From: Dolichospermum sp. DET69 | GTDB lineage: Bacteria; Cyanobacteriota; Cyanobacteriia; Cyanobacteriales; Nostocaceae | NCBI GenBank assembly: GCA_017355425.1 | Contig: CP070233.1 | Span: forward strand, 1,094,501-1,158,500 | Reading direction: 5' to 3' | DNA: 64,000 bases | In this document: positions 1 through 64,000 of the stretch, piece after piece | How the letters are laid out: each line of letters opens with the position of its first letter | How positions within the stretch are numbered: the first letter of the stretch is position 1 | The notes under the pieces: model-generated | The model's database searches: none | What the model was told of the DNA's origin: nothing | The model's input: the letters and a program-made list of their open reading frames with translations, nothing else | Position numbers and translations under genes: made by a program

Positions 1-1906
1 AATATTTTTCTTCTTTAATATCCTTTTTGTTATTTTTATCCTCATCTGCTTTTTTCCTGTCACCAGCAACACTCGTACCTATACTAGCAACAGTAGTAAC
101 TATCCCTGCTCCAACAACCCACCCTCCTGGATTCCACCAATTTGCTGCTACAAAAAGTGCTGCACCCACAGCACCAATACCTACACCAACCCATTTTATT
201 AACTTTCCTGTATCATCTTTGGTAATGTTACTAAAATTCATTTCCATATCAATCTGAATATTTTTCAAATCATATTCATATTCCTGTTCAAATTCCTGAA
301 ATTTTTCTCCTAAATCTGAAAATATTGACTCTATGCAAGATTTCATAATTTCTTCAATATTTTTTTCATTAACTATTCCTTTCCATGCTCTCTGTCTTCC
401 ATTGATATCTATATCTGAATAATTATCAACAAAATTACCTATTTGATTTTCAATCAGATCATATAAAGAGTCACATTTATCTTTGATTTTTCTATCACCT
501 TCTTTTTTGACTTCTGCAAATATCTCTTCTATCTCTCCTTGTTTCTGTTTCATGAATTTCAACTGAACAGATAACAGAGATTTGTGAACAGTTAATTTTT
601 GATTAGTTAAATCTATAAAATATTCCAAGCTACCAGCAAAACTTGATAAGCGTAAATCTCGACCATTTGTATAAATTTGATAGGCAATTAAAGAATATAA
701 TTCCTCTATTTTACTTAACTCCCAAAGCTGACTACTATACTCTTGATATTCTGCTTGCGTACTTAAAAAACCAGATTGAGCATGAATAGGAACTATATCT
801 ACATTATCTAAATTCAAATGTTCCTTAATGTGACTTTGAATATGATTTTTATGTTGTGATAACCTATTTTCATCAAATACCATTTCTGGAATATCAAGGA
901 ACATTTCTAAATCTTCTAAGTTATTAGCAATATCATGTTTAATATTGAGAATCACAGCAAAATATTTATTGATTTGTTGCAATTGTGCCATTGCTTGAAA
1001 TTCACCAGGTTGTACAGAATCATCACTGGTTAAAAACAAAACGATATCAGACTGATCAATAATATCATTAGCTTTTTGTGTATCATCATCACCTTGATAA
1101 GCCTCAATTCCAGGTGTATCCAGTAACCGTAAACCTTGCCAAGAATATTCTGTTACATCTCTGGTTGTACGTTGTGAACCTTTACCAATTGTGCTACCAT
1201 TACCGCGAGTTAGTGTTTCTCGTAAGGTACTTTTACCAGCTTTAGTTCTGCCAAATAAAGCAACTGTAAAATTTTTTAGCTGTTTTCTTTTCTTATCTAA
1301 AGAAATAACTAAATCTTCTAAACTATCTTCCGATATTTTTTTAATATCAGATTGAATTTTTTTGAGAGTCTCTGCAAATTGGAATTGTTCAGAACCTTTG
1401 ATTTTCAAAATTTCATGGCTAACAGCTTCAAGGTCGTTATTAAGTTGTGTAATTACTATTTCTATTTTCTTTGTATATCTAATACTGAGATTATAAGTAG
1501 ATTTAGCTGTCTTTGAACAGTTTTTTAATGCCTCTTCAAATTCAGCTTGAGATACTTTAACTTTTGGGATTTCTACTTGATAATTAGATGTATTTCCGTG
1601 ATTTTCATATTTGTTAGATTGAGAATAATTATAGTTATTTTTTGGAAATAAATCAAAACTATGATACCAATTTGGATCAAAAGTTTTGATTTGTTTTCCG
1701 TAAATTTTTACACTCTTAATAGGTGTTAGGTTTAAATGGGCTATTTCTCTCATGATAACTGGTAACAGTTGATCTTTTTTTGTAACTGCTACTGACTCCA
1801 GGGCTATTTTGAGACAATCATTTTTAACAGAGACTTTGGCAATAATGCCGTCAAAAGTTAAGGATTGGTTAAGACTATGAGCAATATCATCTGGATTAAT
1901 CTGCAT
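1..1906 (-). CDS. Dynamin-like large GTPase, C-terminus beyond window edge
   Basis: An open frame starts with ATG at 1906 and runs off the left edge without a stop (635 codons seen). A GTPase domain is clear: P-loop GRTKAGKST at about residues 219-227, a G3-type DTPG near residue 265 and an NIKHD sequence near 320 that could serve as the G4 base-recognition motif. The roughly 200 residues before the G domain match no family I recognise. After it comes a long charged, probably helical region, then a hydrophobic Gly/Ala/Val-rich hairpin near residues 575-605 that looks membrane-inserting, then a Lys-rich tail. This resembles bacterial dynamin-like proteins, which remodel membranes and in some cases protect against phage. 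The gene is monocistronic as far as seen. Family assignment is inferred from motif order; the exact subfamily is unknown. Confidence 0.7.
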   Translation of the reverse strand, partial: MQINPDDIAHSLNQSLTFDGIIAKVSVKNDCLKIALESVAVTKKDQLLPVIMREIAHLNLTPIKSVKIYGKQIKTFDPNWYHSFDLFPKNNYNYSQSNKYENHGNTSNYQVEIPKVKVSQAEFEEALKNCSKTAKSTYNLSIRYTKKIEIVITQLNNDLEAVSHEILKIKGSEQFQFAETLKKIQSDIKKISEDSLEDLVISLDKKRKQLKNFTVALFGRTKAGKSTLRETLTRGNGSTIGKGSQRTTRDVTEYSWQGLRLLDTPGIEAYQGDDDTQKANDIIDQSDIVLFLTSDDSVQPGEFQAMAQLQQINKYFAVILNIKHDIANNLEDLEMFLDIPEMVFDENRLSQHKNHIQSHIKEHLNLDNVDIVPIHAQSGFLSTQAEYQEYSSQLWELSKIEELYSLIAYQIYTNGRDLRLSSFAGSLEYFIDLTNQKLTVHKSLLSVQLKFMKQKQGEIEEIFAEVKKEGDRKIKDKCDSLYDLIENQIGNFVDNYSDIDINGRQRAWKGIVNEKNIEEIMKSCIESIFSDLGEKFQEFEQEYEYDLKNIQIDMEMNFSNITKDDTGKLIKWVGVGIGAVGAALFVAANWWNPGGWVVGAGIVTTVASIGTSVAGDRKKADEDKNNKKDIKEEKY

Positions 1907-2023
1907 AAATCAGTGATTTTTATACTAAGCAACTGAGTGGTAATCATAATATAATTACTTAGTCAAAGCAAGTAGATTTCATAAAACGAATAGGTGCGTT
2001 AACACCTAATACTTTTAAATCCC

Positions 2024-2707
2024 CTAACCCACTTCAGCATAAGCAACAGGATCTTTTAACCCCAATTCAGCAAAAGCTGCTAACCGCAACTGACAAGAAT
2101 CACAGACACCACAAGCCACATCATCACCAGCATAACAAGACCAAGTGAGATGCCAAGGCACACCTAATTGATTACCAAGTTGGATAATTTCTGTCTTCTT
2201 CAAATTAATTAAAGGGGCAATAATTTCAATTGCTTGTCCCTCACGTCCTTGTTTTGTTCCCAGACGGAAAACTTCCTGCATAGCTTCAATATAATCAGGA
2301 CGACAATCTGGATAGCCAGAATAATCTAGGGCATTAACACCAATGTATACTCTTTCCGCTGCGATCGCTTCCGCATAGCCCAAAGCAAAACTTAAAAAGA
2401 TCGTATTCCGCGCTGGAACATAGGTAACAGGTATATTATCTGCCATTTCATCTAAAGAGCGCTCTTGCGGCAAATCAATCTGATCATCTGTCAGCGCAGA
2501 ACCACCCCACTGTCGTAAATCAAAATTAACTACTTGATGTTGAACAACCCCAGCCACTTTTCCAACCATCAAAGCAGAATTTAATTCTTTTTGATGTCGC
2601 TGTTGATAATCAAAAGAGATAGCATAACATTCACAGCCCTCAGCCTTTGCTTGATAAAGAACAGTTGAAGAGTCTAAGCCACCAGATAAGAGAATTACAG
2701 CTTTCAT
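2024..2707 (-). CDS. queC: 7-cyano-7-deazaguanine synthase QueC
   Basis: QueC converts 7-carboxy-7-deazaguanine to preQ0 with ATP and ammonia, in queuosine biosynthesis. The 227-residue protein opens with the PP-loop ATP pyrophosphatase motif SGGLDSS at residues 8-14. It ends with a zinc-binding cysteine cluster (WSCYAGDDVACGVCDSC), both hallmarks of the family, and length is normal. I chose ATG 2707 because MKAVILLSGG is the usual N-terminus; an upstream in-frame ATG would add 11 unconserved residues. No other queuosine gene lies nearby. Confidence 0.95.
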   Translation of the reverse strand: MKAVILLSGGLDSSTVLYQAKAEGCECYAISFDYQQRHQKELNSALMVGKVAGVVQHQVVNFDLRQWGGSALTDDQIDLPQERSLDEMADNIPVTYVPARNTIFLSFALGYAEAIAAERVYIGVNALDYSGYPDCRPDYIEAMQEVFRLGTKQGREGQAIEIIAPLINLKKTEIIQLGNQLGVPWHLTWSCYAGDDVACGVCDSCQLRLAAFAELGLKDPVAYAEVG

Positions 2708-3096
2708 ATCAAAATCGGAAATGAAAAGGAATTTTAGCAATTAGCAATTCTTCACAAATTACATCCAAAAGATGGGAAAATCAACAAAATGACCCAAACA
2801 AAAATTAAATATATCTAAAAACTCTTAGAAATGAGAACATTAATTGTATAAATCGTCCAAAACATTATACTCTGAGTATTAACTATGTGATAACTTGTAA
2901 TTTTACTTATAGAAAGGGTAATTGATTTACCACTATAAAAACCAGGTATTGATTAGATTTAGTTAATTCCCTAAATACGTACCTGATAATTCCTACTAAA
3001 AAGTTATCAAAGTTACAAAGTCAACCTAAGAAAACACATAATTTTTCTCATAAATGAATAAAACAGGATAATTAATAACTATTGACCGAAAAGATA

Positions 3097-3168
3097 ATCC
3101 AGATGGGGGGAACAGAACCCAAACTTTGAAATTCTTCATAAAGATAATCACTATGTTACCATCTGGAT
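3097..3168. other. Inverted repeat in the long leader of the oxidoreductase gene
   Basis: Two perfect 10-base arms, ATCCAGATGG at 3097-3106 and CCATCTGGAT at 3159-3168, are separated by 52 bases and sit 64-135 bases upstream of the next start codon. They could form an RNA stem in the leader or be operator half-sites. The rest of the 2708-3231 gap shows no gene. Confidence 0.4.
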
Positions 3169-3231
3169 GGTTTAAGACAAATCAAACCTGGCGTTTAAGT
3201 ATAAAGGCCAACGACCTTAGCGTCTCTAAAT

Positions 3232-4338
3232 TTGGTGGTTGAGGAGAGAACAATAGTGCAAGATAGCATATCAGTGTCAGAACCAAATCTATATTCACAG
3301 CGCAGCCAGCCGCACCTTATCCGTATCGGCGTGATTGGTGTTGGTAATATGGGACAACATCATACCCGCATCCTGAGTTCCATGAAAGATGTGGAACTAG
3401 TCGGCGTTTCCGATATTAACGTCGAACGTGGTTTAGAAACTGCCAGCAAATACAAAGTCCGGTTTTTTGAAGACTACTGCGACTTACTACCCCATGTAGA
3501 TGCAATTTGTGTTGCAGTACCTACACGGCTACACTATGCAGTGGGTATCAACTGTTTGTTAGCAGGAATCCATGTTTTAATTGAAAAACCGATAGCGGCT
3601 AGTATTTCTGAAGCAGAATCTTTAGTTAATGCCGCGGCAGAATCCCAGTGTATTTTGCAAGTTGGTCACATTGAGCGATTCAATCCCGCTTTTAGGGAAC
3701 TTACCCAAGTTCTCAAAACCGAGGAAGTCTTGGCTTTAGAATCTCACCGCATGAGTCCTTATTCAGCGCGGGCGAATGATGTTTCCGTAGTGCTGGATTT
3801 AATGATCCATGACATTGATTTGCTGCTAGAATTAGCTGCCTCACCAGTGGTAAAGTTGACTGCTAGTGGGACTCGTTCTTTAGACTCAGGTTATTTAGAT
3901 TATGTAACTGCGACCCTGGGCTTTGCCAATGGTGTTGTTGCCACACTGACAGCCAGCAAAGTTACTCACCGGAAAATTCGTCGCTTAGTTGCTCATTGTA
4001 AAAATTCATTTACAGAAGCAGATTTTCTCACTAATGAGATTTTTGTACATCGCCAAACCCCTGTTAATCCGCTCATTGACCATCAAAAAGTCTTATATAG
4101 ACAAGATGGTTTAATCGAAAAGGTTTATACAACTAATGTTCAACCTCTCAGTGCAGAGTTAGAGCATTTTGTCAACTGCGTCCGTGGTGGCAATCAACCT
4201 TCTGTAGGTGGTGAACAAGCTCTCAAAGCCCTGCGCTTGGCAAGTTTAATTGAGCAAATGGCTTTAGAAGAAAGAGTTTGGAATCCCTTGGAATGGTCTT
4301 CCGAATCCAGAGTCCAATCTTTGACATCAACCATTTAG
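3232..4338 (+). CDS. Gfo/Idh/MocA family NAD(P)-dependent oxidoreductase
   Basis: A 368-residue protein with an N-terminal Rossmann nucleotide-binding motif (GVIGVGNMGQHH, about residues 33-44). A sugar-dehydrogenase-like EKP motif (LIEKPIAA) and a C-terminal alpha/beta substrate domain follow, as in glucose-fructose, inositol and UDP-sugar dehydrogenases. The substrate cannot be read from sequence. The start is either TTG 3232 or GTG 3235; no ATG lies near the conserved region and no strong Shine-Dalgarno is seen. The gene stands alone between queC (opposite strand) and the parM-like gene, with a long leader containing an inverted repeat. Confidence 0.85.
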   Translation: MVVEERTIVQDSISVSEPNLYSQRSQPHLIRIGVIGVGNMGQHHTRILSSMKDVELVGVSDINVERGLETASKYKVRFFEDYCDLLPHVDAICVAVPTRLHYAVGINCLLAGIHVLIEKPIAASISEAESLVNAAAESQCILQVGHIERFNPAFRELTQVLKTEEVLALESHRMSPYSARANDVSVVLDLMIHDIDLLLELAASPVVKLTASGTRSLDSGYLDYVTATLGFANGVVATLTASKVTHRKIRRLVAHCKNSFTEADFLTNEIFVHRQTPVNPLIDHQKVLYRQDGLIEKVYTTNVQPLSAELEHFVNCVRGGNQPSVGGEQALKALRLASLIEQMALEERVWNPLEWSSESRVQSLTSTI

Positions 4339-4349
4339 CAAAAACTGAC

Positions 4350-4379
4350 AGTGAGGGAAATTAATGGTTTTTCCCCACT
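4350..4379 (+). terminator. Hairpin after the oxidoreductase gene
   Basis: The sequence AGTGAGGGAAA, a short spacer, then TTTTTCCCCACT forms an imperfect stem 12 bases after the stop codon. There is no long T tract, so termination is only probable. Confidence 0.4.
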
Positions 4380-4572
4380 ATTAAAAATAGTAATTGGTGA
4401 TTAGTGATTTTTCTACTATTCTGATTCCTGAACTCCTAACCTTAACCAAAAAACTTTTTCAGTCAGTCTTATGAATTTTGACGTATTTCTAGTTACACTT
4501 AACCCAACCTAAAATTTTTGTAGCTCACCTTTTTATAAGATGAGCATAATAACTTGTTACAGAGGAGCTTTC

Positions 4573-5727
4573 ATGACAGATCAACCCCCCGTCGCTAATC
4601 CAATGAATGCCGCTGCCATTCCCATGAACCGAAACCCAGCAGCTTCCGCAGCCACACCCATGAATTCTGGAAATTCTGGAAAACCAAGCAATATTGGCGG
4701 TAAAGTTATTCTCAGTGTTGATCTAGGCAGAACATCTACAAAGACTTGTGTAAGCCGTGAACCCAATAATGTGGCTTTCATCCCTTCTAATGTTAAGCAA
4801 ACATCAATTGAGCAAATTCGCGGTGGTGTCTTTGAAGCTAAGGCTACTGACCCACTAATGGATTTGTGGCTAGAGTATCAAGGTAGTGGCTATGCTGTAG
4901 GGCAACTAGCCGCCGATTTTGGGGCAAATCTTGGCGTTGGTCAATCTAAAGTAGAAGATGCCCTGGTAAAAGTATTATCATCTGCCGGGTATTTTAAGCT
5001 TAAAGATGAAATTTTTGTGGTTCTAGGTCTGCCTTTCTTATCTTTGGAACAATTTGAAAAAGAAAAGGCACAGTTAACTAGCTTGGTAACTGGACCCCAT
5101 GTATTGAATTTTCGAGGTGAATCCATAACTTTGAACATTGCCAAAGTCTGGATAATGCCCGAAGGATATGGTAGTTTACTGTGGTCAGAAACTCAACCTA
5201 ACAAAGCAGTAACAGCTCCCGATTTTACGAAAATATCTGTAGGGATTGTTGATATCGGTCATCAAACCATTGATATGATCATGGTGGATAATTTCCGCTT
5301 TGCCAGAGCCGCTTCTAAGAGTGAAGACTTTGGGATGAGCAAATTTTATGAAATGGTAGCTAAGGAAATAGATGGCGCTGATAGTCAATCTTTAGCATTA
5401 ATTTCTGCGGTTAATAAACCCAAAGGCGAACGCTTTTACCGTCCTAAAGGCGCTAGTAAGCCGACTAATTTAGATGATTTTCTCCCTAATCTGACAGAGC
5501 AGTTTTCACGGGACATTTGCTCTCGCGTGTTAGCGTGGTTGCCAGAGCGGGTAACTGATGTGATTATTACAGGTGGTGGTGGAGAGTTTTTCTGGGAAGA
5601 TGTTCAACGTCTCCTCAAAGAAGCTAAAATCAACGCTTACTTAGCTGTACCTTCTCGACAGGCTAATGCTTTGGGGCAGTATATTTACGGAGAAGCGCAA
5701 TTATCTGCTGCTGTTCGTGCTAGGTAA
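4573..5727 (+). CDS. ParM/StbA-like actin-family filament protein
   Basis: A 384-residue actin-like ATPase. The phosphate-1 loop is LSVDLGRTSTKT (about residues 47-58), the phosphate-2 strand is VGIVDIGHQTIDM near residue 224, and the adenosine motif is VIITGGGGEFF near residue 335. This order is that of ParM, StbA and Alp7A, which form dynamic filaments for DNA segregation. A flexible N-terminal tail of about 40 residues repeats the tripeptide PMN, which is unusual. I chose ATG 4573 because AGAGGAG lies 5 bases upstream; an upstream ATG at 4540 has no ribosome site. The next gene follows 8 bases downstream and looks like the DNA-binding adaptor. Motifs suggest an intact nucleotide site; cellular role is inferred. 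Confidence 0.82.
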   Translation: MTDQPPVANPMNAAAIPMNRNPAASAATPMNSGNSGKPSNIGGKVILSVDLGRTSTKTCVSREPNNVAFIPSNVKQTSIEQIRGGVFEAKATDPLMDLWLEYQGSGYAVGQLAADFGANLGVGQSKVEDALVKVLSSAGYFKLKDEIFVVLGLPFLSLEQFEKEKAQLTSLVTGPHVLNFRGESITLNIAKVWIMPEGYGSLLWSETQPNKAVTAPDFTKISVGIVDIGHQTIDMIMVDNFRFARAASKSEDFGMSKFYEMVAKEIDGADSQSLALISAVNKPKGERFYRPKGASKPTNLDDFLPNLTEQFSRDICSRVLAWLPERVTDVIITGGGGEFFWEDVQRLLKEAKINAYLAVPSRQANALGQYIYGEAQLSAAVRAR

Positions 5728-5735
5728 TAAAACTG

Positions 5736-6203
5736 ATGTTCCAATGGTCAAAGAAGGTAGTCAAATCCGTTACGTTCAATCCAGACATTGCTGATGAAAG
5801 CTTGTTAGCGCAGGTGGAAAACTATTTGGAGGAACAGCCAGATAAAACTTTCAGTGATCTGTGTAAAGAGTCTCTCTGGAAACTCTTGTGTGTTCCAGAA
5901 CCCGTACAACTAGCTTCTAAGACAGCAAATATAACTATGGTTGAACAAAGAATCGGTGAGATACAAAATCAAATGGTTGGGTTTGAGGAACGTCTTTTTG
6001 CTAGGGAGTCTCATCGTTTGGAAGCGATAGAAAGTCAAATGTTGCAACTTACTCAACAAGTTGCAAAGTTAGCAATCATTCTCAATCAGCAACCACTTAC
6101 CTATATTCCTCCTGATAGCGTAGTGCAAGCTATACCAGAACCAGAACCTCAAGAAATAGACCCTATAATTGATCGTATTGGTCAGTTTCTTGATGATTTC
6201 TAA
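5736..6203 (+). CDS. Probable ParR-like partner of the actin homologue
   Basis: A 155-residue acidic protein. Its first 50 residues read strand-helix-helix (VKSVTFNP, then DESLLAQVENYLEEQ, then TFSDLCKESLWKLLC), the pattern of a ribbon-helix-helix DNA-binding fold as in ParR. Residues 65-110 form a predicted coiled coil with Gln-rich heptads, and the end is Pro/Glu-rich with a hydrophobic-acidic tip (IGQFLDDF). ParR proteins contact ParM through a C-terminal segment, so the tip could be the filament-binding peptide. The gene is 8 bases after the parM-like gene and is followed by a terminator, so the two form an operon. Assignment rests on context and predicted fold, not on a recognised sequence family. 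Confidence 0.55.
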   Translation: MFQWSKKVVKSVTFNPDIADESLLAQVENYLEEQPDKTFSDLCKESLWKLLCVPEPVQLASKTANITMVEQRIGEIQNQMVGFEERLFARESHRLEAIESQMLQLTQQVAKLAIILNQQPLTYIPPDSVVQAIPEPEPQEIDPIIDRIGQFLDDF

Positions 6204-6251
6204 GAAAAAACTCGGTTTTTCTGTGTTTTTACTTTGAATAAAGTACCCTAA

Positions 6252-6295
6252 ATCCCACCCATAACCCATTTCGGCGTTATTGGTGGGATATTTTG
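6252..6295 (+). terminator. Rho-independent terminator of the parM-like operon
   Basis: ATCCCACC at 6252-6259 plus ATAAC pairs with GTTAT and GGTGGGAT at 6276-6289, followed by a T-rich run. It lies 48 bases after the operon's last stop codon. Confidence 0.75.
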
Positions 6296-6365
6296 TTTAA
6301 AATTCAAAAAAATCTCCCCCTGTCTAGGAATTGCTAATCTAACTTTCTGATTTCCTGACTTCTAT

Positions 6366-6947
6366 CTAAAATTTTTGGATTTTCCATAAATAGCTGGATA
6401 GCAAATTTGTCACGATATGAGCAATAATAGGTACTAATAAGTTGCCACTGAATAGGGCGCTGTAACCTAAAATAATTCCAATAATAGTTGCCCAAATTAC
6501 ATAAGGCCATTGTTGGGGACTGCTAAGATGTAGGACTCCAAAACAAAGACTTGATACTATCACAGCGGTATGATCTCCACCTAAAGCGGGTAGCATTACA
6601 CCTCGAAATAATAATTCTTCACTTAAACCTGGTAGTAATCCTAACCAAATTAAATCTGGTAAGGCTAGAGGTTTGAGAACCATTTCTAAATAATAATCAG
6701 CACTTTTGCGATAGGAAGGGGAAAGGCGATAAGCTAAACCACTTAATATAGTAATGATTAGACCTAAACCAATTCCTAGTAATAAATCTTGTTCGTGCCA
6801 TTGCCACTTAAAGAGGATAATATTACCCCAGCGTAACCATAGTTTGGCAACTATCCAGAGAATAATTGCTGTTACACCCATTGCTACTAAGACTTGGGTG
6901 CGTGTTAGGTAAGGAATTTCTGGTTCTTGATTTCGTTGTTGAATCAC
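6366..6947 (-). CDS. CPBP family intramembrane metalloprotease
   Basis: A 193-residue membrane protein with several hydrophobic segments. It carries the CPBP (Rce1/CAAX-like) signature: EELLFRG near residue 110, FGVLHLS near 136 and HIVTNLL near 176, which supply the catalytic Glu and metal-binding His residues. Cyanobacteria have many such proteases and their substrates are mostly unknown. It is convergent with the parM-like operon. The downstream DUF3326 gene on the same strand is separated by a repeat tract. Confidence 0.85.
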   Translation of the reverse strand: MIQQRNQEPEIPYLTRTQVLVAMGVTAIILWIVAKLWLRWGNIILFKWQWHEQDLLLGIGLGLIITILSGLAYRLSPSYRKSADYYLEMVLKPLALPDLIWLGLLPGLSEELLFRGVMLPALGGDHTAVIVSSLCFGVLHLSSPQQWPYVIWATIIGIILGYSALFSGNLLVPIIAHIVTNLLSSYLWKIQKF

Positions 6948-6961
6948 TGGATTTTAAATAA

Positions 6962-7025
6962 TGTAATGGGTAATTGGTAATTGGTAATGACTAATGACCA
7001 CTGACTAATGACTAATGACCAATGA
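6962..7025. repeat. Short tandem heptamer-type repeats
   Basis: Runs of TAATGGGTAATTGG and ACTAATG/ACCAATG units fill the gap and continue into the end of the DUF3326 gene. Its final seven residues (SSLVISH) and stop come from this repeat. Such tracts are common between genes in Nostocales. Confidence 0.7.
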
Positions 7026-8054
7026 CGAAGGATTAATACCTGCTTTGTGAGCGACTAGTACGCCTACTGCTTCTAAGTATGAGTTTACTTGCAAGGTTTG
7101 AATTCTTAACATGGGGGCAGAAACTTGGATCAAAGTTTTATTTTCTGCAACGGTAATGATTTGACATTGTTTCTGGCTTAAACTTAATAAAGCACTGTTT
7201 CCACAAGCTGTGGCGGGAATAATTAAAGCATCAACTTGATCTGCCCAGATATCAGTTGATAAAGAACTATAATTTTCTGTATTAATGATAAATTGCGGAG
7301 CGTTACTCAAGCCAACTAAAACACAAGGTAAGAATGTGTAGCCGATTTCTTCAGCCGCTGCACGGGGGGATAAATTGGCAGCTGGTGGTGCGGGAGAAAG
7401 GGCGGGAGCATGGGCGCAGGGAATTTTAAAGGTGCGGACTAATAAATGGCTAATGACGGCTTCTGCACCTGCTAGAGGGTCTACTCCTTGACCTTGGCGA
7501 TAGTTTTCGACTGCGGTTTCGTCCATGTCGTCGGGGAAACGGGCAACAACAGCGATCGCTTCGGCTTTTTCTTCTATAATTAATTTCTCAGCAGCCCGTA
7601 ATAAACTATCAGGATTCCCTATTGTTCCCCAACTTGTACCTGATGGAGAAGTCCGTAACTCTACGTTTAATGGGGCATCGGTAATAACATGATTTGTAAT
7701 ATTTAATCCCAGGGTTGCTCTAGCTGCGTCGGCTACCTGCAAGTGTCGCAGCATTAATTCCGGTTCGATACCTTGGTCTAAAAGTAACCCGACTCTGTTA
7801 CTACGAACGGGACGTAAACCCCATTCTCCAGCCGCAAATTTATCTAAACCATAACCTTCAACGTAGAAGGCATTAGGGATATTCCAGTATAAACTTGCAC
7901 CGTTCATGACATTGGGGTGAGTAATCAAGCGATCGCACACCTGTGATATAAGTTTAGCTACTGGTAAGGCATCACCAGCATAACCGCCAATCGCTGCCCC
8001 AATGCCGGTGGGTATAATTAAAATTACTGTGTATGGTTTTTGGATGGGTATCAC
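7005..8054 (-). CDS. DUF3326 domain protein
   Basis: A conserved protein of about 350 residues that I recognise as the DUF3326 type. Near the N-terminus is VILIIPTGIGAAIGGYAGDA, followed by DRLITHPNVMNGA and the segment NAFYVEGYGLDKFAAGEWGL. Its function is not known. The start is uncertain: GTG 8054 gives the N-terminus VIPIQKPYTVIL, which fits the conserved block, while TTG 8084 would add ten residues. The C-terminal seven residues are encoded by an intergenic repeat tract, so the natural end has probably shifted. A small gene lies about 40 bases upstream on the same strand. Confidence 0.8.
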   Translation of the reverse strand: MIPIQKPYTVILIIPTGIGAAIGGYAGDALPVAKLISQVCDRLITHPNVMNGASLYWNIPNAFYVEGYGLDKFAAGEWGLRPVRSNRVGLLLDQGIEPELMLRHLQVADAARATLGLNITNHVITDAPLNVELRTSPSGTSWGTIGNPDSLLRAAEKLIIEEKAEAIAVVARFPDDMDETAVENYRQGQGVDPLAGAEAVISHLLVRTFKIPCAHAPALSPAPPAANLSPRAAAEEIGYTFLPCVLVGLSNAPQFIINTENYSSLSTDIWADQVDALIIPATACGNSALLSLSQKQCQIITVAENKTLIQVSAPMLRIQTLQVNSYLEAVGVLVAHKAGINPSSLVISH

Positions 8055-8093
8055 AGGGTTTTTTTGTTTCGCGTTAAAACGCAAAGAAGAAAT

Positions 8094-8264
8094 TTAAACA
8101 GTAACTACAGCTTCTACTGTGGCTGTTTGTTGTTTCTCGTCAACAGCAGTAATAGCCCAACGGAGGGGTTCACCTTGTTTTTGTAATTCTGCTGTAATGG
8201 CTTTTTCTAATTCTGTAGGAGTTTCTTCTAATTCAATTTCAGCGGTAATAAAGTGAGTTGTCAT
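8094..8264 (-). CDS. Small 56-residue protein of unknown function
   Basis: ATG 8264 opens a 56-codon frame ending at TAA 8094. The product is acidic and soluble, starts MTTHFITAEIELEETP and contains LRWAITAVDEKQQTATVEAV, a pattern of alternating beta strands. Codon use is like the neighbours and the frame fills the space between the ferredoxin gene and the DUF3326 gene on the same strand, which supports a real gene. I do not recognise a family. Confidence 0.6.
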   Translation of the reverse strand: MTTHFITAEIELEETPTELEKAITAELQKQGEPLRWAITAVDEKQQTATVEAVVTV

Positions 8265-8339
8265 AATTCTAAATCCTTTGCTATTGATGATTTTGAGAAT
8301 AAAGAAACTGTTGGGGAATAGGTAATTATTAATTATTAC

Positions 8340-8657
8340 CTATGCTTTACCAAATTGTGCTTGATAAACGATGTCTTCTTTTTCGGTTTCAATTTTTAAA
8401 TTAGAAAGAGGTTTAGCAACACAAAGTAAGGCATAGCCTTGTTTTTGCAAATCTGGACTTACACCCATACCCTCCGATTGCTCTACAGTTCCTTCTGTAA
8501 CTAAAGCAGCACAAGTTGTACAAACACCAGCACCGCAAGAGGTGGGTAAGTCTAAACCCGTAGATGAAGCGGCTGTGAGAATAGTTTCATTTTCAGGAAC
8601 TTGGATAGTATATGTTGTCCCTTGGTGGTTAATTTCTACGGTGTAAGTTTTAGACAT
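8340..8657 (-). CDS. Plant-type [2Fe-2S] ferredoxin
   Basis: A 105-residue ferredoxin with the cluster ligands in CGAGVCTTC (C-x4-C-x2-C) and a fourth Cys in ALLCVAKPL. The beta-grasp order is that of chloroplast/cyanobacterial PetF-like electron carriers. It ends with a ~10-residue extension compared with PetF1, so it may be a secondary ferredoxin with a special partner rather than the main photosystem I acceptor. The start MSKTYTVEI at 8657 fits the family; an upstream in-frame start would add 20 unconserved residues. The next two genes on the same strand may form an operon with it. Confidence 0.88.
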   Translation of the reverse strand: MSKTYTVEINHQGTTYTIQVPENETILTAASSTGLDLPTSCGAGVCTTCAALVTEGTVEQSEGMGVSPDLQKQGYALLCVAKPLSNLKIETEKEDIVYQAQFGKA

Positions 8658-8867
8658 ATATAACAGCAGTATTTGGCAACGGACAAATATCTTATTGTAC
8701 CTGATAATATATAGCAATTTTGTCTGATTTACGAAAATTTCTCTTTTTAACGTTGCTCAATTCTTATAGGATACCGCGCCATTAACCAATTGATTTATAT
8801 CCATATATGTGTATAGTATCTTATAATTAATTTAGTAGCTCTTGTATCAAAATAGGTTAATTGACAG

Positions 8868-9272
8868 ATGACTGATAAACGCGAACTTTCAGAACAGGAT
8901 ATTTGTACAAAGTATATTTTACCTGCTTTATTGCGTTCAGGGTGGGATATCACCAAGCAAGTCCAAGAACAGGTATATTTTACTGATGGTCGGATTTATG
9001 TTCAAGGGAATCAAACACGCCGGGGAAAGGCGAAAAAAGCCGATTATATTCTTTATTATAAACCGAATATTCCGATTGCTGTTATTGAAGCTAAAAAAAA
9101 TATTTATCCTGTTGGTGCTGGTATGCAACAGGCTTTAAATTATGCAGAAATTTTAGATTTACCTGTGGCTTTTAGTTCTAATGGAGATGGTTTTTTAGAA
9201 CATGATAAATCAGGTTTTTCTCATTTAATTGAACGAGAATTAAAATCTGAGTTATATCAGGTAGCAGCATGA
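8868..9272 (+). pseudogene. Type I restriction subunit R (HsdR), N-terminal fragment
   Basis: 134 codons match the start of HsdR: LSEQDICTKYILPALLRSGW, then the PD-(D/E)xK nuclease core KADYILYY...IAVIEAKK (about residues 57-77) and the QALNYAEILDLPVAFSSNGDG segment. HsdR proteins are normally about 800-1000 residues, with motor and translocase domains. Here homology stops near residue 118 and a short unrelated tail (IERELKSELYQVAA) ends the frame. It is a truncated remnant of a restriction gene; the nuclease core is present but without the motor it cannot act as a type I enzyme. No hsdM or hsdS adjoins it. Confidence 0.8.
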
Positions 9273-9311
9273 TTAAAATTTGTGTTATAATGCAGTGAAA
9301 ATGTTTAAACT

Positions 9312-9590
9312 ATGGAAACTATGCAGACTTATAATCTTATAGATGCTCCCAATAAACATGGTGAAATTTTTGATCAAGCAGCTATTGAACCAGTATTACT
9401 TACTCAAGAATCACAACCTAGTTATGTTATTTTTTCCGTAGAATTATACGAAAAAATGATTAATCAGATACAAGAATTAGAAGATCGGCTTTTGCTAGAA
9501 AAAGCTAAAACTGCTATTAATGAATCACAAATGGTTGGTACGGAGGCTTTTACATCTGCGCTGGAGAGTTTAGCTAATGGCGAAACTTGA
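9312..9590 (+). CDS. Phd/YefM-like antitoxin
   Basis: A 92-residue acidic protein with the N-terminal pattern of Phd/YefM-type antitoxins (a DNA-binding start, then QPSYVIFSVELYEKMINQI, then a Glu-rich helix). It overlaps the following RelE-type toxin gene by 14 bases, the usual antitoxin-first arrangement. It should neutralise the toxin and repress the operon. Two in-frame ATGs (9312, 9321) are possible starts. Confidence 0.72.
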   Translation: METMQTYNLIDAPNKHGEIFDQAAIEPVLLTQESQPSYVIFSVELYEKMINQIQELEDRLLLEKAKTAINESQMVGTEAFTSALESLANGET

Positions 9591-9855
9591 TGGTTTATCA
9601 ACTGTTATGGATTTTTTGAACGGATTACAACCTAAAATAGCGGCGCAAATATCAAAAAAGGTTTTATCTTTAAATGTTGAACCTTTACCAAATGATAGTG
9701 AACAACTATCTGGTTATCAGGGTTTTTATCGAGTAGATAGTGGTGAATATCGAATTGTTTATAGATATTTTCCAGATCAAGATTTAGTCGAAGTGATTTT
9801 AGTAGGTAAGCGTAATGATGATGTTTATAAAAGATTAAAAAGGTTGCTAGGATAA
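9577..9855 (+). CDS. RelE/ParE family toxin
   Basis: A 92-residue basic protein with a RelE-fold signature: LNGLQPKIAAQISKKVLSL helices, then GYQGFYRVDSGEYRIVYRYF and a C-terminal VEVILVGKRNDDVYKRLKRL. RelE toxins cleave mRNA on the ribosome; ParE relatives inhibit gyrase. The motif YRVDSGEYRIVYR and KRNDDVYKR look more RelE-like. It overlaps the antitoxin gene and is followed by a repeat region. Confidence 0.82.
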   Translation: MAKLDGLSTVMDFLNGLQPKIAAQISKKVLSLNVEPLPNDSEQLSGYQGFYRVDSGEYRIVYRYFPDQDLVEVILVGKRNDDVYKRLKRLLG

Positions 9856-9948
9856 ACTTCAAAAATATCCAAAACAAAAATATATCCTAAAAATATATAA
9901 ATATTTTCATGAATTTGTTGGGGTTCTCTCAGGTTATTAATAGAATTT

Positions 9949-10865
9949 GTCTGAATCAGGATGTCCACCGATTAAAGGATTTACAGGATGGAATGTAGAA
10001 TGATTTTGATAATCTCAGTTCAGAAGATGATTAACATAATAATATTATTCAACAATGGATAATTAGTAAATAACATCCTGTAAATCCTCAAATCCTGTAA
10101 ATCCTGATTCAGACAAATAAAATTATTTTGATAATCTCAGTTCAGAAGATGATTAACATAATAATATTATTCAACAATGGATAATTTATAAATAACATCC
10201 TGTAAATCCTCAAATCCTGGATATCCTGATTCAGACAAATAAAATTATTTTGAAAATCTCAATTCAGAAGATGATTAACATAATAATATTATTCAACAAT
10301 GGATAATTTATAAATAACATCCTGTAAATCCTCAAATCCTGGATATCCTGATGCAGACAAATAAAATTATTTTGATAATCTCAGTTCAGAAGATGATTAA
10401 CATAATATTTTTATTCAAAAATGGATAATTAGTAAATAACATCCTGTAAATCCTCAAATCCTGGATATCCTGATTCTGACAAATAAAATGATTTTGATAA
10501 TCTTAATTCAGAAGATGATTAACATAATATTATTCAAAAATGGATAATTGGTAAATAACATCCTGTAAATCCTCAAATCCTGGATATCCTGATTCTGACA
10601 AATAAAATGATTTTGATAATCTTAATTCAGGAGATGATTAACATAATATTATTCAAAAATAGATAATTGGTAAATAACATCCTGTACATCCTTAAATCCT
10701 GAAAATCCTGATTCTGACAAATAAAATGATTTTGATAATCTTAATTCAGAAGATGATTAACATAATATTATTCAAAAATGGATAATTGGTAAATAACATC
10801 CTGTACATCCTTAAATCCTGAAAATCCTGATATGGCTTACGCCACGCTACGCCATCAGACAAATA
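9949..10865. repeat. Tandem array of seven ~119-122-bp units
   Basis: The anchor CAGAAGATGATTAACATA (once with one change) recurs at 10021, 10143, 10265, 10387, 10509, 10628 and 10747, giving periods of 122, 122, 122, 122, 119 and 119. Each unit contains the dispersed motif CATCCTGTAAATCCTCAAAT with a CCTGGATATCCTGATT tail. An inverted copy of the dispersed motif precedes the array at about 9949-9990. Sequence drift rises along the array. No coding frame is conserved across units, and there are no unique spacers, so it is not a CRISPR array. Confidence 0.9.
10832..10855. repeat. 24-base element nested in the last tandem unit
   Basis: ATGGCTTACGCCACGCTACGCCAT interrupts the otherwise continuous CCTGATTCAGAC of the repeat. 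Related copies lie at 32311-32332 and 53178-53201, each also inside another repeat. Confidence 0.75.
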
Positions 10866-10868
10866 AAA

Positions 10869-11288
10869 TTAATTAAACCTACTCAAAAATTCATTAGCAG
10901 TAATAATTTCAATATTCCTAAAAGGATTTAATACCAATAAATCTTGATCACCAGTAATAATAAAGTCAGCATTACCGCTAATTGCTAACTCCAAAAACTT
11001 ATCATCTTTGGAATCACGACAAATAGTAATAGATTCTTTTATTTCTATCAATTCTGACATCTCTACTAGTTTAAGAATAAATTCTTGCTTTTCCTCTACG
11101 GTAAAATATTTGTTAAATTTCTTGCGACTTAAAACTCGATTAAGTTCTAATAATGTTGGTTCTGAATATAAAGTTAATCCCTGTGCTTCTATTTTTTTAA
11201 TTATCTGAAAAGGAGGAGAGTTTTTAATCAGCAATGCACTGACTAAAATATTATTATCTAAGACAAAACGGTTATTCTTCATCATCAT
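10869..11288 (-). CDS. PIN-domain toxin (putative RNase)
   Basis: A 139-residue PIN-family protein. The acidic active-site residues are visible: D in RFVLDNNILVSAL (residue 10), E in SEPTLLELNRVL, D/E in CRDSKDDKFLELA and D in FIITGDQDLL. This matches the PIN-like family of putative toxins (COG1569 type). It overlaps the upstream antitoxin gene by 17 bases. The likely action is cleavage of tRNA or other RNA when not bound by the antitoxin. Confidence 0.85.
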   Translation of the reverse strand: MMMKNNRFVLDNNILVSALLIKNSPPFQIIKKIEAQGLTLYSEPTLLELNRVLSRKKFNKYFTVEEKQEFILKLVEMSELIEIKESITICRDSKDDKFLELAISGNADFIITGDQDLLVLNPFRNIEIITANEFLSRFN

Positions 11289-11496
11289 CTAAAATCGCCT
11301 GTAATATCTCTGGTGTCAAACCTCTCTTTTCAGCTTTATCAGCAATTTCGTCCATCACTTGACTAAGAGTTTTATTAGCCAAATCAGGTTGAAAAAACAA
11401 CTTAATTATGACACTTAGTTTTTGTTGTTTGTTAACTTCTGCCTCTCGATAAGCTTTCGCTACTTCATTATCAACATTAATAGTAATTGTTTCCAT
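11272..11496 (-). CDS. Antitoxin of the PIN toxin
   Basis: A 74-residue acidic protein beginning METITINVDNEVAKAYREA, typical of antitoxins paired with COG1569 PIN toxins. It has a beta strand and helix for DNA binding and an acidic C-terminus (ILDDDEE) for toxin binding. AGGAG lies 7 bases before ATG 11496. It is first in the two-gene operon. Confidence 0.75.
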   Translation of the reverse strand: METITINVDNEVAKAYREAEVNKQQKLSVIIKLFFQPDLANKTLSQVMDEIADKAEKRGLTPEILQAILDDDEE

Positions 11497-11643
11497 CTCA
11501 AACTCCTAGATTTGATACAAAAGACAATTGCCTTTATATTCCTATTTTACCATGATCTTGCAAACACCACGCACAACTGGATAAAAATCTTATATAGCTT
11601 GCTTCCTAAAGGATATTACCCCTACAGCATCACTAAAAATCAA

Positions 11644-11690
11644 TATCCTGTAAATCCTCAAATCCTGGATATCCTGATTCTGACAAATAA
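11644..11690. repeat. Dispersed CATCCTGTAAATCC-type repeat
   Basis: A single copy of the motif that makes up the 9.9-10.9 kb array (TATCCTGTAAATCCTCAAAT then CCTGGATATCCTGATT). It lies directly at the 3' end of the photolyase gene; the stop codon follows at its edge. Confidence 0.8.
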
Positions 11691-13121
11691 TTAACTAACA
11701 GCTTTTTGTTGCTGATATATTTGCTTAAATAAAGCTTGCTGTTTTTGATGATCAACAATAGGTTGAGGGTAATTTCCAATATATAATGGGGGAATTTTCC
11801 CAGTTACTAAATATCCCGTATCTACAGAACGCAATTCTGGTACCCATTGACGAATATATTCAGCTTCTGCATCAAATTTTTGCGTTTGACTCGCTGGGTT
11901 AAAGATGCGTAATGGTTGGGGGTCCATACCACTAGAGGCACTCCATTGCCAACCTCCATTATTAGCAGATAAATCACCATCAATGAGTTTCTGCATAAAA
12001 TATTTTTCTCCCCATTGAGGATTAATCATTAAATCTTTAGTCAAAAAACTGGCAACTATCATTCTACATCTATTGTGCATCCAGCCAGTTTCATTTAATT
12101 GACGCATGGCAGCATCAACTATAGGATAACCTGTTTTCCCCTCACACCAAGCTTGAAAATATGTTTCATTATTTCGCCAAGGGAATGTTTTAAAAGTATC
12201 TCTATATGCACCATCAGCTAATGCTGGAAAATGGTACATACAGTGCTGATAAAATTCCCGCCATGCTAATTCTTTTTGCCATGTTTGGATACTGGCATTT
12301 ACTTCATCACTATTACTATTTACTAAGGCTTCTATGGTAGTTTGCCAAATATTTCTAATCCCAATAACACCAAATTTCAAAGCTGCACTTAATTGAGATG
12401 TCCCATCAATTGCGGGAAAATTCCGCTGTTCTTCATATTCATTAATAGCAGATGTTGTAAAGTTCTCTAATCGTTCTTGTGCTGCTAATTCTCCAGGAGA
12501 AATTATTAATTCTGCATCCCAAATAAAACCTAAATCTTCAGCAGAAGGTAAATTAATTGTTCCTGCTTGTTGAGCAATTTCTTGTTCTTTCTCTGTTAAA
12601 CCTGCAATATTTTCTAAAATTTGTACTGGTTTAGCCTTTGGTTTAGTAATCCAATTTTTCCAGAAAGGAGTATAAATCGTGTATGGAGTTTTTGCCCCGG
12701 TAAAAATTTCTTGTGGTGAGTGAAGTAATTGATCCCAATTTTGATTAAGAAACTCAATTCCGATAGTTTTTAAAGCTTCAATTACTGCTAAATCTCGTGT
12801 TTGTGAATAAGGTTCAACATCCCAATTCCAAAATACTGCTTTTGCTGTTAATGCTGCTGCTAATTGGGGAATTGCAATCACAGGATCATTTTGCAAAATC
12901 AATAATTGACTACCTGCTTGCTGATATCTTTTCTGGAGTGCTTGCAAACAGCCAATCATATATTTTACCCTAGCTGGGGCAATATCATCATGTTGGAGAA
13001 TCTGAGGATCTAGACAAAATACACCCACAATTTTTGCACTTTTTTCTCTGGCCGCAGCTAGTCCTGTATGATCAGAAATGCGTAAATCTCGACGATGCCA
13101 AAACAGAATTAGATCAGACAT
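11691..13121 (-). CDS. phr: Cyclobutane pyrimidine dimer photolyase (class I)
   Basis: A 476-residue DNA photolyase that repairs UV pyrimidine dimers with light. The N-terminal antenna domain starts [18 protein letters not shown]. The C-terminal FAD-binding domain has [31 protein letters not shown] and [16 protein letters not shown], near residues 330-420. Length and motif order are those of 8-HDF-type bacterial photolyases, as expected for cyanobacteria. The gene is alone on the minus strand and ends in a dispersed repeat. Confidence 0.93.
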
Positions 13122-13243
13122 GGAATATTAATATAGTTCTTATGTACTAAATTAGATTATACCAATTTTATGTAAGGCTGCACAAAATAATCATCAACCG
13201 TATTCATCTGCGTTTATTTGCGTTTATCTGCGGTCAAATATTC

Positions 13244-14518
13244 TTAAAATGTTACAGGATTACACCAAGTTTCCACCACCCGACCTGTAATTTCTTGTCC
13301 AAACCAAGGTGTATTATAGGAAAGTGTGTGGAGATTTGCTTTGTTTACATTCCAGATTTTTTGAGGATCAAATAATGTTAATTCGGCTTTTTCACCGGGT
13401 TGAATTGGTTTAATTTCTTGTTGTAAACAAGCTGCTGGTTGATGACTCAAAACGCGCCATAATTCTAAAGCTGTAAATTCGCCGGTGGTGACAAGATTTT
13501 GCCATAGTAGGGGTAATGCTAATTCTAAACCAATTGCTCCCGGTGGTGATTCTGCAAAGGCTTGAACTTTTTCTTCATAAGTATAGGGTGCGTGATCAAT
13601 TGCGATCGCATTTATTACCCCGGTTCTTACAGCGTCCCGCAAGCATATCATATCTTGGTGATTTCCCAAAGGCGGATCTAAATGTAAGGATGTATGATAA
13701 CTTCTCATAGATGTTGTATCGAGTAAAACGTGCATCCAAGTGGTACTAGCAGTAATCGGCACACCTTGAGATTTTGCCTGAGCAATTAATTCTACACTAC
13801 GAGCAGTAGAAACACGCATAATATGGACTGGTGTACCAATATCAGCGACCAATTCTAATAATGCGGCAATAGCAGTTGTTTCTGCACTATAGGGTAGAGG
13901 GGATAATCCAATCCGCAAGGCTTCTGCACCTTCTCTTATTGTCCCATTAGCCGCTAAATGGCGATCGCATGGCCAAAAAGCCACCGGTTTGCCAAAGGGT
14001 TGAAGATACTCTAAAACCCGTCTAACTATCCCCAAATTGTCCCAAGGTTTAGCATCAGTAAAACCCACAACCCCCGCTGCGGCTAAATCGGCTACTTCTG
14101 TTAATTGTTTACCTGCTAAATCTAAGGTAATTGCCCCCCAAATATGCAGATGGGGACAAGGTTTTTGCCGATCTCTGTGTTGCTGTAACTGTGTGACTAG
14201 CGCAGGTTTATCAATGGCTGGTAATGTATCTGGCAAAACACCAACTCTAGTAAAACCACCAGCAGCAGCGGATTGGAGGAAAGAACTTAAAGTTTCTCGT
14301 TCTTCAAATCCAGGTTCGCCGGAATGACTATATAAATCAACCAATCCAGCCCCAAGAACTAAGCCTTGACAATCACGAATAGAGGTATCAGCACTAATAT
14401 CTGTAATTTGTGGAGCGATAGCTTGAATATAACCGTCAATAATTAATACATCTGCTATTGTGTCAGTATGCTGGACAGGATCAATTACTCTTACTTGTTT
14501 TAATAGTTCTTTAGTCAT
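13244..14518 (-). CDS. Dihydroorotase-like protein, probably non-catalytic (PyrX type)
   Basis: A 424-residue member of the class I dihydroorotase family, aligned along its length (GLVDLYSHSGEPGFEERET, IDHAPYTYEEK, GIGLELALPL-like block). The zinc site is degraded. The usual HxH of the first strand is YSH, the Arg of LRxPG is Gly, the HCED His is replaced in FWPCDRH, and the His of the HVST motif is Arg (IMRVST). Loss of several ligands predicts no dihydroorotase activity. In other bacteria such PyrC-prime/PyrX proteins are structural partners of aspartate carbamoyltransferase, and cyanobacteria often carry a second, true pyrC elsewhere. No pyrB is adjacent. Confidence 0.85.
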   Translation of the reverse strand: MTKELLKQVRVIDPVQHTDTIADVLIIDGYIQAIAPQITDISADTSIRDCQGLVLGAGLVDLYSHSGEPGFEERETLSSFLQSAAAGGFTRVGVLPDTLPAIDKPALVTQLQQHRDRQKPCPHLHIWGAITLDLAGKQLTEVADLAAAGVVGFTDAKPWDNLGIVRRVLEYLQPFGKPVAFWPCDRHLAANGTIREGAEALRIGLSPLPYSAETTAIAALLELVADIGTPVHIMRVSTARSVELIAQAKSQGVPITASTTWMHVLLDTTSMRSYHTSLHLDPPLGNHQDMICLRDAVRTGVINAIAIDHAPYTYEEKVQAFAESPPGAIGLELALPLLWQNLVTTGEFTALELWRVLSHQPAACLQQEIKPIQPGEKAELTLFDPQKIWNVNKANLHTLSYNTPWFGQEITGRVVETWCNPVTF

Positions 14519-14675
14519 GAAAAATATTACTTACCGATGCTATTTAGCCGTTCTCCATCTTACAGTAGATAAGTAGTTGGACAAAATTAAATTCACTCCT
14601 GGGGAGAGGGAAATGTTAACTCGGAACAGGAAGACAATCCGTTTAATTCATTTTATCTGGTTCAATGAAAATAGT

Positions 14676-14703
14676 AACTCCCTGGCTACGTAAACCAGGA
14701 GTT
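14676..14703. terminator. Hairpin between the PHP and dihydroorotase-like genes
   Basis: AACTCCCTGG at 14676-14685 pairs with CCAGGAGTT at 14695-14703, with one bulge. It sits upstream of the PHP gene end and could end transcription of the PHP or PyrX-like gene, though no strong T tract is present. Confidence 0.4.
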
Positions 14704-14723
14704 AAAAGGAGATAAATACAGAT

Positions 14724-15410
14724 TTATAGCCTTTGCAGTAAATTTGCACCGTGTGTATCAGTACCACAGGTGTTCAATAAATCGAATTTTTCCGCTAACT
14801 GTTGTACTTCCTCTGTTTCCACAACACTAGGTTTCCAAGGTTTGGGGTTAGTGTAAGCGTAGAACGTCTCAACACCATCAATAGCAACATCCGCAGCCGC
14901 AGGAATCAGGTCAAAATGCGATCGCCTGTACCGGGCTGGGTGAGCAAGTACCGCTAGTCCTCCCGCTTCGTGAATAGCTGTAATCACGTTAACTGCTTGA
15001 TAAGCCTTACCTACACTAGGTATTTTTTGTAAATAAGGCTTCATGCTGGGGTGTTCTGACTCAAAAGCATAAGCCAGAATGTGGACTTCAATATCTAGCA
15101 AATTGGCATTAATTTCTACACCACTCCACAGATGAGGAGGATGAGTATCAGGATTACTCCTTTTCCAATCTTCTAGCCAAACCAGGGCTGACTGGTAGCC
15201 ACTGATACTATGATGATCAGTGATTGCTAGACCTCTTAAGCCAATTGCGATCGCTTGACTCATCAACTCACTCGGTTCTAGTTTGCCATCCGAGTGAACC
15301 GTGTGCATATGAAAATTAAATAACTTGGGACAACTTTGGGCATCAATGCGTTGGAATACTTGCTTTAGTAGTTCCTTAGAAACAGTAGTCCGGGCAAAAT
15401 TTATAACCAT
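14724..15410 (-). CDS. PHP domain metal-dependent phosphoesterase
   Basis: A 228-residue PHP-family protein. The metal-binding motifs are in order: FHMHTVHSDGKL (about residues 33-44), ITDHHSISG (63-71), AHPARYRR and a final CGTDTHGANL. These match the TrpH/YciV (RNase AM-like) group, which hydrolyse phosphodiester bonds at 5' ends of RNA or nucleotides. The family's substrate in cyanobacteria is unproven. It is monocistronic. Confidence 0.85.
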   Translation of the reverse strand: MVINFARTTVSKELLKQVFQRIDAQSCPKLFNFHMHTVHSDGKLEPSELMSQAIAIGLRGLAITDHHSISGYQSALVWLEDWKRSNPDTHPPHLWSGVEINANLLDIEVHILAYAFESEHPSMKPYLQKIPSVGKAYQAVNVITAIHEAGGLAVLAHPARYRRSHFDLIPAAADVAIDGVETFYAYTNPKPWKPSVVETEEVQQLAEKFDLLNTCGTDTHGANLLQRL

Positions 15411-15650
15411 AACCCTCTACACAAAAATTACATTCTTCTCAAAACACCAACACGCCACACTTATTAATGAGATATAACCAATACCACTAACTAGTAACTA
15501 CAGATACTTCCTCAACTGCACTAATTGATTTTTGCAATATGTTAAGACTACGTTAGCAAATATTAACGCTGATGGCGATGAGTATTTTTGATTACTTCCA
15601 TCAAGGGAATATAAATTTTGCGTATGGGTTCTATCTATTTACCATTATTA

Positions 15651-16676
15651 TCACAACAAACCGACTAATTCACCGGCTCCAGTCACAACTTCACCAATCA
15701 CATTAGCGGAGATATCCTGGGATTGAAAATGACTAATTACCTGTGCTGCTTCCTGGGGTGGAACTAATAACACAAAGCCGATACCCATATTGAATGTATT
15801 ATACATAGCTTCAGCACTAACAGAACCAGCAGCAGCTAACCAATGGAATACAGGCGGAATAGTCCAACTATCAGGTATCATTTTAATTGATTGACCTGTA
15901 CTTAAACATCTAGGTAAATTTTCTGGTAAACCCCCACCAGTAATGTGAGCCATGCCATGAATTTCCAAACCTGATTGCAACGCTGCTAAAACAGATTTTA
16001 CATAAATGCGTGTAGGTGTGAGGCAAGTTTCTCCAATAGATTCACCATTTAATAAATCTGGGGTATCAGTCCAAGCAAAACCACCATCAGATACAATTTT
16101 TCTGACCAAACTCAAACCATTACTATGAACACCCGTACTAGCTAGACCAATAGCTACATCACCCACCTGCACCTGAGAACCATCGAGCATTCGGCTTTTT
16201 TCCACAATTCCCACACAAAAACCAGCCAAGTCATATTCACCAACTTGGTAAAAACCGGGCATTTCTGCCGTTTCTCCCCCCAATAAGGCCGAACCTGCCA
16301 ATTTACAACCGGTAGCTATCCCCGCAACTACCTGAGTTAATTGTTCCTTATCTAATTTACCCGTAGCCACATAATCTAGAAAAAATAGCGGTTCTGCACC
16401 TGATGTCAACACATCATTAACGCACATCCCCACTAAATCTATACCAACAGTGTCATGACGGTTGAGAATTTGGGCTATTTTTAGTTTTGTCCCCACACCA
16501 TCTGTTCCCGAAACCAAAACTGGTTCTTTATAACCTGTGGGGAGTTGAAAGCAGCCTCCAAAGCCACCCAGCCCCCCCAAGACCTCTTTTCTAAAGGTGC
16601 TTTGAACCAAATTGCGAATTTGATCTACAAAAGCTCTACCCGCTTCTACATCAACGCCTGCATCCCGATAATCCAT
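15651..16676 (-). CDS. purM: Phosphoribosylformylglycinamidine cyclo-ligase PurM
   Basis: A 341-residue AIR synthetase, which closes the imidazole ring in purine synthesis using ATP. Family blocks are complete: [13 protein letters not shown] at the start, [13 protein letters not shown] near residue 56, [24 protein letters not shown] near 134 and [13 protein letters not shown] near 244. Length is standard. The gene stands alone; the gaps on both sides have no genes apart from remnants. Confidence 0.96.
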
Positions 16677-16920
16677 GCCTAACTACACCGTTATCAATTC
16701 ATAATTCAGGTTATTATTATCACACAATTTAGGTTTTAAAGACCTTCTTTGATAATTTGTGACAAATTCAAGTCAACCATTGTAATCTAAATTATAGCAA
16801 GAACATTATATACTTATTGTGGGGTGGGCATCCTGCCTGCCCATGTTATATTTAATTATGCCTACTTACTTGTAATAAATAGGTCAGATATTAAGAAGGA
16901 ATAATTACTAATTATTTTCA

Positions 16921-17046
16921 TTAATCTGGAGCTTCTTTGTGATTATTCATCGTTTTGATCATAATCCTATCTCTTCCCTCCTGTTTCGCTTGATATAGAG
17001 CTTTATCTGCCGCAATTAAAAGTTTATATAAATATTTGTAATTAAT
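16921..17046 (-). pseudogene. C-terminal remnant of a GGDEF (diguanylate cyclase) gene
   Basis: On the minus strand an open stretch ending at TAA 16921 reads LLIAADKALYQAKQEGRDRI, the characteristic end of GGDEF domains, followed by a short tail. No start, no GGEEF motif and no upstream domain remain, so it is a relic of a c-di-GMP synthase gene. It is bordered by palindromic repeats at 17078-17192. Confidence 0.7.
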
Positions 17047-17077
17047 AGTTAATTTTTGTAAATAAAAAAATTTGCTA

Positions 17078-17192
17078 CACTAGTACAGCACGGCGTAAAT
17101 AAAACAACCATTCTCAATCGCCAAAAAGCTTACGCCATATTATTTTTGACTTTTGACTTTTGACTTTTGACTTTCGCCTTGCGGTACTAGTG
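17078..17192. repeat. Palindrome-ended repeat with TTTTGAC tandem units
   Basis: The 9-base inverted ends CACTAGTAC (17078-17086) and GTACTAGTG (17184-17192) enclose an inner stem GGCGTAA/TTACGCC and four tandem TTTTGAC-type heptamers. It looks like a small MITE-type insertion. The gap from 16677 to 16920 shows a hairpin (GGTGGGCATCCTGCCTGCCCA) but no gene. Confidence 0.6.
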
Positions 17193-17227
17193 CTATAATG
17201 ATTAAGTTTTATTTTTAATCGCTAAAA

Positions 17228-18742
17228 ATGACAAAAATTGGTCAACTCACCCAATTTTATTATACAGCACAGCACAAGCCCAACCAGTTAATTTATGGCA
17301 GTGGGCAAACCGCAGTGATTACAGGGTGGATGGTGAAGCAAGCGATCGCTAAACATCTACAATCAAATGAATATGCTGTAATTGGACAGTTATACTCACC
17401 AACCAGGGGTATAAATTTACTAATTCGCAATTTATTACTAAATCCTCATGTTCACTATTTAGTTATTCTCAATGCCACCAAAGAAGATAAAAATGCTGGT
17501 GCTTGTCAATGTTTAGGCGATTTTTTCCGTCATGGTGTGGAAGAAAATATTAGTGATGCTGGGCGAAAATCTTGGGTAATTCGTTCTGATATTCCTGGTT
17601 ATATTGATATTGATATTGATATAAATGCCTTGGAAAAATTACGAAGTTCTGTAGAAATTCAAGACGCAATATCAATTTCTGATGCTGTCGAAAAAATTCA
17701 ATATTACGCCCAAAAAGAAACAGTTGTACCTTGGGGAATACCTGAAGAATTTCCCATGATTACAGTTGAACCGACAGTTTTTCCAGGAACACGCTATGGA
17801 CATAGAATAGAAGGGAAAACCATAGCAGAAACTTGGGTAAAAATCATTCACAGGATTAAAACAACGGGAACAATTAGACCAACTGGTTATGATGGTAAAT
17901 GGCAAGAATTGATAGATTTAATGGCAGTTGTTACTGATGAACCTGAAGATTTCTATTTTCCTGAACCCAATTATTTACCCATAGATAGAGGCTTTTTAGA
18001 GGAATATATTTCGCAAATTTTAGATGACGCACCTAATCAAGAAGGAGTAAAATACACTTATGGGCAACGTTTGCGTTCTTGGTTTGGACGTGATCAAATT
18101 GAAAAAGTTATAAATAAATTAGCAAATGATATAGATTCCGCTAGGGCTGTGATGTCTTTATGGGATGCTAGTCAAGATGATAATGATAACCCACCTTGTC
18201 TGAATCATATTTGGGTGAGAATAGTTGATCATGAATTATCTTTAACAGCAACTTTTCGTAGTAATGATATGTTCTCAGCTTGGCCAGCAAATGCAATGGG
18301 ATTAAGGGCTTTACAAAAATATATTTATAATTCTTTAGTTAAAAAAACTGATCATACATTGAAAATGGGGGCATTAATAACCATTAGTCAAAGCGCCCAT
18401 ATTTATGATGATTGTTTTGAAAATGTAGAAAATGTGATTAAATCCCAATATACTAAAATTGCCCAGAGAAAAGATTATTTTGATCCTGCTGGTAGTTTTA
18501 TTATTACTGTACAGAATAATAGTATTATTGTAGAACATACAACGCCTGGTTCTGGAGAAGTAGTTAATTGTTATTCAGGCAAATCCGCACATAAACTTTC
18601 CCAGCAAATCTTTACAGATTGTCCTGGTTTACAAGTTTCCCATGCAATGTATTTAGGTGTGGAATTGCAAAAAGCGGAAGTTGCTTTGGTAATGAAAGAA
18701 CAGTTTATTTATGAACAGGATAGACCTTTTAAAAGAATCTAA
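17228..18742 (+). CDS. Thymidylate-synthase-like protein with N-terminal DUF4346-type domain
   Basis: A 504-residue two-domain protein. The N-terminal ~190 residues (YAVIGQLYSPTRGINLLIRN, ILNATKEDKNAGACQCLGDF) resemble the DUF4346 domain, related to the methyltransferase MtrA subunit. The C-terminal half carries ThyA-like marks: NPPC with Cys 324 at the catalytic position, then FRSNDMFSAWPANA, matching the dUMP-binding RSxD-xxLG-PFN block. Canonical ThyA is about 265 residues without this fusion, and cyanobacteria commonly use ThyX for dTMP. The fused domain suggests a different methyl or hydroxymethyl transfer to a pyrimidine, but the substrate is unknown. It is monocistronic. Confidence 0.7.
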   Translation: MTKIGQLTQFYYTAQHKPNQLIYGSGQTAVITGWMVKQAIAKHLQSNEYAVIGQLYSPTRGINLLIRNLLLNPHVHYLVILNATKEDKNAGACQCLGDFFRHGVEENISDAGRKSWVIRSDIPGYIDIDIDINALEKLRSSVEIQDAISISDAVEKIQYYAQKETVVPWGIPEEFPMITVEPTVFPGTRYGHRIEGKTIAETWVKIIHRIKTTGTIRPTGYDGKWQELIDLMAVVTDEPEDFYFPEPNYLPIDRGFLEEYISQILDDAPNQEGVKYTYGQRLRSWFGRDQIEKVINKLANDIDSARAVMSLWDASQDDNDNPPCLNHIWVRIVDHELSLTATFRSNDMFSAWPANAMGLRALQKYIYNSLVKKTDHTLKMGALITISQSAHIYDDCFENVENVIKSQYTKIAQRKDYFDPAGSFIITVQNNSIIVEHTTPGSGEVVNCYSGKSAHKLSQQIFTDCPGLQVSHAMYLGVELQKAEVALVMKEQFIYEQDRPFKRI

Positions 18743-18757
18743 CCTAATTTTTAAATT

Positions 18758-19150
18758 TTAAACAGATTGCAAATATTCTAACAATAGTAAGCGCAAGTAA
18801 TCCAACATTCTAATATAACTCTTCATTTGTTCATACTTACCATTATTGTTAAAGTAAAATTCACCAATTTGGGAAACACTAAAAACTCGCATTCCTTGTA
18901 ATTGAGAAATTACCTGATCTTTGTTAATTATTTGACTATTAGCTGCAATTTGACTAGCATAACCTCTTAAATTTACTGTTAAAAGTTCAATTTCTTCTAA
19001 CAGTGAAAACTCTTCATTTTCTGGGAAAAACTGAGTAGCAATTTCTTTTCTTTCGCTGCGGGTATTTTGATAAGTATTAGTCAATTGTGACAATAATTGA
19101 CTAATATTTTTCTTTGTCACTTCTTGCTGATTTAAAACTGCTTCAGTCAT
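18758..19150 (-). CDS. Hypothetical protein, coiled-coil rich
   Basis: A protein of about 130 residues, mostly helical, with Gln/Asn-rich N-terminus and a C-terminal leucine-rich helix (YIRMLDYLRLLLLEYLQ). I recognise no family. GGAG lies 6 bases upstream of ATG 19150; ATGs at 19153 and 19162 are alternatives. It overlaps the end of the upstream gene by 8 bases, so the two are co-transcribed and probably co-translated. Confidence 0.6.
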   Translation of the reverse strand: MTEAVLNQQEVTKKNISQLLSQLTNTYQNTRSERKEIATQFFPENEEFSLLEEIELLTVNLRGYASQIAANSQIINKDQVISQLQGMRVFSVSQIGEFYFNNNGKYEQMKSYIRMLDYLRLLLLEYLQSV

Positions 19151-19490
19151 CATTAACTCCATAAGTAACTATCTTTTCGCTACCATATTTGTCTGGTCTG
19201 ACAATCAGATATTCATCACCTTTACGATATACCGCTGAACTATCTCCACGATATCCAATTTTTGGAACTCTGACTGCTCCTCTTTTATTAAAGTTATGAG
19301 CTTTACGTAGATACTTTAAAGGGTCAATTTGTTTTCTATCAGCATGGTCTAATATACTCTGAGCAACACTGCTATAAGTAGCAGCATCCCATTCAGTCAT
19401 ATATCTTTCAATCTCAGCCACCTCTGTTAAAGTATAACCTTCTAATAGCTGTATTAGAAATGGGTCTAAGATTGATTCTTCTTCTGGCAT
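19143..19490 (-). CDS. Hypothetical protein upstream of the coiled-coil gene
   Basis: A 115-residue protein. The N-terminal half is acidic and helical (EEESILDPFLIQLLEGYTL); the C-terminal half has beta character (GDSSAVYRKGDEYLIVRPD). I do not recognise a family. It overlaps the next gene by 8 bases and both lie on the minus strand between the ThyA-like gene and dcd. The pairing and small size recall two-component accessory modules, but no toxin or DNA-binding signature is visible. Confidence 0.6.
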   Translation of the reverse strand: MPEEESILDPFLIQLLEGYTLTEVAEIERYMTEWDAATYSSVAQSILDHADRKQIDPLKYLRKAHNFNKRGAVRVPKIGYRGDSSAVYRKGDEYLIVRPDKYGSEKIVTYGVNDD

Positions 19491-19600
19491 GATTATTTAA
19501 TTGGACGCTTGCAAAAGTTAAATGATAGCTATTTAGTTTTTCAAAACATAATTTCCAAGATACTATATTTAGAATAAAACTATTTTTTCTAAATATTGGA

Positions 19601-20200
19601 CTATATCCGAGCCAGTGTAACAATCTCTAGCTGATCTTGATATTTACCCTGACGAGTATCGTAACTAACGGCACAAGGCTCACCTTCTAAAAATAGCAAC
19701 TGTACCACACCTTCATTAGCATAAATACGACAGTCAGCGCTGGAAGAATTAGAGAATTCTAAGGTAAGATGACCACGCCAAGCCGCTTCAGCAGGTGTAA
19801 GATTAGCAATTATGCCACACCTTGCATAAGTAGATTTACCAATACAAATTACTGTAATATTTTCGGGAACTTCCAGTTTTTCTAATGCAACACCTAAACC
19901 ATAAGAATGAGCAGGTAAGATAAAGTAACTACCACTAGCATCAGTATGTAGTGAAGCTGGTTCTAGATTGTGAGGATTAAAGTTTTTGGGATCTACTACA
20001 GTTCCAGGAATGTGGCGGAAAATCCGAAACTCAGCCCCAGAAAGGCGGATATCATAACCATAGGAAGACAAGCCATAGCTGATGACAGGTTGAACTGCTA
20101 CAGATGGTTCTTTTTGTACTTTTCGGACTAAATTAGGCTCAAAAGGCGAAATTAGACCCTGTTGAGCCATTTCAGTAATCCAGATATCATTCTTAATCAC
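19601..20200 (-). CDS. dcd: dCTP deaminase
   Basis: A 199-residue dCTP deaminase, which makes dUTP for dTMP synthesis. The conserved blocks are LSSYGYDIRLS near residue 45, FILPAHSYGLG, then IGKSTYARCGI near residue 120 and LTPAEAAWRGHLTLEFSN carrying the catalytic Glu. Length is typical of the bacterial monofunctional enzyme. It lies 57 bases downstream of the CobO-like gene and may be transcribed with it. Confidence 0.94.
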   Translation of the reverse strand: MIKNDIWITEMAQQGLISPFEPNLVRKVQKEPSVAVQPVISYGLSSYGYDIRLSGAEFRIFRHIPGTVVDPKNFNPHNLEPASLHTDASGSYFILPAHSYGLGVALEKLEVPENITVICIGKSTYARCGIIANLTPAEAAWRGHLTLEFSNSSSADCRIYANEGVVQLLFLEGEPCAVSYDTRQGKYQDQLEIVTLARI

Positions 20201-20257
20201 AACTTCACGGGTAATTCAAACAGAATTACTAGCATACCGTAAACAAGGCTTTATATC

Positions 20258-20794
20258 TTAAGGTTGATGACTACGACGAATTTCCGTAATTTGATCTGCC
20301 ACATCTAAAAGAGACGTTGGCATCTGAGAACCTGTGAGAATAATATCCAGATGAGAAGGACGTTGAGAAAGAAACTCTAAAACCTCAGTTTCCGGAATTA
20401 AACCCAAATTAATCGCCAAACTCAACTCATCTAATACCAGCAAAGAATATTTACCTTCACTAACTACCTTTTGAGTATGTTGCCAGAGTTGTTGTAAGGC
20501 TTGGTTTTCCGCTTCGTCCAAATCTGAACTATCAATACAACGGGGCAAATCACAGCGAATCCAATCTAAATGTTGTCCCATTTGGGTAGGTCGTTCATGT
20601 CCTTGACGAATACCACCTTTGAGGAACTGGACTATTAATACTGGTGTACCTTGTCCAGCAATTCTCAGTGCTTGTGCCATCACGCTCGTAAAAAAGCTCC
20701 GTTCAGGACTAGTAAAGACTTGGACTAGTCCTTTTACAGAATATGGTAAGCTTAGAGTCGAATTTAGACCTGGGGTTTCTAGTTGGGCAACCAT
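20258..20794 (-). CDS. CobO/CobA-like protein with degenerate P-loop
   Basis: A 178-residue relative of cob(I)yrinic acid a,c-diamide adenosyltransferase: GLVQVFTSPERSFFTSVMAQ, LIVQFLKGG, SLLVLDELSLAINLGLI and HLDIILTGSQMP occur in the family order. The Walker A loop, normally GDGKGKTTAA in this place, reads SPERSFFTS and has lost its Lys and Gly residues, so ATP binding in the normal way is unlikely. The Walker B-like LDEL is kept. Cyanobacteria may hold this as a non-catalytic paralogue. The start ATG 20794 gives a normal length. Confidence 0.75.
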   Translation of the reverse strand: MVAQLETPGLNSTLSLPYSVKGLVQVFTSPERSFFTSVMAQALRIAGQGTPVLIVQFLKGGIRQGHERPTQMGQHLDWIRCDLPRCIDSSDLDEAENQALQQLWQHTQKVVSEGKYSLLVLDELSLAINLGLIPETEVLEFLSQRPSHLDIILTGSQMPTSLLDVADQITEIRRSHQP

Positions 20795-20894
20795 AAGGCA
20801 AAGTTTAAAAACTCACTATAAATTTATTGACTGACAATTAAATGTAAATTTTCGCTGATATAGCCATTCTAAATGATTCGGTGAAAAATAGTAA

Positions 20895-20957
20895 ATATTG
20901 TGGGGTGAGCATTGCCCACTAAAACCCTCCCACGGTGGGTATTGCCCACCCTACGTA
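20895..20957. repeat. Intergenic GTGGG/CCCAC palindromes
   Basis: Back-to-back hairpins built from TGTGGGGTGAGCATTGCCCA and CACGGTGGGTATTGCCCACC fill the gap before rph. Similar units occur at 16820-16850 and 37140-37175. The remainder of 20795-21079 shows no gene. Confidence 0.65.
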
Positions 20958-21079
20958 TAGTTTAAAAATCAAATAGAAGTCCCATAACAAAACATATAGT
21001 TATTTTTGAATTTTGAATTGTTCCCCTGCATCCTGGGGTAATCTACAAGGCAGTAAGCAAACATTTTGAGGCAATTTCA

Positions 21080-21823
21080 ATGACTTGGCAACGTCCTGAC
21101 GGTAGAACCCCCGGTGAACTCCGTCCCCATAGTTTTTACCCTAATTTCACCCGCTTTGCTCCTGGTTCGGTTTTGGCTAAATGTGGTGATACTCAGGTTC
21201 TGTGTACTGTCAGTGTCGCGGAAGGAGTACCCAGATTTTTGACTGGTAGTGGTAAAGGTTGGTTAACGGCTGAATATAGAATGTTGCCTTCTGCTACCCA
21301 GAAACGCAACGAACGGGAATTAATGAAATTGTCGGGAAGAACCCAGGAAATTCAACGGTTAATCGGGCGGAGTTTGAGAGGGGCGTTAGATTTTGAGGCT
21401 TTAGGAGAACGGACTCTAACCGTAGACGCAGACGTATTACAAGCCGACGCAGGAACGAGGACAATGGCCATTACAGGCGGTTTTGTCGCCTTGGCTCATG
21501 CTATTTCTGAATTATTACAGCAGGGAGTATTAGAGCGATCGCCTTTATGTGGACAAATAGCCGCAGTTTCTGTAGGCTTGTTGCAGGGTGAACCATTTTT
21601 GGATCTTAACTACCTTGAAGATGTAGCCGCAGATGTGGATTTTAATGTAGTCATGAATCAGAAAATGGGAATTATTGAAGTTCAAGGAACAGCAGAAGCC
21701 GGAAGTTTTAGCCGTCACCAATTGAATCAAATGTTAGATTTTTCTGAACAAGGTATCCAGCAATTATTAACTGCTCAAAGAAATGCAATTAGTGATTGGA
21801 ATACCTTGTTTGTAGAAAATTAA
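21080..21823 (+). CDS. rph: Ribonuclease PH
   Basis: A 247-residue phosphorolytic 3'-5' exoribonuclease that trims tRNA precursors. The start [15 protein letters not shown] is diagnostic. It continues with [61 protein letters not shown] and [18 protein letters not shown]. The permease gene follows 34 bases downstream. Confidence 0.96.
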
Positions 21824-21857
21824 GTTGTCATAATTCTCAAGTACAAAAATTCAATTA

Positions 21858-22643
21858 GTGGCCCTAAACTTGCAACCAAAAAGAAATTTAGAGCAATCTT
21901 GGCTAATTCGCTGTTTGTCAGCATTCCTGTTGTTCGGTCAAATTTTACTGCATTTCCTGCGCGGAAAAACCTACTATCGCAAGATATTAGAACATACTGT
22001 TACCGCAGGACCGGCTTCCCTCCCTCCAGTCTTGCTAGTTAGTGGTTTTGCTGGGATGATTTTCACTATTCAAACCGCTAGAGAATTAGTGAGATTTGGG
22101 GCTGTAGATTCTGTTGGTGGTGCATTTGCTTTAGCATTTTGTCGAGAATTAGCCCCGATTTTAACTGCTAGTATTATCGCTGGACAAGTTGGTTCAGCTT
22201 TTGCCGCAGAATTAGGAGCAATGCGAGTGACAGAGCAGATTGACGCTTTATATATGCTCAGAACAGATCCTATTGATTATCTAGTTTTGCCTAGAGTCAT
22301 TGCTTGCTGTTTAATGCTGCCTGTAATGATGATTTTTGCTGTTGTCACAGGTATCATGGGAGGGGCTTTTGCTGCGGCACAATTTTATCAAGTCGTTCCT
22401 GAAATATTTTTAGAATCAGTGAGAACTTTTTTATTACCATCAGATATTTTTATTATTTTACTTAAGGGGATAATTTTTGGGATGATAGTCTCTGTGAATG
22501 GCTGTAGTTGGGGACTGACAACCCAAGGGGGAGCAAAGGAAGTAGGAGAATCAGCAACAACGGCTGTTGTTACTACTTGGGTAGCAATTTTTATTATGGA
22601 TTTTATCTTGGCTTTGCTACTTTTTGAAAAACCTATATTGTAA
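21858..22643 (+). CDS. MlaE family ABC transporter permease
   Basis: A 261-residue membrane protein with about five or six hydrophobic segments. It carries MlaE-family blocks: LPPVLLVSGFAGMIFTIQTA, AFCRELAPILTASIIAGQVG, AAELGAMRVTEQIDAL and a C-terminal GAKEVGESATTAVV. This permease works with an MCE-domain protein and an ATPase in lipid or lipid-like transport across the envelope; in cyanobacteria it may export or retrieve lipids. The start is GTG 21858, the only codon giving the family N-terminus. The ATPase and MCE partners are not in this window. Confidence 0.9.
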   Translation: MALNLQPKRNLEQSWLIRCLSAFLLFGQILLHFLRGKTYYRKILEHTVTAGPASLPPVLLVSGFAGMIFTIQTARELVRFGAVDSVGGAFALAFCRELAPILTASIIAGQVGSAFAAELGAMRVTEQIDALYMLRTDPIDYLVLPRVIACCLMLPVMMIFAVVTGIMGGAFAAAQFYQVVPEIFLESVRTFLLPSDIFIILLKGIIFGMIVSVNGCSWGLTTQGGAKEVGESATTAVVTTWVAIFIMDFILALLLFEKPIL

Positions 22644-22670
22644 TTTTAAGTTTATTGAGAATAATACCGC

Positions 22671-22699
22671 TTGACACATGGTAACATATAAGTTACCAT
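22671..22699 (+). promoter_or_regulatory. Promoter with overlapping palindromic operator for the toxin-antitoxin pair
   Basis: A consensus -35 TTGACA (22671-22676) is followed after 17 bases by TACCAT (22694-22699). The perfect palindrome TGGTAAC-ATATAA-GTTACCA covers 22679-22698 and so occupies the spacer and -10. It is well placed for autorepression by the antitoxin. Confidence 0.7.
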
Positions 22700-22714
22700 A
22701 AAAGTGTCTCTATT

Positions 22715-23077
22715 ATGAAAGTTGAAGAATATCTTAAAGAAAATGGTTCAAGTCCCTATCAAGAATGGTTTGATGGATTGGATGCTCAAGCTGCTGCGAA
22801 GGTTACTGTTGCTAAGTTTCGTCTGGAGTCAGGTAATATATCAAATGTTAAATGGTTTGAGGGAATTGGTGAATATAAAATTGATTGGGGTCCAGGATAT
22901 CGGATTTATCTGGCTCAGGACGGTAAGCAACTTATAGTATTATTTGGTGGGGGAACAAAGAAAAATCAGCAATCTGATATTAGTCATGCTAAAGAGTTGC
23001 ACCAAGAGTACAAAAAGCGGAAAAAAGAACTTACTGAAAACCAAGAAACTGACAACAAAAATAGAGATAAAAGGTAG
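22715..23077 (+). CDS. RelE/HigB-type toxin
   Basis: A 120-residue protein of the phage-derived Gp49-like/HigB toxin type, toxin first in the operon. Typical segments are [48 protein letters not shown] and [15 protein letters not shown]. Family members cleave mRNA during translation. The C-terminus is a long charged tail. The antitoxin gene follows 5 bases downstream. Expression is likely autoregulated from the palindromic promoter 16 bases upstream. Confidence 0.85.
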
Positions 23078-23082
23078 TTATT

Positions 23083-23409
23083 ATGGCACTTACTAGAGAT
23101 TTCAAAGAAACTGTTAATGCCCGAGTGCAAAAAGATTCTCAGTTTACAATAGCTCTACTTGATGAAGCTATTTTCCTCTTCCTGAATGGTGAACCAGAAA
23201 CAGCAAGATTGATTTTGAGAGATATTGTTAATGCAACGGTAGGTTTTGAACAATTGGCAATTGAAACGTCTAAACCTAGCAAGAGTTTACACCGGATGTT
23301 ATCGGCAAAAGGTAATCCGACAATGGATAATTTGACTGCTATTTTGAATGTTTTGCGGAAAAAGCTGAATGTTGATATTAATGTTCAAACGACTCTTATT
23401 TGCTCTTAA
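23083..23409 (+). CDS. HigA-like antitoxin, helix-turn-helix regulator
   Basis: A 108-residue addiction-module antitoxin: TRDFKETVNARVQKDSQFTI at the start, then a helix-turn-helix around QLAIETSKPSKSLHRMLSAK and NLTAILNVLRKKLNVDINV. This is the usual partner of Gp49-like toxins and should bind the TGGTAAC palindrome upstream of the operon. Confidence 0.82.
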   Translation: MALTRDFKETVNARVQKDSQFTIALLDEAIFLFLNGEPETARLILRDIVNATVGFEQLAIETSKPSKSLHRMLSAKGNPTMDNLTAILNVLRKKLNVDINVQTTLICS

Positions 23410-23451
23410 AGATTTTATTTATTGTTTTTGTCTAGTAACTTTTGAGGAAAT

Positions 23452-23977
23452 ATGAATAAGAAAACACAAAAAGAAACAGAACTCCAAAAGATAGCCAGCA
23501 ATGGCTTTAACCTTCAAGAAAGCAGCGAGGGAGATATTGATTTAGCATTTATTTCTCTAAAAATTGCTTTTTAAAAGAGTTAGGTAGAGCAGCTTATACA
23601 GCACTTCCCGATGTTATGAGGTACATGAACCCCACCCCCAACCCCCTCCCCGCTTGCGGGGAGGGGGCTAAGATGTACCTCATAAGAGCGCAAACCGCTG
23701 TAATGCCAAATTATATTGGTATTGGCTATATAATAACGCAAAGGAAATAATTGAAAAAAAGGCTATTGTTGTTTCTCAAGACAATAATGGTTCTGAAATA
23801 TGCAAATGTCCAGTCTGTGGGGTTAATTCTCTAGTAATTTATATTTATGAAGATGATGATTCTTCTTGGCCTTTTATTGCCAGGTGTGAATGTTGCTCAT
23901 GTGAGATAAATTTAGATGATGATATCAAGAACGCTAGTGAATATGGAATTGAAGGAATAAGAGATTACTGGATGTAG
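23452..23977 (+). pseudogene. Zinc-ribbon protein gene broken by a frameshift and a MITE
   Basis: ATG 23452 opens a 40-codon frame that ends early (ISLKIAF). One extra base in the A run near 23560 would continue it as NCFLKELGRAAY. Removing the element at 23597-23702 joins this to NAKLYWYWLYNN and then EIIEKKAIVVSQDNNG, a CPVC zinc knuckle, CECCSC and the end GIRDYWM at 23977. The restored product would be about 140 residues, with two Cys pairs. I recognise no family. The single-base shift in a homopolymer could also be a sequencing error. Confidence 0.6.
23597..23702. mobile_element. 106-bp MITE with TA target duplication
   Basis: Ends are TACAGC and GCTGTA. Inside are a perfect 13-base inverted repeat TTATGAGGTACAT (23614-23626) and ATGTACCTCATAA (23673-23685), and a 12-bp GC hairpin CCCCCTCCCCGC-TT-GCGGGGAGGGGG. 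If TA is the duplicated target, excision fuses GCT-TAT-AAT-GCC in frame in the surrounding gene. Confidence 0.75.
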
Positions 23978-24224
23978 CAAAAGAATATTTCTGTTTTGTT
24001 TATTTACCGATGTATTCTTTATTCTCTCAACAATCCGCTGCGGTGATGATCAGCGATTAGTACAACTGACTACTGACAACTAACCAAAAATAATGATAAA
24101 GAAGGTGGAGGCCGATAATTTATGGCTTAACTTGATGATATTAAAAGTTTCTTGAGTTAAACCGGAAAATTGTCAGAAGTTCGCTATGGTATTGCAAAGA
24201 AACAGGCTATGTATTGATAATGCC

Positions 24225-24947
24225 ATGAACAAAACTGTTGAAGTCCTACCGGATGTATCGGCGCTCGTCCAACGGGCGCTAGAATTGATTCTGTCGAAAG
24301 TGGAAACTGCTATTAGCGAACGGGGGCAATTTACAATTGCTTTATCAGGTGGCAGCACGCCAAAACCTTTGTATGAAGCCCTAGCTAATCAAAAGTTGCC
24401 CTGGGATAAAATTCATGTATTCTGGGGAGATGAGCGTTATGTTCGGGCAGATCATCCTGATAGCAATGAACTGATGGCGCGACGTGCATGGTTAGATCAG
24501 GTGGCACTTCCCCAGGCTAATATTCATGCTATTCCTACTTTATCTGCTAACCCAGAAGTGGATGCAGCTAAGTATAACCAGCATCTACAAGCATTTTTTA
24601 ATTCTGGTTCGGGAGAGTTCCCTGCATTAGATGTAGTTTTACTAGGAATGGGTGATGATGCCCATACTGCATCTTTGTTTCCCCACACAGCGGCTCTCAA
24701 GGTGAGCGATCGCCTAATCACTGTCGGTAATAAAGATGACAATCAACGCATCACCTTTACTTACCCATTTATTAACGCGGCTCGCAGTGTAATTTTTCTG
24801 GCTGCTGGTGCTAACAAAAGACCAGCCTTAGCCCAAATTTTCGCGCCTGTGGCAGATGATTTCGCCTATCCATCTCGGCTAATTCAACCCCAAGGAGAAC
24901 TTTACTGGTTGCTAGATGCAGCGGCTGGTTTAGAACTCAACCACTAA
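24225..24947 (+). CDS. pgl: 6-phosphogluconolactonase
   Basis: A 240-residue enzyme of the oxidative pentose phosphate pathway, which hydrolyses 6-phosphogluconolactone. Family motifs are FTIALSGGSTPKPLYE, IHVFWGDERYVRADHPDSN and DVVLLGMGDDAHTASLFP with the catalytic His. I chose ATG 24225 (MNKTVEVLPD), as an upstream start adds 13 unconserved residues. The pathway supplies NADPH in the dark and in heterocysts. The gene stands alone. Confidence 0.94.
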   Translation: MNKTVEVLPDVSALVQRALELILSKVETAISERGQFTIALSGGSTPKPLYEALANQKLPWDKIHVFWGDERYVRADHPDSNELMARRAWLDQVALPQANIHAIPTLSANPEVDAAKYNQHLQAFFNSGSGEFPALDVVLLGMGDDAHTASLFPHTAALKVSDRLITVGNKDDNQRITFTYPFINAARSVIFLAAGANKRPALAQIFAPVADDFAYPSRLIQPQGELYWLLDAAAGLELNH

Positions 24948-25103
24948 CTATGATTTTTGAGATTTGGATGATTTAGATGATTAAGAATAATCACCAATGA
25001 TCAATGTGTTCTCACTCTAAGTAATTTTTAGCATCACCAGCTAAAGTTGCTTATGTGCTTGCCAGTAATATTTTTACAATGACCTTCACTAAGGCTTAAA
25101 TCC

Positions 25104-26066
25104 ATGATCGTCTGCCCTAATTGCAATCATCCCAACCCAGACGGCGCTGTTCAATGTGAAGCTTGCTATACGCCGTTACCAGCTACAGCTAATTGTCCTA
25201 ATTGCGGAGCAACTGTCCAGTCAGATGCCGCTTTCTGTGGTCAGTGCGGTTATAATCTCCATTTTAACGCTACTCCCGCAGTTGCCCCAACTATTGCTCT
25301 TAAACCTGTACAACCAGCCCCAGTGGTCGCTCCTGACCTCATGATGCAACTGTTACAGCCCGATATTTTGGAAATTGCGCCCGCAGCCAATCCTCCTGCA
25401 CCTGTAGCTGTAGTTCAGGAACAAGCTATTTATGTTCCTTCTGTACCTGCACCTGTAGTATCAGAACCGGAAATATATATTCCTCCTGTTCTGACACCTG
25501 CACCCGCACCTGTAGCTGTTCAGGAACAAGCTGTTTATATTCCTTCTGTACCTGCACCTGTAGTACCAGAACCAGAAATATATATTCCTCCTGTTCTTAC
25601 CCCTCCACCCGCACCTGTAGCACCAGAACCAGAAGCTTATATTCCCCCTCCTTATGTACCCCAGATAGATCCCATCGCTATTCCTGAAGCAGCCCCAGCC
25701 GCACCTCAAGGAAAGGTGGCAAATACCCAATTACAACAGGTAGTAGCCCGGTTATTTCATGTTCAAGCTAACCAAGAAATAGAATTACCACAAAATCTCT
25801 CGGTTGTGCATATTGGTAAGCCTAATGATCGAATTCCGCCAGATATAGATGTTTCTGGATTCCCAAATTCGGAGATTGTCTCGCGGATTCACGCAGATAT
25901 TCGGATTGAGGGAGATGCTTGTTATCTAGAAGATGGAGGTAGTTCCAATGGTACTTACGTTAACAACTTACCTCTGTTACCAGGAAACAGACATCGCCTC
26001 CGTCCAGGCGATCGCATCAGCTTAGGTAAGGGAGATTTAGTTACTTTCTTGTTTCAACTCTCTTAG
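25104..26066 (+). CDS. Double zinc-ribbon, proline-rich linker and FHA domain protein
   Basis: A 320-residue protein with three parts. Two zinc ribbons at residues 4-50 (CPNCNHP...CEAC and CPNCGAT...CGQC) come first. A linker of about 150 residues follows, with three imperfect repeats of the type YVPSVPAPVVSEPEIYIPPV. A C-terminal FHA domain ends it (VVHIGKPNDRIPPDID, SRIHADIRIEG, GGSSNGTYVNN, LRPGDRISLG). FHA domains bind phosphothreonine, so it probably reads Ser/Thr kinase signals; one kinase gene lies at 46.6 kb. The linker repeat is nucleotide-repetitive and prone to slippage. Confidence 0.88.
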   Translation: MIVCPNCNHPNPDGAVQCEACYTPLPATANCPNCGATVQSDAAFCGQCGYNLHFNATPAVAPTIALKPVQPAPVVAPDLMMQLLQPDILEIAPAANPPAPVAVVQEQAIYVPSVPAPVVSEPEIYIPPVLTPAPAPVAVQEQAVYIPSVPAPVVPEPEIYIPPVLTPPPAPVAPEPEAYIPPPYVPQIDPIAIPEAAPAAPQGKVANTQLQQVVARLFHVQANQEIELPQNLSVVHIGKPNDRIPPDIDVSGFPNSEIVSRIHADIRIEGDACYLEDGGSSNGTYVNNLPLLPGNRHRLRPGDRISLGKGDLVTFLFQLS

Positions 26067-26195
26067 GAATAGGTAATGGGTAATGGGTAATGGGTAGTCA
26101 ATCTTCCTCTACCCCCCTGTTATCATGACAATAGCTTATTAGCTCTATTTGCTAGTTATCTCATAAACTAGATAACTAGCATCTTGGGTAAAAAC

Positions 26196-27092
26196 ATGAT
26201 TAATGATACGGAATATATCAGGCAAGCTGAAGCTAATCGCGTAGAAATTCTCAGCGAAGCATTACCTTACATTCAACAATTCGCTGGTCGTACCGTTGTT
26301 GTTAAATACGGTGGCGCAGCAATGAAGGATAGTGACCTCAAAGATAAAGTGATCCGTGATGTGGTCTTTTTATCTTGCGTTGGCTTACGTCCCATTCTAG
26401 TCCATGGTGGTGGGCCAGAAATTAACAGTTGGTTAGGTAAGCTGGGAATTGAACCACAGTTTAAAAATGGTTTGCGCGTCACTGATGCAGCTACGATGGA
26501 TGTAGTGGAGATGGTATTAGTTGGACGCGTAAATAAAGAAATTGTGGAACTGATTAATCAAGCTGGGGGGATGGCTGTAGGGCTTTGTGGTAAGGATGGT
26601 AATTTAATTACGGCTCGTCCTCAAGGGGACGAAGGAATTGGTTTTGTTGGAGAAGTTAGTAATGTCAATATCAAAATTTTAGAAACACTTTCTAGTAATG
26701 GTTATATTCCCGTTGTTTCTAGCGTTGCGGCTGATGAAACTGGACAGGCTTATAATATTAACGCTGATACCGTAGCGGGAGAAATAGCCGCAGCTTTGGG
26801 AGCAGAAAAATTAATTTTGCTGACTGATACCAGAGGAATTTTAAAAGATTATAAAGACCCTTCTACCTTAATTCCAAAAGTGGATATTCGGGAAGCGCGT
26901 CAATTAATTACCGATGGTATAGTCAGTGGGGGGATGATTCCTAAAGTGAATTGTTGCGTGCGATCGCTTGCTCAAGGAGTCAAAGCTTCGCATATTATTG
27001 ATGGCCGCATTCCTCACGCTTTATTATTAGAAGTGTTTACAGATGTGGGGATTGGGACAATGATTCTGGGTTCTCATCAGTCGAAACAATAA
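26196..27092 (+). CDS. argB: Acetylglutamate kinase
   Basis: A 298-residue kinase for the second step of arginine synthesis, a target of the nitrogen regulator PII in cyanobacteria. Motifs: [45 protein letters not shown], then [19 protein letters not shown] and the C-terminal [10 protein letters not shown], with [15 protein letters not shown] and [10 protein letters not shown] chose ATG 26196; an upstream TTG would add four residues. The preceding gap holds GGGTAAT tandem repeats. Confidence 0.96.
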
Positions 27093-27148
27093 TCGGGATT
27101 GGGGATAAATTACAAGTTACAGCAAAATTAATTCAGTAAAACCCATAG

Positions 27149-27284
27149 CCCGCCAGGGAATGAATTCCCAGTCTAATAGCTCAAGTCATCTAAAGATGAC
27201 TAAACATAACCCAAAAAATTTTAAAATTGTTTAGTAAACTTTAGTTTACTTCAGCTATTAGCCCGGAACTTAAGTTCTGGGCGG
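27149..27284. repeat. Long palindromic dispersed element, copy A
   Basis: It opens CCCGCCAGGGAATGAATTCC then CAGTCTAATAGC and closes TCAGCTATTAGCCCGG. The two halves carry short hairpins (AGTCATCTAAAGATGACT; AGTAAACTTTAGTTTACT). Related copies are at 49195, 52227 and inside the elements at 53113 and 56461. The rest of 27093-27412 shows no gene. Confidence 0.75.
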
Positions 27285-27412
27285 ATATGGAAGCCAACAA
27301 ATCAGCCATTTCTAGCTTAATTAAACACTCATGAGCATTGCTAAAATTCATTTACCGGAAATCTGCTTTAAGTTAAAATCCAAGCTATTGAATAACAACT
27401 GACAATTTACTA

Positions 27413-27934
27413 ATGACTACAGAAAGTTTAGAACTCGCTAAATCTCGTTATCAAATGGGGACAACTGCTTTTGAAAATGGTCAATATCGGGAAGCTGTAG
27501 AAAATTTAGAAAAAGCCAGCGCCCTATTAGGAAAAAATAGCCGTTTTGCTGGTGAAGTCCAAATCTGGTTGGTGAATGCTTATGAAGCTGCGGAACGTTC
27601 CGAAGAAGCGATCGCTCTTTGTCAAGAACTCAGCCGTCATCCCCATTATGAAATTCGTCAACAGTCAAAGCGTCTACTCTATATTTTAAAAGCCCCCAAA
27701 CTAAATCGGCCAAAAGAGTGGATGACAGAAATTCCTGATCTTGACGTAATTTCTGACAACAAATCTAAAATCTTTGTTACTTCTCAATCTCACAAATCTA
27801 CATCTAAACCAAAACCTGTAGAACCAGAATATATTGACCTTAGTACAGTCAATACTACAGATAATCGCTTTATTTGGGTAGCTTTAATTGCTGTTGGTTT
27901 GACAATTTCCTATTTAGTTTGGTTGAGTTTTTAG
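27413..27934 (+). CDS. TPR-like protein with C-terminal membrane anchor
   Basis: A 173-residue protein. Residues 1-95 form two to three tetratricopeptide-like helical hairpins (YQMGTTAFENGQYREAVENL, SEEAIALCQELSRHP). A Lys/Pro linker follows, and a single C-terminal transmembrane segment (FIWVALIAVGLTISYLVWL). It is probably a tail-anchored scaffold protein. The DUF3153 lipoprotein gene begins 21 bases downstream with a good ribosome site, so they are likely co-transcribed. Function is unknown. Confidence 0.78.
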   Translation: MTTESLELAKSRYQMGTTAFENGQYREAVENLEKASALLGKNSRFAGEVQIWLVNAYEAAERSEEAIALCQELSRHPHYEIRQQSKRLLYILKAPKLNRPKEWMTEIPDLDVISDNKSKIFVTSQSHKSTSKPKPVEPEYIDLSTVNTTDNRFIWVALIAVGLTISYLVWLSF

Positions 27935-27955
27935 CAAATCAGGAGAAATTTAGTC

Positions 27956-28735
27956 ATGAATGTATTCACTCTAATTAAGATTAGATCACAGTTAATGAAA
28001 TCTGTATCTTTGGCAATTACCAAAATCAAACCTATTGTATTTATGGTAATGCTTTCTTCATTACTTTTATCAGGTTGTATGAAGTATGATTTAGGAGTAA
28101 ATTTTAACAGCACAAATAATGGTGAATTAGTCCAGCATATTCAGTTATCGGAAAAAATCACGATTTTTAGTAGTGATTATCTATCGCAATGGTTAAAGAC
28201 TTTAGAAAATCGAGCGCGAACATTAGCAGGTTCGATAGAAAGAGTTTCCCCAACAGAAATTCTTGTTAAAATTCCCTTTACTAGTGCGAAGGAATTACAA
28301 GAAAAATTTACTGGCTTTTTCAATACGCGCACATCTGAAGATAGTGATGGTTCAGAAATATCAAATATTACCTCAACTTTAGTTGCAGAAGATACAAATT
28401 TTTTCATATTATCTAGAAATCATCTAGTCTATGATTTAGATTTACGTTCTTTGGCTATGTTGACTACTAAAGATGATAGTTCTATTGTCAATTTGGACTT
28501 TAGCTTACAAACACCTTGGGGAATAAAGAACATTGATAATAGTGAAAATGCTATTCAACCAGAAAAGCATGATAATCAACTAATATGGACAATTAAACCA
28601 GGGGCTATAAATCATATTGATGTAGTTTTTTGGTTACCTAATTTTCTGGGAATTGGGACTTTGTTAATTATTGGATTTGTTTGGTTGGGATTATATCTGA
28701 GATATACATTCTTACCAAGTCCCATTGTTCAGTAA
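27956..28735 (+). CDS. DUF3153 family lipoprotein
   Basis: A 259-residue protein with a lipoprotein signal (hydrophobic stretch, then LLLSGC, lipid Cys near residue 41) and a C-terminal transmembrane helix (GIGTLLIIGFVWLGLYLRY). The central part fits the DUF3153 type of cyanobacteria and chloroplast relatives, whose role is unknown. AGGAG lies 9 bases before ATG 27956; ATG 27995 is an alternative start. It follows the TPR gene in one operon. Confidence 0.8.
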   Translation: MNVFTLIKIRSQLMKSVSLAITKIKPIVFMVMLSSLLLSGCMKYDLGVNFNSTNNGELVQHIQLSEKITIFSSDYLSQWLKTLENRARTLAGSIERVSPTEILVKIPFTSAKELQEKFTGFFNTRTSEDSDGSEISNITSTLVAEDTNFFILSRNHLVYDLDLRSLAMLTTKDDSSIVNLDFSLQTPWGIKNIDNSENAIQPEKHDNQLIWTIKPGAINHIDVVFWLPNFLGIGTLLIIGFVWLGLYLRYTFLPSPIVQ

Positions 28736-28743
28736 TCTAGTAG

Positions 28744-28769
28744 GGTGCGTTAATGAAATGTAACGCACC
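28744..28769 (+). terminator. Perfect 9-bp hairpin after the DUF3153 gene
   Basis: GGTGCGTTA (28744-28752) pairs with TAACGCACC (28761-28769), 8 bases after the stop codon. A half-like copy occurs at 51498, so it is also a dispersed repeat. Confidence 0.55.
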
Positions 28770-28780
28770 GTTATATTGTT

Positions 28781-28910
28781 AGAATCAGGATGTCCAGGAT
28801 TTAAGGATTTTCAGGATTGAGTTATTTTTGCTAAAATAGCGATTGCTCTTAAAATTCACTATATCATTTTGTCAGAATCAGGATATCCAGGATTTGAGGA
28901 TTTACAGGAT
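28781..28910. repeat. Two dispersed AGGATATCCAGGATTTG repeats
   Basis: Copies at 28781-28818 and 28871-28910 read in the orientation opposite to the 10-kb array. The second copy, and about 60 bases after it, resemble the DNA just downstream of the other HNH gene at 32.33-32.43 kb. Confidence 0.8.
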
Positions 28911-28970
28911 AGGGTTATTTTAGAGGATAAAAGATTAAGCGATACCTTCGGTCAGCTTCGCGATCGCTAA

Positions 28971-29750
28971 CTAATTTTGATTGAATATATTCAGATATTT
29001 AACCATATTTTTAATTTGTTCTATGGTATATGGAGGATTTTTTTGATGTATCATTGTATGGCAATTAGGACATACTGGACGTAAATCTTCAATGGGATTA
29101 ACTTCATATTCTTGATTAATTTCAGATAAAGGAATTAAATGATGAACATGAATAAAACTTTTACCTATTTCTCCAAAAGCTTTTTCAAAATTAAATCCAC
29201 AGACATAGCAATTTGTTCCATAATGTTGAATACACTGTTTTCGAGCTTGATTATTTCTTTCATAACGATTTACAGTTATTATTTGTTTTGAACCTTCATA
29301 AAGATTAATAATTTCATCTTTATCTGCTAATTCTTCAGCTAATTTAAAAGATACTTCATTGAAATCATAATTTGATTTTTTATTAACCCAACCTAATTCT
29401 TCTAAAGCCATTGCAACTTCTTCATACATTTGCCACAAAACCTTATTTGGATTATTTTTATCAATATAGCCACCACTGGATAACATAGTCCAATACTTAT
29501 AACTAGGTTCTATTCCAATTGCATCTGATAATAAATGTCCTAAACGACCATAAATAATATTAACACGTGCAAAACCTCCCTTGATTTCTGCTAATTCTGC
29601 AAGTTGTGTTGCTGTAACTATTTTATTAGGAGAATAATATTGTTTTTGAAGTAAGCATCGTTGCTGATCATTTATAGGTGGTTTAATATCTTTAAATCCC
29701 TGAACATATTGTTCTTTTGATGGTAAATTATCAAGTTTATGTATTTTCAT
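28971..29750 (-). CDS. HNH endonuclease, second of the pair flanking RloA/RloB
   Basis: A 259-residue protein. The C-terminal ~100 residues are an HNH nuclease with zinc-binding Cys pairs: CYVCGFNFEKAFGEIG, FIHVHHLIPLSEIN (catalytic His), DLRPVCPNCHTMIH. The N-terminal ~150 residues are unlike the other HNH gene at 32428 and match no family I recognise; they include TATQLAELAEIKGGFARVNI and may sense DNA or a signal. It is the last gene of a minus-strand cluster with RloB and RloA, which suggests a restriction-like defence role. The C-terminal 100 residues are close to identical with those of the other HNH gene. Confidence 0.8.
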   Translation of the reverse strand: MKIHKLDNLPSKEQYVQGFKDIKPPINDQQRCLLQKQYYSPNKIVTATQLAELAEIKGGFARVNIIYGRLGHLLSDAIGIEPSYKYWTMLSSGGYIDKNNPNKVLWQMYEEVAMALEELGWVNKKSNYDFNEVSFKLAEELADKDEIINLYEGSKQIITVNRYERNNQARKQCIQHYGTNCYVCGFNFEKAFGEIGKSFIHVHHLIPLSEINQEYEVNPIEDLRPVCPNCHTMIHQKNPPYTIEQIKNMVKYLNIFNQN

Positions 29751-29885
29751 GCTTTTCTAAAAGCTCACTTTTTTTAAAAATTTTAGTCTTCACTTGCATC
29801 TCTATTTAAACTAATAGCAATTTGTATATTAAAAAGCATTAAACAAATATAACATACTTCTAATTGACTATATCACAAAAAGCGA

Positions 29886-30590
29886 TTATTCATTCTTCTT
29901 TTCTGATGTAAAAATGACTTGATTAAGTTTTTCCACTAATTTATAAACAGTTGTTGATGGATTGATATTGTGTCTTTTAATTCTTTCCTCTATGGTTAAT
30001 TTATCATCATCTACTTCCCTCTCATTACCATAGCTTAACCAAAGTTTTCTAGCAAATTTAATAGCATTAGATTGTTTATCTTTTAATTTTTCATACATAT
30101 CTTCAGAATTTTTCTCGTATTTTTCACCCAATCTTGTTTTTGCACTTAGCATATTTTCATAATTACTTCGATGAGTTTCACTTTGATAATATTCATAATG
30201 CAATAAATACCATAATTCAAAAGCATCATTAGAAACCGCTAAATTTAATTGATTTTCTATTGCTAATCTAATCGCTTCATTAAAATTTTGCTGATTATTA
30301 TTTTCACGCTTTAAGTCTCTATCAAATACACACCAAACTTCATCATCTTCATAATTACCTTGTTCTTTTAACTTTTTAGCTATTGTAACAACTGTTATTC
30401 CTACCGCACCCAATCCTTTAATAGTAATATATAGAGTTTTATTAGCGTGTGCTATTTTTTGAAACCCTTCAAAATAATTTGGTTCAGTTTCTTCCCCTTC
30501 ACAAACAATCAAAAATGTTTTTCCTTTTGATCTACCACTTACTTTCCTTTGAGAATACATTGAATTATTTCTTGAATTTTGTCTTGCCAT
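29886..30590 (-). CDS. RloB-like protein (AbiL-ii type)
   Basis: A 234-residue RloB-family protein. The N-terminal core KTFLIVCEGEETEPNYFEGF is diagnostic; it carries TOPRIM-like acidic residues, with DDEVWCVFDRD near residue 90 and NDAFELWYLLHYEYY near 115. RloB partners an ABC-type ATPase (RloA) in AbiL-like and PARIS-related defence pairs, where the second protein is a nuclease-like effector released when the ATPase senses phage. It starts 2 bases after the RloA stop codon, so it is co-translated with it. Confidence 0.85.
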   Translation of the reverse strand: MARQNSRNNSMYSQRKVSGRSKGKTFLIVCEGEETEPNYFEGFQKIAHANKTLYITIKGLGAVGITVVTIAKKLKEQGNYEDDEVWCVFDRDLKRENNNQQNFNEAIRLAIENQLNLAVSNDAFELWYLLHYEYYQSETHRSNYENMLSAKTRLGEKYEKNSEDMYEKLKDKQSNAIKFARKLWLSYGNEREVDDDKLTIEERIKRHNINPSTTVYKLVEKLNQVIFTSEKKNE

Positions 30591-30592
30591 TT

Positions 30593-31903
30593 TTAATCAT
30601 TAGATAATAGATTTTTAAAATTACCAATAAAGGGAATTGCTCCATATCTTCCGCGAATATAATCTGCTTCCAAAGGATCATCTTCTGCAATATCATCATA
30701 TTCAGCTAAAGAATATAAATCGGTTGCTCCTTGTTGATTTTTTTCGGTAAACCAGATTTGATCTCTTCTTAATAATCTACCACCAAATAAATTAGGATTG
30801 AGTAAATTAGTATCATGAGTCATAAAAATAAGCTGTGCAGATTTTGAATTATATTTTTTTGAATTAAACAACTCAATAATTTTATGAGTAATGATAGGAT
30901 GTAATTTTGCATCCAATTCATCTATAATTAAAATTTGACTAAACCTCAAAGCGTGTAAAAGTAAGGCTGAAAAATAAAATAGCTTTTTCGTTCCTTCAGA
31001 TTCATTTTCTTCCAAGTCAAATTTCTCAACTCCAATTGCTTCACCATTTTCATTATATTTTTCGTGAGACGTTTGGATACTAGATAATTCACCCGAAGAT
31101 GAGCGGAGAATTATACTTTTTAATTCATCTGGTATGGATAATGGCAAATTTTCTAAAGATATTTTTTCTTTGGTAATATTGATATCTTGAATTGATAAAT
31201 CTAAATCTTTAATTAATTTAATACTATCTTTTTTGATTAAAGGAGACTCAAGCAATTTTAAAGTAACTGTTTTATAAAAGTTATCATGTATTCCTGAACC
31301 AGATATAACTTGACAATTAGCAAACCATTTTATTATTTCAGCAGAAATTTTACCATTAAACTGTGCTACAACAGAAAGAAAAAGAGAATTATGTTTAGTC
31401 TTATCTTCTAATTTTAATCCTTCTTGAAAAGATTTTTGATTGATTTTAAATCTGTTGCCATTTCTTTGAAATAATTGATACTCTTGAACTTTACCCTTGA
31501 AAAATAGCCATTCCTGAACAACTTTATCTTTAGATACTTTAAAACCATATTTATATATTTTTTTGTTTAGATACAAAGTTGCTTGAAAAAAAGATGGTTT
31601 ATCTTCTGTTTCTGTACTAAGTCTGAAAGGTTCAACTGCAATATCATCTGTGAATTGCATTTCTTTAGAAGAATTAATCACGAAGTCTTTCATAAAACCA
31701 AATGCTTTAGCAAGATTGCTTTTTCCACTAGCATTAGCACCATAAATAGCCGTTGTTTTCAGTAATTTCAATTCTTCATTAACTGAAAATACATTATTTT
31801 CATCTAATTCTGCATTTTGACTCTGAATATCAGAAGCAACCATACTAAAAGTAACTGTATCTTTAAAAGACAGAAAATTCCCCACTTGAAATTCAATTAG
31901 CAT
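30593..31903 (-). CDS. RloA-like AAA/ABC-type ATPase (AbiL-i type)
   Basis: A 436-residue ATPase of the AAA-15/21 (OLD/RloA) group. It has Walker A at residues 55-63 (GANASGKSN), a signature-like SSGEL, Walker B as ILIIDELDAKLHP near residue 325 and an H-loop-like FMTHDTNLL. All catalytic motifs are present, so it should be active. With RloB it forms an AbiL-like pair known for abortive infection against phage. It is preceded by a small antitoxin gene and an HNH nuclease gene on the same strand. Confidence 0.87.
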   Translation of the reverse strand: MLIEFQVGNFLSFKDTVTFSMVASDIQSQNAELDENNVFSVNEELKLLKTTAIYGANASGKSNLAKAFGFMKDFVINSSKEMQFTDDIAVEPFRLSTETEDKPSFFQATLYLNKKIYKYGFKVSKDKVVQEWLFFKGKVQEYQLFQRNGNRFKINQKSFQEGLKLEDKTKHNSLFLSVVAQFNGKISAEIIKWFANCQVISGSGIHDNFYKTVTLKLLESPLIKKDSIKLIKDLDLSIQDINITKEKISLENLPLSIPDELKSIILRSSSGELSSIQTSHEKYNENGEAIGVEKFDLEENESEGTKKLFYFSALLLHALRFSQILIIDELDAKLHPIITHKIIELFNSKKYNSKSAQLIFMTHDTNLLNPNLFGGRLLRRDQIWFTEKNQQGATDLYSLAEYDDIAEDDPLEADYIRGRYGAIPFIGNFKNLLSND

Positions 31904-32007
31904 GAATTTAATTTACTCCTTTGTTTATATTTTTATCTACTAGTAAGTTAGAATTAGAACATATTTTGGCGAAAGTAACATATTACCACCGTTCATTTGC
32001 TTCTTCT

Positions 32008-32064
32008 CTAGTCAGTGGTTGAAAATTCTTTTAAAAATTTCTTTGTATATTCAACTTTCCACAT
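32008..32064 (-). pseudogene. Truncated RelE-type toxin
   Basis: ATG 32064 overlaps the antitoxin stop by 14 bases and starts MWKVEYTKKFLKEFSTTD, the typical RelE beginning, but stops after 18 codons. Fewer than 20 of about 85 codons remain. In another frame the next bases read QPLTREEANERW, a fragment of unknown origin. Confidence 0.7.
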
Positions 32065-32263
32065 TTCTATTTTTCAGCATTTGTAAATATTGTATAGCTT
32101 CATTTTTAGATAAAACTTGATCAGTTTCTACTTCTTCCATTAGTTTTGCTAATCCATAATTTTCTAATATTTCTTCTATTTGTTCAAATTCAGTAATAGG
32201 AATTTGTACAGCAATTGGTTTTTGATTTTGATCTAAAACATAATTTTTATTGATTTGTAGCAT
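32051..32263 (-). CDS. Orphan antitoxin of the broken RelE
   Basis: A 70-residue acidic protein starting MLQINKNYVLDQNQKPIAVQ, a pattern common in cyanobacterial Phd/RelB-type antitoxins that pair with RelE toxins. The partner gene is truncated (32008-32064), so this may be silent or act in trans. It lies about 150 bases upstream of RloA on the same strand. The start at 32263 avoids 23 residues read from the repeat upstream. Confidence 0.7.
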   Translation of the reverse strand: MLQINKNYVLDQNQKPIAVQIPITEFEQIEEILENYGLAKLMEEVETDQVLSKNEAIQYLQMLKNRNVES

Positions 32264-32310
32264 TGAATTAACTCCTAAATCATTAGGAATATTATAGCAT
32301 ATTGTCTGAT

Positions 32311-32366
32311 AGCGTAGCGTGGCGCAAGCCATATCAGGATATCCAGGATTTGAGGATTTACAGGAT
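32311..32366. repeat. Dispersed repeat carrying a nested 22-24-base element
   Basis: The unit ATATCAGGATATCCAGGATTTG (32331 on) is the dispersed family; AGCGTAGCGTGGCGCAAGCCAT (32311-32332) is inserted at the same site as in the last unit of the 10-kb array. Confidence 0.78.
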
Positions 32367-32427
32367 GGAGTTATTTTTGAGGATGAGACATTAAGTAATC
32401 AATCTCTCTTCTTATTCACTATATCAG

Positions 32428-33189
32428 CTATTGAAGCATATTTTTAATTTCTTCTATAGTATATGGTGGATTTTTTCGATGTATCATGGCATGACAATTA
32501 GGACATACTGGACGTAAATCTTGAATTGGATCAATTTCATATTCTTGATTAATTTCAGATAAAGGAATTAAATGATGAACATGAATAAATTCTTGACCAA
32601 TTTCACCATAAATTTTTTCAAAGTTCACCCCACATACATAACAATTTATATCATAGTATTTAATACATATTTTTCGACCTTGATTATTTCTTTCATAAGC
32701 ATTAACTGTTACTTGTCTAACAGATCCTTCTGTTAAAATTTGTGTGTCGTTTACTTCATCAGGAAATAGTGTGATATTATCTATTTCAGTGGTTAATTGA
32801 TCAGAATAAAAAAAGTCTTTAAAATCTTGTTTTGGATTACTTAAAATTTTACATACTAACTCATATAATTCATTTTCAGAATATGTTTTAAATGCGTTAT
32901 AAATTTCTTTAACAACACCAGTAAATGGCATTTTATCATAGCCTTTGCGACGATTATTATGATAAGGATCAAATTTATCTCTACACTGTTTAAATGTAGT
33001 ATCTTTGATTTCAAATATAGAGGATATTCTCATATGTGTTTCCCCTTTATTTCCAAAACATAAATTCCTAAATTTGGTATAAGCATATTCATCAAATCTG
33101 GAAATATAATAACCTACTATATACGAATAGGGACAATTACAGTTACTAAATGAATCTATAAGAGTATTCCAACTATCAGGTTTCTTCAT
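32428..33189 (-). CDS. HNH endonuclease, first of the pair flanking RloA/RloB
   Basis: A 253-residue protein. The C-terminal ~100 residues are an HNH nuclease almost identical to the gene at 28971: CYVCGVNFEKIYGEIG, FIHVHHLIPLSEIN, DLRPVCPNCHAMIH. The N-terminal ~150 residues (CPYSYIVGYYISRFDEYAYT, FGNKGETHMRISSIFEI) are entirely different from that gene and unfamiliar, suggesting a distinct targeting domain. I chose ATG 33189 over an upstream TTG. It is first of a five-gene minus-strand run with the antitoxin, RloA, RloB and the second HNH gene. Confidence 0.8.
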   Translation of the reverse strand: MKKPDSWNTLIDSFSNCNCPYSYIVGYYISRFDEYAYTKFRNLCFGNKGETHMRISSIFEIKDTTFKQCRDKFDPYHNNRRKGYDKMPFTGVVKEIYNAFKTYSENELYELVCKILSNPKQDFKDFFYSDQLTTEIDNITLFPDEVNDTQILTEGSVRQVTVNAYERNNQGRKICIKYYDINCYVCGVNFEKIYGEIGQEFIHVHHLIPLSEINQEYEIDPIQDLRPVCPNCHAMIHRKNPPYTIEEIKNMLQ

Positions 33190-33191
33190 AA

Positions 33192-33290
33192 TCAAAAATT
33201 TGTGATTTCTATTTTGTGATAATCTAAATTATAAATATCATCTTCTGGATCATTCCACTCCGCAAGTCCTGTTTCTGCTAATTCTATAAA
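33192..33290 (-). pseudogene. C-terminal relic of an antitoxin-like gene
   Basis: Minus-strand frame reading FIELAETGLAEWNDPEDDIY, then NLDYHKIEITNF and stop at 33192. The EWNDPEDDIY pattern is common at the end of small cyanobacterial antitoxin-like proteins. No start remains. It directly follows the 71-residue gene at 33306. Confidence 0.5.
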
Positions 33291-33305
33291 GTAGCAACAA
33301 AAATT

Positions 33306-33521
33306 TTATTCTTCACTTACATCTCTCCCCAAACTAATCGCAAGTTTAACCGAAAAATCTTCAGGAGCATCAATAGATATTTCTCTTAATTTAGACATTA
33401 AGCTCGGCTTTTTCACTGGCTTTTCTGCACTACTTAATTGTTCAATTAATCCATAAACTTGATTAAGTTCTTCTTGTGTTAAATTTTCTAATTTTTCTTG
33501 AATTATTTGTTTTGTAACCAT
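33306..33521 (-). CDS. Small antitoxin-like protein
   Basis: A 71-residue protein with an N-terminal helix pair (MVTKQIIQEKLENLTQEELN, VYGLIEQLSS) and an acidic C-terminus (SLGRDVSEE). This looks like a DUF2281-type or related small antitoxin, common beside PIN or MazF genes. No intact toxin adjoins it. Function is inferred from shape and neighbourhood only. Confidence 0.55.
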   Translation of the reverse strand: MVTKQIIQEKLENLTQEELNQVYGLIEQLSSAEKPVKKPSLMSKLREISIDAPEDFSVKLAISLGRDVSEE

Positions 33522-33552
33522 AGTAAATTACCTAGAATAAAGATTCTATTCA

Positions 33553-33625
33553 AAATTATAATCTATAAATTGTTTGTTTCTGACAAATTCGTTTACCAGT
33601 AACTCCTGTAACAATTCCTTTACAA
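33553..33625. repeat. 73-bp direct repeat, copy 1 (left of TA module)
   Basis: Matches 34279-34351 closely, including the exact core TCTGACAAATTCGTTTACCA and GTAACTCCTGTAACAATTCC. The toxin-antitoxin genes at 33671-34230 lie between the copies. Confidence 0.8.
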
Positions 33626-33670
33626 CTAAACGCTAAAACTTGCTCAAAGCTGTAAAATTTAACTTATATT

Positions 33671-34006
33671 TTACCTATACAAAGCCAGAATACCAGTATT
33701 TTGATCTTCAGCAAAAGATAAAATAATTTCGTAGTTATTTCTAAGCATTAATTCTATGGTTTTAGTTGAACAATTTCCTGAACGAATCCAAATTACTTTA
33801 GGCGGAAAACCTCTCAGAATTGATAATTCATTAAAATCCGCATCTTTGGTAACAATAATATAGTCTTGATTTTTGGCAATCTCCCACACTGTATAATCTG
33901 ATTCTTGATCTAATTGCATTAAATAAAGATGATTAGAATTAGGATAAAGATCAGCCAAAGAATTAACTAAACTGGGTGATAAATTATGATCAAAAAGTAG
34001 TTTCAT
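33671..34006 (-). CDS. DUF5615 PIN-like toxin
   Basis: A 111-residue PIN-like protein (DUF5615). It starts MKLLFDHNLSPSLVNSLADL, with the first catalytic Asp, then IIVTKDADFNELSILRGFPP and VIWIRSGNCSTKTIELML, the family's usual blocks. Such proteins are putative RNase toxins paired with DUF433 antitoxins. The gene overlaps the DUF433 gene by 4 bases (ATGA). Confidence 0.88.
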   Translation of the reverse strand: MKLLFDHNLSPSLVNSLADLYPNSNHLYLMQLDQESDYTVWEIAKNQDYIIVTKDADFNELSILRGFPPKVIWIRSGNCSTKTIELMLRNNYEIILSFAEDQNTGILALYR

Positions 34007-34230
34007 GAATTAACTAAAATGGTTTGACGTTCACGATCTGCTGCATAACTTAAACAGGCTAAAATATCTTCTTTAGTTAAATAAGGAAAATCGGCTAATA
34101 TTTCTTCAAAAGTCATTCCTGATGCTAAATAAGAAAGAACATCATAAACAGTAATTCTCATACCTCTAATACAAGGTTTTCCGCTTCTCTTTCCAGGTTC
34201 TATGGTAATAATATTTTTGTATGACATCAT
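34003..34230 (-). CDS. DUF433 antitoxin
   Basis: A 75-residue DUF433 protein: IITIEPGKRSGKPCIRGMRI, then TVYDVLSYLASGMTFEEILA and DFPYLTKEDILACLSYAAD, which is the family's full pattern with a helix-turn-helix. It should neutralise the overlapping DUF5615 toxin. AAGGAG precedes two adjacent ATGs (34230, 34227), and either could be used. Confidence 0.9.
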   Translation of the reverse strand: MMSYKNIITIEPGKRSGKPCIRGMRITVYDVLSYLASGMTFEEILADFPYLTKEDILACLSYAADRERQTILVNS

Positions 34231-34278
34231 GAACTCCTTATCAACATTATTACTTAGTCAATGTAAACTTTACTTCTT

Positions 34279-34351
34279 AAATTATAACCCATAAACTGTC
34301 TAATTCTGACAAATTCGTTTACCAGTAACTCCTGTAACAATTCCCTTACAA
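34279..34351. repeat. 73-bp direct repeat, copy 2 (acnB leader)
   Basis: Second copy of the repeat at 33553-33625. It ends about 46 bases before the acnB start, so it is likely the original and copy 1 the duplicate. Confidence 0.8.
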
Positions 34352-34397
34352 TAAAATAATAATCAAAGCAAGACATTACAGGAGAAAAATCTAAACC

Positions 34398-37028
34398 ATG
34401 CTACAAGAATATCGTCAACAGGTTGCCGAACGCGCCCAACTGGGTATTCCCCCTTTACCATTAGACGCACAACAAACATCAGTATTGTGTGAATTACTGA
34501 AAAATCCCCCTACAGGCGAAGAAGAGTTATTATTAAATTTATTACGCGATCGCATTCCCCCTGGAGTAGATCAAGCTGCTTATGTAAAAGCTGGATTTCT
34601 GACTGGAATTGCTAAAGGAGAAATTACCAGTCCTTTAGTTTCTCCAATTGACGCAGTAGAATTACTGGGAACGATGATTGGTGGTTACAATGTTCAATCC
34701 TTAATTGATCTACTGCAAGTTTCCAGCAGTTCTGTATCAGAATCTTCAGAAACACCGTTGGTAATGGGAGGAGAAGGAAGAGAACAAATCGCCGCTTATG
34801 CAGCCAACGCCCTCAGCAAAATTATGTTGGTGTATGATGCGTTTCATGATGTTTTGGAATTGTCGAAAACCAACCCCTACGCCAAACAAGTGGTAAACTC
34901 ATGGGCAGAAGCAGAATGGTTTACTTTGCGTCCCACATTACCAGAATTTATCACCGTTACCGTTTTCAAAGTTCCCGGAGAAACTAACACCGACGACTTA
35001 TCACCCGCAACCCACGCTACAACCAGACCGGATATTCCTTTACACGCTTTGGCGATGTTGGAAACTCGTCAACCCGGAAGTTTAGACACCATTGCAGAGT
35101 TAAAGAAAAAAGGTTATCCGATTGCTTACGTCGGTGATGTCGTTGGTACAGGTTCTTCTCGTAAGTCTGCAATCAATTCTGTATTATGGCATTTGGGCAA
35201 TGATATTCCCTTTGTGCCAAACAAACGGGCTGGAGGTTATGTATTAGGAAGTGCGATCGCTCCTATCTTTTTTAACACAGCCGAAGATGCCGGTGCATTA
35301 CCCATTCAATGCGATGTCAGCAAAATGGCAACCGGCGACGTAATCACTATTTATCCCTACAAAGGAAGTATTCTCAATGCCGCAGGAGAAGTAGTTTCCA
35401 CCTTCAGCCTCAAACCTGACACTATTTTAGACGAAGTTCGCGCCGGTGGACGGATTCCTTTATTAATTGGGCGTACCCTCACCGATAAAACCCGTCAAGC
35501 ATTAGGTTTAGCACCCAGCAAATTATTTATTCGTCCTCAAGCCCCAGCGGACACCGGCAAAGGCTACACATTGGCACAGAAAATGGTCGGGAAAGCCAGT
35601 GGTTTACCGGGAGTACGTCCAGGGACATCTTGCGAACCAATCATGACTACAGTGGGTTCTCAGGATACTACAGGCCCAATGACAAGGGATGAATTAAAAG
35701 AACTCGCTTGTCTCGGTTTCAGTGCAGACTTGGTAATGCAAAGTTTCTGTCACACAGCCGCATATCCTAAACCTGTGGACATTAAAACCCACCAAGAACT
35801 ACCCGACTTCATTTCCTCTCGTGGTGGTGTGGCGTTGCGTCCTGGAGATGGTATCATTCACTCCTGGTTAAACCGGATGTTATTACCCGACACCGTGGGA
35901 ACCGGTGGAGATTCCCATACCCGTTTCCCGTTAGGAATATCCTTCCCTGCTGGTTCTGGGTTAGTGGCGTTTGCGGGGGCTTTGGGTGTCATGCCTTTGG
36001 ATATGCCCGAATCAGTTTTGGTCAGATTTACAGGGGAATTACAACCAGGAATAACTCTCCGAGATATTGTTAACGCCATACCTTATGTTGCCATGCAAAA
36101 AGGTTTGTTAACAGCAGATAAGCAGAACAAGAAAAATGTTTTCTCTGGCAAGATTTTGGAAATTGAAGGTTTACCAAATTTGAAAGTTGAACAAGCTTTT
36201 GAATTAACCGACGCTTCCGCAGAACGTTCTTGTGCTGGTTGTACAATTAAGTTGAGTGAAGAAACAATTGCGGAATATTTGCGTTCCAATATTGCTTTGT
36301 TGAAAAATATGGTAGCACGGGGTTATAGTGATGCCAGAACCATGATGCGTCGAGTAGCCAAAATGCAAGAATGGTTGGACAATCCTGTATTATTATCGGC
36401 TGACGCTGATGCGGAATATGCAGAAATAATTGAAATTGATTTAAGCCAAATCAAAGAACCAATTGTGGCTGCTCCCAATGACCCAGATAATGTTAAGTTA
36501 TTATCGGAAGTTGCCAATGATCCTGTACAAGAAGTATTTGTGGGTTCTTGTATGACAAATATCGGACATTATCGAGCAACTGCGAAGGTTTTGGAAGGTG
36601 CAGGGGAAGTGAAAGCGCGGTTGTGGATAGCGCCGCCAACTCGCATGGATGAACACCAATTAAAGGCAGAAGGTGTTTATAATGTTTTCGTAGCTGCAAA
36701 TGCCAGAACTGAGATTCCCGGATGCAGTTTATGTATGGGAAATCAGGCGCGAGTTGATGATAATACAACGGTGTTTTCTACCTCGACTCGTAATTTCAAT
36801 AATCGCATGGGTAAAGGCGCTCAAGTTTATTTAGGTTCGGCGGAATTAGCAGCAGTTTGTGCGTTGTTGGGACGTATTCCTAATGTGCAGGAATATATGG
36901 ATATTGTCGCGGAGAGAATTCATCCTTTTGCTGATGATTTGTATCGCTATTTGAACTTTGATCAAATTGTTGGTTTTGAGGATGAAGGTAGGGTGATTTC
37001 TCAGGAGGAACAAGCTTTGTTGGTATAA
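34398..37028 (+). CDS. acnB: Aconitate hydratase B
   Basis: An 876-residue bifunctional aconitase B / 2-methylisocitrate dehydratase, the only aconitase type of most cyanobacteria, acting in the TCA branch that makes 2-oxoglutarate for nitrogen assimilation. The cluster Cys residues are in [13 protein letters not shown] and [12 protein letters not shown]. The N-terminal HEAT-like domain ([16 protein letters not shown]) and [11 protein letters not shown] block confirm AcnB. Length matches the family. AGGAG precedes ATG 34398 by about 14 bases. It is monocistronic; a repeat-rich gap follows. Confidence 0.97.
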
Positions 37029-37039
37029 TGTAGTTTAGG

Positions 37040-37178
37040 GTGGGTCTTGATGGACTCACCTGAATTTTAGGAAGTTAGAGACTTCCAAATAAAAAAATAC
37101 CCCAAAATTTCTTGTGGTGCAGGCATAAAAAGCCTGCTAATAATATTAGGACGGGCAAGATGCCCATCCCACAAGATT
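37040..37178. repeat. Cluster of intergenic hairpins after acnB
   Basis: Stems include GTGGGTC/GACTCAC, GGAAGT/ACTTCC, GCAGGC/GCCTGC and GGGCAAGATGCCC. Partly matching units occur at 39963-40060. The remaining sequence to 37348 has no gene. The first hairpins could end acnB transcription. Confidence 0.6.
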
Positions 37179-37357
37179 GGATAGCGAAGTGCTGCTGCAA
37201 GCAGTTCATCTTTTTTATGGAGTTCTCTTAATACAATTATTAAGATTCTTTACACTCCACATTAATTTATTCCTGTGGTAAAATACAATTAATTATTCTA
37301 TGTCACTTAATCAACAAATCTCTGATTGTAAACATTAACGAAAATAAATTGTCAACT

Positions 37358-38455
37358 ATGGTAAATCAATTAGAAATTACAGATCAACGCAAAGAAAATG
37401 CTGAAGCGGAAATTCGTGAAAATACAAAACGTGTTGACTACAACACCTTAGAATACCCTATAGAAGTAATTGTTCAAAAATATTTAGATGGAATAGATGA
37501 AGATGAAAATGAATTATTTATTCCAGACTATCAACGAGAAATGGCTTGGGATGAAGATAGACAATCAAAATTTATTGAATCTGTAATATTAGGTTTACCA
37601 ATACCTTATATTTTTGTTGCTGATATATCAGGTTCTGAAGATTTAGCACGATTAGAAATTATAGATGGAACACAACGTATTCGCACTTTAATTAGATTTA
37701 TTAACAATAAACTTAAATTAAAAAATCTTGAGAAATTAAAAACTCTAAATGGGTTTATTTTTGAAAATTTACCCTTACCACGTCAAAGACGTTTTAAGAG
37801 AACTAGTATTAGGATGATTGTATTAACAAAAGAAGCAGATGAAGAAATTAGAAGGGATCTTTTTCAAAGAATTAATAGTGGTAGTCTTGAATTAAATGAA
37901 ATGGAAAAACGGAGAGGAGGTCAACCAGGAAAGTGTCTTGATTTAATTGAGACACTATCGAAAGAACAACGATTTTTAAATTTATGCTCTTTTAGTAAAA
38001 CTGAAATTGACAAAAGAGATCCACAAGAATTTGTCTTACGGTTTTTTGCATTTTTAAATAATTATCAAAATTATGGTTTGTCTGATAACAAAGTTCATCA
38101 ATTTTTGGATGAATATTTAAAGCAAGAAAATAAATCTGATTTACTCAAGATAGATGTTATGAGAAATGACTTCTATTCAATGTTAGAATTTATAGAAAGA
38201 TATTGTCCTAATTCTTTACATATTTATCGAAAAATTAAGAATTTGTATGAACCTACCACTAGAATTAAGTTTGAATCTATTACGGTAGGAGTTACTCTAG
38301 CATTAAGACAAAATCAAACATTAATACCAAAATCTACTTCTTTTTTAGATTCTGAGGAATTTAAAAAACTAACGAAATCTGATGCTAGTAGTTCTCAAAA
38401 TAAAGTTATTCGTCGTATTGAGTATGTCCGTGATCAGCTTTTAGGTAATTCATGA
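37358..38455 (+). CDS. DUF262 (GmrSD-N-like, ParB-fold) protein of a two-gene defence-like operon
   Basis: A 365-residue DUF262 protein with the family signature IPDYQREMAWDEDRQSKFIE near residues 54-73, then LGLPIPYIFVAD, the catalytic-type IIDGTQRIRTL (DGQQR-like) and LFQRINSGSLELNEMEKR. DUF262 proteins have an NTP-dependent ParB/Srx-like fold and occur in GmrSD and many uncharacterised defence systems. Here it lacks the DUF1524 HNH domain of GmrD. Its stop overlaps the start of the next gene, a HEPN-type nuclease candidate, so the two likely act as sensor and effector. I chose ATG 37358. Confidence 0.85.
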   Translation: MVNQLEITDQRKENAEAEIRENTKRVDYNTLEYPIEVIVQKYLDGIDEDENELFIPDYQREMAWDEDRQSKFIESVILGLPIPYIFVADISGSEDLARLEIIDGTQRIRTLIRFINNKLKLKNLEKLKTLNGFIFENLPLPRQRRFKRTSIRMIVLTKEADEEIRRDLFQRINSGSLELNEMEKRRGGQPGKCLDLIETLSKEQRFLNLCSFSKTEIDKRDPQEFVLRFFAFLNNYQNYGLSDNKVHQFLDEYLKQENKSDLLKIDVMRNDFYSMLEFIERYCPNSLHIYRKIKNLYEPTTRIKFESITVGVTLALRQNQTLIPKSTSFLDSEEFKKLTKSDASSSQNKVIRRIEYVRDQLLGNS

Positions 38456-39162
38456 GAAGTACATTATTTGAAGATTTTGATAACCGCGCTCAAGAAGTAA
38501 GACGATATTTTATATTCTTGAAAAATTTAGAGAAAGGTTCAATTCAATTAAGTCTGGGAAATGCAAACAATCCCAAAATTAAACCTATTAATGAGGATCT
38601 AGAAAAAACTCTTAAAGCAACAGGATATTTGCTACTTTACAACCTAGTAGAATCTACAATGCGTAATGCAATTGTAACAATTTTTGATGAATTAAAAACT
38701 CAAAGAGTTTCTTTCGATGATGTAAGAGACGAAATTAAAAAGATTGTTATTGATAATCTAAAAGATAAAGATAATAAATCTACTAAAGATATTTTGGTTA
38801 CAGTTCAAAATATTTCTGTTGATATCATATCAGCTACTTTTAATAGAGATAGATTATTTTCAGGAAATATTGATGGAAAAAGAATCAAAGATACAGCCAA
38901 AATGTATGGATTTTCATATACTACTAATGCTAGAAAAACTGGAAATGGTAGTAATTTAGAAAAGATTAAAAATCATAGAAAAGACTTAGCACATGGTTTT
39001 AAGTCTTTTGAAGAAATTGGTAAAGATGCGACTGCTGATGAGTTATTTAAAATTCAAAAAAGAGTTATTTGTTATTTAAGGGAAATATTAGAAAATATAG
39101 AAATGTATATATCAAATCAAGAATATTTACAGAGAAATGAGCAAAATAGTGAAAATAATTAG
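38452..39162 (+). CDS. HEPN-like nuclease (MAE_28990/MAE_18760 type)
   Basis: A 236-residue protein of the HEPN-like family named after Microcystis genes MAE_28990 and MAE_18760. The N-terminal segment FEDFDNRAQEVRRYFIFLKN and TGYLLLYNLVESTMRNAI are typical, and the RNase motif R-x4-H is present as RKDLAHG with Arg 176 and His 181. HEPN proteins with this motif cleave RNA in toxin-antitoxin and abortive infection systems. ATG 38452 overlaps the DUF262 stop by 4 bases, so translation is coupled. Function is predicted from family, not shown here. Confidence 0.83.
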   Translation: MRSTLFEDFDNRAQEVRRYFIFLKNLEKGSIQLSLGNANNPKIKPINEDLEKTLKATGYLLLYNLVESTMRNAIVTIFDELKTQRVSFDDVRDEIKKIVIDNLKDKDNKSTKDILVTVQNISVDIISATFNRDRLFSGNIDGKRIKDTAKMYGFSYTTNARKTGNGSNLEKIKNHRKDLAHGFKSFEEIGKDATADELFKIQKRVICYLREILENIEMYISNQEYLQRNEQNSENN

Positions 39163-39193
39163 TGTATGGAAATTATAAAAAGGTGAACAAATA

Positions 39194-39607
39194 ATGTTAA
39201 AAACTTTTAAAGCTATTTTGAAAAATAATTCTATTCAATGGGTTGATGAGACTCCCAAAATAGAATTAGACAATTCCATAAAAGTGCATATTACTGTCTA
39301 TTTTGAGGAATTTTTTAATGCTTCTCAAATCTTACCAGTTTCTCAAGTGGTAATTGAGCAAGGAGTAAGACTAAAACAAATTAAAAAAATATCTCTAGGA
39401 GATGCTATTATTGCCGGAACAGCGTTAGTTTATGATCTAACTGTTGTCACTAGAAATATTGATGATTTTCGTTTTTACTTAGCACTTGGTCAACTTGTTT
39501 ATAAAGCTAATTTTGATGAAACAATTCAAGTTGTTGTTGATGAAAACCAACTTAAATTAATCATTATAGATACAGATAAAGAGGTTATTACCAAATGGAT
39601 AAGTTAG
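39194..39607 (+). pseudogene. Chimeric ORF: antitoxin start + PIN-toxin end + XisH end
   Basis: One 137-codon frame with three origins. Residues 1-38 (MLKTFKAILKNNSIQWVDET) look like the N-terminus of a small antitoxin. Residues about 39-91 (PVSQVVIEQGVRLKQIKKIS, GDAIIAGTALVYDLTVVTRN) are the C-terminal half of a PIN-domain toxin. Residues 92-137 ([20 protein letters not shown]) are the C-terminus of XisH. The first two PIN Asp residues and most of XisH are missing. The frame stays open across both joins. It overlaps the xisI gene by 13 bases, as xisH normally does. It may be expressed but is unlikely to work as toxin or as XisH. Confidence 0.7.
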
Positions 39608-39936
39608 AAAATTACCGATTTTTAATCAAAAAAATCTTAACAGAATATCATCAACTTTTTTCCTCTGCATCTCCTGATAATATAGAAATGCTCTTAGCTT
39701 TTGATGAGCAAAGAGATCAATATTTATGGTTTCAAGTTGGTTGGACAACTGAGGAAAGAATTAAGGGAATTTCTGTCCATATTCGCATTAAAAATGAGAA
39801 GATTTACATTGAGGAAGATTGGACTGAGGAAGGAATTGCAACTGAGTTATTAAGGGAAGGTGTACCAAAAGAGGATATTGTTTTGGCTTTTCATGATCCA
39901 GAAACTCGAAAACTGACGGAGTTTGCTGTGGCTTAA
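39595..39936 (+). CDS. xisI: fdxN-element excision controlling factor XisI
   Basis: A 113-residue XisI protein: [20 protein letters not shown], then [40 protein letters not shown] and an end [20 protein letters not shown] are the family pattern. XisI acts with XisH and XisF in excision of the fdxN DNA element in heterocysts, and many Nostocales carry extra xisHI copies of unclear role. The intact xisI sits behind a chimeric xisH remnant, so the pair is probably no longer functional. Confidence 0.9.
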
Positions 39937-39962
39937 TAAGAACAGGCTTCTTTGATATTATG

Positions 39963-40118
39963 TAGGTTGAGGTGGGTCTGGATGAACTCACCTGAAATAT
40001 ATAGTAAAATCTTGTGGAACAGGCATCTTGCCTGTTATCTTTTTATAAGAATTAAATTTAATCATTTCACAGGACTGATTTTTACACTTTCACAGGCTTC
40101 CAGCCTGTGCTACTTAAA
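39963..40118. repeat. Intergenic hairpin units like those after acnB
   Basis: GGTGGGTCTGGATGAACTCACC and ACAGGCATCTTGCCTGT hairpins, and a CACAGGCTTCCAGCCTGTG hairpin. No gene is visible between 39937 and 40183. Confidence 0.6.
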
Positions 40119-40183
40119 CTTGTCATCGAAGAATATCAAATTTTACTGATTGTAATTAATATTGTTCAATAACCAATTGTCCA

Positions 40184-40351
40184 ATGGATAAATTATTAAT
40201 TAGTTTGCATAAAGCAACCAAAATTATGGAAGTGGATACAGAAATGTTTTGGCAAGTTTTAGAATTGATGTGGATAAATGTTTCATGCTCAGAATATCCC
40301 TATAGAGAAATCAACTATCAATTAACTATGATAATACATAAAAAAAGCTGA
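40184..40351 (+). pseudogene. Relic of a UPF0175-like small gene
   Basis: A 55-codon frame starts MDKLLISLHKATKIMEVDTE and then FWQVLELMWINVS. This matches the middle of the 79-residue gene at 42876 (RLISLHKAAEIMEMDTEVFL), then runs into unrelated sequence. It looks like a broken paralogue. Confidence 0.6.
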
Positions 40352-40475
40352 TTGTTTTTTGAGGGGGATATGTTATTACTTATATCTGTGAATTTTGAGG
40401 ATGTTTTAGGAAACAATTAAAACATAGCTTTTGTCAGCTAAAAATAATCACATTGTATTCAAAGGAGCAAATCAA

Positions 40476-42089
40476 ATGGTACAATTCAATGCAGCACTAA
40501 GAACAGAATATGAACAACTCTACAGAGATTGTCAAATCAAATCTGATAAACTAAGTCAAGTTGATACGATTGTTAATCGTCTTATGGACAATCGCTCTCG
40601 CTATAAAAAAGTAGAAAGACTGACTGATGTTCCTTGGTTTATTGTTGCAGTAATTCATCAACTAGAAGCTAGTGGAAATTTTAATACGCATTTACATAAT
40701 GGTGATCCATTAAGTGCTAAAACAACTCAAGTTCCTAAAAATCGTCCACCTGGAAAGCCACCTTTTACATGGGAAGAATCGGCACAAGATGCTTTAACTT
40801 TTGATGGCTTAAATAATTGGACTGATTGGAGTATTGTCGGAAGTTGTTGGAAACTTGAAGGCTACAATGGACTAGGTCATCGTCTATTTCATCCTAGCGT
40901 AAAATCTCCTTATTTATGGAGTTTTTCTAATCACTATACTAAAGGAAAATATGCTTCAGATGGAAAATTTGATCCTAATTTAGTGAGTCAACAATGCGGT
41001 GCTGTTGTTCTTCTCAAAAGAATGGAAGAAAAAGGATTTATTTCCTTATCACCAGAAAGTGGAGTGGGTGACGATATTGATACAAAAACAAAACAAAAAG
41101 AGGTGACATGGTTTGAACTTTTTCGTAAGGAAGAAGATGGCATATCTTATCCAGTTATCGCTGCTAATGCAGGTTCAGAACCTATTGAAGTAGTAGAATT
41201 AAAAACCAAACTAACGGATGAATTTGTAGATTTTTTAGGCAAATATCCTACAGCAAAAACCTTTTTAATTGCTCCCTCTAGTAAGGCTATTCCTTCTGTT
41301 ACCGCACCTGATATTATCATTACTCCTACCACTGATTTACCAACCTTAACTCGTATTCTGCGTTGGGGTAGTAAAGGAGATGATGTTAAAGCCTTACAAC
41401 AAGCACTTAATGATTTAGGATTTAATGCTGGCGAAGTAAATGGTGAATTTGAAAATAACACAGAAAATGCTGTTAAAGCTTTTCAGTTAAAAGCAGGTTT
41501 AATGGCTGATGGGGAAGTTGGTCCCATGACATGGGGTAAACTTGGCGGTAAATATGATGAGGGCTTTTCTGATGATCCATCTGATCCTATTTATTTACGA
41601 TTGGCTGGTTTTGCTGAAATTGAAGCCGCTAAAGGACTTACTTGGAGTAATGCAAGTAGTGAAGCGGAAAAATACCTCAAACCTTTCCGTAAACCTATGC
41701 AAAGTATAGGTCATATCGGAAGTGATCCAGTTTTTTATAATTGGTGTGCGGCTTTTGTTGCTTATTGTTGTCGTAACGTAGGAATTGATATACCAGATCA
41801 ACCTGAAGGTTTTTGGGCAACAATGGCTTTAGTTGAATCTTGGAAATTTTGGGCAAAACAAAACGATTTTTGGTGTCCTAAAGGTTCGGTAACTCCTATG
41901 CGTGGAGATATTGTTACTTTTGATTGGCCTGATAAGGATGCTCCGGGTGAATTTAATCATATTGGCATTATCAGAGCATATTCTCAAGGAAGTTCTGTAA
42001 TCAAAACTTCTGAAGGAAATAAAGATAATACCAGTGGTAACTTTACTCGTAATTTATCTTCTGTCTCAGGATTTATCAGAATCCGTTAA
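40476..42089 (+). CDS. Three-domain peptidoglycan hydrolase with PG-binding and CHAP-like domains
   Basis: A 537-residue protein. Residues 1-190 include VPWFIVAVIHQLEASGNFNT and VPKNRPPGKPPFTWEESAQD, a lysozyme-like region of phage or tailocin lysins. Residues about 290-350 are a PG-binding-1 domain (RWGSKGDDVKALQQALNDLG). Residues 365-537 are a CHAP-type amidase with Cys in NWCAAFVAYCC near residue 421 and His in FNHIGIIRAY near 494. No signal peptide is visible. I chose ATG 40476 because AAAGGAG lies 8 bases upstream; a TTG at 40431 is the alternative. No phage genes surround it, so it may be an isolated lysin or a cell-wall enzyme. Confidence 0.8.
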   Translation: MVQFNAALRTEYEQLYRDCQIKSDKLSQVDTIVNRLMDNRSRYKKVERLTDVPWFIVAVIHQLEASGNFNTHLHNGDPLSAKTTQVPKNRPPGKPPFTWEESAQDALTFDGLNNWTDWSIVGSCWKLEGYNGLGHRLFHPSVKSPYLWSFSNHYTKGKYASDGKFDPNLVSQQCGAVVLLKRMEEKGFISLSPESGVGDDIDTKTKQKEVTWFELFRKEEDGISYPVIAANAGSEPIEVVELKTKLTDEFVDFLGKYPTAKTFLIAPSSKAIPSVTAPDIIITPTTDLPTLTRILRWGSKGDDVKALQQALNDLGFNAGEVNGEFENNTENAVKAFQLKAGLMADGEVGPMTWGKLGGKYDEGFSDDPSDPIYLRLAGFAEIEAAKGLTWSNASSEAEKYLKPFRKPMQSIGHIGSDPVFYNWCAAFVAYCCRNVGIDIPDQPEGFWATMALVESWKFWAKQNDFWCPKGSVTPMRGDIVTFDWPDKDAPGEFNHIGIIRAYSQGSSVIKTSEGNKDNTSGNFTRNLSSVSGFIRIR

Positions 42090-42113
42090 CTGAGTAGAGT
42101 AGGAACTATAACA

Positions 42114-42160
42114 AAGCGATCGCTGTTTTTAGGGATAACCAAAGAGCGATCGCTTTTTAG
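42114..42160 (+). terminator. HIP1-containing hairpins with T tracts
   Basis: AAAGCGATCGCTGTTTTT and AGAGCGATCGCTTTTTAG are self-complementary around GCGATCGC and followed by T runs, starting 25 bases after the hydrolase stop. A third HIP1 site follows at 42180. They can terminate transcription, though HIP1 alone is no evidence. Confidence 0.5.
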
Positions 42161-42208
42161 TATACAGGAAGTTTGAAGAGCGATCGCATTCCTCCAACAT
42201 CCCAAACC

Positions 42209-42297
42209 GACCTAACCCCCCAACCCCCTTCCCTGCAAGGGAAGGGGGAGAAATCTTGCTCCCCTCTCCTTGTAGGAGAGGGGCTGGGGGAGAGGTC
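42209..42297. repeat. 89-bp GC-rich repeat, left of DUF559 gene
   Basis: It starts GACCTAACCCCCCAACCCCC and ends GGGGGAGAGGTC, with an inner CCTTCCCTGCAAGGGAAGG hairpin and a second GGAG/CTCC hairpin. The 42721-42810 copy has the same order and orientation. Confidence 0.8.
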
Positions 42298-42325
42298 AAA
42301 CACGATATAAAAACACACCCCACAA

Positions 42326-42727
42326 ATGAACAACCAACCACCGAAAAAAGACGGACTTCGTAACATAGTCATTGGACAAAAAATAGAACCCGTAAAACTC
42401 GAACGCGCCAAAGAAATGCGTCGCCAAATGACACCAGCAGAAAAAATTCTGTGGGAACATCTTCGCGCAAACCGCTTGCATGGTTTACATTTTCGCCGAC
42501 AACAAGTTATAGATGGTTTTATAGTAGATTTTTATTGTCATGCTGCTAGTTTAGTCATAGAAGTAGATGGAAAAATTCATGAACAACAAATTGAATATGA
42601 TATAGAAAGAGATAAAATTTTATCAGATAGAGGTTTGCGTTTATTGAGATTTAAAAATGAAGAAATAACAGAGAAAATTGATCAAGTTTTGATGCGAATT
42701 TATCAAACTTGTTCTGAAAAGACCTAA
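42326..42727 (+). CDS. DUF559 (Vsr-fold) endonuclease
   Basis: A 133-residue DUF559 protein. Residues 30-120 hold MTPAEKILWEHLRANRLHGL, then HFRRQQVIDGFIVDFYCHAA, VIEVDGKIHE and LLRFKNEEI, the restriction-like fold with a likely active site D-x-ExD. DUF559 proteins are Vsr-type nicking nucleases and are spread widely in cyanobacteria with flanking GC-rich repeats. Here direct repeats of about 90 bases lie on both sides, and the right one supplies the stop codon (TAA within GACCTAAC). The gene may therefore be part of a mobile unit. Confidence 0.82.
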   Translation: MNNQPPKKDGLRNIVIGQKIEPVKLERAKEMRRQMTPAEKILWEHLRANRLHGLHFRRQQVIDGFIVDFYCHAASLVIEVDGKIHEQQIEYDIERDKILSDRGLRLLRFKNEEITEKIDQVLMRIYQTCSEKT

Positions 42728-42810
42728 CCCCCCAGCCCCCTTCCCTACCAGGGAAGGGGGAGCAAGATTTACTCCCCTCTCCTGCAAGGAGAGGGGTTGG
42801 GGGAGAGGTC
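42721..42810. repeat. 90-bp GC-rich repeat, right of DUF559 gene
   Basis: Direct repeat of 42209-42297; it begins within the last two codons of the DUF559 gene. A related shorter core occurs in the MITE at 23597-23702. Confidence 0.8.
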
Positions 42811-42875
42811 AATATTGCTTTACCATTTGATATAATTATAAAAATAGACTTAATCCATGAACCAGTATCAAATAA

Positions 42876-43115
42876 ATGAATCACCCAACTACCTTTCAAG
42901 AAATTGCTTCTCAAGTGCAATTATTCCAGAGTATAGAACAGAAAGAAACATTTATATTTGTACTTGGTGCTTTAACATCTCGGTTGATTAGTTTACATAA
43001 AGCAGCCGAAATCATGGAAATGGATACAGAAGTATTTTTGAAAATTTTAGAATTAATGGGGATAGATTTTTCATATCTTACCGTTGAAGATATCGCTGAA
43101 TTTGCTATTGGTTAA
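42876..43115 (+). CDS. Small UPF0175-like protein
   Basis: A 79-residue protein with the core LISLHKAAEIMEMDTEVFLK then ILELMGIDFSYL, resembling the helix-turn-helix pattern of UPF0175 proteins, which often act as antitoxins. No toxin gene adjoins it on the same strand; a broken paralogue lies at 40184. Assignment is tentative. Confidence 0.55.
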   Translation: MNHPTTFQEIASQVQLFQSIEQKETFIFVLGALTSRLISLHKAAEIMEMDTEVFLKILELMGIDFSYLTVEDIAEFAIG

Positions 43116-43145
43116 GTTATAATTATAATTCAGTTTGGTAGATAA

Positions 43146-43352
43146 CTAACCAATTCCACTTTCTACAGAACCTGCCCATTCCTTAGCTAAATCATAAGCA
43201 GAAACTTCTTTATTTTCTGGTAATCTAGTTTTTTCTCTGTATATAAATTCCACAAAATCTAAAATAGTTTGTTGTTGTTCACTGGTGAGATTTCTAAATT
43301 TATCTAATAGAATATTTTCTTGAATTATATGTTTATCAATTGCTTGAGTCAT
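43146..43352 (-). CDS. DUF2281-like small antitoxin
   Basis: A 68-residue protein: HIIQENILLDKFRNLTSEQQ, then TILDFVEFIYREKTRL and an acidic tail AYDLAKEWAGSVESGIG. This is the usual layout of DUF2281-type antitoxins of cyanobacteria. No toxin follows on the minus strand; a RelE relic lies on the other strand at 43458. It may be an orphan. Confidence 0.65.
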   Translation of the reverse strand: MTQAIDKHIIQENILLDKFRNLTSEQQQTILDFVEFIYREKTRLPENKEVSAYDLAKEWAGSVESGIG

Positions 43353-43457
43353 AGTTTTTACCTTTGATTAATTTGACCTGAATATTTATATTGGTATTAT
43401 ATCAATTTTTTAAATTTTCGGCAACATACTTATAGCTGTTTATAATTATCACTACTC

Positions 43458-43550
43458 GACGTAAAACGTTTGACTAACTTTACTCCAGAATATCGTCTGA
43501 GAGTAGGTGATTATCGAGTTTTGTTTGAATTAGAAGAACAGCTATACTAA
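43458..43550 (+). pseudogene. RelE-type toxin relic
   Basis: The frame reads DVKRLTNFTPEYRLRVGDYR then VLFELEEQLY and stop. This is the middle of RelE toxins; the start and the final third are missing. Confidence 0.75.
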
Positions 43551-43795
43551 CCCACATTCCGCACCCTGGGGTGTCACATAGTATTATCACTTGATTTTCT
43601 CTTGATTTTTGGATATAAATTATGCCTTGTCGGCATCATGTATCCGTTAATTCATTGAGATTCGGTATATAATACATCCTCATTTCATCATAAAAAACAG
43701 TAAAAACCGATTGTGACAGTTGAGGGTGCGGAAGATAGGATACTAAATATTATATCAACAAAATCATAAAATTAGTAATTTTTGCGATCGCGCAA

Positions 43796-43924
43796 GTGCT
43801 GACCAGTCAGTTCGCTATTTTGGTTATGGGTATGGATCATCCTGTTTCCCTTCACACAGCTAGAGGACTGTACCTTTATGACCCCGATAGGTTTATGATG
43901 GAAATTTCTTGCCATCCTCATTAA
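43796..43924 (+). pseudogene. Possible relic of a VOC (glyoxalase-like) protein
   Basis: A 42-codon stretch from GTG 43796 contains MDHPVSLHTARGLYLYDPDR then FMMEISCHPH. The LYLYDPDxFxxE pattern resembles the end of VOC-family proteins. The rest of the domain is missing. The remaining sequence of the 43551-43795 gap shows no gene. Confidence 0.4.
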
Positions 43925-43932
43925 ATCCAAAC

Positions 43933-44211
43933 ATGGAAAAAATCTTAAAAGCTATTGCAGACGTAATTACTAACCCCCCAATTCCCCACGAACCCCAGAA
44001 ACAATCCTTAAAAAATTGGGCAATGTATTGCTTACGGGATAGAGGTTTTATAGTTGTTTTTGCCCAAAATGCTGATTTTGCAGTGCAGTTTAAAAACGGC
44101 GATAAATTCTATTTTAAAGTTACCAATAATGCCGATGATTTAGCCAATGATATCAACTGGATATTGTGGGATAGTGTGAATAAAACCACCAGTTTGATTC
44201 CTCAAGCATAG
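43933..44211 (+). CDS. Hypothetical protein, 92 residues
   Basis: A small alpha/beta protein: MEKILKAIADVITNPPIPHE, then YCLRDRGFIVVFAQNADFAV, then KFYFKVTNNADDLANDINWI. It reads like a complete domain with a strand-rich centre. I do not recognise the family. I chose ATG 43933 over an upstream TTG at 43909. A terminator follows 13 bases after the stop, which supports an expressed gene. Confidence 0.65.
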   Translation: MEKILKAIADVITNPPIPHEPQKQSLKNWAMYCLRDRGFIVVFAQNADFAVQFKNGDKFYFKVTNNADDLANDINWILWDSVNKTTSLIPQA

Positions 44212-44224
44212 AATTATCATCAAT

Positions 44225-44254
44225 AACCGCAGGTCTCAATTAATCTGCGGTTTT
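44225..44254 (+). terminator. Rho-independent terminator
   Basis: AACCGCAG (44225-44232) pairs with CTGCGGTT (44245-44252), followed by TT. It lies 13 bases after the preceding stop codon. Confidence 0.65.
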
Positions 44255-44302
44255 GCAAATAGGAAATGAGTAATATTTCCCAATTATCCACAAATACCAA
44301 GA

Positions 44303-45871
44303 TTAAATTATAAAAGGTTGTAATTGACGATCGCACCATTTACCCTCAACTAACTCTGTAACTAAAGGTGTGATCATAAACTTAGCAGGAAAACCTCCCT
44401 TCACATCCACCCGCACACAAGAATAAGGTTTTTTCCTCTCAAGACCACTACCACTCCGTCCCACATACAACAACGAATCTGCAACTTTGCGAATAGAAAG
44501 ATCATGATTACTGATAAAAGTTTCCTGCAATTCTCCTTCTTCCTGGCGTTGACGACGAGGACGATGACCACCACCACCAGAAATAATATAATTAATATGA
44601 GAATCTGCGTGTCCTGTATCAACCGTCCGCAAATGCTCTAAACAATGAGCGTGTCCGCTAAATACTATATCTACTACCGAGCGTTCCTGAGTTATATTAC
44701 CTAAACTTTTCGCTACATCATCAAAAACCTCCCGCAACCGATGACGGACAGCTAAAGTCTGTCCTTGATTCCATTTACTTCCTTCTGTAACATAAGGTGG
44801 ATGGTGGAAAAATATTACCCGTCCCCTCACAGCAGAATTATGCCAAGATGCAATTAATCTATCTTTTAACCACGCCAATTGTTCAAAATCAACATTAGTA
44901 TTAGTATGAGATTCCAATTGCTTTTCAATATCAATTTTTACCCCATTTATTTGGTCTAATTTAGCACTAAGTTCAGCCAGTAGTTCTGCTTCATCAGGTT
45001 TTTCTGAATTGAGTTTGTCACACTCTGCCAATATCTGTAATTCTTCCCTGTTAATTTCTTGACGACGTTGTGCTAATTCGCGTCGGAAATTATCCCCAGA
45101 TTGGTTATTAGGTAAAGGATCTGGAGTATTAAAAGTATTAGAATCTAAGGCAAAAAAGTCAATACCACCGTAACAAAAATTATAATAGCGATTAGGTAAG
45201 CGAGTATAACTTCCTGGTTGATAACGTAAACATCTACCCGTATCAGTTTTAGCAATATAATGCTGATTTAAATGCTGTTCTAAATCGGCTGGAGAAATTG
45301 CCGCCAAATAATCTAAAAATGCTCTAGCATAAGCATCACCTTGATTTGATCCATGCCAACCAATTTCAATATCTTTATAACGGAACATTTTCCGCAAAGA
45401 CAAAGTTGGGCCAGTTAGCAACCGATAGAGTAAAGGGACATCATAGTAATCATGATTACCCAAAACTGGCAAAATTGGCAACTTAAACACCATTTGATCA
45501 TAAGCAATATTTTGCGGCTGATTACCACCAACCAGAAATTCCCGATAAGGTTCAATAAAATTTGTTGGGTAATATTCACGAGAACCCACCATATAAATCA
45601 CATCACCCGTATGCAGCACAAACCGGCAATCATTACCATGATTTAAGATCATTTTCGCCACTTCCCGTTGGGGATGGTGGACAGAAGAGGATTTACTCCC
45701 AGTATCACCCATCACCATAAACGAAAACTCTGGACTTTGCTGGCTGCCATCATCTATTACCAGACAGGTTTGGTCAATTCCCTGTTGTAGAATACTTGAA
45801 TGTTTCCACCTTACCCGTTGTTTCATCTTTTGAATTTTGACCGGAATCGCTGGTTCAGAAATTAGTTTCAT
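44303..45871 (-). CDS. Calcineurin-like metallophosphoesterase
   Basis: A 522-residue metallophosphoesterase. The motifs are in order: FMVMGDTGSKSS (residues about 51-62), HTGDVIYMVGS, LGNHDYYDVP, FFHHPPY and FSGHAHCLEHL, giving all dimetal ligands. An inserted coiled coil of about 60 residues (RRQEINREELQILAECDKLN and following) lies before the last two motifs. This fits purple-acid-phosphatase-like enzymes, whose substrate is unknown. No signal peptide is visible. Confidence 0.88.
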   Translation of the reverse strand: MKLISEPAIPVKIQKMKQRVRWKHSSILQQGIDQTCLVIDDGSQQSPEFSFMVMGDTGSKSSSVHHPQREVAKMILNHGNDCRFVLHTGDVIYMVGSREYYPTNFIEPYREFLVGGNQPQNIAYDQMVFKLPILPVLGNHDYYDVPLLYRLLTGPTLSLRKMFRYKDIEIGWHGSNQGDAYARAFLDYLAAISPADLEQHLNQHYIAKTDTGRCLRYQPGSYTRLPNRYYNFCYGGIDFFALDSNTFNTPDPLPNNQSGDNFRRELAQRRQEINREELQILAECDKLNSEKPDEAELLAELSAKLDQINGVKIDIEKQLESHTNTNVDFEQLAWLKDRLIASWHNSAVRGRVIFFHHPPYVTEGSKWNQGQTLAVRHRLREVFDDVAKSLGNITQERSVVDIVFSGHAHCLEHLRTVDTGHADSHINYIISGGGGHRPRRQRQEEGELQETFISNHDLSIRKVADSLLYVGRSGSGLERKKPYSCVRVDVKGGFPAKFMITPLVTELVEGKWCDRQLQPFII

Positions 45872-45908
45872 ATCTAAAAATTAGTTGAATTTATTTTTGA
45901 ATTGGTTA

Positions 45909-45949
45909 TCCTGCTCATCCTTAAATCCTGGATATCCTGATTCAGACAA
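45909..45949. repeat. Dispersed CATCCTTAAATCCTGGATATCC repeat
   Basis: Another copy of the family at 9.9-10.9 kb, in the short gap between two minus-strand genes. Confidence 0.8.
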
Positions 45950-45952
45950 TTT

Positions 45953-46447
45953 CTATTCGCCCAATACTGGTAAACTAGCGAACACCTGTTTCACCAATTC
46001 TTGAGTTTTAGTTTCTAAGTATTGCCAATCCACATCACCATATTCATCAATTAAAGTAGTATCAATATCAACCGCTGTATTCTCTGAACTATAATTCAGA
46101 AAACATACTTGATAACACAAATCCCACAAATCTATATTGACTTGTTGTGCGTCACGTTGTAACAGCAAGTGATATCCTGGATGGGGCATGGGCAAACTAG
46201 CCAGAGTTTTTCTAATTTCCTCCGCTTGTATTGGTGTTGCGGTTTCCATTTCTTGCACCAACTGAGTTACCAAGGCTTTTGTTTCATCAGTAGTGTTAGC
46301 AGGCCAAGTCAACACATCTTGGTAAGTCCCTTTCCAGTCAGAGATATCCAACTGCTTGCGAATATTATCAATCACGCGAATAAAAGCAGGTTGCATCAAG
46401 ATTTCAGCTTGTTGCCATGAGGTAGAATTAGTTATCTTAGGTGGCAT
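45953..46447 (-). CDS. Hypothetical protein, 164 residues
   Basis: A mostly helical acidic protein with no signal peptide or membrane segment. Segments such as QPAFIRVIDNIRKQLDISDW, then SLPMPHPGYHLLLQRDAQQV and VDIDTTLIDEYGDVDWQYLE suggest a compact single domain. I recognise no family. The metallophosphoesterase gene follows on the same strand beyond a repeat. Confidence 0.65.
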   Translation of the reverse strand: MPPKITNSTSWQQAEILMQPAFIRVIDNIRKQLDISDWKGTYQDVLTWPANTTDETKALVTQLVQEMETATPIQAEEIRKTLASLPMPHPGYHLLLQRDAQQVNIDLWDLCYQVCFLNYSSENTAVDIDTTLIDEYGDVDWQYLETKTQELVKQVFASLPVLGE

Positions 46448-46612
46448 AGCTAGTAAATAAGGACACTGATAGTAAAATTAACAATTTGGTTCGATGAAAA
46501 AACTATACTTTTAATTTAAATCTTTTCTCAAGATACCTGATTTCAGAAAGAGAAATTTGGAGATATTTATTACTAGCGGCAAAATTAGGCTGTAAAGCTG
46601 GAGAGGGAAATT

Positions 46613-48445
46613 ATGATAGGAAAATTACTAGATCATCGCTACCAAGTCATTCGCGTCTTGGCCACAGGGGGATTTGGACAAACCTATATTGCCCAAGATA
46701 CCAGACGGCCAGGCCACCCCATCTGCGTGGTTAAACACCTGAAACCAGCTAATTCTGACTCTAACATCTTTGTTACTGCTAAACGGCTGTTTAATAGCGA
46801 AGCAGAAACCTTAGAAAAATTGAGCAACCATGACCAAATCCCTAGACTTTTAGCTTATTTTGACGAAAATAAAGAATTTTTTTTAGTCCAAGAATTTATT
46901 GACGGACATACTCTCAACGAAGAACTCATTCCCGGACAGCCTTGGAGTGAAACCCAAGTCATGCAAATGCTACTGGAAATTTTGAGTATTCTGGAGTTTG
47001 TTCACCAAGAAGGTGTAATTCACCGCGACATTAAACCTGATAATATTATTCGCCGGGCGGCTGATTATAAATTAGTTTTAGTAGACTTTGGTGCAGTTAA
47101 ACAATTACGCTCCCCCTTGGTCACGGTAGGCGGACAACAAACGGCTACAGTAGCTATTGGTACGCCTGGCTATATGCCGACAGAACAGGGACAAGGTAAA
47201 CCCCGCCCTAATAGTGATATTTATGCTTTGGGGATTATAGCCATTCAAGCATTAACGGGAGTCCCAGCTAGTCAATTACAAGAAGATCCAGATACAGGGG
47301 AAATGAACTGGCAGCATTTAATTCCTATTAATCCTGAGTTAGTAGCAATTTTAACGAAAATGGTGCGTTACCATTTCAAAGAACGCTATCAAACAGCAAC
47401 AGAAGCCTTACAAGCTTGTCAAGAATTGGTGAATGTCACCCCGGAATTTTCCCAACCCTCCCTATCTGGGCAAATTATTTATCAATCTCCTCAACCCCTA
47501 ACTTCAAGATTTACACAGAAAACAATGGCGGTTTCTCCCGCTAATCATCTTCCTTTGCAACCTGAACCTCAACAATATATTCCCCAAGAATCCAATAAAC
47601 CCGATCCTTTACCTTTATTAATTGGCATATTATTAGTAGGTAGTGTAGCCGCTTTATTTACAAATATATCCCCAAATTTCAAAAATTTAACTGGTAATTG
47701 GAAAGAAGAAAATACCAAATCAACAAATCATTGTATGGCTATAGTTGCAGCTAATTCTAATATTCGTTCTGAACCCAGTGCCATCAATTCTGATAATATT
47801 TTGAAAACCTTGGGTGCAGCTAGTGAATTTGAGGTGACAGGTAAACGGACCAATCGCGGCTGGGTAGAGATTAAACTTTCATCTGGTCGCTTGGCTTGGG
47901 CGCATTCTGATGTAATTTCTAATCGTGAGAAATGGACTGATTGCCGGCGAGATCAAGGTTTGGCTATTCAAACTGTAGATGATATTCCTTTAATTACATC
48001 TCGTCCAGTTCCTCTAGTAACAACAAAACCTATTCTCGAAACTCCCACACCTAAATCATCATTACCACCTGCTGAGAATAAGGAAAAAACGGTGGCAAAA
48101 GCTCGACAAAAATTTGAATCAGGAGATTTAGATGGAGCAATTTCTCTGCTAAAATCAACTTCAGGAAATGCTGTTTCTGGAATCAAAGAAACGGTTGATA
48201 CTGTTAATCAATGGCAGAATGATTGGACAAAAGCCGAAGCTTTAGCTAAGGATATTAATAAAGCCATTGATAATGGTCAATGGGATCAGGTTTTAGCTTA
48301 TCGAGATCATCCCGAAAAGCTCCCGAATATTAAATACTGGCGTGATAAATTAGAGCCAATGTTTAAACAAGCTGCTGAAAATGCCGCTAAACAAGTATTA
48401 CCCCAAGAAAATAAACCCACTCCCACAGAAACGCCAAAAAATTGA
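46613..48445 (+). CDS. Ser/Thr protein kinase with SH3-type domain
   Basis: A 610-residue Hanks-type kinase. Catalytic motifs are intact: glycine loop ATGGFGQTYIA near residue 17, the Lys in CVVKHLKP, catalytic loop IHRDIKPDN near 136, DFG near 159 and GTPGYMPTEQ. After a transmembrane segment (LLIGILLVGSVAALF, near residue 340) comes a bacterial SH3-type domain (ANSNIRSEPSA, GWVEIKLSSGRLAWAHSDVI) and a helical tail. The kinase faces the cytoplasm and the SH3 region the periplasm, where it could bind wall. The FHA protein at 25 kb is a possible reader of its products. Confidence 0.9.
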   Translation: MIGKLLDHRYQVIRVLATGGFGQTYIAQDTRRPGHPICVVKHLKPANSDSNIFVTAKRLFNSEAETLEKLSNHDQIPRLLAYFDENKEFFLVQEFIDGHTLNEELIPGQPWSETQVMQMLLEILSILEFVHQEGVIHRDIKPDNIIRRAADYKLVLVDFGAVKQLRSPLVTVGGQQTATVAIGTPGYMPTEQGQGKPRPNSDIYALGIIAIQALTGVPASQLQEDPDTGEMNWQHLIPINPELVAILTKMVRYHFKERYQTATEALQACQELVNVTPEFSQPSLSGQIIYQSPQPLTSRFTQKTMAVSPANHLPLQPEPQQYIPQESNKPDPLPLLIGILLVGSVAALFTNISPNFKNLTGNWKEENTKSTNHCMAIVAANSNIRSEPSAINSDNILKTLGAASEFEVTGKRTNRGWVEIKLSSGRLAWAHSDVISNREKWTDCRRDQGLAIQTVDDIPLITSRPVPLVTTKPILETPTPKSSLPPAENKEKTVAKARQKFESGDLDGAISLLKSTSGNAVSGIKETVDTVNQWQNDWTKAEALAKDINKAIDNGQWDQVLAYRDHPEKLPNIKYWRDKLEPMFKQAAENAAKQVLPQENKPTPTETPKN

Positions 48446-48452
48446 TAGAAAC

Positions 48453-49178
48453 TTAATCACTATTCAATTGATAGCGGTTCAATTTTTCTTTATATGTTCG
48501 CCAATTGGGCATAAATTGATCCATTAAAGCCTGAAATTTAGCCCCATGAGTGCGTTCTAAAAGATGAGTAATTTCATGCACTATCACATATTCTAAACAT
48601 ATAGGCTCTTTTTTTATCAATTCCAAATTTAACCAAATGCGTTTATCTTGAATATTGCAAGTTCCCCATTTGGTTCTCATAATTTTTATTCCCCATTCAT
48701 TTATATTCACATTAATTACTTTTTCCCATTTAGCTATTAATGGGGGAAGTTCTCTTTTTAATTGTTGACGATACCAAGAATTAAGGACTTTTTGACGTTG
48801 TTCTTTGTCGCTTCCTGGTTTTACATATAAATCCAGATATTGATTATTTCTAATTTCTACTTGGGGAGAATTTTGATAAATTACATTTAATATATAGCTT
48901 TTACCTTGAAAATAATGATTTTCTCCTGATAAATATTCTATGGTTTCTGGGCATAGTTCTGATTGAAATTTACTTTGATTTTTTTTAATCCATGGTAATT
49001 TGGAAATTGCAAATAATCGTACAGATTCATCATTAATATGTAACGGTGTCGCAATCCGCACTCTACCATCTGGAGGATAAACCGCTAAATGTAGGTTTTT
49101 AATATTCTTTCTGACAACATCTATAATTATTTCACCGACGGTTATCTGATAGGTTTGCATAGTTTTATTAGGAGTCAT
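48453..49178 (-). CDS. YgjP-like M48 metallopeptidase
   Basis: A 241-residue metalloprotease of the YgjP/DUF45 family, with the zinc site HEITHLLERTHGAKF near residue 203 and a Trp-rich helix GTCNIQDKRIWLNLEL before it. Such genes commonly accompany type I restriction loci, and here it lies directly downstream of an hsdR remnant on the same strand, probably as the last survivor of that operon. ATG 49178 is used; ATG 49160 (MQTYQI) is possible. It is convergent with the kinase gene, with a 7-base gap. Confidence 0.85.
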   Translation of the reverse strand: MTPNKTMQTYQITVGEIIIDVVRKNIKNLHLAVYPPDGRVRIATPLHINDESVRLFAISKLPWIKKNQSKFQSELCPETIEYLSGENHYFQGKSYILNVIYQNSPQVEIRNNQYLDLYVKPGSDKEQRQKVLNSWYRQQLKRELPPLIAKWEKVINVNINEWGIKIMRTKWGTCNIQDKRIWLNLELIKKEPICLEYVIVHEITHLLERTHGAKFQALMDQFMPNWRTYKEKLNRYQLNSD

Positions 49179-49194
49179 GAGTTAGTTATAATAT

Positions 49195-49347
49195 AGCCAG
49201 GGAATAAATTCCCTGTCTAATAGCGAAAGTACGTTAAAACGTACTATTATTAACAATCTAAATTTATCATCCAACATCAAATAAATAAAATCAAAATAGT
49301 CGGTTTTAACCGACTTTAGCTTTTAGACAGGGAATTTATTCCCTGGC
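49195..49347. repeat. Long palindromic dispersed element, copy B
   Basis: Ends GCCAGGGAATAAATTCCCTG and CAGGGAATTTATTCCCTGGC. Inside are TCTAATAGC, hairpins AGTACGTTAAAACGTACT and AGTCGGTTTTAACCGACT, and then TTTAGACAGGG. Three tandem TTCTGGC heptamers follow. Confidence 0.8.
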
Positions 49348-49381
49348 TTCTGGCTTCTGGCTTCTGGCTTTATCAATTATT

Positions 49382-50422
49382 TTAATAAGTAGGTGTGGTG
49401 TTTTGCAGTTGGGTAATTAAGTCTTGTCCGCTTTTCGTGCGGTAGATGTTTTCGTTGACACCTAAAAAAACGCCTTCGATTTGGTCGTCCAGTTCTTCGC
49501 GGTCGGTGATAATTAAGACACGGGCATTAGGATTAAATTCCCGAATCCATTTGGTTAACCAGACCATTGTTAAGCTTTTTCCACTACCTTGAGTGTGCCA
49601 AATTATGCCACCTTCTTGGCGGTTTATGTGGTCTTGGGCGGCTTTTATGCCTAGATATTGGTGAGAACGACAGAGTTTTTTGATACCACCGTCAAAGAGA
49701 ATAAAGTTATAAATGATGTCGAGAAAGCGGTGTTTTTCGCACAGTTGCAGCAGGTGTTTATCTAAAATTTCTGTGATATGTTGATGACTGTCCTCTTTCC
49801 AAGTTAAATAATATTTTTCTGAGGTTTTTGTTGTTCCATAGCGTAGTCCTTGGGTATCGTTACCTGCTGCGACTAATTGAATTGTATTAAAAAAGGATTC
49901 AATAAATAATGAGGTTTGATTGTCTAGGTTTTGACGGATAGCTTCGGAAACGCTGACGGTGCTGCTTTTGAGTTCGAGAACTGCTAACGCAATACCATTA
50001 ATGTATAAAACTATATCCGGTCGTTTATTATTTTCGCCTTTAATGCTGACTTCTTCGGCGATATAAAAGTCGTTTTTTAAGGGTTCTTGCCAATTTATCA
50101 GGTAAACGCTTTGAGTTTTTTCACTTACTTAGGCTTTGATGTTGATACCGTAACGCAATAAGCCATAAATTTCTTTGTTGATGTTGTAGAGGTTTTGGGT
50201 TGTGTCTGTGGTGAGTTTATTTAGTTCGTGAAGGGCTTTGGTGATGATGTCTTGATCATATTTTTGGGTATCGCGTAAAAATGCGATGAGTAGGTCGGTT
50301 TCAACGTTGCTGTTATTCTCGCGTTTGTGCCAATTTCCTAAGTATGTATAATCTAGTTGTTGCTGGAATAATTGCACTACGCGGTTTTGGGTTGCGCGTT
50401 CTGGTTGTCCGACTTGACTCAT
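49382..50422 (-). pseudogene. hsdR: hsdR (type I restriction subunit R) remnant with internal stop
   Basis: Starting ATG 50422, the frame reads MSQVGQPERATQNRVVQLFQ, typical HsdR. It has an in-frame TAA at 50129-50131, then continues openly as VSEKTQSVYLINWQEPLKND, the nuclease core RPDIVLYINGIALAVLELKS, IIWHTQGSGKSLTMVWL (Walker A) and VLIITDREELDDQIEG, and stops at 49382. About 346 of about 1000 codons remain. The stop replaces what is usually a Glu in this position. Truncation just past the helicase motif II region inactivates it in any case. Confidence 0.88.
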
Positions 50423-50606
50423 TACGTTACTCTTTGTTAATGATGGTTGTTAATGATTTAGATATTTTACTTTGTATTAGTTTGTTGGTGTAATAGTATT
50501 TTTACGTAAAGATGCAAATAATATCTTATATGTTATTATTTAAGATAATTAACTAATTGAGCAAACCATAAAAACATAACTGAAAATTTCCAGGAGAACA
50601 AAATCA

Positions 50607-50712
50607 ATGATCACTTTAGAAATGGCAATTGCTAAAATTAGATAGTGATTTTATCATTTATCGTAAACATCGCAATCAAATCATTCCTTTGATTATGCCA
50701 GATATGGTTTGA
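50607..50712 (+). pseudogene. Fused relic of an antitoxin start and PIN-toxin end
   Basis: ATG 50607, behind CAGGAGA, starts MITLEMAIAKIR then stops. Shifted by one base, the next codons read DSDFIIYRKHRNQIIPLIMP, the end of a PIN toxin (VapC type). A deletion has joined the two genes of a former VapBC-like pair. Confidence 0.6.
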
Positions 50713-50716
50713 GGGT

Positions 50717-51085
50717 CTAATCTTCATCTAAAGTCCTTTCTTCTGGTTCTGTTACTATTGCTAAACCTGCTAAAATTTGTCTAATTCTTTCTTTAGATAA
50801 TGTACCGATTTTCTCCGTTAATAAGGCTTTATCAACTGTAAAAATTTGTGATACATTTACCACGCTTTGTCTATCTAAATTGGCTTCTCCTAATTCTAAT
50901 AAAATATTACCAATTGCTTTAGCTCGTCTCAAGTTAGAAGTTAATGCACAAACTATGACTGTCCTGATTTGAGAACGATTGAATAAGTCATTTTGAATAA
51001 CTACATAAGGACGCAGATAAGCTGGTTCTGAACCTATCGGTTCTCCTAAATCAATCCAGTATATATCACCTTGTTTAATTACCAT
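50717..51085 (-). CDS. MazF/PemK family toxin
   Basis: A 122-residue MazF-type endoribonuclease: KQGDIYWIDLGEPIGSEPAY, then LRPYVVIQNDLFNRSQIRTV, then VNVSQIFTVDKALLTEKIGT, with the conserved RPYVVI and SQ motifs. It cleaves mRNA at short sequences. It overlaps the antitoxin gene by 7 bases. Confidence 0.9.
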   Translation of the reverse strand: MVIKQGDIYWIDLGEPIGSEPAYLRPYVVIQNDLFNRSQIRTVIVCALTSNLRRAKAIGNILLELGEANLDRQSVVNVSQIFTVDKALLTEKIGTLSKERIRQILAGLAIVTEPEERTLDED

Positions 51086-51333
51086 TCTTTTTGTTGTAAT
51101 TTCCCTTGATGATGTCGCATTTCTTCTAACATGATTTGTTCTGGTTCATCTAAACCATCTGCATAAGCTTCATTGATACTTTCTAATATTTGATGATGTT
51201 TTTTACGGTGTAAATATTCCTCGATTGCAATAGCAAATAACTTACTCCGGGGTATTTTCATTTCAGTTGCTAAAGCGTTGACTTGATCATACAATGATTG
51301 TTCTATAGAAATGGCTGTTTTGATGCTGGTCAT
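51079..51333 (-). CDS. Ribbon-helix-helix antitoxin of the MazF toxin
   Basis: An 84-residue protein beginning TSIKTAISIEQSLYDQVNAL, then ATEMKIPRSKLFAIAIEEYL, a CopG-type ribbon-helix-helix, with an acidic, Gln-rich C-terminus for toxin binding. It is first in the operon and should autoregulate. The gap 51334-51576 has a small palindrome and no other gene. Confidence 0.85.
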   Translation of the reverse strand: MTSIKTAISIEQSLYDQVNALATEMKIPRSKLFAIAIEEYLHRKKHHQILESINEAYADGLDEPEQIMLEEMRHHQGKLQQKEW

Positions 51334-51425
51334 TTAGTTATACCTTTTTTATGACTCAGGGTATAACTTGATTTTACTGTGTTTCTATAATTTTGACAAC
51401 CAAGAAACTAATCAACAGATATTGC

Positions 51426-51453
51426 AGGGGTTTAGCATTGCGCTTTACCCCTA
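51426..51453. repeat. Solo end-palindrome of the 53.1/56.5-kb element family
   Basis: AGGGGTTTAGCATTGCGCTTTACCCCTA joins the two ends (GGATTTAGCA and GCTTTACCCCTA types) seen at the borders of 53113-53393 and 56461-56721, with the internal sequence missing. Confidence 0.55.
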
Positions 51454-51576
51454 CCCCGACGCAGGATATGGGTTTTCTACTATATAGTTAAGAATTTGGT
51501 GCGTTACATTATCGTTTTAGCGTAGCTATAGCCGCAGGGCTATACACACCATACGTATCCTTAAATCATATTTATT

Positions 51577-52179
51577 TTATGGTATGATGTCATCTAGTTT
51601 AAGTTTTAAATCTGGAAATAAAGGAGAAAAAATACTATTTCCTAAACGATATTTTTCTTGTTGATATACTCCATTAATTAATTGACAAATTGTTAATGTC
51701 GGTTGTTTAGGATTGCCAATAAATTGGATTCCTCCTAATGCCCGAAAGTCTATTATCCAATATTCTGGTATTTCTAAAAAAGCATATTCTTCTATTTTTC
51801 TGGCATAATCAGCTTGCCAATTTGTACTTACAACTTCTGCAACTAATTTAATGGTATTCCCATTACAAATTATTGGTTCTTTTTGCCAAAGTGGTTCTTG
51901 ATTAAGTTTTATTTTATCTAAAACTATGACATCTGGACGGAGGGCTGTAGCTAACGCAGCAGGAGGTTTAATTAAGCAGGTTTTGGGAATTAACCAGTTT
52001 AATTTATTATGAATAATCTCGGTGTAAATTCTGCCGGCAATATTTCCAGCAACTTCTTCATGGGGTCCTGTTGGTTCGGTGTCTCTGAGTTCTCCGTCAA
52101 TTAGTTCATAGCGGGTATTGTCCCCATATTCAATTAAAAATTGCTCAAAGGTGAGGGTTTTTACTGGGGTGTAAGTCAT
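51577..52179 (-). CDS. Uma2 family (DUF820) endonuclease-like protein
   Basis: A 200-residue Uma2 protein, very common in cyanobacteria: VKTLTFEQFLIEYGDNTRYE, ELIDGELRDTEPTGPHEEV, ALRPDVIVLD, LVAEVVSTNWQADY and IPEYWIIDF. The PD-(D/E)xK-like residues D-x9-ExV are present. The family's role is unknown and members multiply in mobile regions. Confidence 0.9.
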   Translation of the reverse strand: MTYTPVKTLTFEQFLIEYGDNTRYELIDGELRDTEPTGPHEEVAGNIAGRIYTEIIHNKLNWLIPKTCLIKPPAALATALRPDVIVLDKIKLNQEPLWQKEPIICNGNTIKLVAEVVSTNWQADYARKIEEYAFLEIPEYWIIDFRALGGIQFIGNPKQPTLTICQLINGVYQQEKYRLGNSIFSPLFPDLKLKLDDIIP

Positions 52180-52226
52180 AGGTTTATATTGTCTCTGACG
52201 TTGATTTTATTTTAACGAATATTTAA

Positions 52227-52276
52227 GCCAGGGAATAAATTCCCTGTCTAATAGCTGAAGTCGGTTAAAACCGACT
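52227..52276. repeat. Half copy of the long palindromic element (copy C)
   Basis: GCCAGGGAATAAATTCCCTG, TCTAATAGC and hairpin AGTCGGTTAAAACCGACT are present, but the right half is missing. Confidence 0.75.
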
Positions 52277-52318
52277 ATGTTTTTTATTTAGAATATTACC
52301 AGCATAAATTTTTAATTA

Positions 52319-52621
52319 TCATAGTGATGATTGAGATGTAAGTTCTAAAGCAGCCGCTAATATATCATCATCAGATTCTAGCTGATCTAAATTATCTAAT
52401 TTGATATGTTCTATAATTTGACGGTGAGCTATTTCATATTGAATATTTACTAAGGTGCGTGCTATTTGGTGGGTGAGTTTTTGCCAATCTTCAGATGATG
52501 CTGTTGCATCTATATGTTTTAATGCTGTGTAAGCTTCTACTGGTAAATGAGATAAAAATTTTAAGGCTAAAGTAATATTTTGGGCTGGTGTTGTTTCTGC
52601 TATTTTAGATAAATCAATCAT
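52319..52621 (-). CDS. Hypothetical protein in the hsd remnant region
   Basis: A 100-residue acidic helical protein beginning MIDLSKIAETTPAQNITLAL with a tail QLESDDDILAAALELTSQSS. I recognise no family. It begins about 30 bases after the hsdM fragment on the same strand. It may be a small gene that came with the deletion. Confidence 0.55.
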   Translation of the reverse strand: MIDLSKIAETTPAQNITLALKFLSHLPVEAYTALKHIDATASSEDWQKLTHQIARTLVNIQYEIAHRQIIEHIKLDNLDQLESDDDILAAALELTSQSSL

Positions 52622-52650
52622 TTATACTGCACCTAATCATACTTTTCATA

Positions 52651-52848
52651 TTATACAATATCCTGAAAACCCCCACCTTCAGGGACTTCGATAGTGGCAT
52701 CTTCCACACCTGCATATCTGTCAGAAACGTATTTAACAAATAATAAAACCAATACATAATTTTTATACTGAGAGGCATCCATACCCCCCCGCAATTCATC
52801 ACAGCTTTTCCATAAAGAACTGTAAAGTTCACTTTTCTTTATTGCCAT
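52651..52848 (-). pseudogene. hsdM: hsdM (type I modification subunit) N-terminal fragment
   Basis: 65 codons: MAIKKSELYSSLWKSCDELR, then MDASQYKNYVLVLLFVKYVS and VPEGGGFQDIV and stop. This is the diagnostic start of HsdM, which is normally about 500 residues; the methylase motifs are all missing. Together with the hsdR remnant at 49382 and ygjP-like gene at 48453 it marks a decayed type I restriction operon. Confidence 0.88.
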
Positions 52849-53112
52849 TTTGTGTAGTAGCCTCAGATCCCCGACTTATTTAATCAATCCTCTAATTTAT
52901 CATATAGCGGTATGCACTTGAGTAATATACAATCAGCAAATCGTAAAGCCTGTAGGGACGCAGTCCCTGCGCCCAGGATTATATTTCATCTGCGTTTATC
53001 TGCGTTTATCTGCGTTTAATTATTATTATCTAGTTCCCAATCTCTGACTGGGAATGCTACCACAGATTAGGGAAACGAGAAATCAGGTATTTCCCAAAAA
53101 ATATCCCCACCG

Positions 53113-53393
53113 TAGGGGTAAAGCAAGAGCCTCATAGGTGTCAACTTAACATAAAACCGATGTCCCGCCTGGGAATGATAGCGTAGCGTGGCGTAAGCCA
53201 TATTCCCAGTCTAATAGCCAAAGTCATCTAAAGATGACTGAATATCTCGAAAATCTTTAGTCCACTAAAGTGGACTTGAGCTATTAGACAGGGAATTGAT
53301 TCCCTGTCGGGTGTGGAAGCCAAGGGATAAGTAGGGGCGTATTGCAATACGCCCCTACTTAAGTTGACACCAATAAGCACTGCTAAATCCCTA
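53113..53393. mobile_element. 281-bp MITE-like element, copy 1
   Basis: Outer ends are TAGGGGTAAAGCA and TGCTAAATCCCTA. Next are inverted GGTGTCAACTTAA (53138 region) and TTAAGTTGACACC. Inside is the long palindromic element with TCTAATAGC/GCTATTAG and the palindrome GGGGCGTATTGCAATACGCCCC. A 24-base element (ATAGCGTAGCGTGGCGTAAG, 53178 on) is inserted in it. The reverse complement lies at 56461-56721. No open frame is present. Confidence 0.75.
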
Positions 53394-53398
53394 CCTGC

Positions 53399-54058
53399 TT
53401 AGTGCATATCGTCGTATTCTGCCGTTTCCACCCTTCTAGATTCCATCCGTGAGGAAGGTAAAAACTCAGCCCGACGCACGGGATTTAAAGACGGTGTTTG
53501 TCCATTGTAGGGATGAATTACCTGAACAGTCCGGGTAGCCCGCTGTTTGGGTGCAAATAAGGAGAGAACACCAGCCACCACTACACCCCCACCAATAGTC
53601 AACGTAGCACCACCCACAGCCCAAAGCATTGGTGAAGACCACCAGTTATTTTGTTCGGGTTGTTGCTGTGCAGTAACCATTTTTTGTTGATTAGCTTGTT
53701 GAGCTTGCCATTGCTGTTGAGTCCAGCTTTGAGCTTGTACCTGGAATTGTTGGTTTTGTAACTTTAGTTGTTCATTGTCAGTTTTCAACTTCTCTATCTG
53801 CATATTCATTTTCAGCTTTTCCATTTCTAGCCGCTGATCAGAATTAGGAGCGGTTGGGGGCTGATTAGAATAGACAGGTTGCCCATAATTACCATACTGC
53901 ATAGGGGGCTGCATCATCTGGGGTGCCATGACTGTCCCCGGCATTTGGGGGCTGACAGCAAAGTTAGATGATAGAGGGGTATTTGTCCCTTTCAGCAAGA
54001 CTAAAGCCGCTAACCCAGCTACCGCGACTCCGCCAATAAATGCCATACTTTCACTCAT
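53399..54058 (-). CDS. Membrane protein with Gln-rich coiled coil
   Basis: A 219-residue protein with an N-terminal hydrophobic segment (MAFIGGVAVAGLAALVLL), a Pro/Met/Gln-rich stretch (residues 35-70), a coiled coil of Met/Lys/Leu heptads (residues 75-110), and a second transmembrane segment near residue 150 (TLTIGGGVVVAGVLSLF). A basic tail follows. I recognise no family. It may be a membrane scaffold. It lies upstream of no operon partner; trpA begins about 230 bases away on the same strand. Confidence 0.65.
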   Translation of the reverse strand: MSESMAFIGGVAVAGLAALVLLKGTNTPLSSNFAVSPQMPGTVMAPQMMQPPMQYGNYGQPVYSNQPPTAPNSDQRLEMEKLKMNMQIEKLKTDNEQLKLQNQQFQVQAQSWTQQQWQAQQANQQKMVTAQQQPEQNNWWSSPMLWAVGGATLTIGGGVVVAGVLSLFAPKQRATRTVQVIHPYNGQTPSLNPVRRAEFLPSSRMESRRVETAEYDDMH

Positions 54059-54290
54059 TGCTGTTACCCCTCAAATCCTAATGAACAGTAACTCAGTTGT
54101 AACTGATGCACTCTCTCACACATAATTTTTTGCCTACTTCGATATTATATTAAAAGTCAAGATAACCCAGTGTATTAGTTAGTTTTTTTTCTATCCTAAG
54201 ATATGCTGTTATTATTTAAGACGATTACAGTCAAATTGTCCAGTAAAAAATAACAAAAAAATACACTGTCTCTCAATTTCTCTCTTGGGT

Positions 54291-55094
54291 TTAAGAGGGA
54301 TTTTTGATGGCTGTCTTGAGACTTTGGCAAAATTGAGCGATCGCTTCTAATCCCTGTTCTGGTGTGCCTTCTGCCAGTCGCTTCACAATGGCACTACCGA
54401 CAATTGCGGCATCTGCGCCCCATGCTTTCACTTGTCGCGCTTGCTCAACATCAGAAATCCCAAACCCAACACCGATAGGTTTATCTGTCACATGACGAAT
54501 TTGCTGGAGCAAATCAGAAACTCGTCCTTGTAGTTCGGTTCGGATTCCTGTGACACCAGTAACACTGACCAAATAGATAAATCCTTGGGAGGCGCGAGCG
54601 ATCGCTTCTATTCTTTCAGGAGAACTCGTAGGAGCTACCAATAAGGTTAAATCTATTCCCATTTCTGCCGCTGGTTTGATTAGTCCTGCTGACTCTTCCA
54701 AGGGCAAATCAGGCACAACTAAACCGGATACTCCAGCATCTTTAATTTGTCCCAGAAACTTATCCACGCCTCGATATAAAATCGGATTGTAATAGGTAAA
54801 TAAAATAATAGGCGATCGCAAACTCGGACTAATGCCTTTGAGCATTTCTAATACTTGCTCTAAAGTAGTCCCCCGTGCCAAAGCGCGAGTAGCCGCAGCT
54901 TGAATCACTGGACCATCAGCCAAAGGATCAGAATAGGGTACACCCAACTCAATAATATCAGCGCCAGAATTATCTAGAACCTGCAAAGCCTTAGCTGTAG
55001 TTTCTAAATCTGGATCACCAGCCGTAATAAAGGGAATCAACGCGCATTCTTGATTCCGTCTCAAATTTTCAAAGCAACGAGAAATAGCAGTCAT
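54291..55094 (-). CDS. trpA: Tryptophan synthase alpha chain
   Basis: A 267-residue alpha subunit, which cleaves indole-3-glycerol phosphate. Motifs: [20 protein letters not shown], then [20 protein letters not shown] with the catalytic Asp and Glu, [15 protein letters not shown] and [14 protein letters not shown]. Length is standard. trpB is not in this window, as is normal in cyanobacteria. A DUF3007 gene and ndhL lie upstream on the same strand. Confidence 0.96.
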
Positions 55095-55165
55095 TTGGGC
55101 TAGTCAGTGGTTAGTGGTCAGTGGTCAGTGGTCAAGAAACAACTGACAACTGAACAATAATAACC

Positions 55166-55477
55166 CTAAACCTGAGATTCTTTGTCTTGTGCCATCTCAG
55201 CTTGAAGTTTGGCTAATTCTTCAGGAGAAAGTTCATCAAGACGCTTTTGCAAAAAAGCCGTTTCATAAGCTTCTCGTTGTTGATGGTAGGTCATTTTATT
55301 CCCCATTGCTCGGAAAAGATAGGTACATAACCAGCCAATTAAGCCAGCTATCAATAAAACTTGACTCCAGATACCAGCATTCTGACTATCTAACCCTACT
55401 AGCTGCAAACCCACATAAGCCAAGCCACCAGCTACAAAAACGCCGAAGCCAATACCAATCGCGTCAATACGTCGCAT
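55166..55477 (-). CDS. DUF3007 family membrane protein
   Basis: A 103-residue protein with two transmembrane segments (IGIGFGVFVAGGLAYVGLQL; VLLIAGLIGWLCTYLFRA) and a charged C-terminal helix (LDELSPEELAKLQAEMAQ). I recognise this as the DUF3007 type, which is conserved next to ndhL in cyanobacteria. Function is unknown, but the constant neighbour suggests a thylakoid role. It starts 26 bases after the ndhL stop. Confidence 0.85.
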   Translation of the reverse strand: MRRIDAIGIGFGVFVAGGLAYVGLQLVGLDSQNAGIWSQVLLIAGLIGWLCTYLFRAMGNKMTYHQQREAYETAFLQKRLDELSPEELAKLQAEMAQDKESQV

Positions 55478-55503
55478 GAGTTTTATGACCTACCAAAACT
55501 TAT

Positions 55504-55752
55504 TTAAACAATTTGTCGGGGACGGGGATTCAAATTCACAAACGGGGAGAGAACAAGCAACCCCGGAAAGAAAAAGAACACTAAAAAGTACATAAACACC
55601 CGTTCCACAGAACCACACGTATACCATCTTAAGTTCAAGTAGAAAAAGACAGCAATGGGTATTACCAGCAAATAAGCGCCAGCCAAACTCAGATACAGTA
55701 GTGCTACAACCATATTCCTTACCGCAATTTGAACTATATTTGGTGCATTCAC
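55504..55752 (-). CDS. ndhL: NAD(P)H-quinone oxidoreductase subunit L
   Basis: An 82-residue NDH-1 subunit of the thylakoid membrane, needed for respiration and cyclic electron flow. The family block is [20 protein letters not shown], then [20 protein letters not shown], with two to three membrane helices and a basic tail. I start at ATG 55752; ATG 55713 (MVVALLYL) would be a shorter form. It is co-oriented with the DUF3007 gene and trpA. Confidence 0.92.
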
Positions 55753-56029
55753 TTCCTATCTTATGCTGAATGGCTGGTTTGAGGAAATCGGTAATTGTCT
55801 TATTTTCCATCTTCCCAAATCCCATTGCCCAAAAATCGAAACTTATGATATAGTTGTCTACAGCCGTTAAGCGCGAGCTACATGGCTAAATTAAGATTTT
55901 GTTTCGGTGCTAAATGTCAAATATTAGCGTTAGCAAATAAAATTCTCAAATCTACTTGCCAAAAAAAAGCAATTAGTGGTATAACAGACAAGCGGGTGAA
56001 TAACGCCCCAAAAAACTGGATAACACTTC

Positions 56030-56114
56030 GGGAGTGTGGCGGAATGGTAGACGCTACGGATTTAAAATCCGTTGACTTTAAACGGTCGTGGGGGTTCAAG
56101 TCCCCCCCCTCCCA
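56030..56114 (+). tRNA. tRNA-Leu (anticodon UAA), without intron
   Basis: An 85-base class II tRNA. The anticodon loop is TTTAAAA at 56061-56067, giving anticodon TAA at 56063-56065 on a perfect ACGGA/TCCGT stem. The T arm is GGGGG-TTCAAGT-CCCCC, the long variable arm has a GAC/GTC stem and the discriminator is A. The acceptor stem GGGAGTG/CCCTCCC has one T-C mismatch. Many cyanobacterial tRNA-Leu(UAA) genes have a group I intron between U34 and A35; this one is continuous. Confidence 0.93.
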
Positions 56115-56130
56115 TCTAAAAAATAACTAA

Positions 56131-56190
56131 AAATGTGCTAAAACGCTAGGTTGGTTTTTTCCAAAGGTTTTGTTTAGCACATTTTTTTTT
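56131..56190 (+). terminator. Terminator after tRNA-Leu
   Basis: AAATGTGCTAAAAC (56131-56144) pairs with GTTTAGCACATTT (56172-56184), with one bulge, followed by nine T residues. Confidence 0.8.
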
Positions 56191-56195
56191 GGAGC

Positions 56196-56390
56196 CTAAC
56201 AACCTATAGCAATAATGTGCAAGATCCAAACACACGCTATGGGACGGCTATATACAATCCAGGATTTGCTCAAACTCTCCTCACTTTGGATGTTAAAGGA
56301 AAAAATGCCCTTTCTTTACAGAATTTCACCCAATTCACAGATAATAGTCAACGGCAAAACTATTCTTCAATTGAGAACTTTAAACGTTAA
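56196..56390 (+). pseudogene. Unassigned gene relic
   Basis: An open stretch reads NVQDPNTRYGTAIYNPGFAQ, then TLLTLDVKGKNALSLQNFTQ and FTDNSQRQNY. The composition is protein-like, but no start and no family are recognisable, so it may be the end of a lost gene. A competing frame begins at ATG 56215. Confidence 0.35.
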
Positions 56391-56460
56391 ATCTCTCAAT
56401 GTAGGATAATAAAGCGATCGCTCTCAATCAGCATCATAACGAGCAATCTAATATCTAAAG

Positions 56461-56721
56461 TAGAGATTTAGCAATGCTCATTGGTGTCAACTTAAGTAAG
56501 GGCGTATTGCAATACGCCCCTACCTATCCGTTGGCTTCCACACCCGTGGTGGGAATCAATTCCCTGTCTAATAGCTAAAGTCCACCCTTAGTGGACTAAG
56601 GAATTTTCCCGGTGTTTAGTCATCTTGAGATGACTTCGGCTATTAGCAAGGAACTTGAGTTCTCTGCGGGATGTAGGTTTTACGTTAAGTTGACACTTGT
56701 GAAGCTCTTGCTTTACCCCTA
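56461..56721. mobile_element. 261-bp MITE-like element, copy 2 (inverted)
   Basis: The reverse complement of the element at 53113-53393. It starts TAGAGATTTAGCAATGCTCA, then TGGTGTCAACTTAAG and the GGGCGTATTGCAATACGCCC palindrome. The long palindromic repeat and TTAAGTTGACACT follow, with the end GCTCTTGCTTTACCCCTA. It lacks the 24-base insertion and has differing internal stems (AAAGTCCACCCTTAGTGGAC). Confidence 0.75.
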
Positions 56722-56791
56722 CTAATAACCAAAATAGAGATTTTCTGTTAATACTATAAAAGTTCAAATTCCTATTCTGTAAAATATATCT

Positions 56792-57637
56792 ATGTCGCCA
56801 AATTATAATTCAATTAATAACTACAACAAAACCATAAAAATAATTAGTCTTGCCACAATAGCATTATCTCTAACTGCTTGTACCAGCACCTCAATTACAC
56901 CACAATTAAAAACAAACACTGAACCATTAAAACTTGCTATTCCTAATAATCAAGCTAATTCCAAATCACAGCCACCGGCTAAAGTTGAAAACCTGACTTT
57001 TACCGTTCCTGAAAAATATCAAGCCAAAACAGTTTATAAAGTTGAACCCAGCAATAAAGAAAAAGTCATTGCACTAACAATTGATGATGGTCCATGGCCA
57101 AAAACCACCGCAGAAATGTTAGATATCCTTAAACAAAATGATGTGAAAGCCACATTTTTTTGGGTAGGAAGTGCGTTACAGGAAAATCCCGAAATAGCTA
57201 AACGAGTTGTAGCTGAAGGCCATGCTATTGGTAATCATACCTGGCATCATTGGTATCGAAATATGGATGAAGCCACAGCCAAAAGTGAAATTGAACGCAC
57301 AAATGACCTAATTTACAAAACTACAGGTGTGAAAACATCCTTTTTTCGTCCTCCAGGAGGCTATTTAAACAACGGATTAGCCACTTATGCTAAAAGTAAA
57401 AAGAATTCCGTTGTTATGTGGTCAGTGACTTCAGCAGATACAGATCCGCGCGCAAAATATCAAGTCTTTATTAAAAATATTCTCAGAGATGCTAAACCCG
57501 GCGCTATTGTTTTAATGCACGATGGTGGCGGAAATCGTGAAAGAACGGTAAAAGCCTTGCCAGAAATCATTAGCGGACTTAAACAGCAAGGCTACCGATT
57601 TGTGACAGTTCCTCAACTCCTGGAAATGGAGCATTGA
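56792..57637 (+). CDS. Polysaccharide deacetylase (NodB-type) lipoprotein
   Basis: A 281-residue protein with a lipoprotein signal (ATIALSLTAC, lipid Cys near residue 30). Its NodB homology domain has ALTIDDGPWPKTTAEM (metal Asp pair, near residue 96), HAIGNHTWHHW (metal His) and FFRPPGGYLNNG, with PGAIVLMHDGGG near the end. All catalytic motifs are present. It likely removes acetyl groups from peptidoglycan or exopolysaccharide in the periplasm. It follows the second MITE and is followed by a tandem repeat. Confidence 0.92.
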   Translation: MSPNYNSINNYNKTIKIISLATIALSLTACTSTSITPQLKTNTEPLKLAIPNNQANSKSQPPAKVENLTFTVPEKYQAKTVYKVEPSNKEKVIALTIDDGPWPKTTAEMLDILKQNDVKATFFWVGSALQENPEIAKRVVAEGHAIGNHTWHHWYRNMDEATAKSEIERTNDLIYKTTGVKTSFFRPPGGYLNNGLATYAKSKKNSVVMWSVTSADTDPRAKYQVFIKNILRDAKPGAIVLMHDGGGNRERTVKALPEIISGLKQQGYRFVTVPQLLEMEH

Positions 57638-57767
57638 GAATTGATTTTGGGCGCTGTGCGCGTGCGTAAGAATTAATTTTGGGCGCTGTGCGCGTGCGTA
57701 AGAATTAATTTTGGGCGCTGTACGCGTGCGTAAGAATTAATTTTGGGCGCAGGCCCTGCGCCCCTAC
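57638..57767. repeat. 32-bp tandem repeat, about 3.5 copies
   Basis: Units begin at 57638, 57670 and 57702 and read GAATTAATTTTGGGCGCTGT then GCGCGTGCGTAA. A fourth partial unit ends in the palindrome GGGCGCAGGCCCTGCGCCC. It lies between the deacetylase and the IS element. Confidence 0.85.
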
Positions 57768-57784
57768 AAATGGGAAATTTACTC

Positions 57785-59155
57785 ATTGACACTCTCAGGG
57801 CTAAAGCCGCTGAGATTCTTTGATCAAAGACATGACTTGCTCGTCCAGGATTTCTCCAGCACAAGTAGAGGTCTTATCTCCCAAAGCGTTGCTCATGTCT
57901 AGCATGAAAGTTCCGGTATGCCCTACCGTACTCAATCCTCGACTTAGGATATTTCTAGCTGCATTTTCATCTCTATCCATCACACAACCGCATTTACAAA
58001 TATGCGTTCTGGTGGATAGAGATTTTTTGACAATTTCACCACAGCCAGAGCATTCTTGGCTTGTATATTGCGGATTGACCGCTACTGTGACTCTCTTGAA
58101 TACTTTCCCGAAATATTCAAGCCAGACACGAAACTGATACCAAGATGCGTCGTTGATAGACTTGGCTAGACAATGATTTTTCACCATATTTTTAATTCTC
58201 AAATCTTCGTAGGATATCAAGTCGTTTGACTGAACTACGCACCGTGCTAATTTCACAGCATGGTCTTTACGTTTCCTACTTATTTTGAGGTGGCGTTTAC
58301 CTAAAATCTGTCTAGCTTTGCCTCTATTTTTTGAACCTTTGACTTTTCTGGAAACACGACGTTGTGAACGTTTAAGAATCTTTTCTCCAATACGCAGAAA
58401 TTTAGGATTCTCAATCATCACACCATTGGAGTCAGTGTAGTATTCTTTCAAGCCTACATCTAATCCAACTGTATTTCCTGATGGAGTTATATCTTCTTGG
58501 CGATTAACATCAATGCAAAACTGACAATAATAGCCATCAGCCCGTTTAACTAACCTAACTCGTTTAATTTGATTTATTTGATAAAAATGCAAATCACGAG
58601 TCCCTTTGATCTTTAATCTACCAATACCTTTTTTATCAGTGAATGTGATAGATTTACGATCTTCTGAAAGCTTCCATCCTGATGTTTTGTATTCGACAGA
58701 ACGGCAGTCTTTTTGAAACTGAGGATATCCCTTTAATCCAGGAATATTCTTTTTACAGTTATCGTAAAACCGAGAAATAGAAGACCATGCTCGTTCGGCG
58801 CTGGCTTGTCGTGCCATTGAGTTAAGTTCATTAGCGAATGGAAAATTAGCCGCCAAAACAGCGCAATATTTCTGCAAGTCGTTTTTGCCCGTATCTTTTA
58901 CGTCCATCCATAGCCGAATACAGCTATTCCGAACGAATTGAGCGGTGCGAATTGCATCATCTACTGCGCTAAATTGAACTGATTTCCCGTAAGTTTTGAA
59001 CTCAAAAACTAGCATCGCTTTTACCTCCAACCTTATACTACTCTTCATGGCGTAAGATTGTCAAGATATTTAGCGGTACAAGATTTAAATAGGTTAAAAC
59101 CTATCGTGTCGCTTATATCTCTTTCTCTGAAGCCACTGAGCTTTACGCTTACCGG
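57785..59155 (-). mobile_element. IS200/IS605-type element carrying tnpB only
   Basis: The right end at about 57785-57835 has a hairpin GGGCTAAAGCC flanked by CTCA/TGAG. The left end near 59089-59104 has the hairpin ATAGGTT-AA-AACCTAT, then GTCGCTTATATCTC and ACTGAGCTTTACGCTTAC to about 59155. The decayed copy at 60246-60625 shares both end regions but with different hairpin bases, which supports these borders. There is no tnpA, so it would need one in trans. Confidence 0.75.
57801..59015 (-). CDS. tnpB: TnpB RNA-guided nuclease of the IS605 family
   Basis: A 404-residue TnpB. The N-terminal wedge begins MLVFEFKTYGKSVQFSAVDD. RuvC residues are Asp 186 in TVGLDVGLKEYY, Glu in LISYEDLRIKNM and Asp in MDRDENAARNI. 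The zinc ribbon is CSGCGEIVKK...CKCGCVMD. All catalytic residues are present, so cleavage activity is plausible. TnpB uses an RNA transcribed from the element's right end, which here would lie at about 57740-57860. GGAGG precedes ATG 59015, which I prefer over an upstream ATG. There is no tnpA partner. Confidence 0.93.
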   Translation of the reverse strand: MLVFEFKTYGKSVQFSAVDDAIRTAQFVRNSCIRLWMDVKDTGKNDLQKYCAVLAANFPFANELNSMARQASAERAWSSISRFYDNCKKNIPGLKGYPQFQKDCRSVEYKTSGWKLSEDRKSITFTDKKGIGRLKIKGTRDLHFYQINQIKRVRLVKRADGYYCQFCIDVNRQEDITPSGNTVGLDVGLKEYYTDSNGVMIENPKFLRIGEKILKRSQRRVSRKVKGSKNRGKARQILGKRHLKISRKRKDHAVKLARCVVQSNDLISYEDLRIKNMVKNHCLAKSINDASWYQFRVWLEYFGKVFKRVTVAVNPQYTSQECSGCGEIVKKSLSTRTHICKCGCVMDRDENAARNILSRGLSTVGHTGTFMLDMSNALGDKTSTCAGEILDEQVMSLIKESQRL

Positions 59156-59546
59156 ATACTTCTGTAACGACGGCAGCACAGACTTGAGCCTCTTGCCAAA
59201 GTTTGTCCAAAATAAACTCCGCGCTATAGCTCATAGTCGTGACAAATACACCTACAGCATCATTATTGCCATCACATAACCAAGAACCTTCCAGGGTAAC
59301 TTCTAGGTATTCAGTATCACAGTTAGATAAGCAGATGATTTCACTGTCATGGTGCTTCAATTCCGTCTTCAGTCTTTCTACTCCTGGCAAATCAAGAGGT
59401 AGCAAAAAGGAAGCTGTCGTGGGTTCAACACGCAAAGCTTGACTGACACGCAGTGCCAAAATCACCCTTTGTGCTACCCATGTTTCCAGAGATTGAGTGA
59501 GACACTCTAAATAAAAACCATTTTCCGTGTAAGTTAATTTCAGCAT
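59094..59546 (-). CDS. Hypothetical protein, 3' end altered by the IS left end
   Basis: A 150-residue protein beginning MLKLTYTENGFYLECLTQSL, then WVAQRVILALRVSQALRVEP and FLLPLDLPGVERLKTELKHH, ending in a basic tail. I do not recognise a named family. The last ~20 residues (VSGKRKAQWLQRKRYKRHDR) come from the IS605 left end, since the same DNA occurs at the end of the decayed copy. The gene's real C-terminus is therefore lost or replaced. It follows the HNH gene by 16 bases on the same strand. Confidence 0.65.
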   Translation of the reverse strand: MLKLTYTENGFYLECLTQSLETWVAQRVILALRVSQALRVEPTTASFLLPLDLPGVERLKTELKHHDSEIICLSNCDTEYLEVTLEGSWLCDGNNDAVGVFVTTMSYSAEFILDKLWQEAQVCAAVVTEVSGKRKAQWLQRKRYKRHDRF

Positions 59547-59562
59547 TCCTCTTGCTCTCCTG

Positions 59563-60081
59563 TTATTCCAGGTTTGCTTGCATATCAATCCAAAACTTCT
59601 CAGCAAATGTCACAGTCGGATGAACAGGTGCTTTAGGTAATTTCCGCAAGGGCATCCCAGCTTCAGCAGGTGTTTTATCGCCTTTACGAGAATTACATTT
59701 CGCGCAAGCTATGACTACGTTATCCCAAGTATGTCGGCCGCCTTTAGATCGGGGGATGACATGATCTAGGGTGAGATGTTTGTTAGTACCGCAATATTGA
59801 CAACTGCTATGATCTCGTCGCAAAACCTCCCGACGATTCACCGCTGGAACTTTCCACATTCGTTCTGTCGCAGTAATTTTTAAGCGAATGTGTTTGGGTA
59901 CAGAGAGGACAAATCTAGATGAGTGAATCAACCAACCTTCTTCTGTAGAAAATTCCAATGGTTCGGCTTTATTGCTGACTAGCAACACTATCGCCCGCTT
60001 GATATTTACCCGACACAGTGGCAAGTAATTCTGGGAAAACACGACCACAGATTGCTCTAATACTTGGATTGCGCTGATCAC
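59563..60081 (-). CDS. HNH endonuclease (widely conserved cyanobacterial type)
   Basis: A 172-residue protein. The N-terminal half includes SAIQVLEQSVVVFSQNYLPL and KHIRLKITATERMWKVPAVN. The C-terminal HNH core has CQYCGTNKHLTLDHVIPRSK then WDNVVIACAKCNSRKGDKTP. This type is widespread in cyanobacteria, usually without a known target. The start is GTG 60081, with AAGGAG 7 bases upstream. The downstream partner gene is 16 bases away. Confidence 0.88.
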   Translation of the reverse strand: MISAIQVLEQSVVVFSQNYLPLCRVNIKRAIVLLVSNKAEPLEFSTEEGWLIHSSRFVLSVPKHIRLKITATERMWKVPAVNRREVLRRDHSSCQYCGTNKHLTLDHVIPRSKGGRHTWDNVVIACAKCNSRKGDKTPAEAGMPLRKLPKAPVHPTVTFAEKFWIDMQANLE

Positions 60082-60245
60082 AGCCTGACTCCTTATCAAA
60101 AAACCCTCGCTTCTGTTTTAGACATAGCGGGGGTTAACAATTGACCTGATGGTTTTTCGTCTTATTTTGGTACAGCATTTTTTTGCTTTTACCTTTTGAT
60201 GTCCTATTCTTTGCTCCCGCGTTTGATCTCTATTTGTGATTTTGT

Positions 60246-60625
60246 ATTCATTGACACTCTCACCGTCTTTAGACACTGAAATTATTTAATCAATGAGCCG
60301 ACTTGTTTAAGCAGGATTACTCCAACAAAAATAGAGGTCGATTCTCCTAAAGCGTTAATGACCGTATCCCTACCGGACTCGATATTGACATTTTATCTTT
60401 TACCAAATCTAGCTTTCCTAAACTGCAATACCGTTAGGTATGACTACGCACTTAACAAATCTAGTTAAGTTTTTACGCTGTTTAGTTATACTTAAATTAT
60501 GGAGTTGCTCCTATTATATCACATCTACTGCGACCAGTTAATTTCTTACGTGACTAAAGTCACTCGAGTCGCTTATATCTCAGGTCTAAAGACACTGAGC
60601 TTTACGCTTACTGGGTAATCTTGTA
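60246..60625 (-). mobile_element. Decayed IS605-type element
   Basis: The minus strand at about 60250-60400 reads NALGESTSIFVGVILLKQVG then SLIK and stop, matching the end of the TnpB at 57801 (NALGDKTSTCAGEILDEQVM). The rest of tnpB is lost. Right-end hairpin GTCTTTAGAC and left-end hairpin GTGACT-AA-AGTCAC (60550-60563), then GTCGCTTATATCTC and CACTGAGCTTTACGCTTAC, remain. Confidence 0.75.
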
Positions 60626-60659
60626 AATTTATGTTGGGATATTTAAAATCATAAAACTT

Positions 60660-61105
60660 CGCGGGATGTGGGAAACTCAGTCACAAAGCGTGCTGAGAGG
60701 GAAACGGCACGAGCGGTAATAAAGGCAGTCAGTCTTTGCTTAACCATTACCGCCTTGGAGTTGTTCGATTCGGTGTGCTTTTGTATTGCACTTTCAATGG
60801 GACAATTACCATTTCAAATTTCACAACCCTGTACGCATAATGTTTTGCTCAATAGAGCCTCCCATTTCTGGGGTGATGTTAGCAACGACTGCGTTATAAG
60901 AGCTTGTTAGGCTGAAAGCACTGTTCCAGTGACTTTAGAACTGTTTAACTTACAGCGACAGAGCGGGGAACTAGCTTCGCATTCCGAGGTGTCGTGACTC
61001 AAATAACGGCTACCCTTCGACATCGCTTGTGGGTGGTCTGGTCAGTACAGCTTGTTTGATTTCTCTTACAAGCTCAATCCCTTTAGGGTTGAGTTACTGA
61101 CAATT
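60660..61105 (+). ncRNA. Large structured RNA candidate, possibly a stand-alone IscB-type omega RNA (HEARO)
   Basis: No convincing coding frame, but dense complementary arms are visible: CTCAG/CTGAG (60676, 60693), GCGGTAAT/ATTACCGC (60713-60720, 60746-60753), CACTG/CAGTG (60919, 60927) and CGACA/TGTCG (60956, 60990). At the 3' end are a CAGTA/TACTG stem (61043, 61095), AGCTTGT/ACAAGCT (61049, 61068) and CTCAA-CCC/GGGTTGAG (61073, 61086). The size (about 440 bases), the position beside decayed IS605-type sequence and the overall look suggest an OMEGA RNA of the HEARO type, without its IscB gene. This name is a hypothesis from memory of the family; the structure itself is directly visible. Confidence 0.5.
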
Positions 61106-61324
61106 GCCTTTTGTGCTTTGCCCTTGATGTTGGCTATTTTTACCCATAAATGAATACTCCACCTCCGCAGCAGCAAATTCCCAACTGCCGGGGCATTTGG
61201 TAGCTTGTGAAGAAGTAGAGATGGGATAAATAGATTTCACAGAAAATTTCACTTATTGAACATTCCTTTAAACATACTACACTTGTATTACTATCCTGTC
61301 TATACCTTATAAGGAGAAAAAATC

Positions 61325-61660
61325 ATGCAGACCATTACACGCACCCCAACAACTGATATGGAAGTTACCAGTATTCGTCTAGAACGGGAACTGAAAGAGA
61401 AACTCAAAGATATCGCTGGTAATCAAGGATATCAATCTCTAATTCGAGATATCCTCTGGAATTATATCCAGCAAAAATCAGGTGAGTGGAAACCCCGTTT
61501 TTCTAAATCTGATATTCGCGCTAGTATTGCTGCTGTGGCGCAACAGGAAGAGTTTTGTGTCCTCACGGGTAAATTAATTGAATCGCAACAGCCAATGTTA
61601 TTAGGATTGACGAGGAATGGTGATATGGTTCCTCTGTGTCTTGAGAGTTTAGCTGGCTAG
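61325..61660 (+). CDS. Ribbon-helix-helix protein
   Basis: A 111-residue protein. Residues about 12-55 (EVTSIRLERELKEKLKDIAG then SLIRDILWNYIQQ) form a CopG/RHH DNA-binding domain. The C-terminal half (FCVLTGKLIESQQPMLLGLT) is unfamiliar. AAGGAG lies 9 bases before ATG 61325. It is monocistronic with a perfect terminator downstream. It may be a regulator or an antitoxin-like protein; no toxin is adjacent. Confidence 0.75.
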   Translation: MQTITRTPTTDMEVTSIRLERELKEKLKDIAGNQGYQSLIRDILWNYIQQKSGEWKPRFSKSDIRASIAAVAQQEEFCVLTGKLIESQQPMLLGLTRNGDMVPLCLESLAG

Positions 61661-61678
61661 TACAGTAATTATAGTTAA

Positions 61679-61713
61679 TTTTACCCAGATGCTACCCTGG
61701 TAACTGGGTAAAA
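61679..61713. terminator. Bidirectional-looking terminator
   Basis: TTTTACCCAG (61679-61688) pairs perfectly with CTGGGTAAAA (61704-61713), starting 18 bases after the stop codon. The remaining gap to 61965 shows no gene. Confidence 0.75.
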
Positions 61714-61965
61714 TACCAATTTTGAGATTTATTTAAGACAATTTCCCAGATCAAGTCAGGTTTACCGTGTAAATTCGGATGCAAAGCATGAGATTTCCGG
61801 GTTAATTATAAAGGAATTACGGTTTATATCTATTTCAAGAGACAGGATATCCTAAATGCCAGATTCACTCAATATCAAACTCTCAAATATTATTTTCACC
61901 ATAACTGTTAATCAATTTATGGTTCTTGAGGAATAACAAAAGTATGATCTAAAGATGGATAACCA

Positions 61966-63972
61966 ATGAGAAAACCTTTATTATCACCGCAAAAATATAT
62001 AAATAATGGACAACAACTACATACATCTTCAGGTAATATGATGCAGCGCCAAGAGGAAATTGCTGATATTTTACCACAAAAGATTAATAAAATTATTGCT
62101 AATAGTTCGCTCACATCCTCCATTCTACCAGACATTGCTCATGCCATAGGAGTAACATTTAACATAGACTTTTGCTTGGTTACAGCAGTAAGTGATACAT
62201 CTGGTGAAACGATAACGGCTTATTGGTGCAGTGAACAATTTTTGGGTCTATCACAAGTTAAAGAGATATTAGCTGATAAAGAATTGCTGTTTGAGTTACC
62301 CGTGGTGCAATGTGCAGATCAAAAATTAACTATTGAGGATATTTCTCTTATTCAAAAAACCTTAGTCAGTGGTTGGCAAGATATACCACTACCAATGAAA
62401 TCTGTTTTGTCCATTTCTACACGATTTAATGGTCAAAGTAATGGCGTAATTAGTCTGATTAAATTCCAACCTTATCAATGGCAAGAATTAGAAATTAGAG
62501 GATTACAATCAATAAATTCATGTTGTGCCATCGCTTTTGTGCAAATAGCACAATTACAGATTTTAGCTACTCAAAAACAACATCTACACAAGGCTAATCA
62601 GCATCACAATTTGATTCAACAATTAACTATCTTTAATCGGAGTAAATTGGGGTTGAATCAAATGCTCCAGTTAGTTATTACTTCCACGGCTCAAGCCTTA
62701 GAAGTAGATCGGGGGTTATTGATTTTATTCAAATATGCAGATCCATTATTTAGAAATCTTCCTCAGCAGCAAATACCCAAGGTTAAAGCAACTTTAGTAG
62801 GAGCATGGACTAAGGACACACATACTACCGCTATTGGTGAATTAGATAACTTGGAGCAGTTTTTCTGGGTATCTGATTGTAGTTTATGTCAGCTTTTATT
62901 TACAGATCCAGGAAAACCAATCATGACTAATAATTGTACAGATAAAAATACTAGTAATCCTGCTGCTTTGTTTGCAATTGAAGAGTTTCCGCAGACGATG
63001 CTAATGCCTTTAGAAAGTCAAGGTAAAGTTTTAGGATTTGTAGTTTTACAACAAGCTACTACCCGCAATTGGGAAACAACAGACTTAAATTTCATAGAAA
63101 TGCTTTGCGCTCAATTAAGTGTTGCTGTCATTCAGTCCCAAACATTACGACAAGTGCAAACTTTAGTAGATGAACGGACCCAACAACTCAAACGCAGTTT
63201 AGAAGTACAAGCAAAATTGTATGAAAGAACTCGGCAATATGTAGAACAACTACAAAAACTTAATGACCTCAAAGATGAATTTGTCAGCAACATTAGCGAT
63301 CGCTTGCGCTATCCTTTAACAAATATGCTCATGTCTATTCGTAATTTACGTCTACCTGGAATATCTCCAGAACGTCAAGACCGATATTTAAACATCTTAG
63401 AATCAGAATGTACTAAAGAAATTAACTTAATTAATGACCTGTTAACCCTCAAGAAACTGGAATCTCACCAAGAAGCACCACAATTTGAAAGTCTAGATTT
63501 AAATACTAAGATTCAAAACCTCCTCACTTCCTTTGATCAACAATTTATAGATAAAGAATTAAGTATTTCCGTAGAATTACCGAATCAGCCTTTAAAGCTG
63601 CAAACAGAAGTAGAAAGTTTTGATCGAATTATCCAAGAACTATTAACCAATGTTTGTAAATATTCGGAGCATGATACAACTGTTCGGGTAAGAGTCACTC
63701 ACCAAGTTGCAGATGAACTTGATCAGGCTATTATTAGAGTGACAAATACAGGACAGGGAATATCTGAAGAAGAAGCAGCTTATATCTTTGATAAATTCCG
63801 TCGTGGTAAAGGCCGCTGGATTCCCGGAACTGGCTTAGGACTTGCTTTGGTGAAGTCTTTAGTGCAACATCTTCATGGAGCGATCACTGTTGAAAGTGTT
63901 TCCATTCCTGATTCCCAACTCAGTGAAATTAGTTTTACACTAACTATTCCCCTATCTTCTCCACCTAATTAG
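61966..63972 (+). CDS. GAF-domain histidine kinase lacking the phospho-acceptor His
   Basis: A 668-residue protein with two GAF-like regions (about residues 40-200 and 220-385), a coiled coil, then a HisKA-like helix and a HATPase_c domain. The ATP-binding motifs are intact: N box QELLTNVCKYS, G1 NTGQGISEEE, F box FDKFRRG and G2 GTGLGLALVKSL. The H box, normally SHELRTPL, reads SDRLRYPL near residue 445, with Asp in place of His. It therefore cannot autophosphorylate in the usual way and may be a pseudokinase or signal partner. It has no transmembrane segment. No response regulator adjoins it in the window. Confidence 0.85.
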   Translation: MRKPLLSPQKYINNGQQLHTSSGNMMQRQEEIADILPQKINKIIANSSLTSSILPDIAHAIGVTFNIDFCLVTAVSDTSGETITAYWCSEQFLGLSQVKEILADKELLFELPVVQCADQKLTIEDISLIQKTLVSGWQDIPLPMKSVLSISTRFNGQSNGVISLIKFQPYQWQELEIRGLQSINSCCAIAFVQIAQLQILATQKQHLHKANQHHNLIQQLTIFNRSKLGLNQMLQLVITSTAQALEVDRGLLILFKYADPLFRNLPQQQIPKVKATLVGAWTKDTHTTAIGELDNLEQFFWVSDCSLCQLLFTDPGKPIMTNNCTDKNTSNPAALFAIEEFPQTMLMPLESQGKVLGFVVLQQATTRNWETTDLNFIEMLCAQLSVAVIQSQTLRQVQTLVDERTQQLKRSLEVQAKLYERTRQYVEQLQKLNDLKDEFVSNISDRLRYPLTNMLMSIRNLRLPGISPERQDRYLNILESECTKEINLINDLLTLKKLESHQEAPQFESLDLNTKIQNLLTSFDQQFIDKELSISVELPNQPLKLQTEVESFDRIIQELLTNVCKYSEHDTTVRVRVTHQVADELDQAIIRVTNTGQGISEEEAAYIFDKFRRGKGRWIPGTGLGLALVKSLVQHLHGAITVESVSIPDSQLSEISFTLTIPLSSPPN

Positions 63973-64000
63973 CTTGTATTTCCAATAACTGACCACAATC

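Follow-up and report, generated by a model that had tools for sequence, protein, structure and literature searches.

A DUF262-HEPN gene pair of Dolichospermum sp. DET69 as a candidate two-gene anti-phage module, with a C5-cytosine methyltransferase in relatives outside its clade

Two adjacent genes in the window, the whole stretch of 64,000 nucleotides from Dolichospermum sp. DET69 that was analysed, are best explained as a two-gene anti-phage module in which a DUF262 protein would act as sensor and switch and a HEPN protein as its RNase effector, the pair being a divergent relative of PD-T4-2; we give this reading as a whole a probability of about 0.64. An anti-phage role, which an earlier note on this DNA had put forward, is likely, judged from sequence, because the two genes form one unit, their relatives are found on mobile carriers, the DUF262 protein matches the PADLOC defence models NsnA and PD-T4-2_A, and the AbiLi-AbiLii defence system is encoded nearby. 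New here are the association of such pairs with a methyltransferase outside the window's clade and its absence beside the pair inside that clade. The features of the pair are as follows.

37358 to 38455, forward strand: DUF262 (GmrSD_N) protein of 365 aa, predicted NTP-binding sensor of DNA modification
37520 to 37537, forward strand: IPDYQR motif; P56, Q59 and R60 invariant in 51 aligned relatives
37664 to 37678, forward strand: DGTQR motif, residues 103-107; D, G, Q and R invariant in 51 aligned relatives
37862 to 37876, forward strand: FxxxN motif, F169...N173; both residues invariant in 51 aligned relatives
38452 to 38455, forward strand: ATGA shared by the DUF262 stop and the HEPN start, from the ORF check
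38452 to 39162, forward strand: HEPN protein of 236 aa, MAE_28990 family, predicted RNase effector
38977 to 38994, forward strand: R176-K-D-L-A-H181 (RKDLAH), an R-x4-H and the predicted HEPN catalytic motif

The DUF262 gene starts at the ATG at 37358, with an in-frame TTG further 5' at 37349 (ORF check), and its product matches the Pfam family GmrSD_N (PF03235; E 9.5e-28, 98.1 bits, cut-off 33.2). For the HEPN protein the match is to PF18737, HEPN_MAE_28990, over residues 1-225 (E 2.6e-53, 181.8 bits, cut-off 26.8), with a further one to PF18735, HEPN_RiboL-PSP (36.8 bits, cut-off 28.4). These matches and the motif positions bear out the earlier description of an intact DUF262 gene with IPDYQR and DGTQR motifs that overlaps, by ATGA, a MAE_28990-like HEPN gene with R176 and H181. 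The DUF262 gene was also correctly described as having no HNH domain, as neither DUF1524 nor HNH was found in either protein by Pfam at E 1. The name of the third DUF262 motif, FxxxN, is taken from a passage of PMC12137116. In the alignment of 51 relatives H181 of the HEPN protein is invariant and R176 is conserved in at least 90%, and the narrow R-x4-H pattern is present in 70 of the 72 HEPN ORFs examined, the exceptions being L044 and L052, the latter a short ORF. AlphaFold2 models had a mean pLDDT of 87.1 for the DUF262 protein and 83.2 (pTM 0.80) for the mostly helical HEPN protein. A sequence search for solved relatives returned three distinct chains for DUF262, all named 'DUF262 domain-containing protein', and none for HEPN at E 1. 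The PHROGs matches of the pair, phrog_2598 and phrog_3846, are both annotated as of unknown function. A promoter search gave no excess over shuffled sequence (9 found; shuffle mean 17.1). In the window's clade both genes are under purifying selection: of 12 pairs compared, hand-chosen among 13 loci, 11 gave a dN/dS of 0.13-0.32 for DUF262 and 0.08-0.32 for HEPN, the twelfth pair (the window and L090) being too close to judge.

The linkage of DUF262 and HEPN is far above chance, and the two genes form one unit. Across 291 genomes, a DUF262 gene or its remains precedes HEPN in all 72 family members examined (81 HEPN rows over the cut-off minus nine that were fragments or second halves of split genes), so the two-gene operon of the earlier note stands as a unit. 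A same-strand upstream DUF262 ORF with both motifs was present in 66 of the 72, its stop lying between 4 bp inside and 319 bp before the start of the HEPN match in 64 of the 66; in the remaining six the DUF262 gene is degenerate, truncated or at a contig edge. The ATGA overlap, whose co-occurrence with the pair the note had wanted counted, is common rather than universal (frame-checked in 22 of 66 pairs). Counting plasmids, phages, genome contigs and viral contigs together, the pair is present in 90 of 92 loci. HEPN homologues are carried by phages (the P2-like phage P24B2 and a Moraxella phage among them), by plasmids and by viral contigs, and the pair was seen in 6/6 plasmid or phage regions inspected and in 6/6 viral contigs. 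It is common for DUF262 to occur as a free-standing protein with a separate partner, the source genome alone having eight DUF262 places with several partner types, and HEPN is therefore not simply a stand-in for a missing HNH domain, as had been suggested.

The search of defence-system models succeeded for one protein of the pair: in PADLOC the DUF262 protein scores highest against NsnA (196 bits, E 2.8e-58) and lower against PD-T4-2_A (103.9 bits, E 2.2e-30, residues 55-356), and for the HEPN protein no PADLOC model gave a match at E 1. The earlier note knew of no named system with exactly this pair; however, PD-T4-2 consists of DUF262 and HEPN (PF18735) according to a review table (PMC10952713), and five cyanobacterial loci with strong PD-T4-2_B matches have DUF262 and then HEPN in overlapping or abutting ORFs, the DUF262 gene of one (L317) being interrupted by a run of N. 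According to Vassallo et al. 2022 (PMC9519451), the PD-T4-2 of E. coli ECOR65 protects both K-12 and its native strain against T4. The window pair is similar to PD-T4-2 in its adjacent DUF262 (~370 aa) and HEPN genes, in that order, and in the match to PD-T4-2_A, but its second protein has 236 aa as opposed to ~168 aa, belongs to PF18737 and does not match PD-T4-2_B, and its DUF262 protein is 30% identical to a cyanobacterial copy over 208 aligned positions. PD-T4-2_B was matched by 0/51 relatives at E 0.1 and by nothing in the window's own genome at E 0.001, and a profile comparison with it gave a weak match of 23% probability, spanning 44 columns at the RN..AH motif. With the second-gene model unmatched, the window pair is not PD-T4-2 itself, and we favor its being a divergent relative of that system.

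NsnA is the Menshen gene name (PADLOC NsnA/NsnB). Menshen combines DUF262 with a predicted OLD nuclease, according to the review (PMC10952713). Despite NsnA being the top match of the DUF262 protein, the pair is not Menshen, as no NsnB (OLD-like ATPase) adjoins it: a search of the genome gave 38 NsnB matches, none adjoining the pair, and two DUF262-NsnB loci lie elsewhere in this genome. The modification-dependent enzymes GmrSD and BrxU (DUF262 with DUF1524) share the DUF262 domain with its QR, DGxQR and FxxxN motifs; in contrast, the window pair has no DUF1524 nuclease and the partner is a HEPN protein. GrwAB was also set aside, since in passages of PMC12137116 both of its proteins carry DUF262, one of them with a DUF1524, and 'HEPN' does not occur in that text.

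Outside the window's clade, a C5-cytosine methyltransferase is co-inherited with the pair. In a midpoint-rooted tree of 81 rows (DUF262 ORF of at least 340 aa, HEPN ORF of at least 200 aa, six duplicates removed; loci numbered below 103 entered only if passing among 16 named ones), it is the third gene in 40 of 50 rows outside the clade, and no row of the clade has one adjacent (31 rows, 28 with enough flank). Of 90 paired loci, 41 had a methyltransferase gene; in 36 of these it is convergent with the pair and downstream of it, and in 21 of the 36 it overlaps the HEPN ORF. Distances between methyltransferases and between pairs are correlated (r 0.92; 561 pairs, 34 rows), also within the cyanobacterial methyltransferase clade alone (r 0.66; 24 rows), for which 0 of 2000 permutations were as high. 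One locus with a weak methyltransferase hit of 150 bits, L194, counts as 'without' in the 81-row tree (threshold 200) and as 'with' in the distance analysis and in that of residue 304 below (threshold 100). Among 5426 E. coli genomes, seven match the P24B2 module and all seven are annotated with three genes, while the pair L105, on an E. coli plasmid, has no methyltransferase. Nor is the third gene general: in the 291-genome sample, which includes more distant branches, only 4 of the 68 paired loci whose flanks were long enough have it. The DNA methylase link had precedent in a table entry of a 2013 survey, which places the MAE_28990 HEPN 'In operon with a ParB nuclease and DNA methylase genes' (Anantharaman et al., PMC3710099). 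Our loci share its HEPN family and partner class and recover the methylase in the 41 of 90, whereas the window's clade has no adjacent methyltransferase; the passage with the entry holds no count, geometry, phylogeny or test.

Beside the window pair, a model of the family's methyltransferases found none within the surrounding 18 kb, and tblastn with two family methyltransferases (E 1e-3) gave no match in the whole window; nor did it detect methyltransferase remnants beside methyltransferase-free pairs, the window included. As to a cognate enzyme acting in trans, the genome gives distant matches only (11 rows, best 40% over 163 aa, E 3e-22), and an unrelated methyltransferase may be present elsewhere in it. 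A different conserved third gene was also sought among 35 loci of the clade, leaving out the pair genes and ORFs antisense to the pair or to acnB, and acnB was the only family in at least 10 loci (15 loci). The window version seems to have lost a methyltransferase partner that its nearest outside relatives still hold.

Based on these observations, we propose that the DUF262 protein would bind DNA and read its modification state, that NTP binding or hydrolysis via the QR, DGTQR and FxxxN motifs would alter its shape, and that the HEPN protein thereby released would cut RNA with R176 and H181, the infected cell being arrested or killed before the phage matures. In the three-gene relatives the methyltransferase presumably marks self DNA, and the pair would be the restriction arm of a system resembling restriction-modification. 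Passages of PMC10952713 and PMC12707154 describe a precedent in SspABCD-SspE, whose DNA-modifying (phosphorothioate) arm is coupled to a DUF262 effector arm, although the three-gene relatives would use C5-methylcytosine as mark and a separate HEPN protein as effector; SspE models match weakly (best 21 bits). Because no methyltransferase lies beside the window pair, and yet the pair is under selection, the target of its DUF262 protein has probably changed, and it probably reads another signal, the simplest candidate being a modified base in foreign DNA, the kind of signal read by GmrSD and BrxU.

A fuller account, which we regard as possible but on balance doubtful, is restriction-modification with a gated RNase, in which the methyltransferase marks self, DUF262 reads the mark and HEPN cuts RNA if it is missing, the window's clade having shed the methyltransferase and retuned DUF262 to a foreign signal, for example through a change of Arg304 to Lys.

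38267 to 38269, forward strand: K304 codon of the DUF262 gene, the alignment column compared with methyltransferase state

Arg304 is present in all 44 rows with an adjacent methyltransferase and in 1 of 90 without, so that Arg or Lys at this position tracks methyltransferase state in 133 of 134 rows (from 141 with a DUF262 ORF of at least 330 aa, the state being unknown in seven); the residue was a post-hoc choice, the best among all window columns. Methyltransferase state changes five times on the tree and R304 four times, and three independent well-supported pairs, which cannot reach significance, gave two in the same direction, none opposite and one with no difference. The link between residue 304 and the methyltransferase therefore rests on few independent events and is to be read with care. 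If the account is true, one small family combines, on a single tree, members that have a DNA-methylating partner of their own and members that have none, and a switch from self-mark to foreign-mark restriction would be traceable within one protein family. Two questions would then become testable: how a sensor can come to do without a self mark and leave its host alive, and whether the cutting role in a restriction-modification system can be filled by an RNase. A few E. coli genomes carry the three-gene form, so K-12 could serve as test host.

The strict pairing and frequent gene overlap would also suit a toxin-antitoxin system, with HEPN as toxin and DUF262 merely as antitoxin, kept by addiction and with phage defence secondary or absent; a dyad of a MAE_18760 HEPN and a ParA-like ATPase has been proposed as such in the survey passage (PMC3710099). 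We consider this unlikely, as the predicted enzymatic motifs of DUF262 are kept in 51/51 aligned relatives and a plain toxin-antitoxin pair has no need of the methyltransferase added in 40 of the 50 tree rows outside the window's clade. Moreover, ten loci retain HEPN beside a DUF262 gene shortened to 190-191 aa, and the joint need for both genes may thus not be constant, a point that weighs against the preferred reading as well.

Less probable again is that the DUF262 protein, as a ParB/Srx-like enzyme, is itself a DNase with HEPN as backup suicide RNase, and that the window's cognate methyltransferase acts in trans. The partner is called a 'ParB nuclease' in the survey entry (PMC3710099), the PADLOC model 'REase_II' is matched by the DUF262 of 50/51 relatives, and the 11 rows noted above place matches to the family's methyltransferase elsewhere in this genome. 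However, the best of those (E 3e-22) is not a close homologue, the clade without a local methyltransferase is broad, and the nuclease of GmrSD, BrxU and SspE, as given in a passage of PMC10952713, is DUF1524, which the window pair lacks.

The earlier note took the neighbours of the pair to be other accessory genes. Downstream lie a XisH-like ORF and XisI; the upstream neighbour, acnB (34398-37028; three aconitase families), is however housekeeping, being present in 135 of the 291 sampled genomes of the phylum (E 1e-50).

37008 to 37069, forward strand: first copy of the direct repeat, made up of the acnB 3' end (stop at 37028) and the adjoining downstream sequence
39194 to 39607, forward strand: XisH-like ORF; PF01850 at 25.7 bits (residues 39-90), PF08814 at 27.5 bits (residues 74-132)
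39595 to 39936, forward strand: XisI; PF08869, E 4.8e-44
39940 to 40001, forward strand: second copy of the direct repeat (acnB 3' end), 62 nt at 81%, directly after XisI

That the pair is a domesticated housekeeping unit linked to acnB in this order of cyanobacteria, and without a part in defence, is very improbable. Purifying selection favors it, as do the presence of acnB in the flank of 12 of 80 genome-contig loci and the position of the pair, which comes directly after acnB in five of 80 acnB-downstream regions that were fetched and ~7.4 kb beyond it in a sixth. Against it, 74 of these 80 regions have no such pair within the stretch fetched (shorter than 3 kb in four of the 80), other accessory genes occupy the slot, among them, in 5/80, a DUF262 protein as large as a fused GmrSD, and repeated acnB 3' ends mark insertions. 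The acnB site looks like an integration hotspot. The two repeat copies bound a 2.9 kb block; the XisH-like ORF and XisI lie inside it and are not counted in the defence pair. The two genes of another defence system, AbiLi (E 5.4e-95) and AbiLii (E 8e-31), are at 29886-31903, ~5.5 kb upstream and beyond acnB. We suggest the acnB repeats as a possible route to further accessory modules in cyanobacteria.

The window's pair was described in an earlier note as two genes overlapping by ATGA with intact predicted catalytic motifs, and our ORF and domain reading of the window confirmed this description:

37358-38455, DUF262 protein, 365 aa
38452-39162, HEPN protein of family MAE_28990, 236 aa, overlapping the DUF262 gene by ATGA

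The genome (G000) comprises 6.04 Mb in 2 contigs, and the closest named relative found by the HEPN was Dolichospermum sp. ST_sed8, at 99% identity. The AlphaFold2 model of the HEPN is confident and mainly helical (mean pLDDT 83.2, pTM 0.80), which places R176 close to where helix 160-180 ends and H181 just past it. The DUF262 model is also confident (mean pLDDT 87.1, pTM 0.72), its N-terminal part being mixed alpha/beta and its C-terminal part mostly helical.

The proposal that the two genes form one unit held when homologs were counted. Of 291 genomes sampled from the window's phylum, 54 had a PF18737 match at E 0.001, 47 of them above the cut-off, and none of 14 control genomes did; DUF262 was present in 141 of the 291. 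Of 81 HEPN rows over the cut-off, 72 were examined, 9 fragments or second halves being left out, and 66 of these had a same-strand upstream DUF262 ORF with both motifs, which in 64 cases lay no more than 319 bp from the start of the HEPN match. Inspection of the remaining six revealed DUF262 remains at each: degenerate motifs (L094, L096), truncations (L056, L057, L100) or, at L086, a contig end that leaves just the C-terminal piece. In a second set of loci, drawn from plasmids, phages, genome contigs and viral contigs, 90 of 92 were paired; the contig of L182 starts just before the HEPN, and L185 has a short DUF262 ORF of 170 aa. At ten loci (L138, L146, L148, L149, L152, L154, L155, L156, L159, and L160) the DUF262 was cut to 190-191 aa, a core in which DGxQR is changed in 7 of the 10. 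The HEPN beside these short proteins retains R-x4-H and is under purifying selection (dN/dS of 0.13-0.37 where measured, at nine of the ten loci plus L100), and the HEPN ORF of L138 is itself split.

Searches against PADLOC placed only one half of the pair among defence-system models. The window DUF262 matched NsnA (196 bits) and PD-T4-2_A (104 bits), as did the DUF262 of all 51 aligned relatives, but the window HEPN matched none of the PADLOC models. The earlier note knew of no named system with exactly this pair, without ruling one out; this reading is not supported, as a passage of one review lists PD-T4-2 under both DUF262 and the HEPN family PF18735 (PMC10952713), and a passage of PMC9519451 reports that deletion of PD-T4-2 from its native strain restored T4 plaquing. 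PD-T4-2_B was matched in 7 of the 291 genomes, 5 of them strongly, and all five strong matches sit behind a DUF262. Both of the two strong loci tested by Pfam matched PF18735, one above its cut-off, and the window HEPN exceeds that cut-off as well (36.8 versus 28.4 bits). Based on the shared position behind a DUF262 and the shared PF18735 match, the window pair is the same kind of system as PD-T4-2, although it lies outside PD-T4-2 by the PADLOC models.

We consider it fairly probable (roughly 0.64) that the two genes form a defence pair in which, by inference, DUF262 senses the modification state of DNA and switches with NTP, and the HEPN acts under its control as the RNase effector. NTP-dependent control of effectors by DUF262 is described for GmrSD, BrxU and SspE in passages of PMC10952713, PMC12137116, and PMC12707154. 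In G000, PF03235 was matched at 8 places, and a reading was obtained for all except L010. The partners are the window's 236-aa MAE_28990 HEPN; a 358-aa HEPN of the same family in a second pair at L080 (G000:C1:2900000-2912500; 3838-6117, minus strand); a 161-aa PF18735 HEPN at L003; a RelA/SpoT-domain protein after the DUF262 gene at L009 (G000:C1:405453-408857); and ATPases matching NsnB at two loci. L004 encodes a 558-aa protein with GmrSD_N alone by Pfam. This diversity of partners supports the view of DUF262 as a sensor to which different effectors can be coupled. The L080 HEPN extends well past its family match, and L009 is possibly a DUF262 system with a nucleotide-synthesising effector.

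A C5-cytosine methyltransferase (MTase) gene was found within 1.2 kb of the pair at 41 of the 90 paired loci of the second set; the copy at L128 matched PF00145 with E 3.1e-56. It lies convergently downstream at 36 loci, overlapping the HEPN ORF in 21 of these, upstream at 4, and downstream on the same strand at 1. Record annotation agrees on the MTase for the Klebsiella plasmid, phage P24B2 and Phaeobacter loci, and an E. coli plasmid pair (L105) was without it. Among 5426 E. coli genomes, 7 matched the P24B2 module; the match covers at least 80% of the module in 3, and the three genes are annotated in all 7. The three genes travel together, since MTase distances correlate with those of DUF262 plus HEPN (r 0.92, 34 rows), also inside the cyanobacterial MTase clade (r 0.66, 24 rows; 0 of 2000 permutations as high). 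A table in PMC3710099 carries MAE_28990 as "In operon with a ParB nuclease and DNA methylase genes". The MTase is not general: it was seen at 4 of 68 loci with enough flank, out of 71 paired loci from the 291-genome sample, many of the 68 coming from more distant DUF262-HEPN branches and others from the window's own clade.

In a midpoint-rooted tree of 81 rows, the window's clade (31 rows, support 99) has 28 rows without the MTase and 3 with too little flank. Its sister clade (28 rows, support 87) has the MTase in 26 and none in L126 and L162, and two more cyanobacterial rows just outside (L143, L167) have it. It is present in 11 of the 14 plasmid, phage, viral-contig, Bacteroidota and Verrucomicrobiota rows, the others being L105 without it, L191 with no flank and L194 with a weak match. 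Overall, the MTase is present in 40 of the 50 rows that fall outside the window's clade, absent from 9 and without a call in 1; under midpoint rooting the deepest rows (L021, L050, L085, L087) are without it, as is L059, and the tree requires at least 5 state changes. The part of this tree around the window's clade is most simply explained by a loss of the MTase in that clade. No MTase remnants were found beside MTase-free pairs by tblastn with two family MTases (E 1e-3), and G000 holds only distant MTase homologs. The pair is not decaying in this clade, as dN/dS is low for both genes (11 of 12 pairs: DUF262 0.13-0.32, HEPN 0.08-0.32). Among the matches listed in the open-licence PMC literature, no title or abstract dealt with MTase loss in the DUF262-HEPN family; two papers of that literature mention both DUF262 and HEPN, and one gives the name MAE_28990. 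It is conceivable, but we think rather unlikely, that the pair of the window's clade goes back to an R-M system with an RNase as its weapon and an MTase for protection, and that the clade lost the MTase and re-tuned its sensor.

A scan of all DUF262 positions over 141 rows drew attention to residue 304, a lysine in the window:

38267-38269, codon AAG of DUF262 Lys304

All 44 rows that have the MTase next to the pair carry Arg here, against a single one of the 90 rows that lack it. This exception is L162, whose sister L181 has the MTase; L126, the other MTase-free row of the sister clade, has Trp. The apparent tracking of MTase presence by residue 304 is suggestive only, because the column was picked post hoc and independent tree events are too few for significance.

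Where same-genus regions lack the pair, their homology to the acnB side of the window stops near 37069 and restarts near 42180. The end of acnB recurs in the window:

37008-37069, acnB 3' end, copy 1
39940-40001, acnB 3' end, copy 2, 81% identical to copy 1

The second copy delimits a 2.9 kb block, DUF262-HEPN-XisH-XisI, between the two. We compared the stretches downstream of acnB in all 80 acnB-positive genomes of the window's order in the sample (4 shorter than 3 kb, at contig ends). Extra acnB-end copies occur in 10 of these regions (L233, L237, L238, L239, L240, L245, L252, L257, L259, and L273), among them the window's own. By inspection, 11 of 16 same-genus genomes have one on the same contig, no more than about 10 kb away; elsewhere in the 16, only two genomes gave matches, in pieces of roughly 50 nt. 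In 5 of the 80 regions acnB is followed directly by this pair, and in 5 others (L250, L256, L258, L266, and L295) by a DUF262 protein of 573-604 aa; Pfam confirmed GmrSD_N and GmrSD_C in all four tested (L250, L256, L258, L266). The slot looks like a putative integration hotspot, with DUF262 systems among its cargo. The acnB-end copies bound accessory blocks, as if acnB were a repeatedly used, putative attachment site. The XisH-like ORF (39194-39607) appears chimeric: its start is antitoxin-like (by eye), residues 39-90 are a PIN-domain piece and residues 74-132 the XisH C-terminus.

The pair's neighbourhood holds another defence system, as AbiLi-AbiLii lies on the far side of acnB, within 28971-33195 on the minus strand:

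28971-29750, minus strand, HNH-domain ORF
29886-30590, minus strand, AbiLii/RloB (PADLOC E 8e-31)
30593-31903, minus strand, AbiLi (PADLOC E 5.4e-95)
32428-33195, minus strand, HNH-domain ORF

The two flanking HNH ORFs are mutually alike, and both give weak matches to a type IV restriction model. At L315, a PD-T4-2_B-like HEPN ORF on the reverse strand runs into RidA-like sequence (endoRNase L-PSP-like, by eye) as a single 308-aa ORF.
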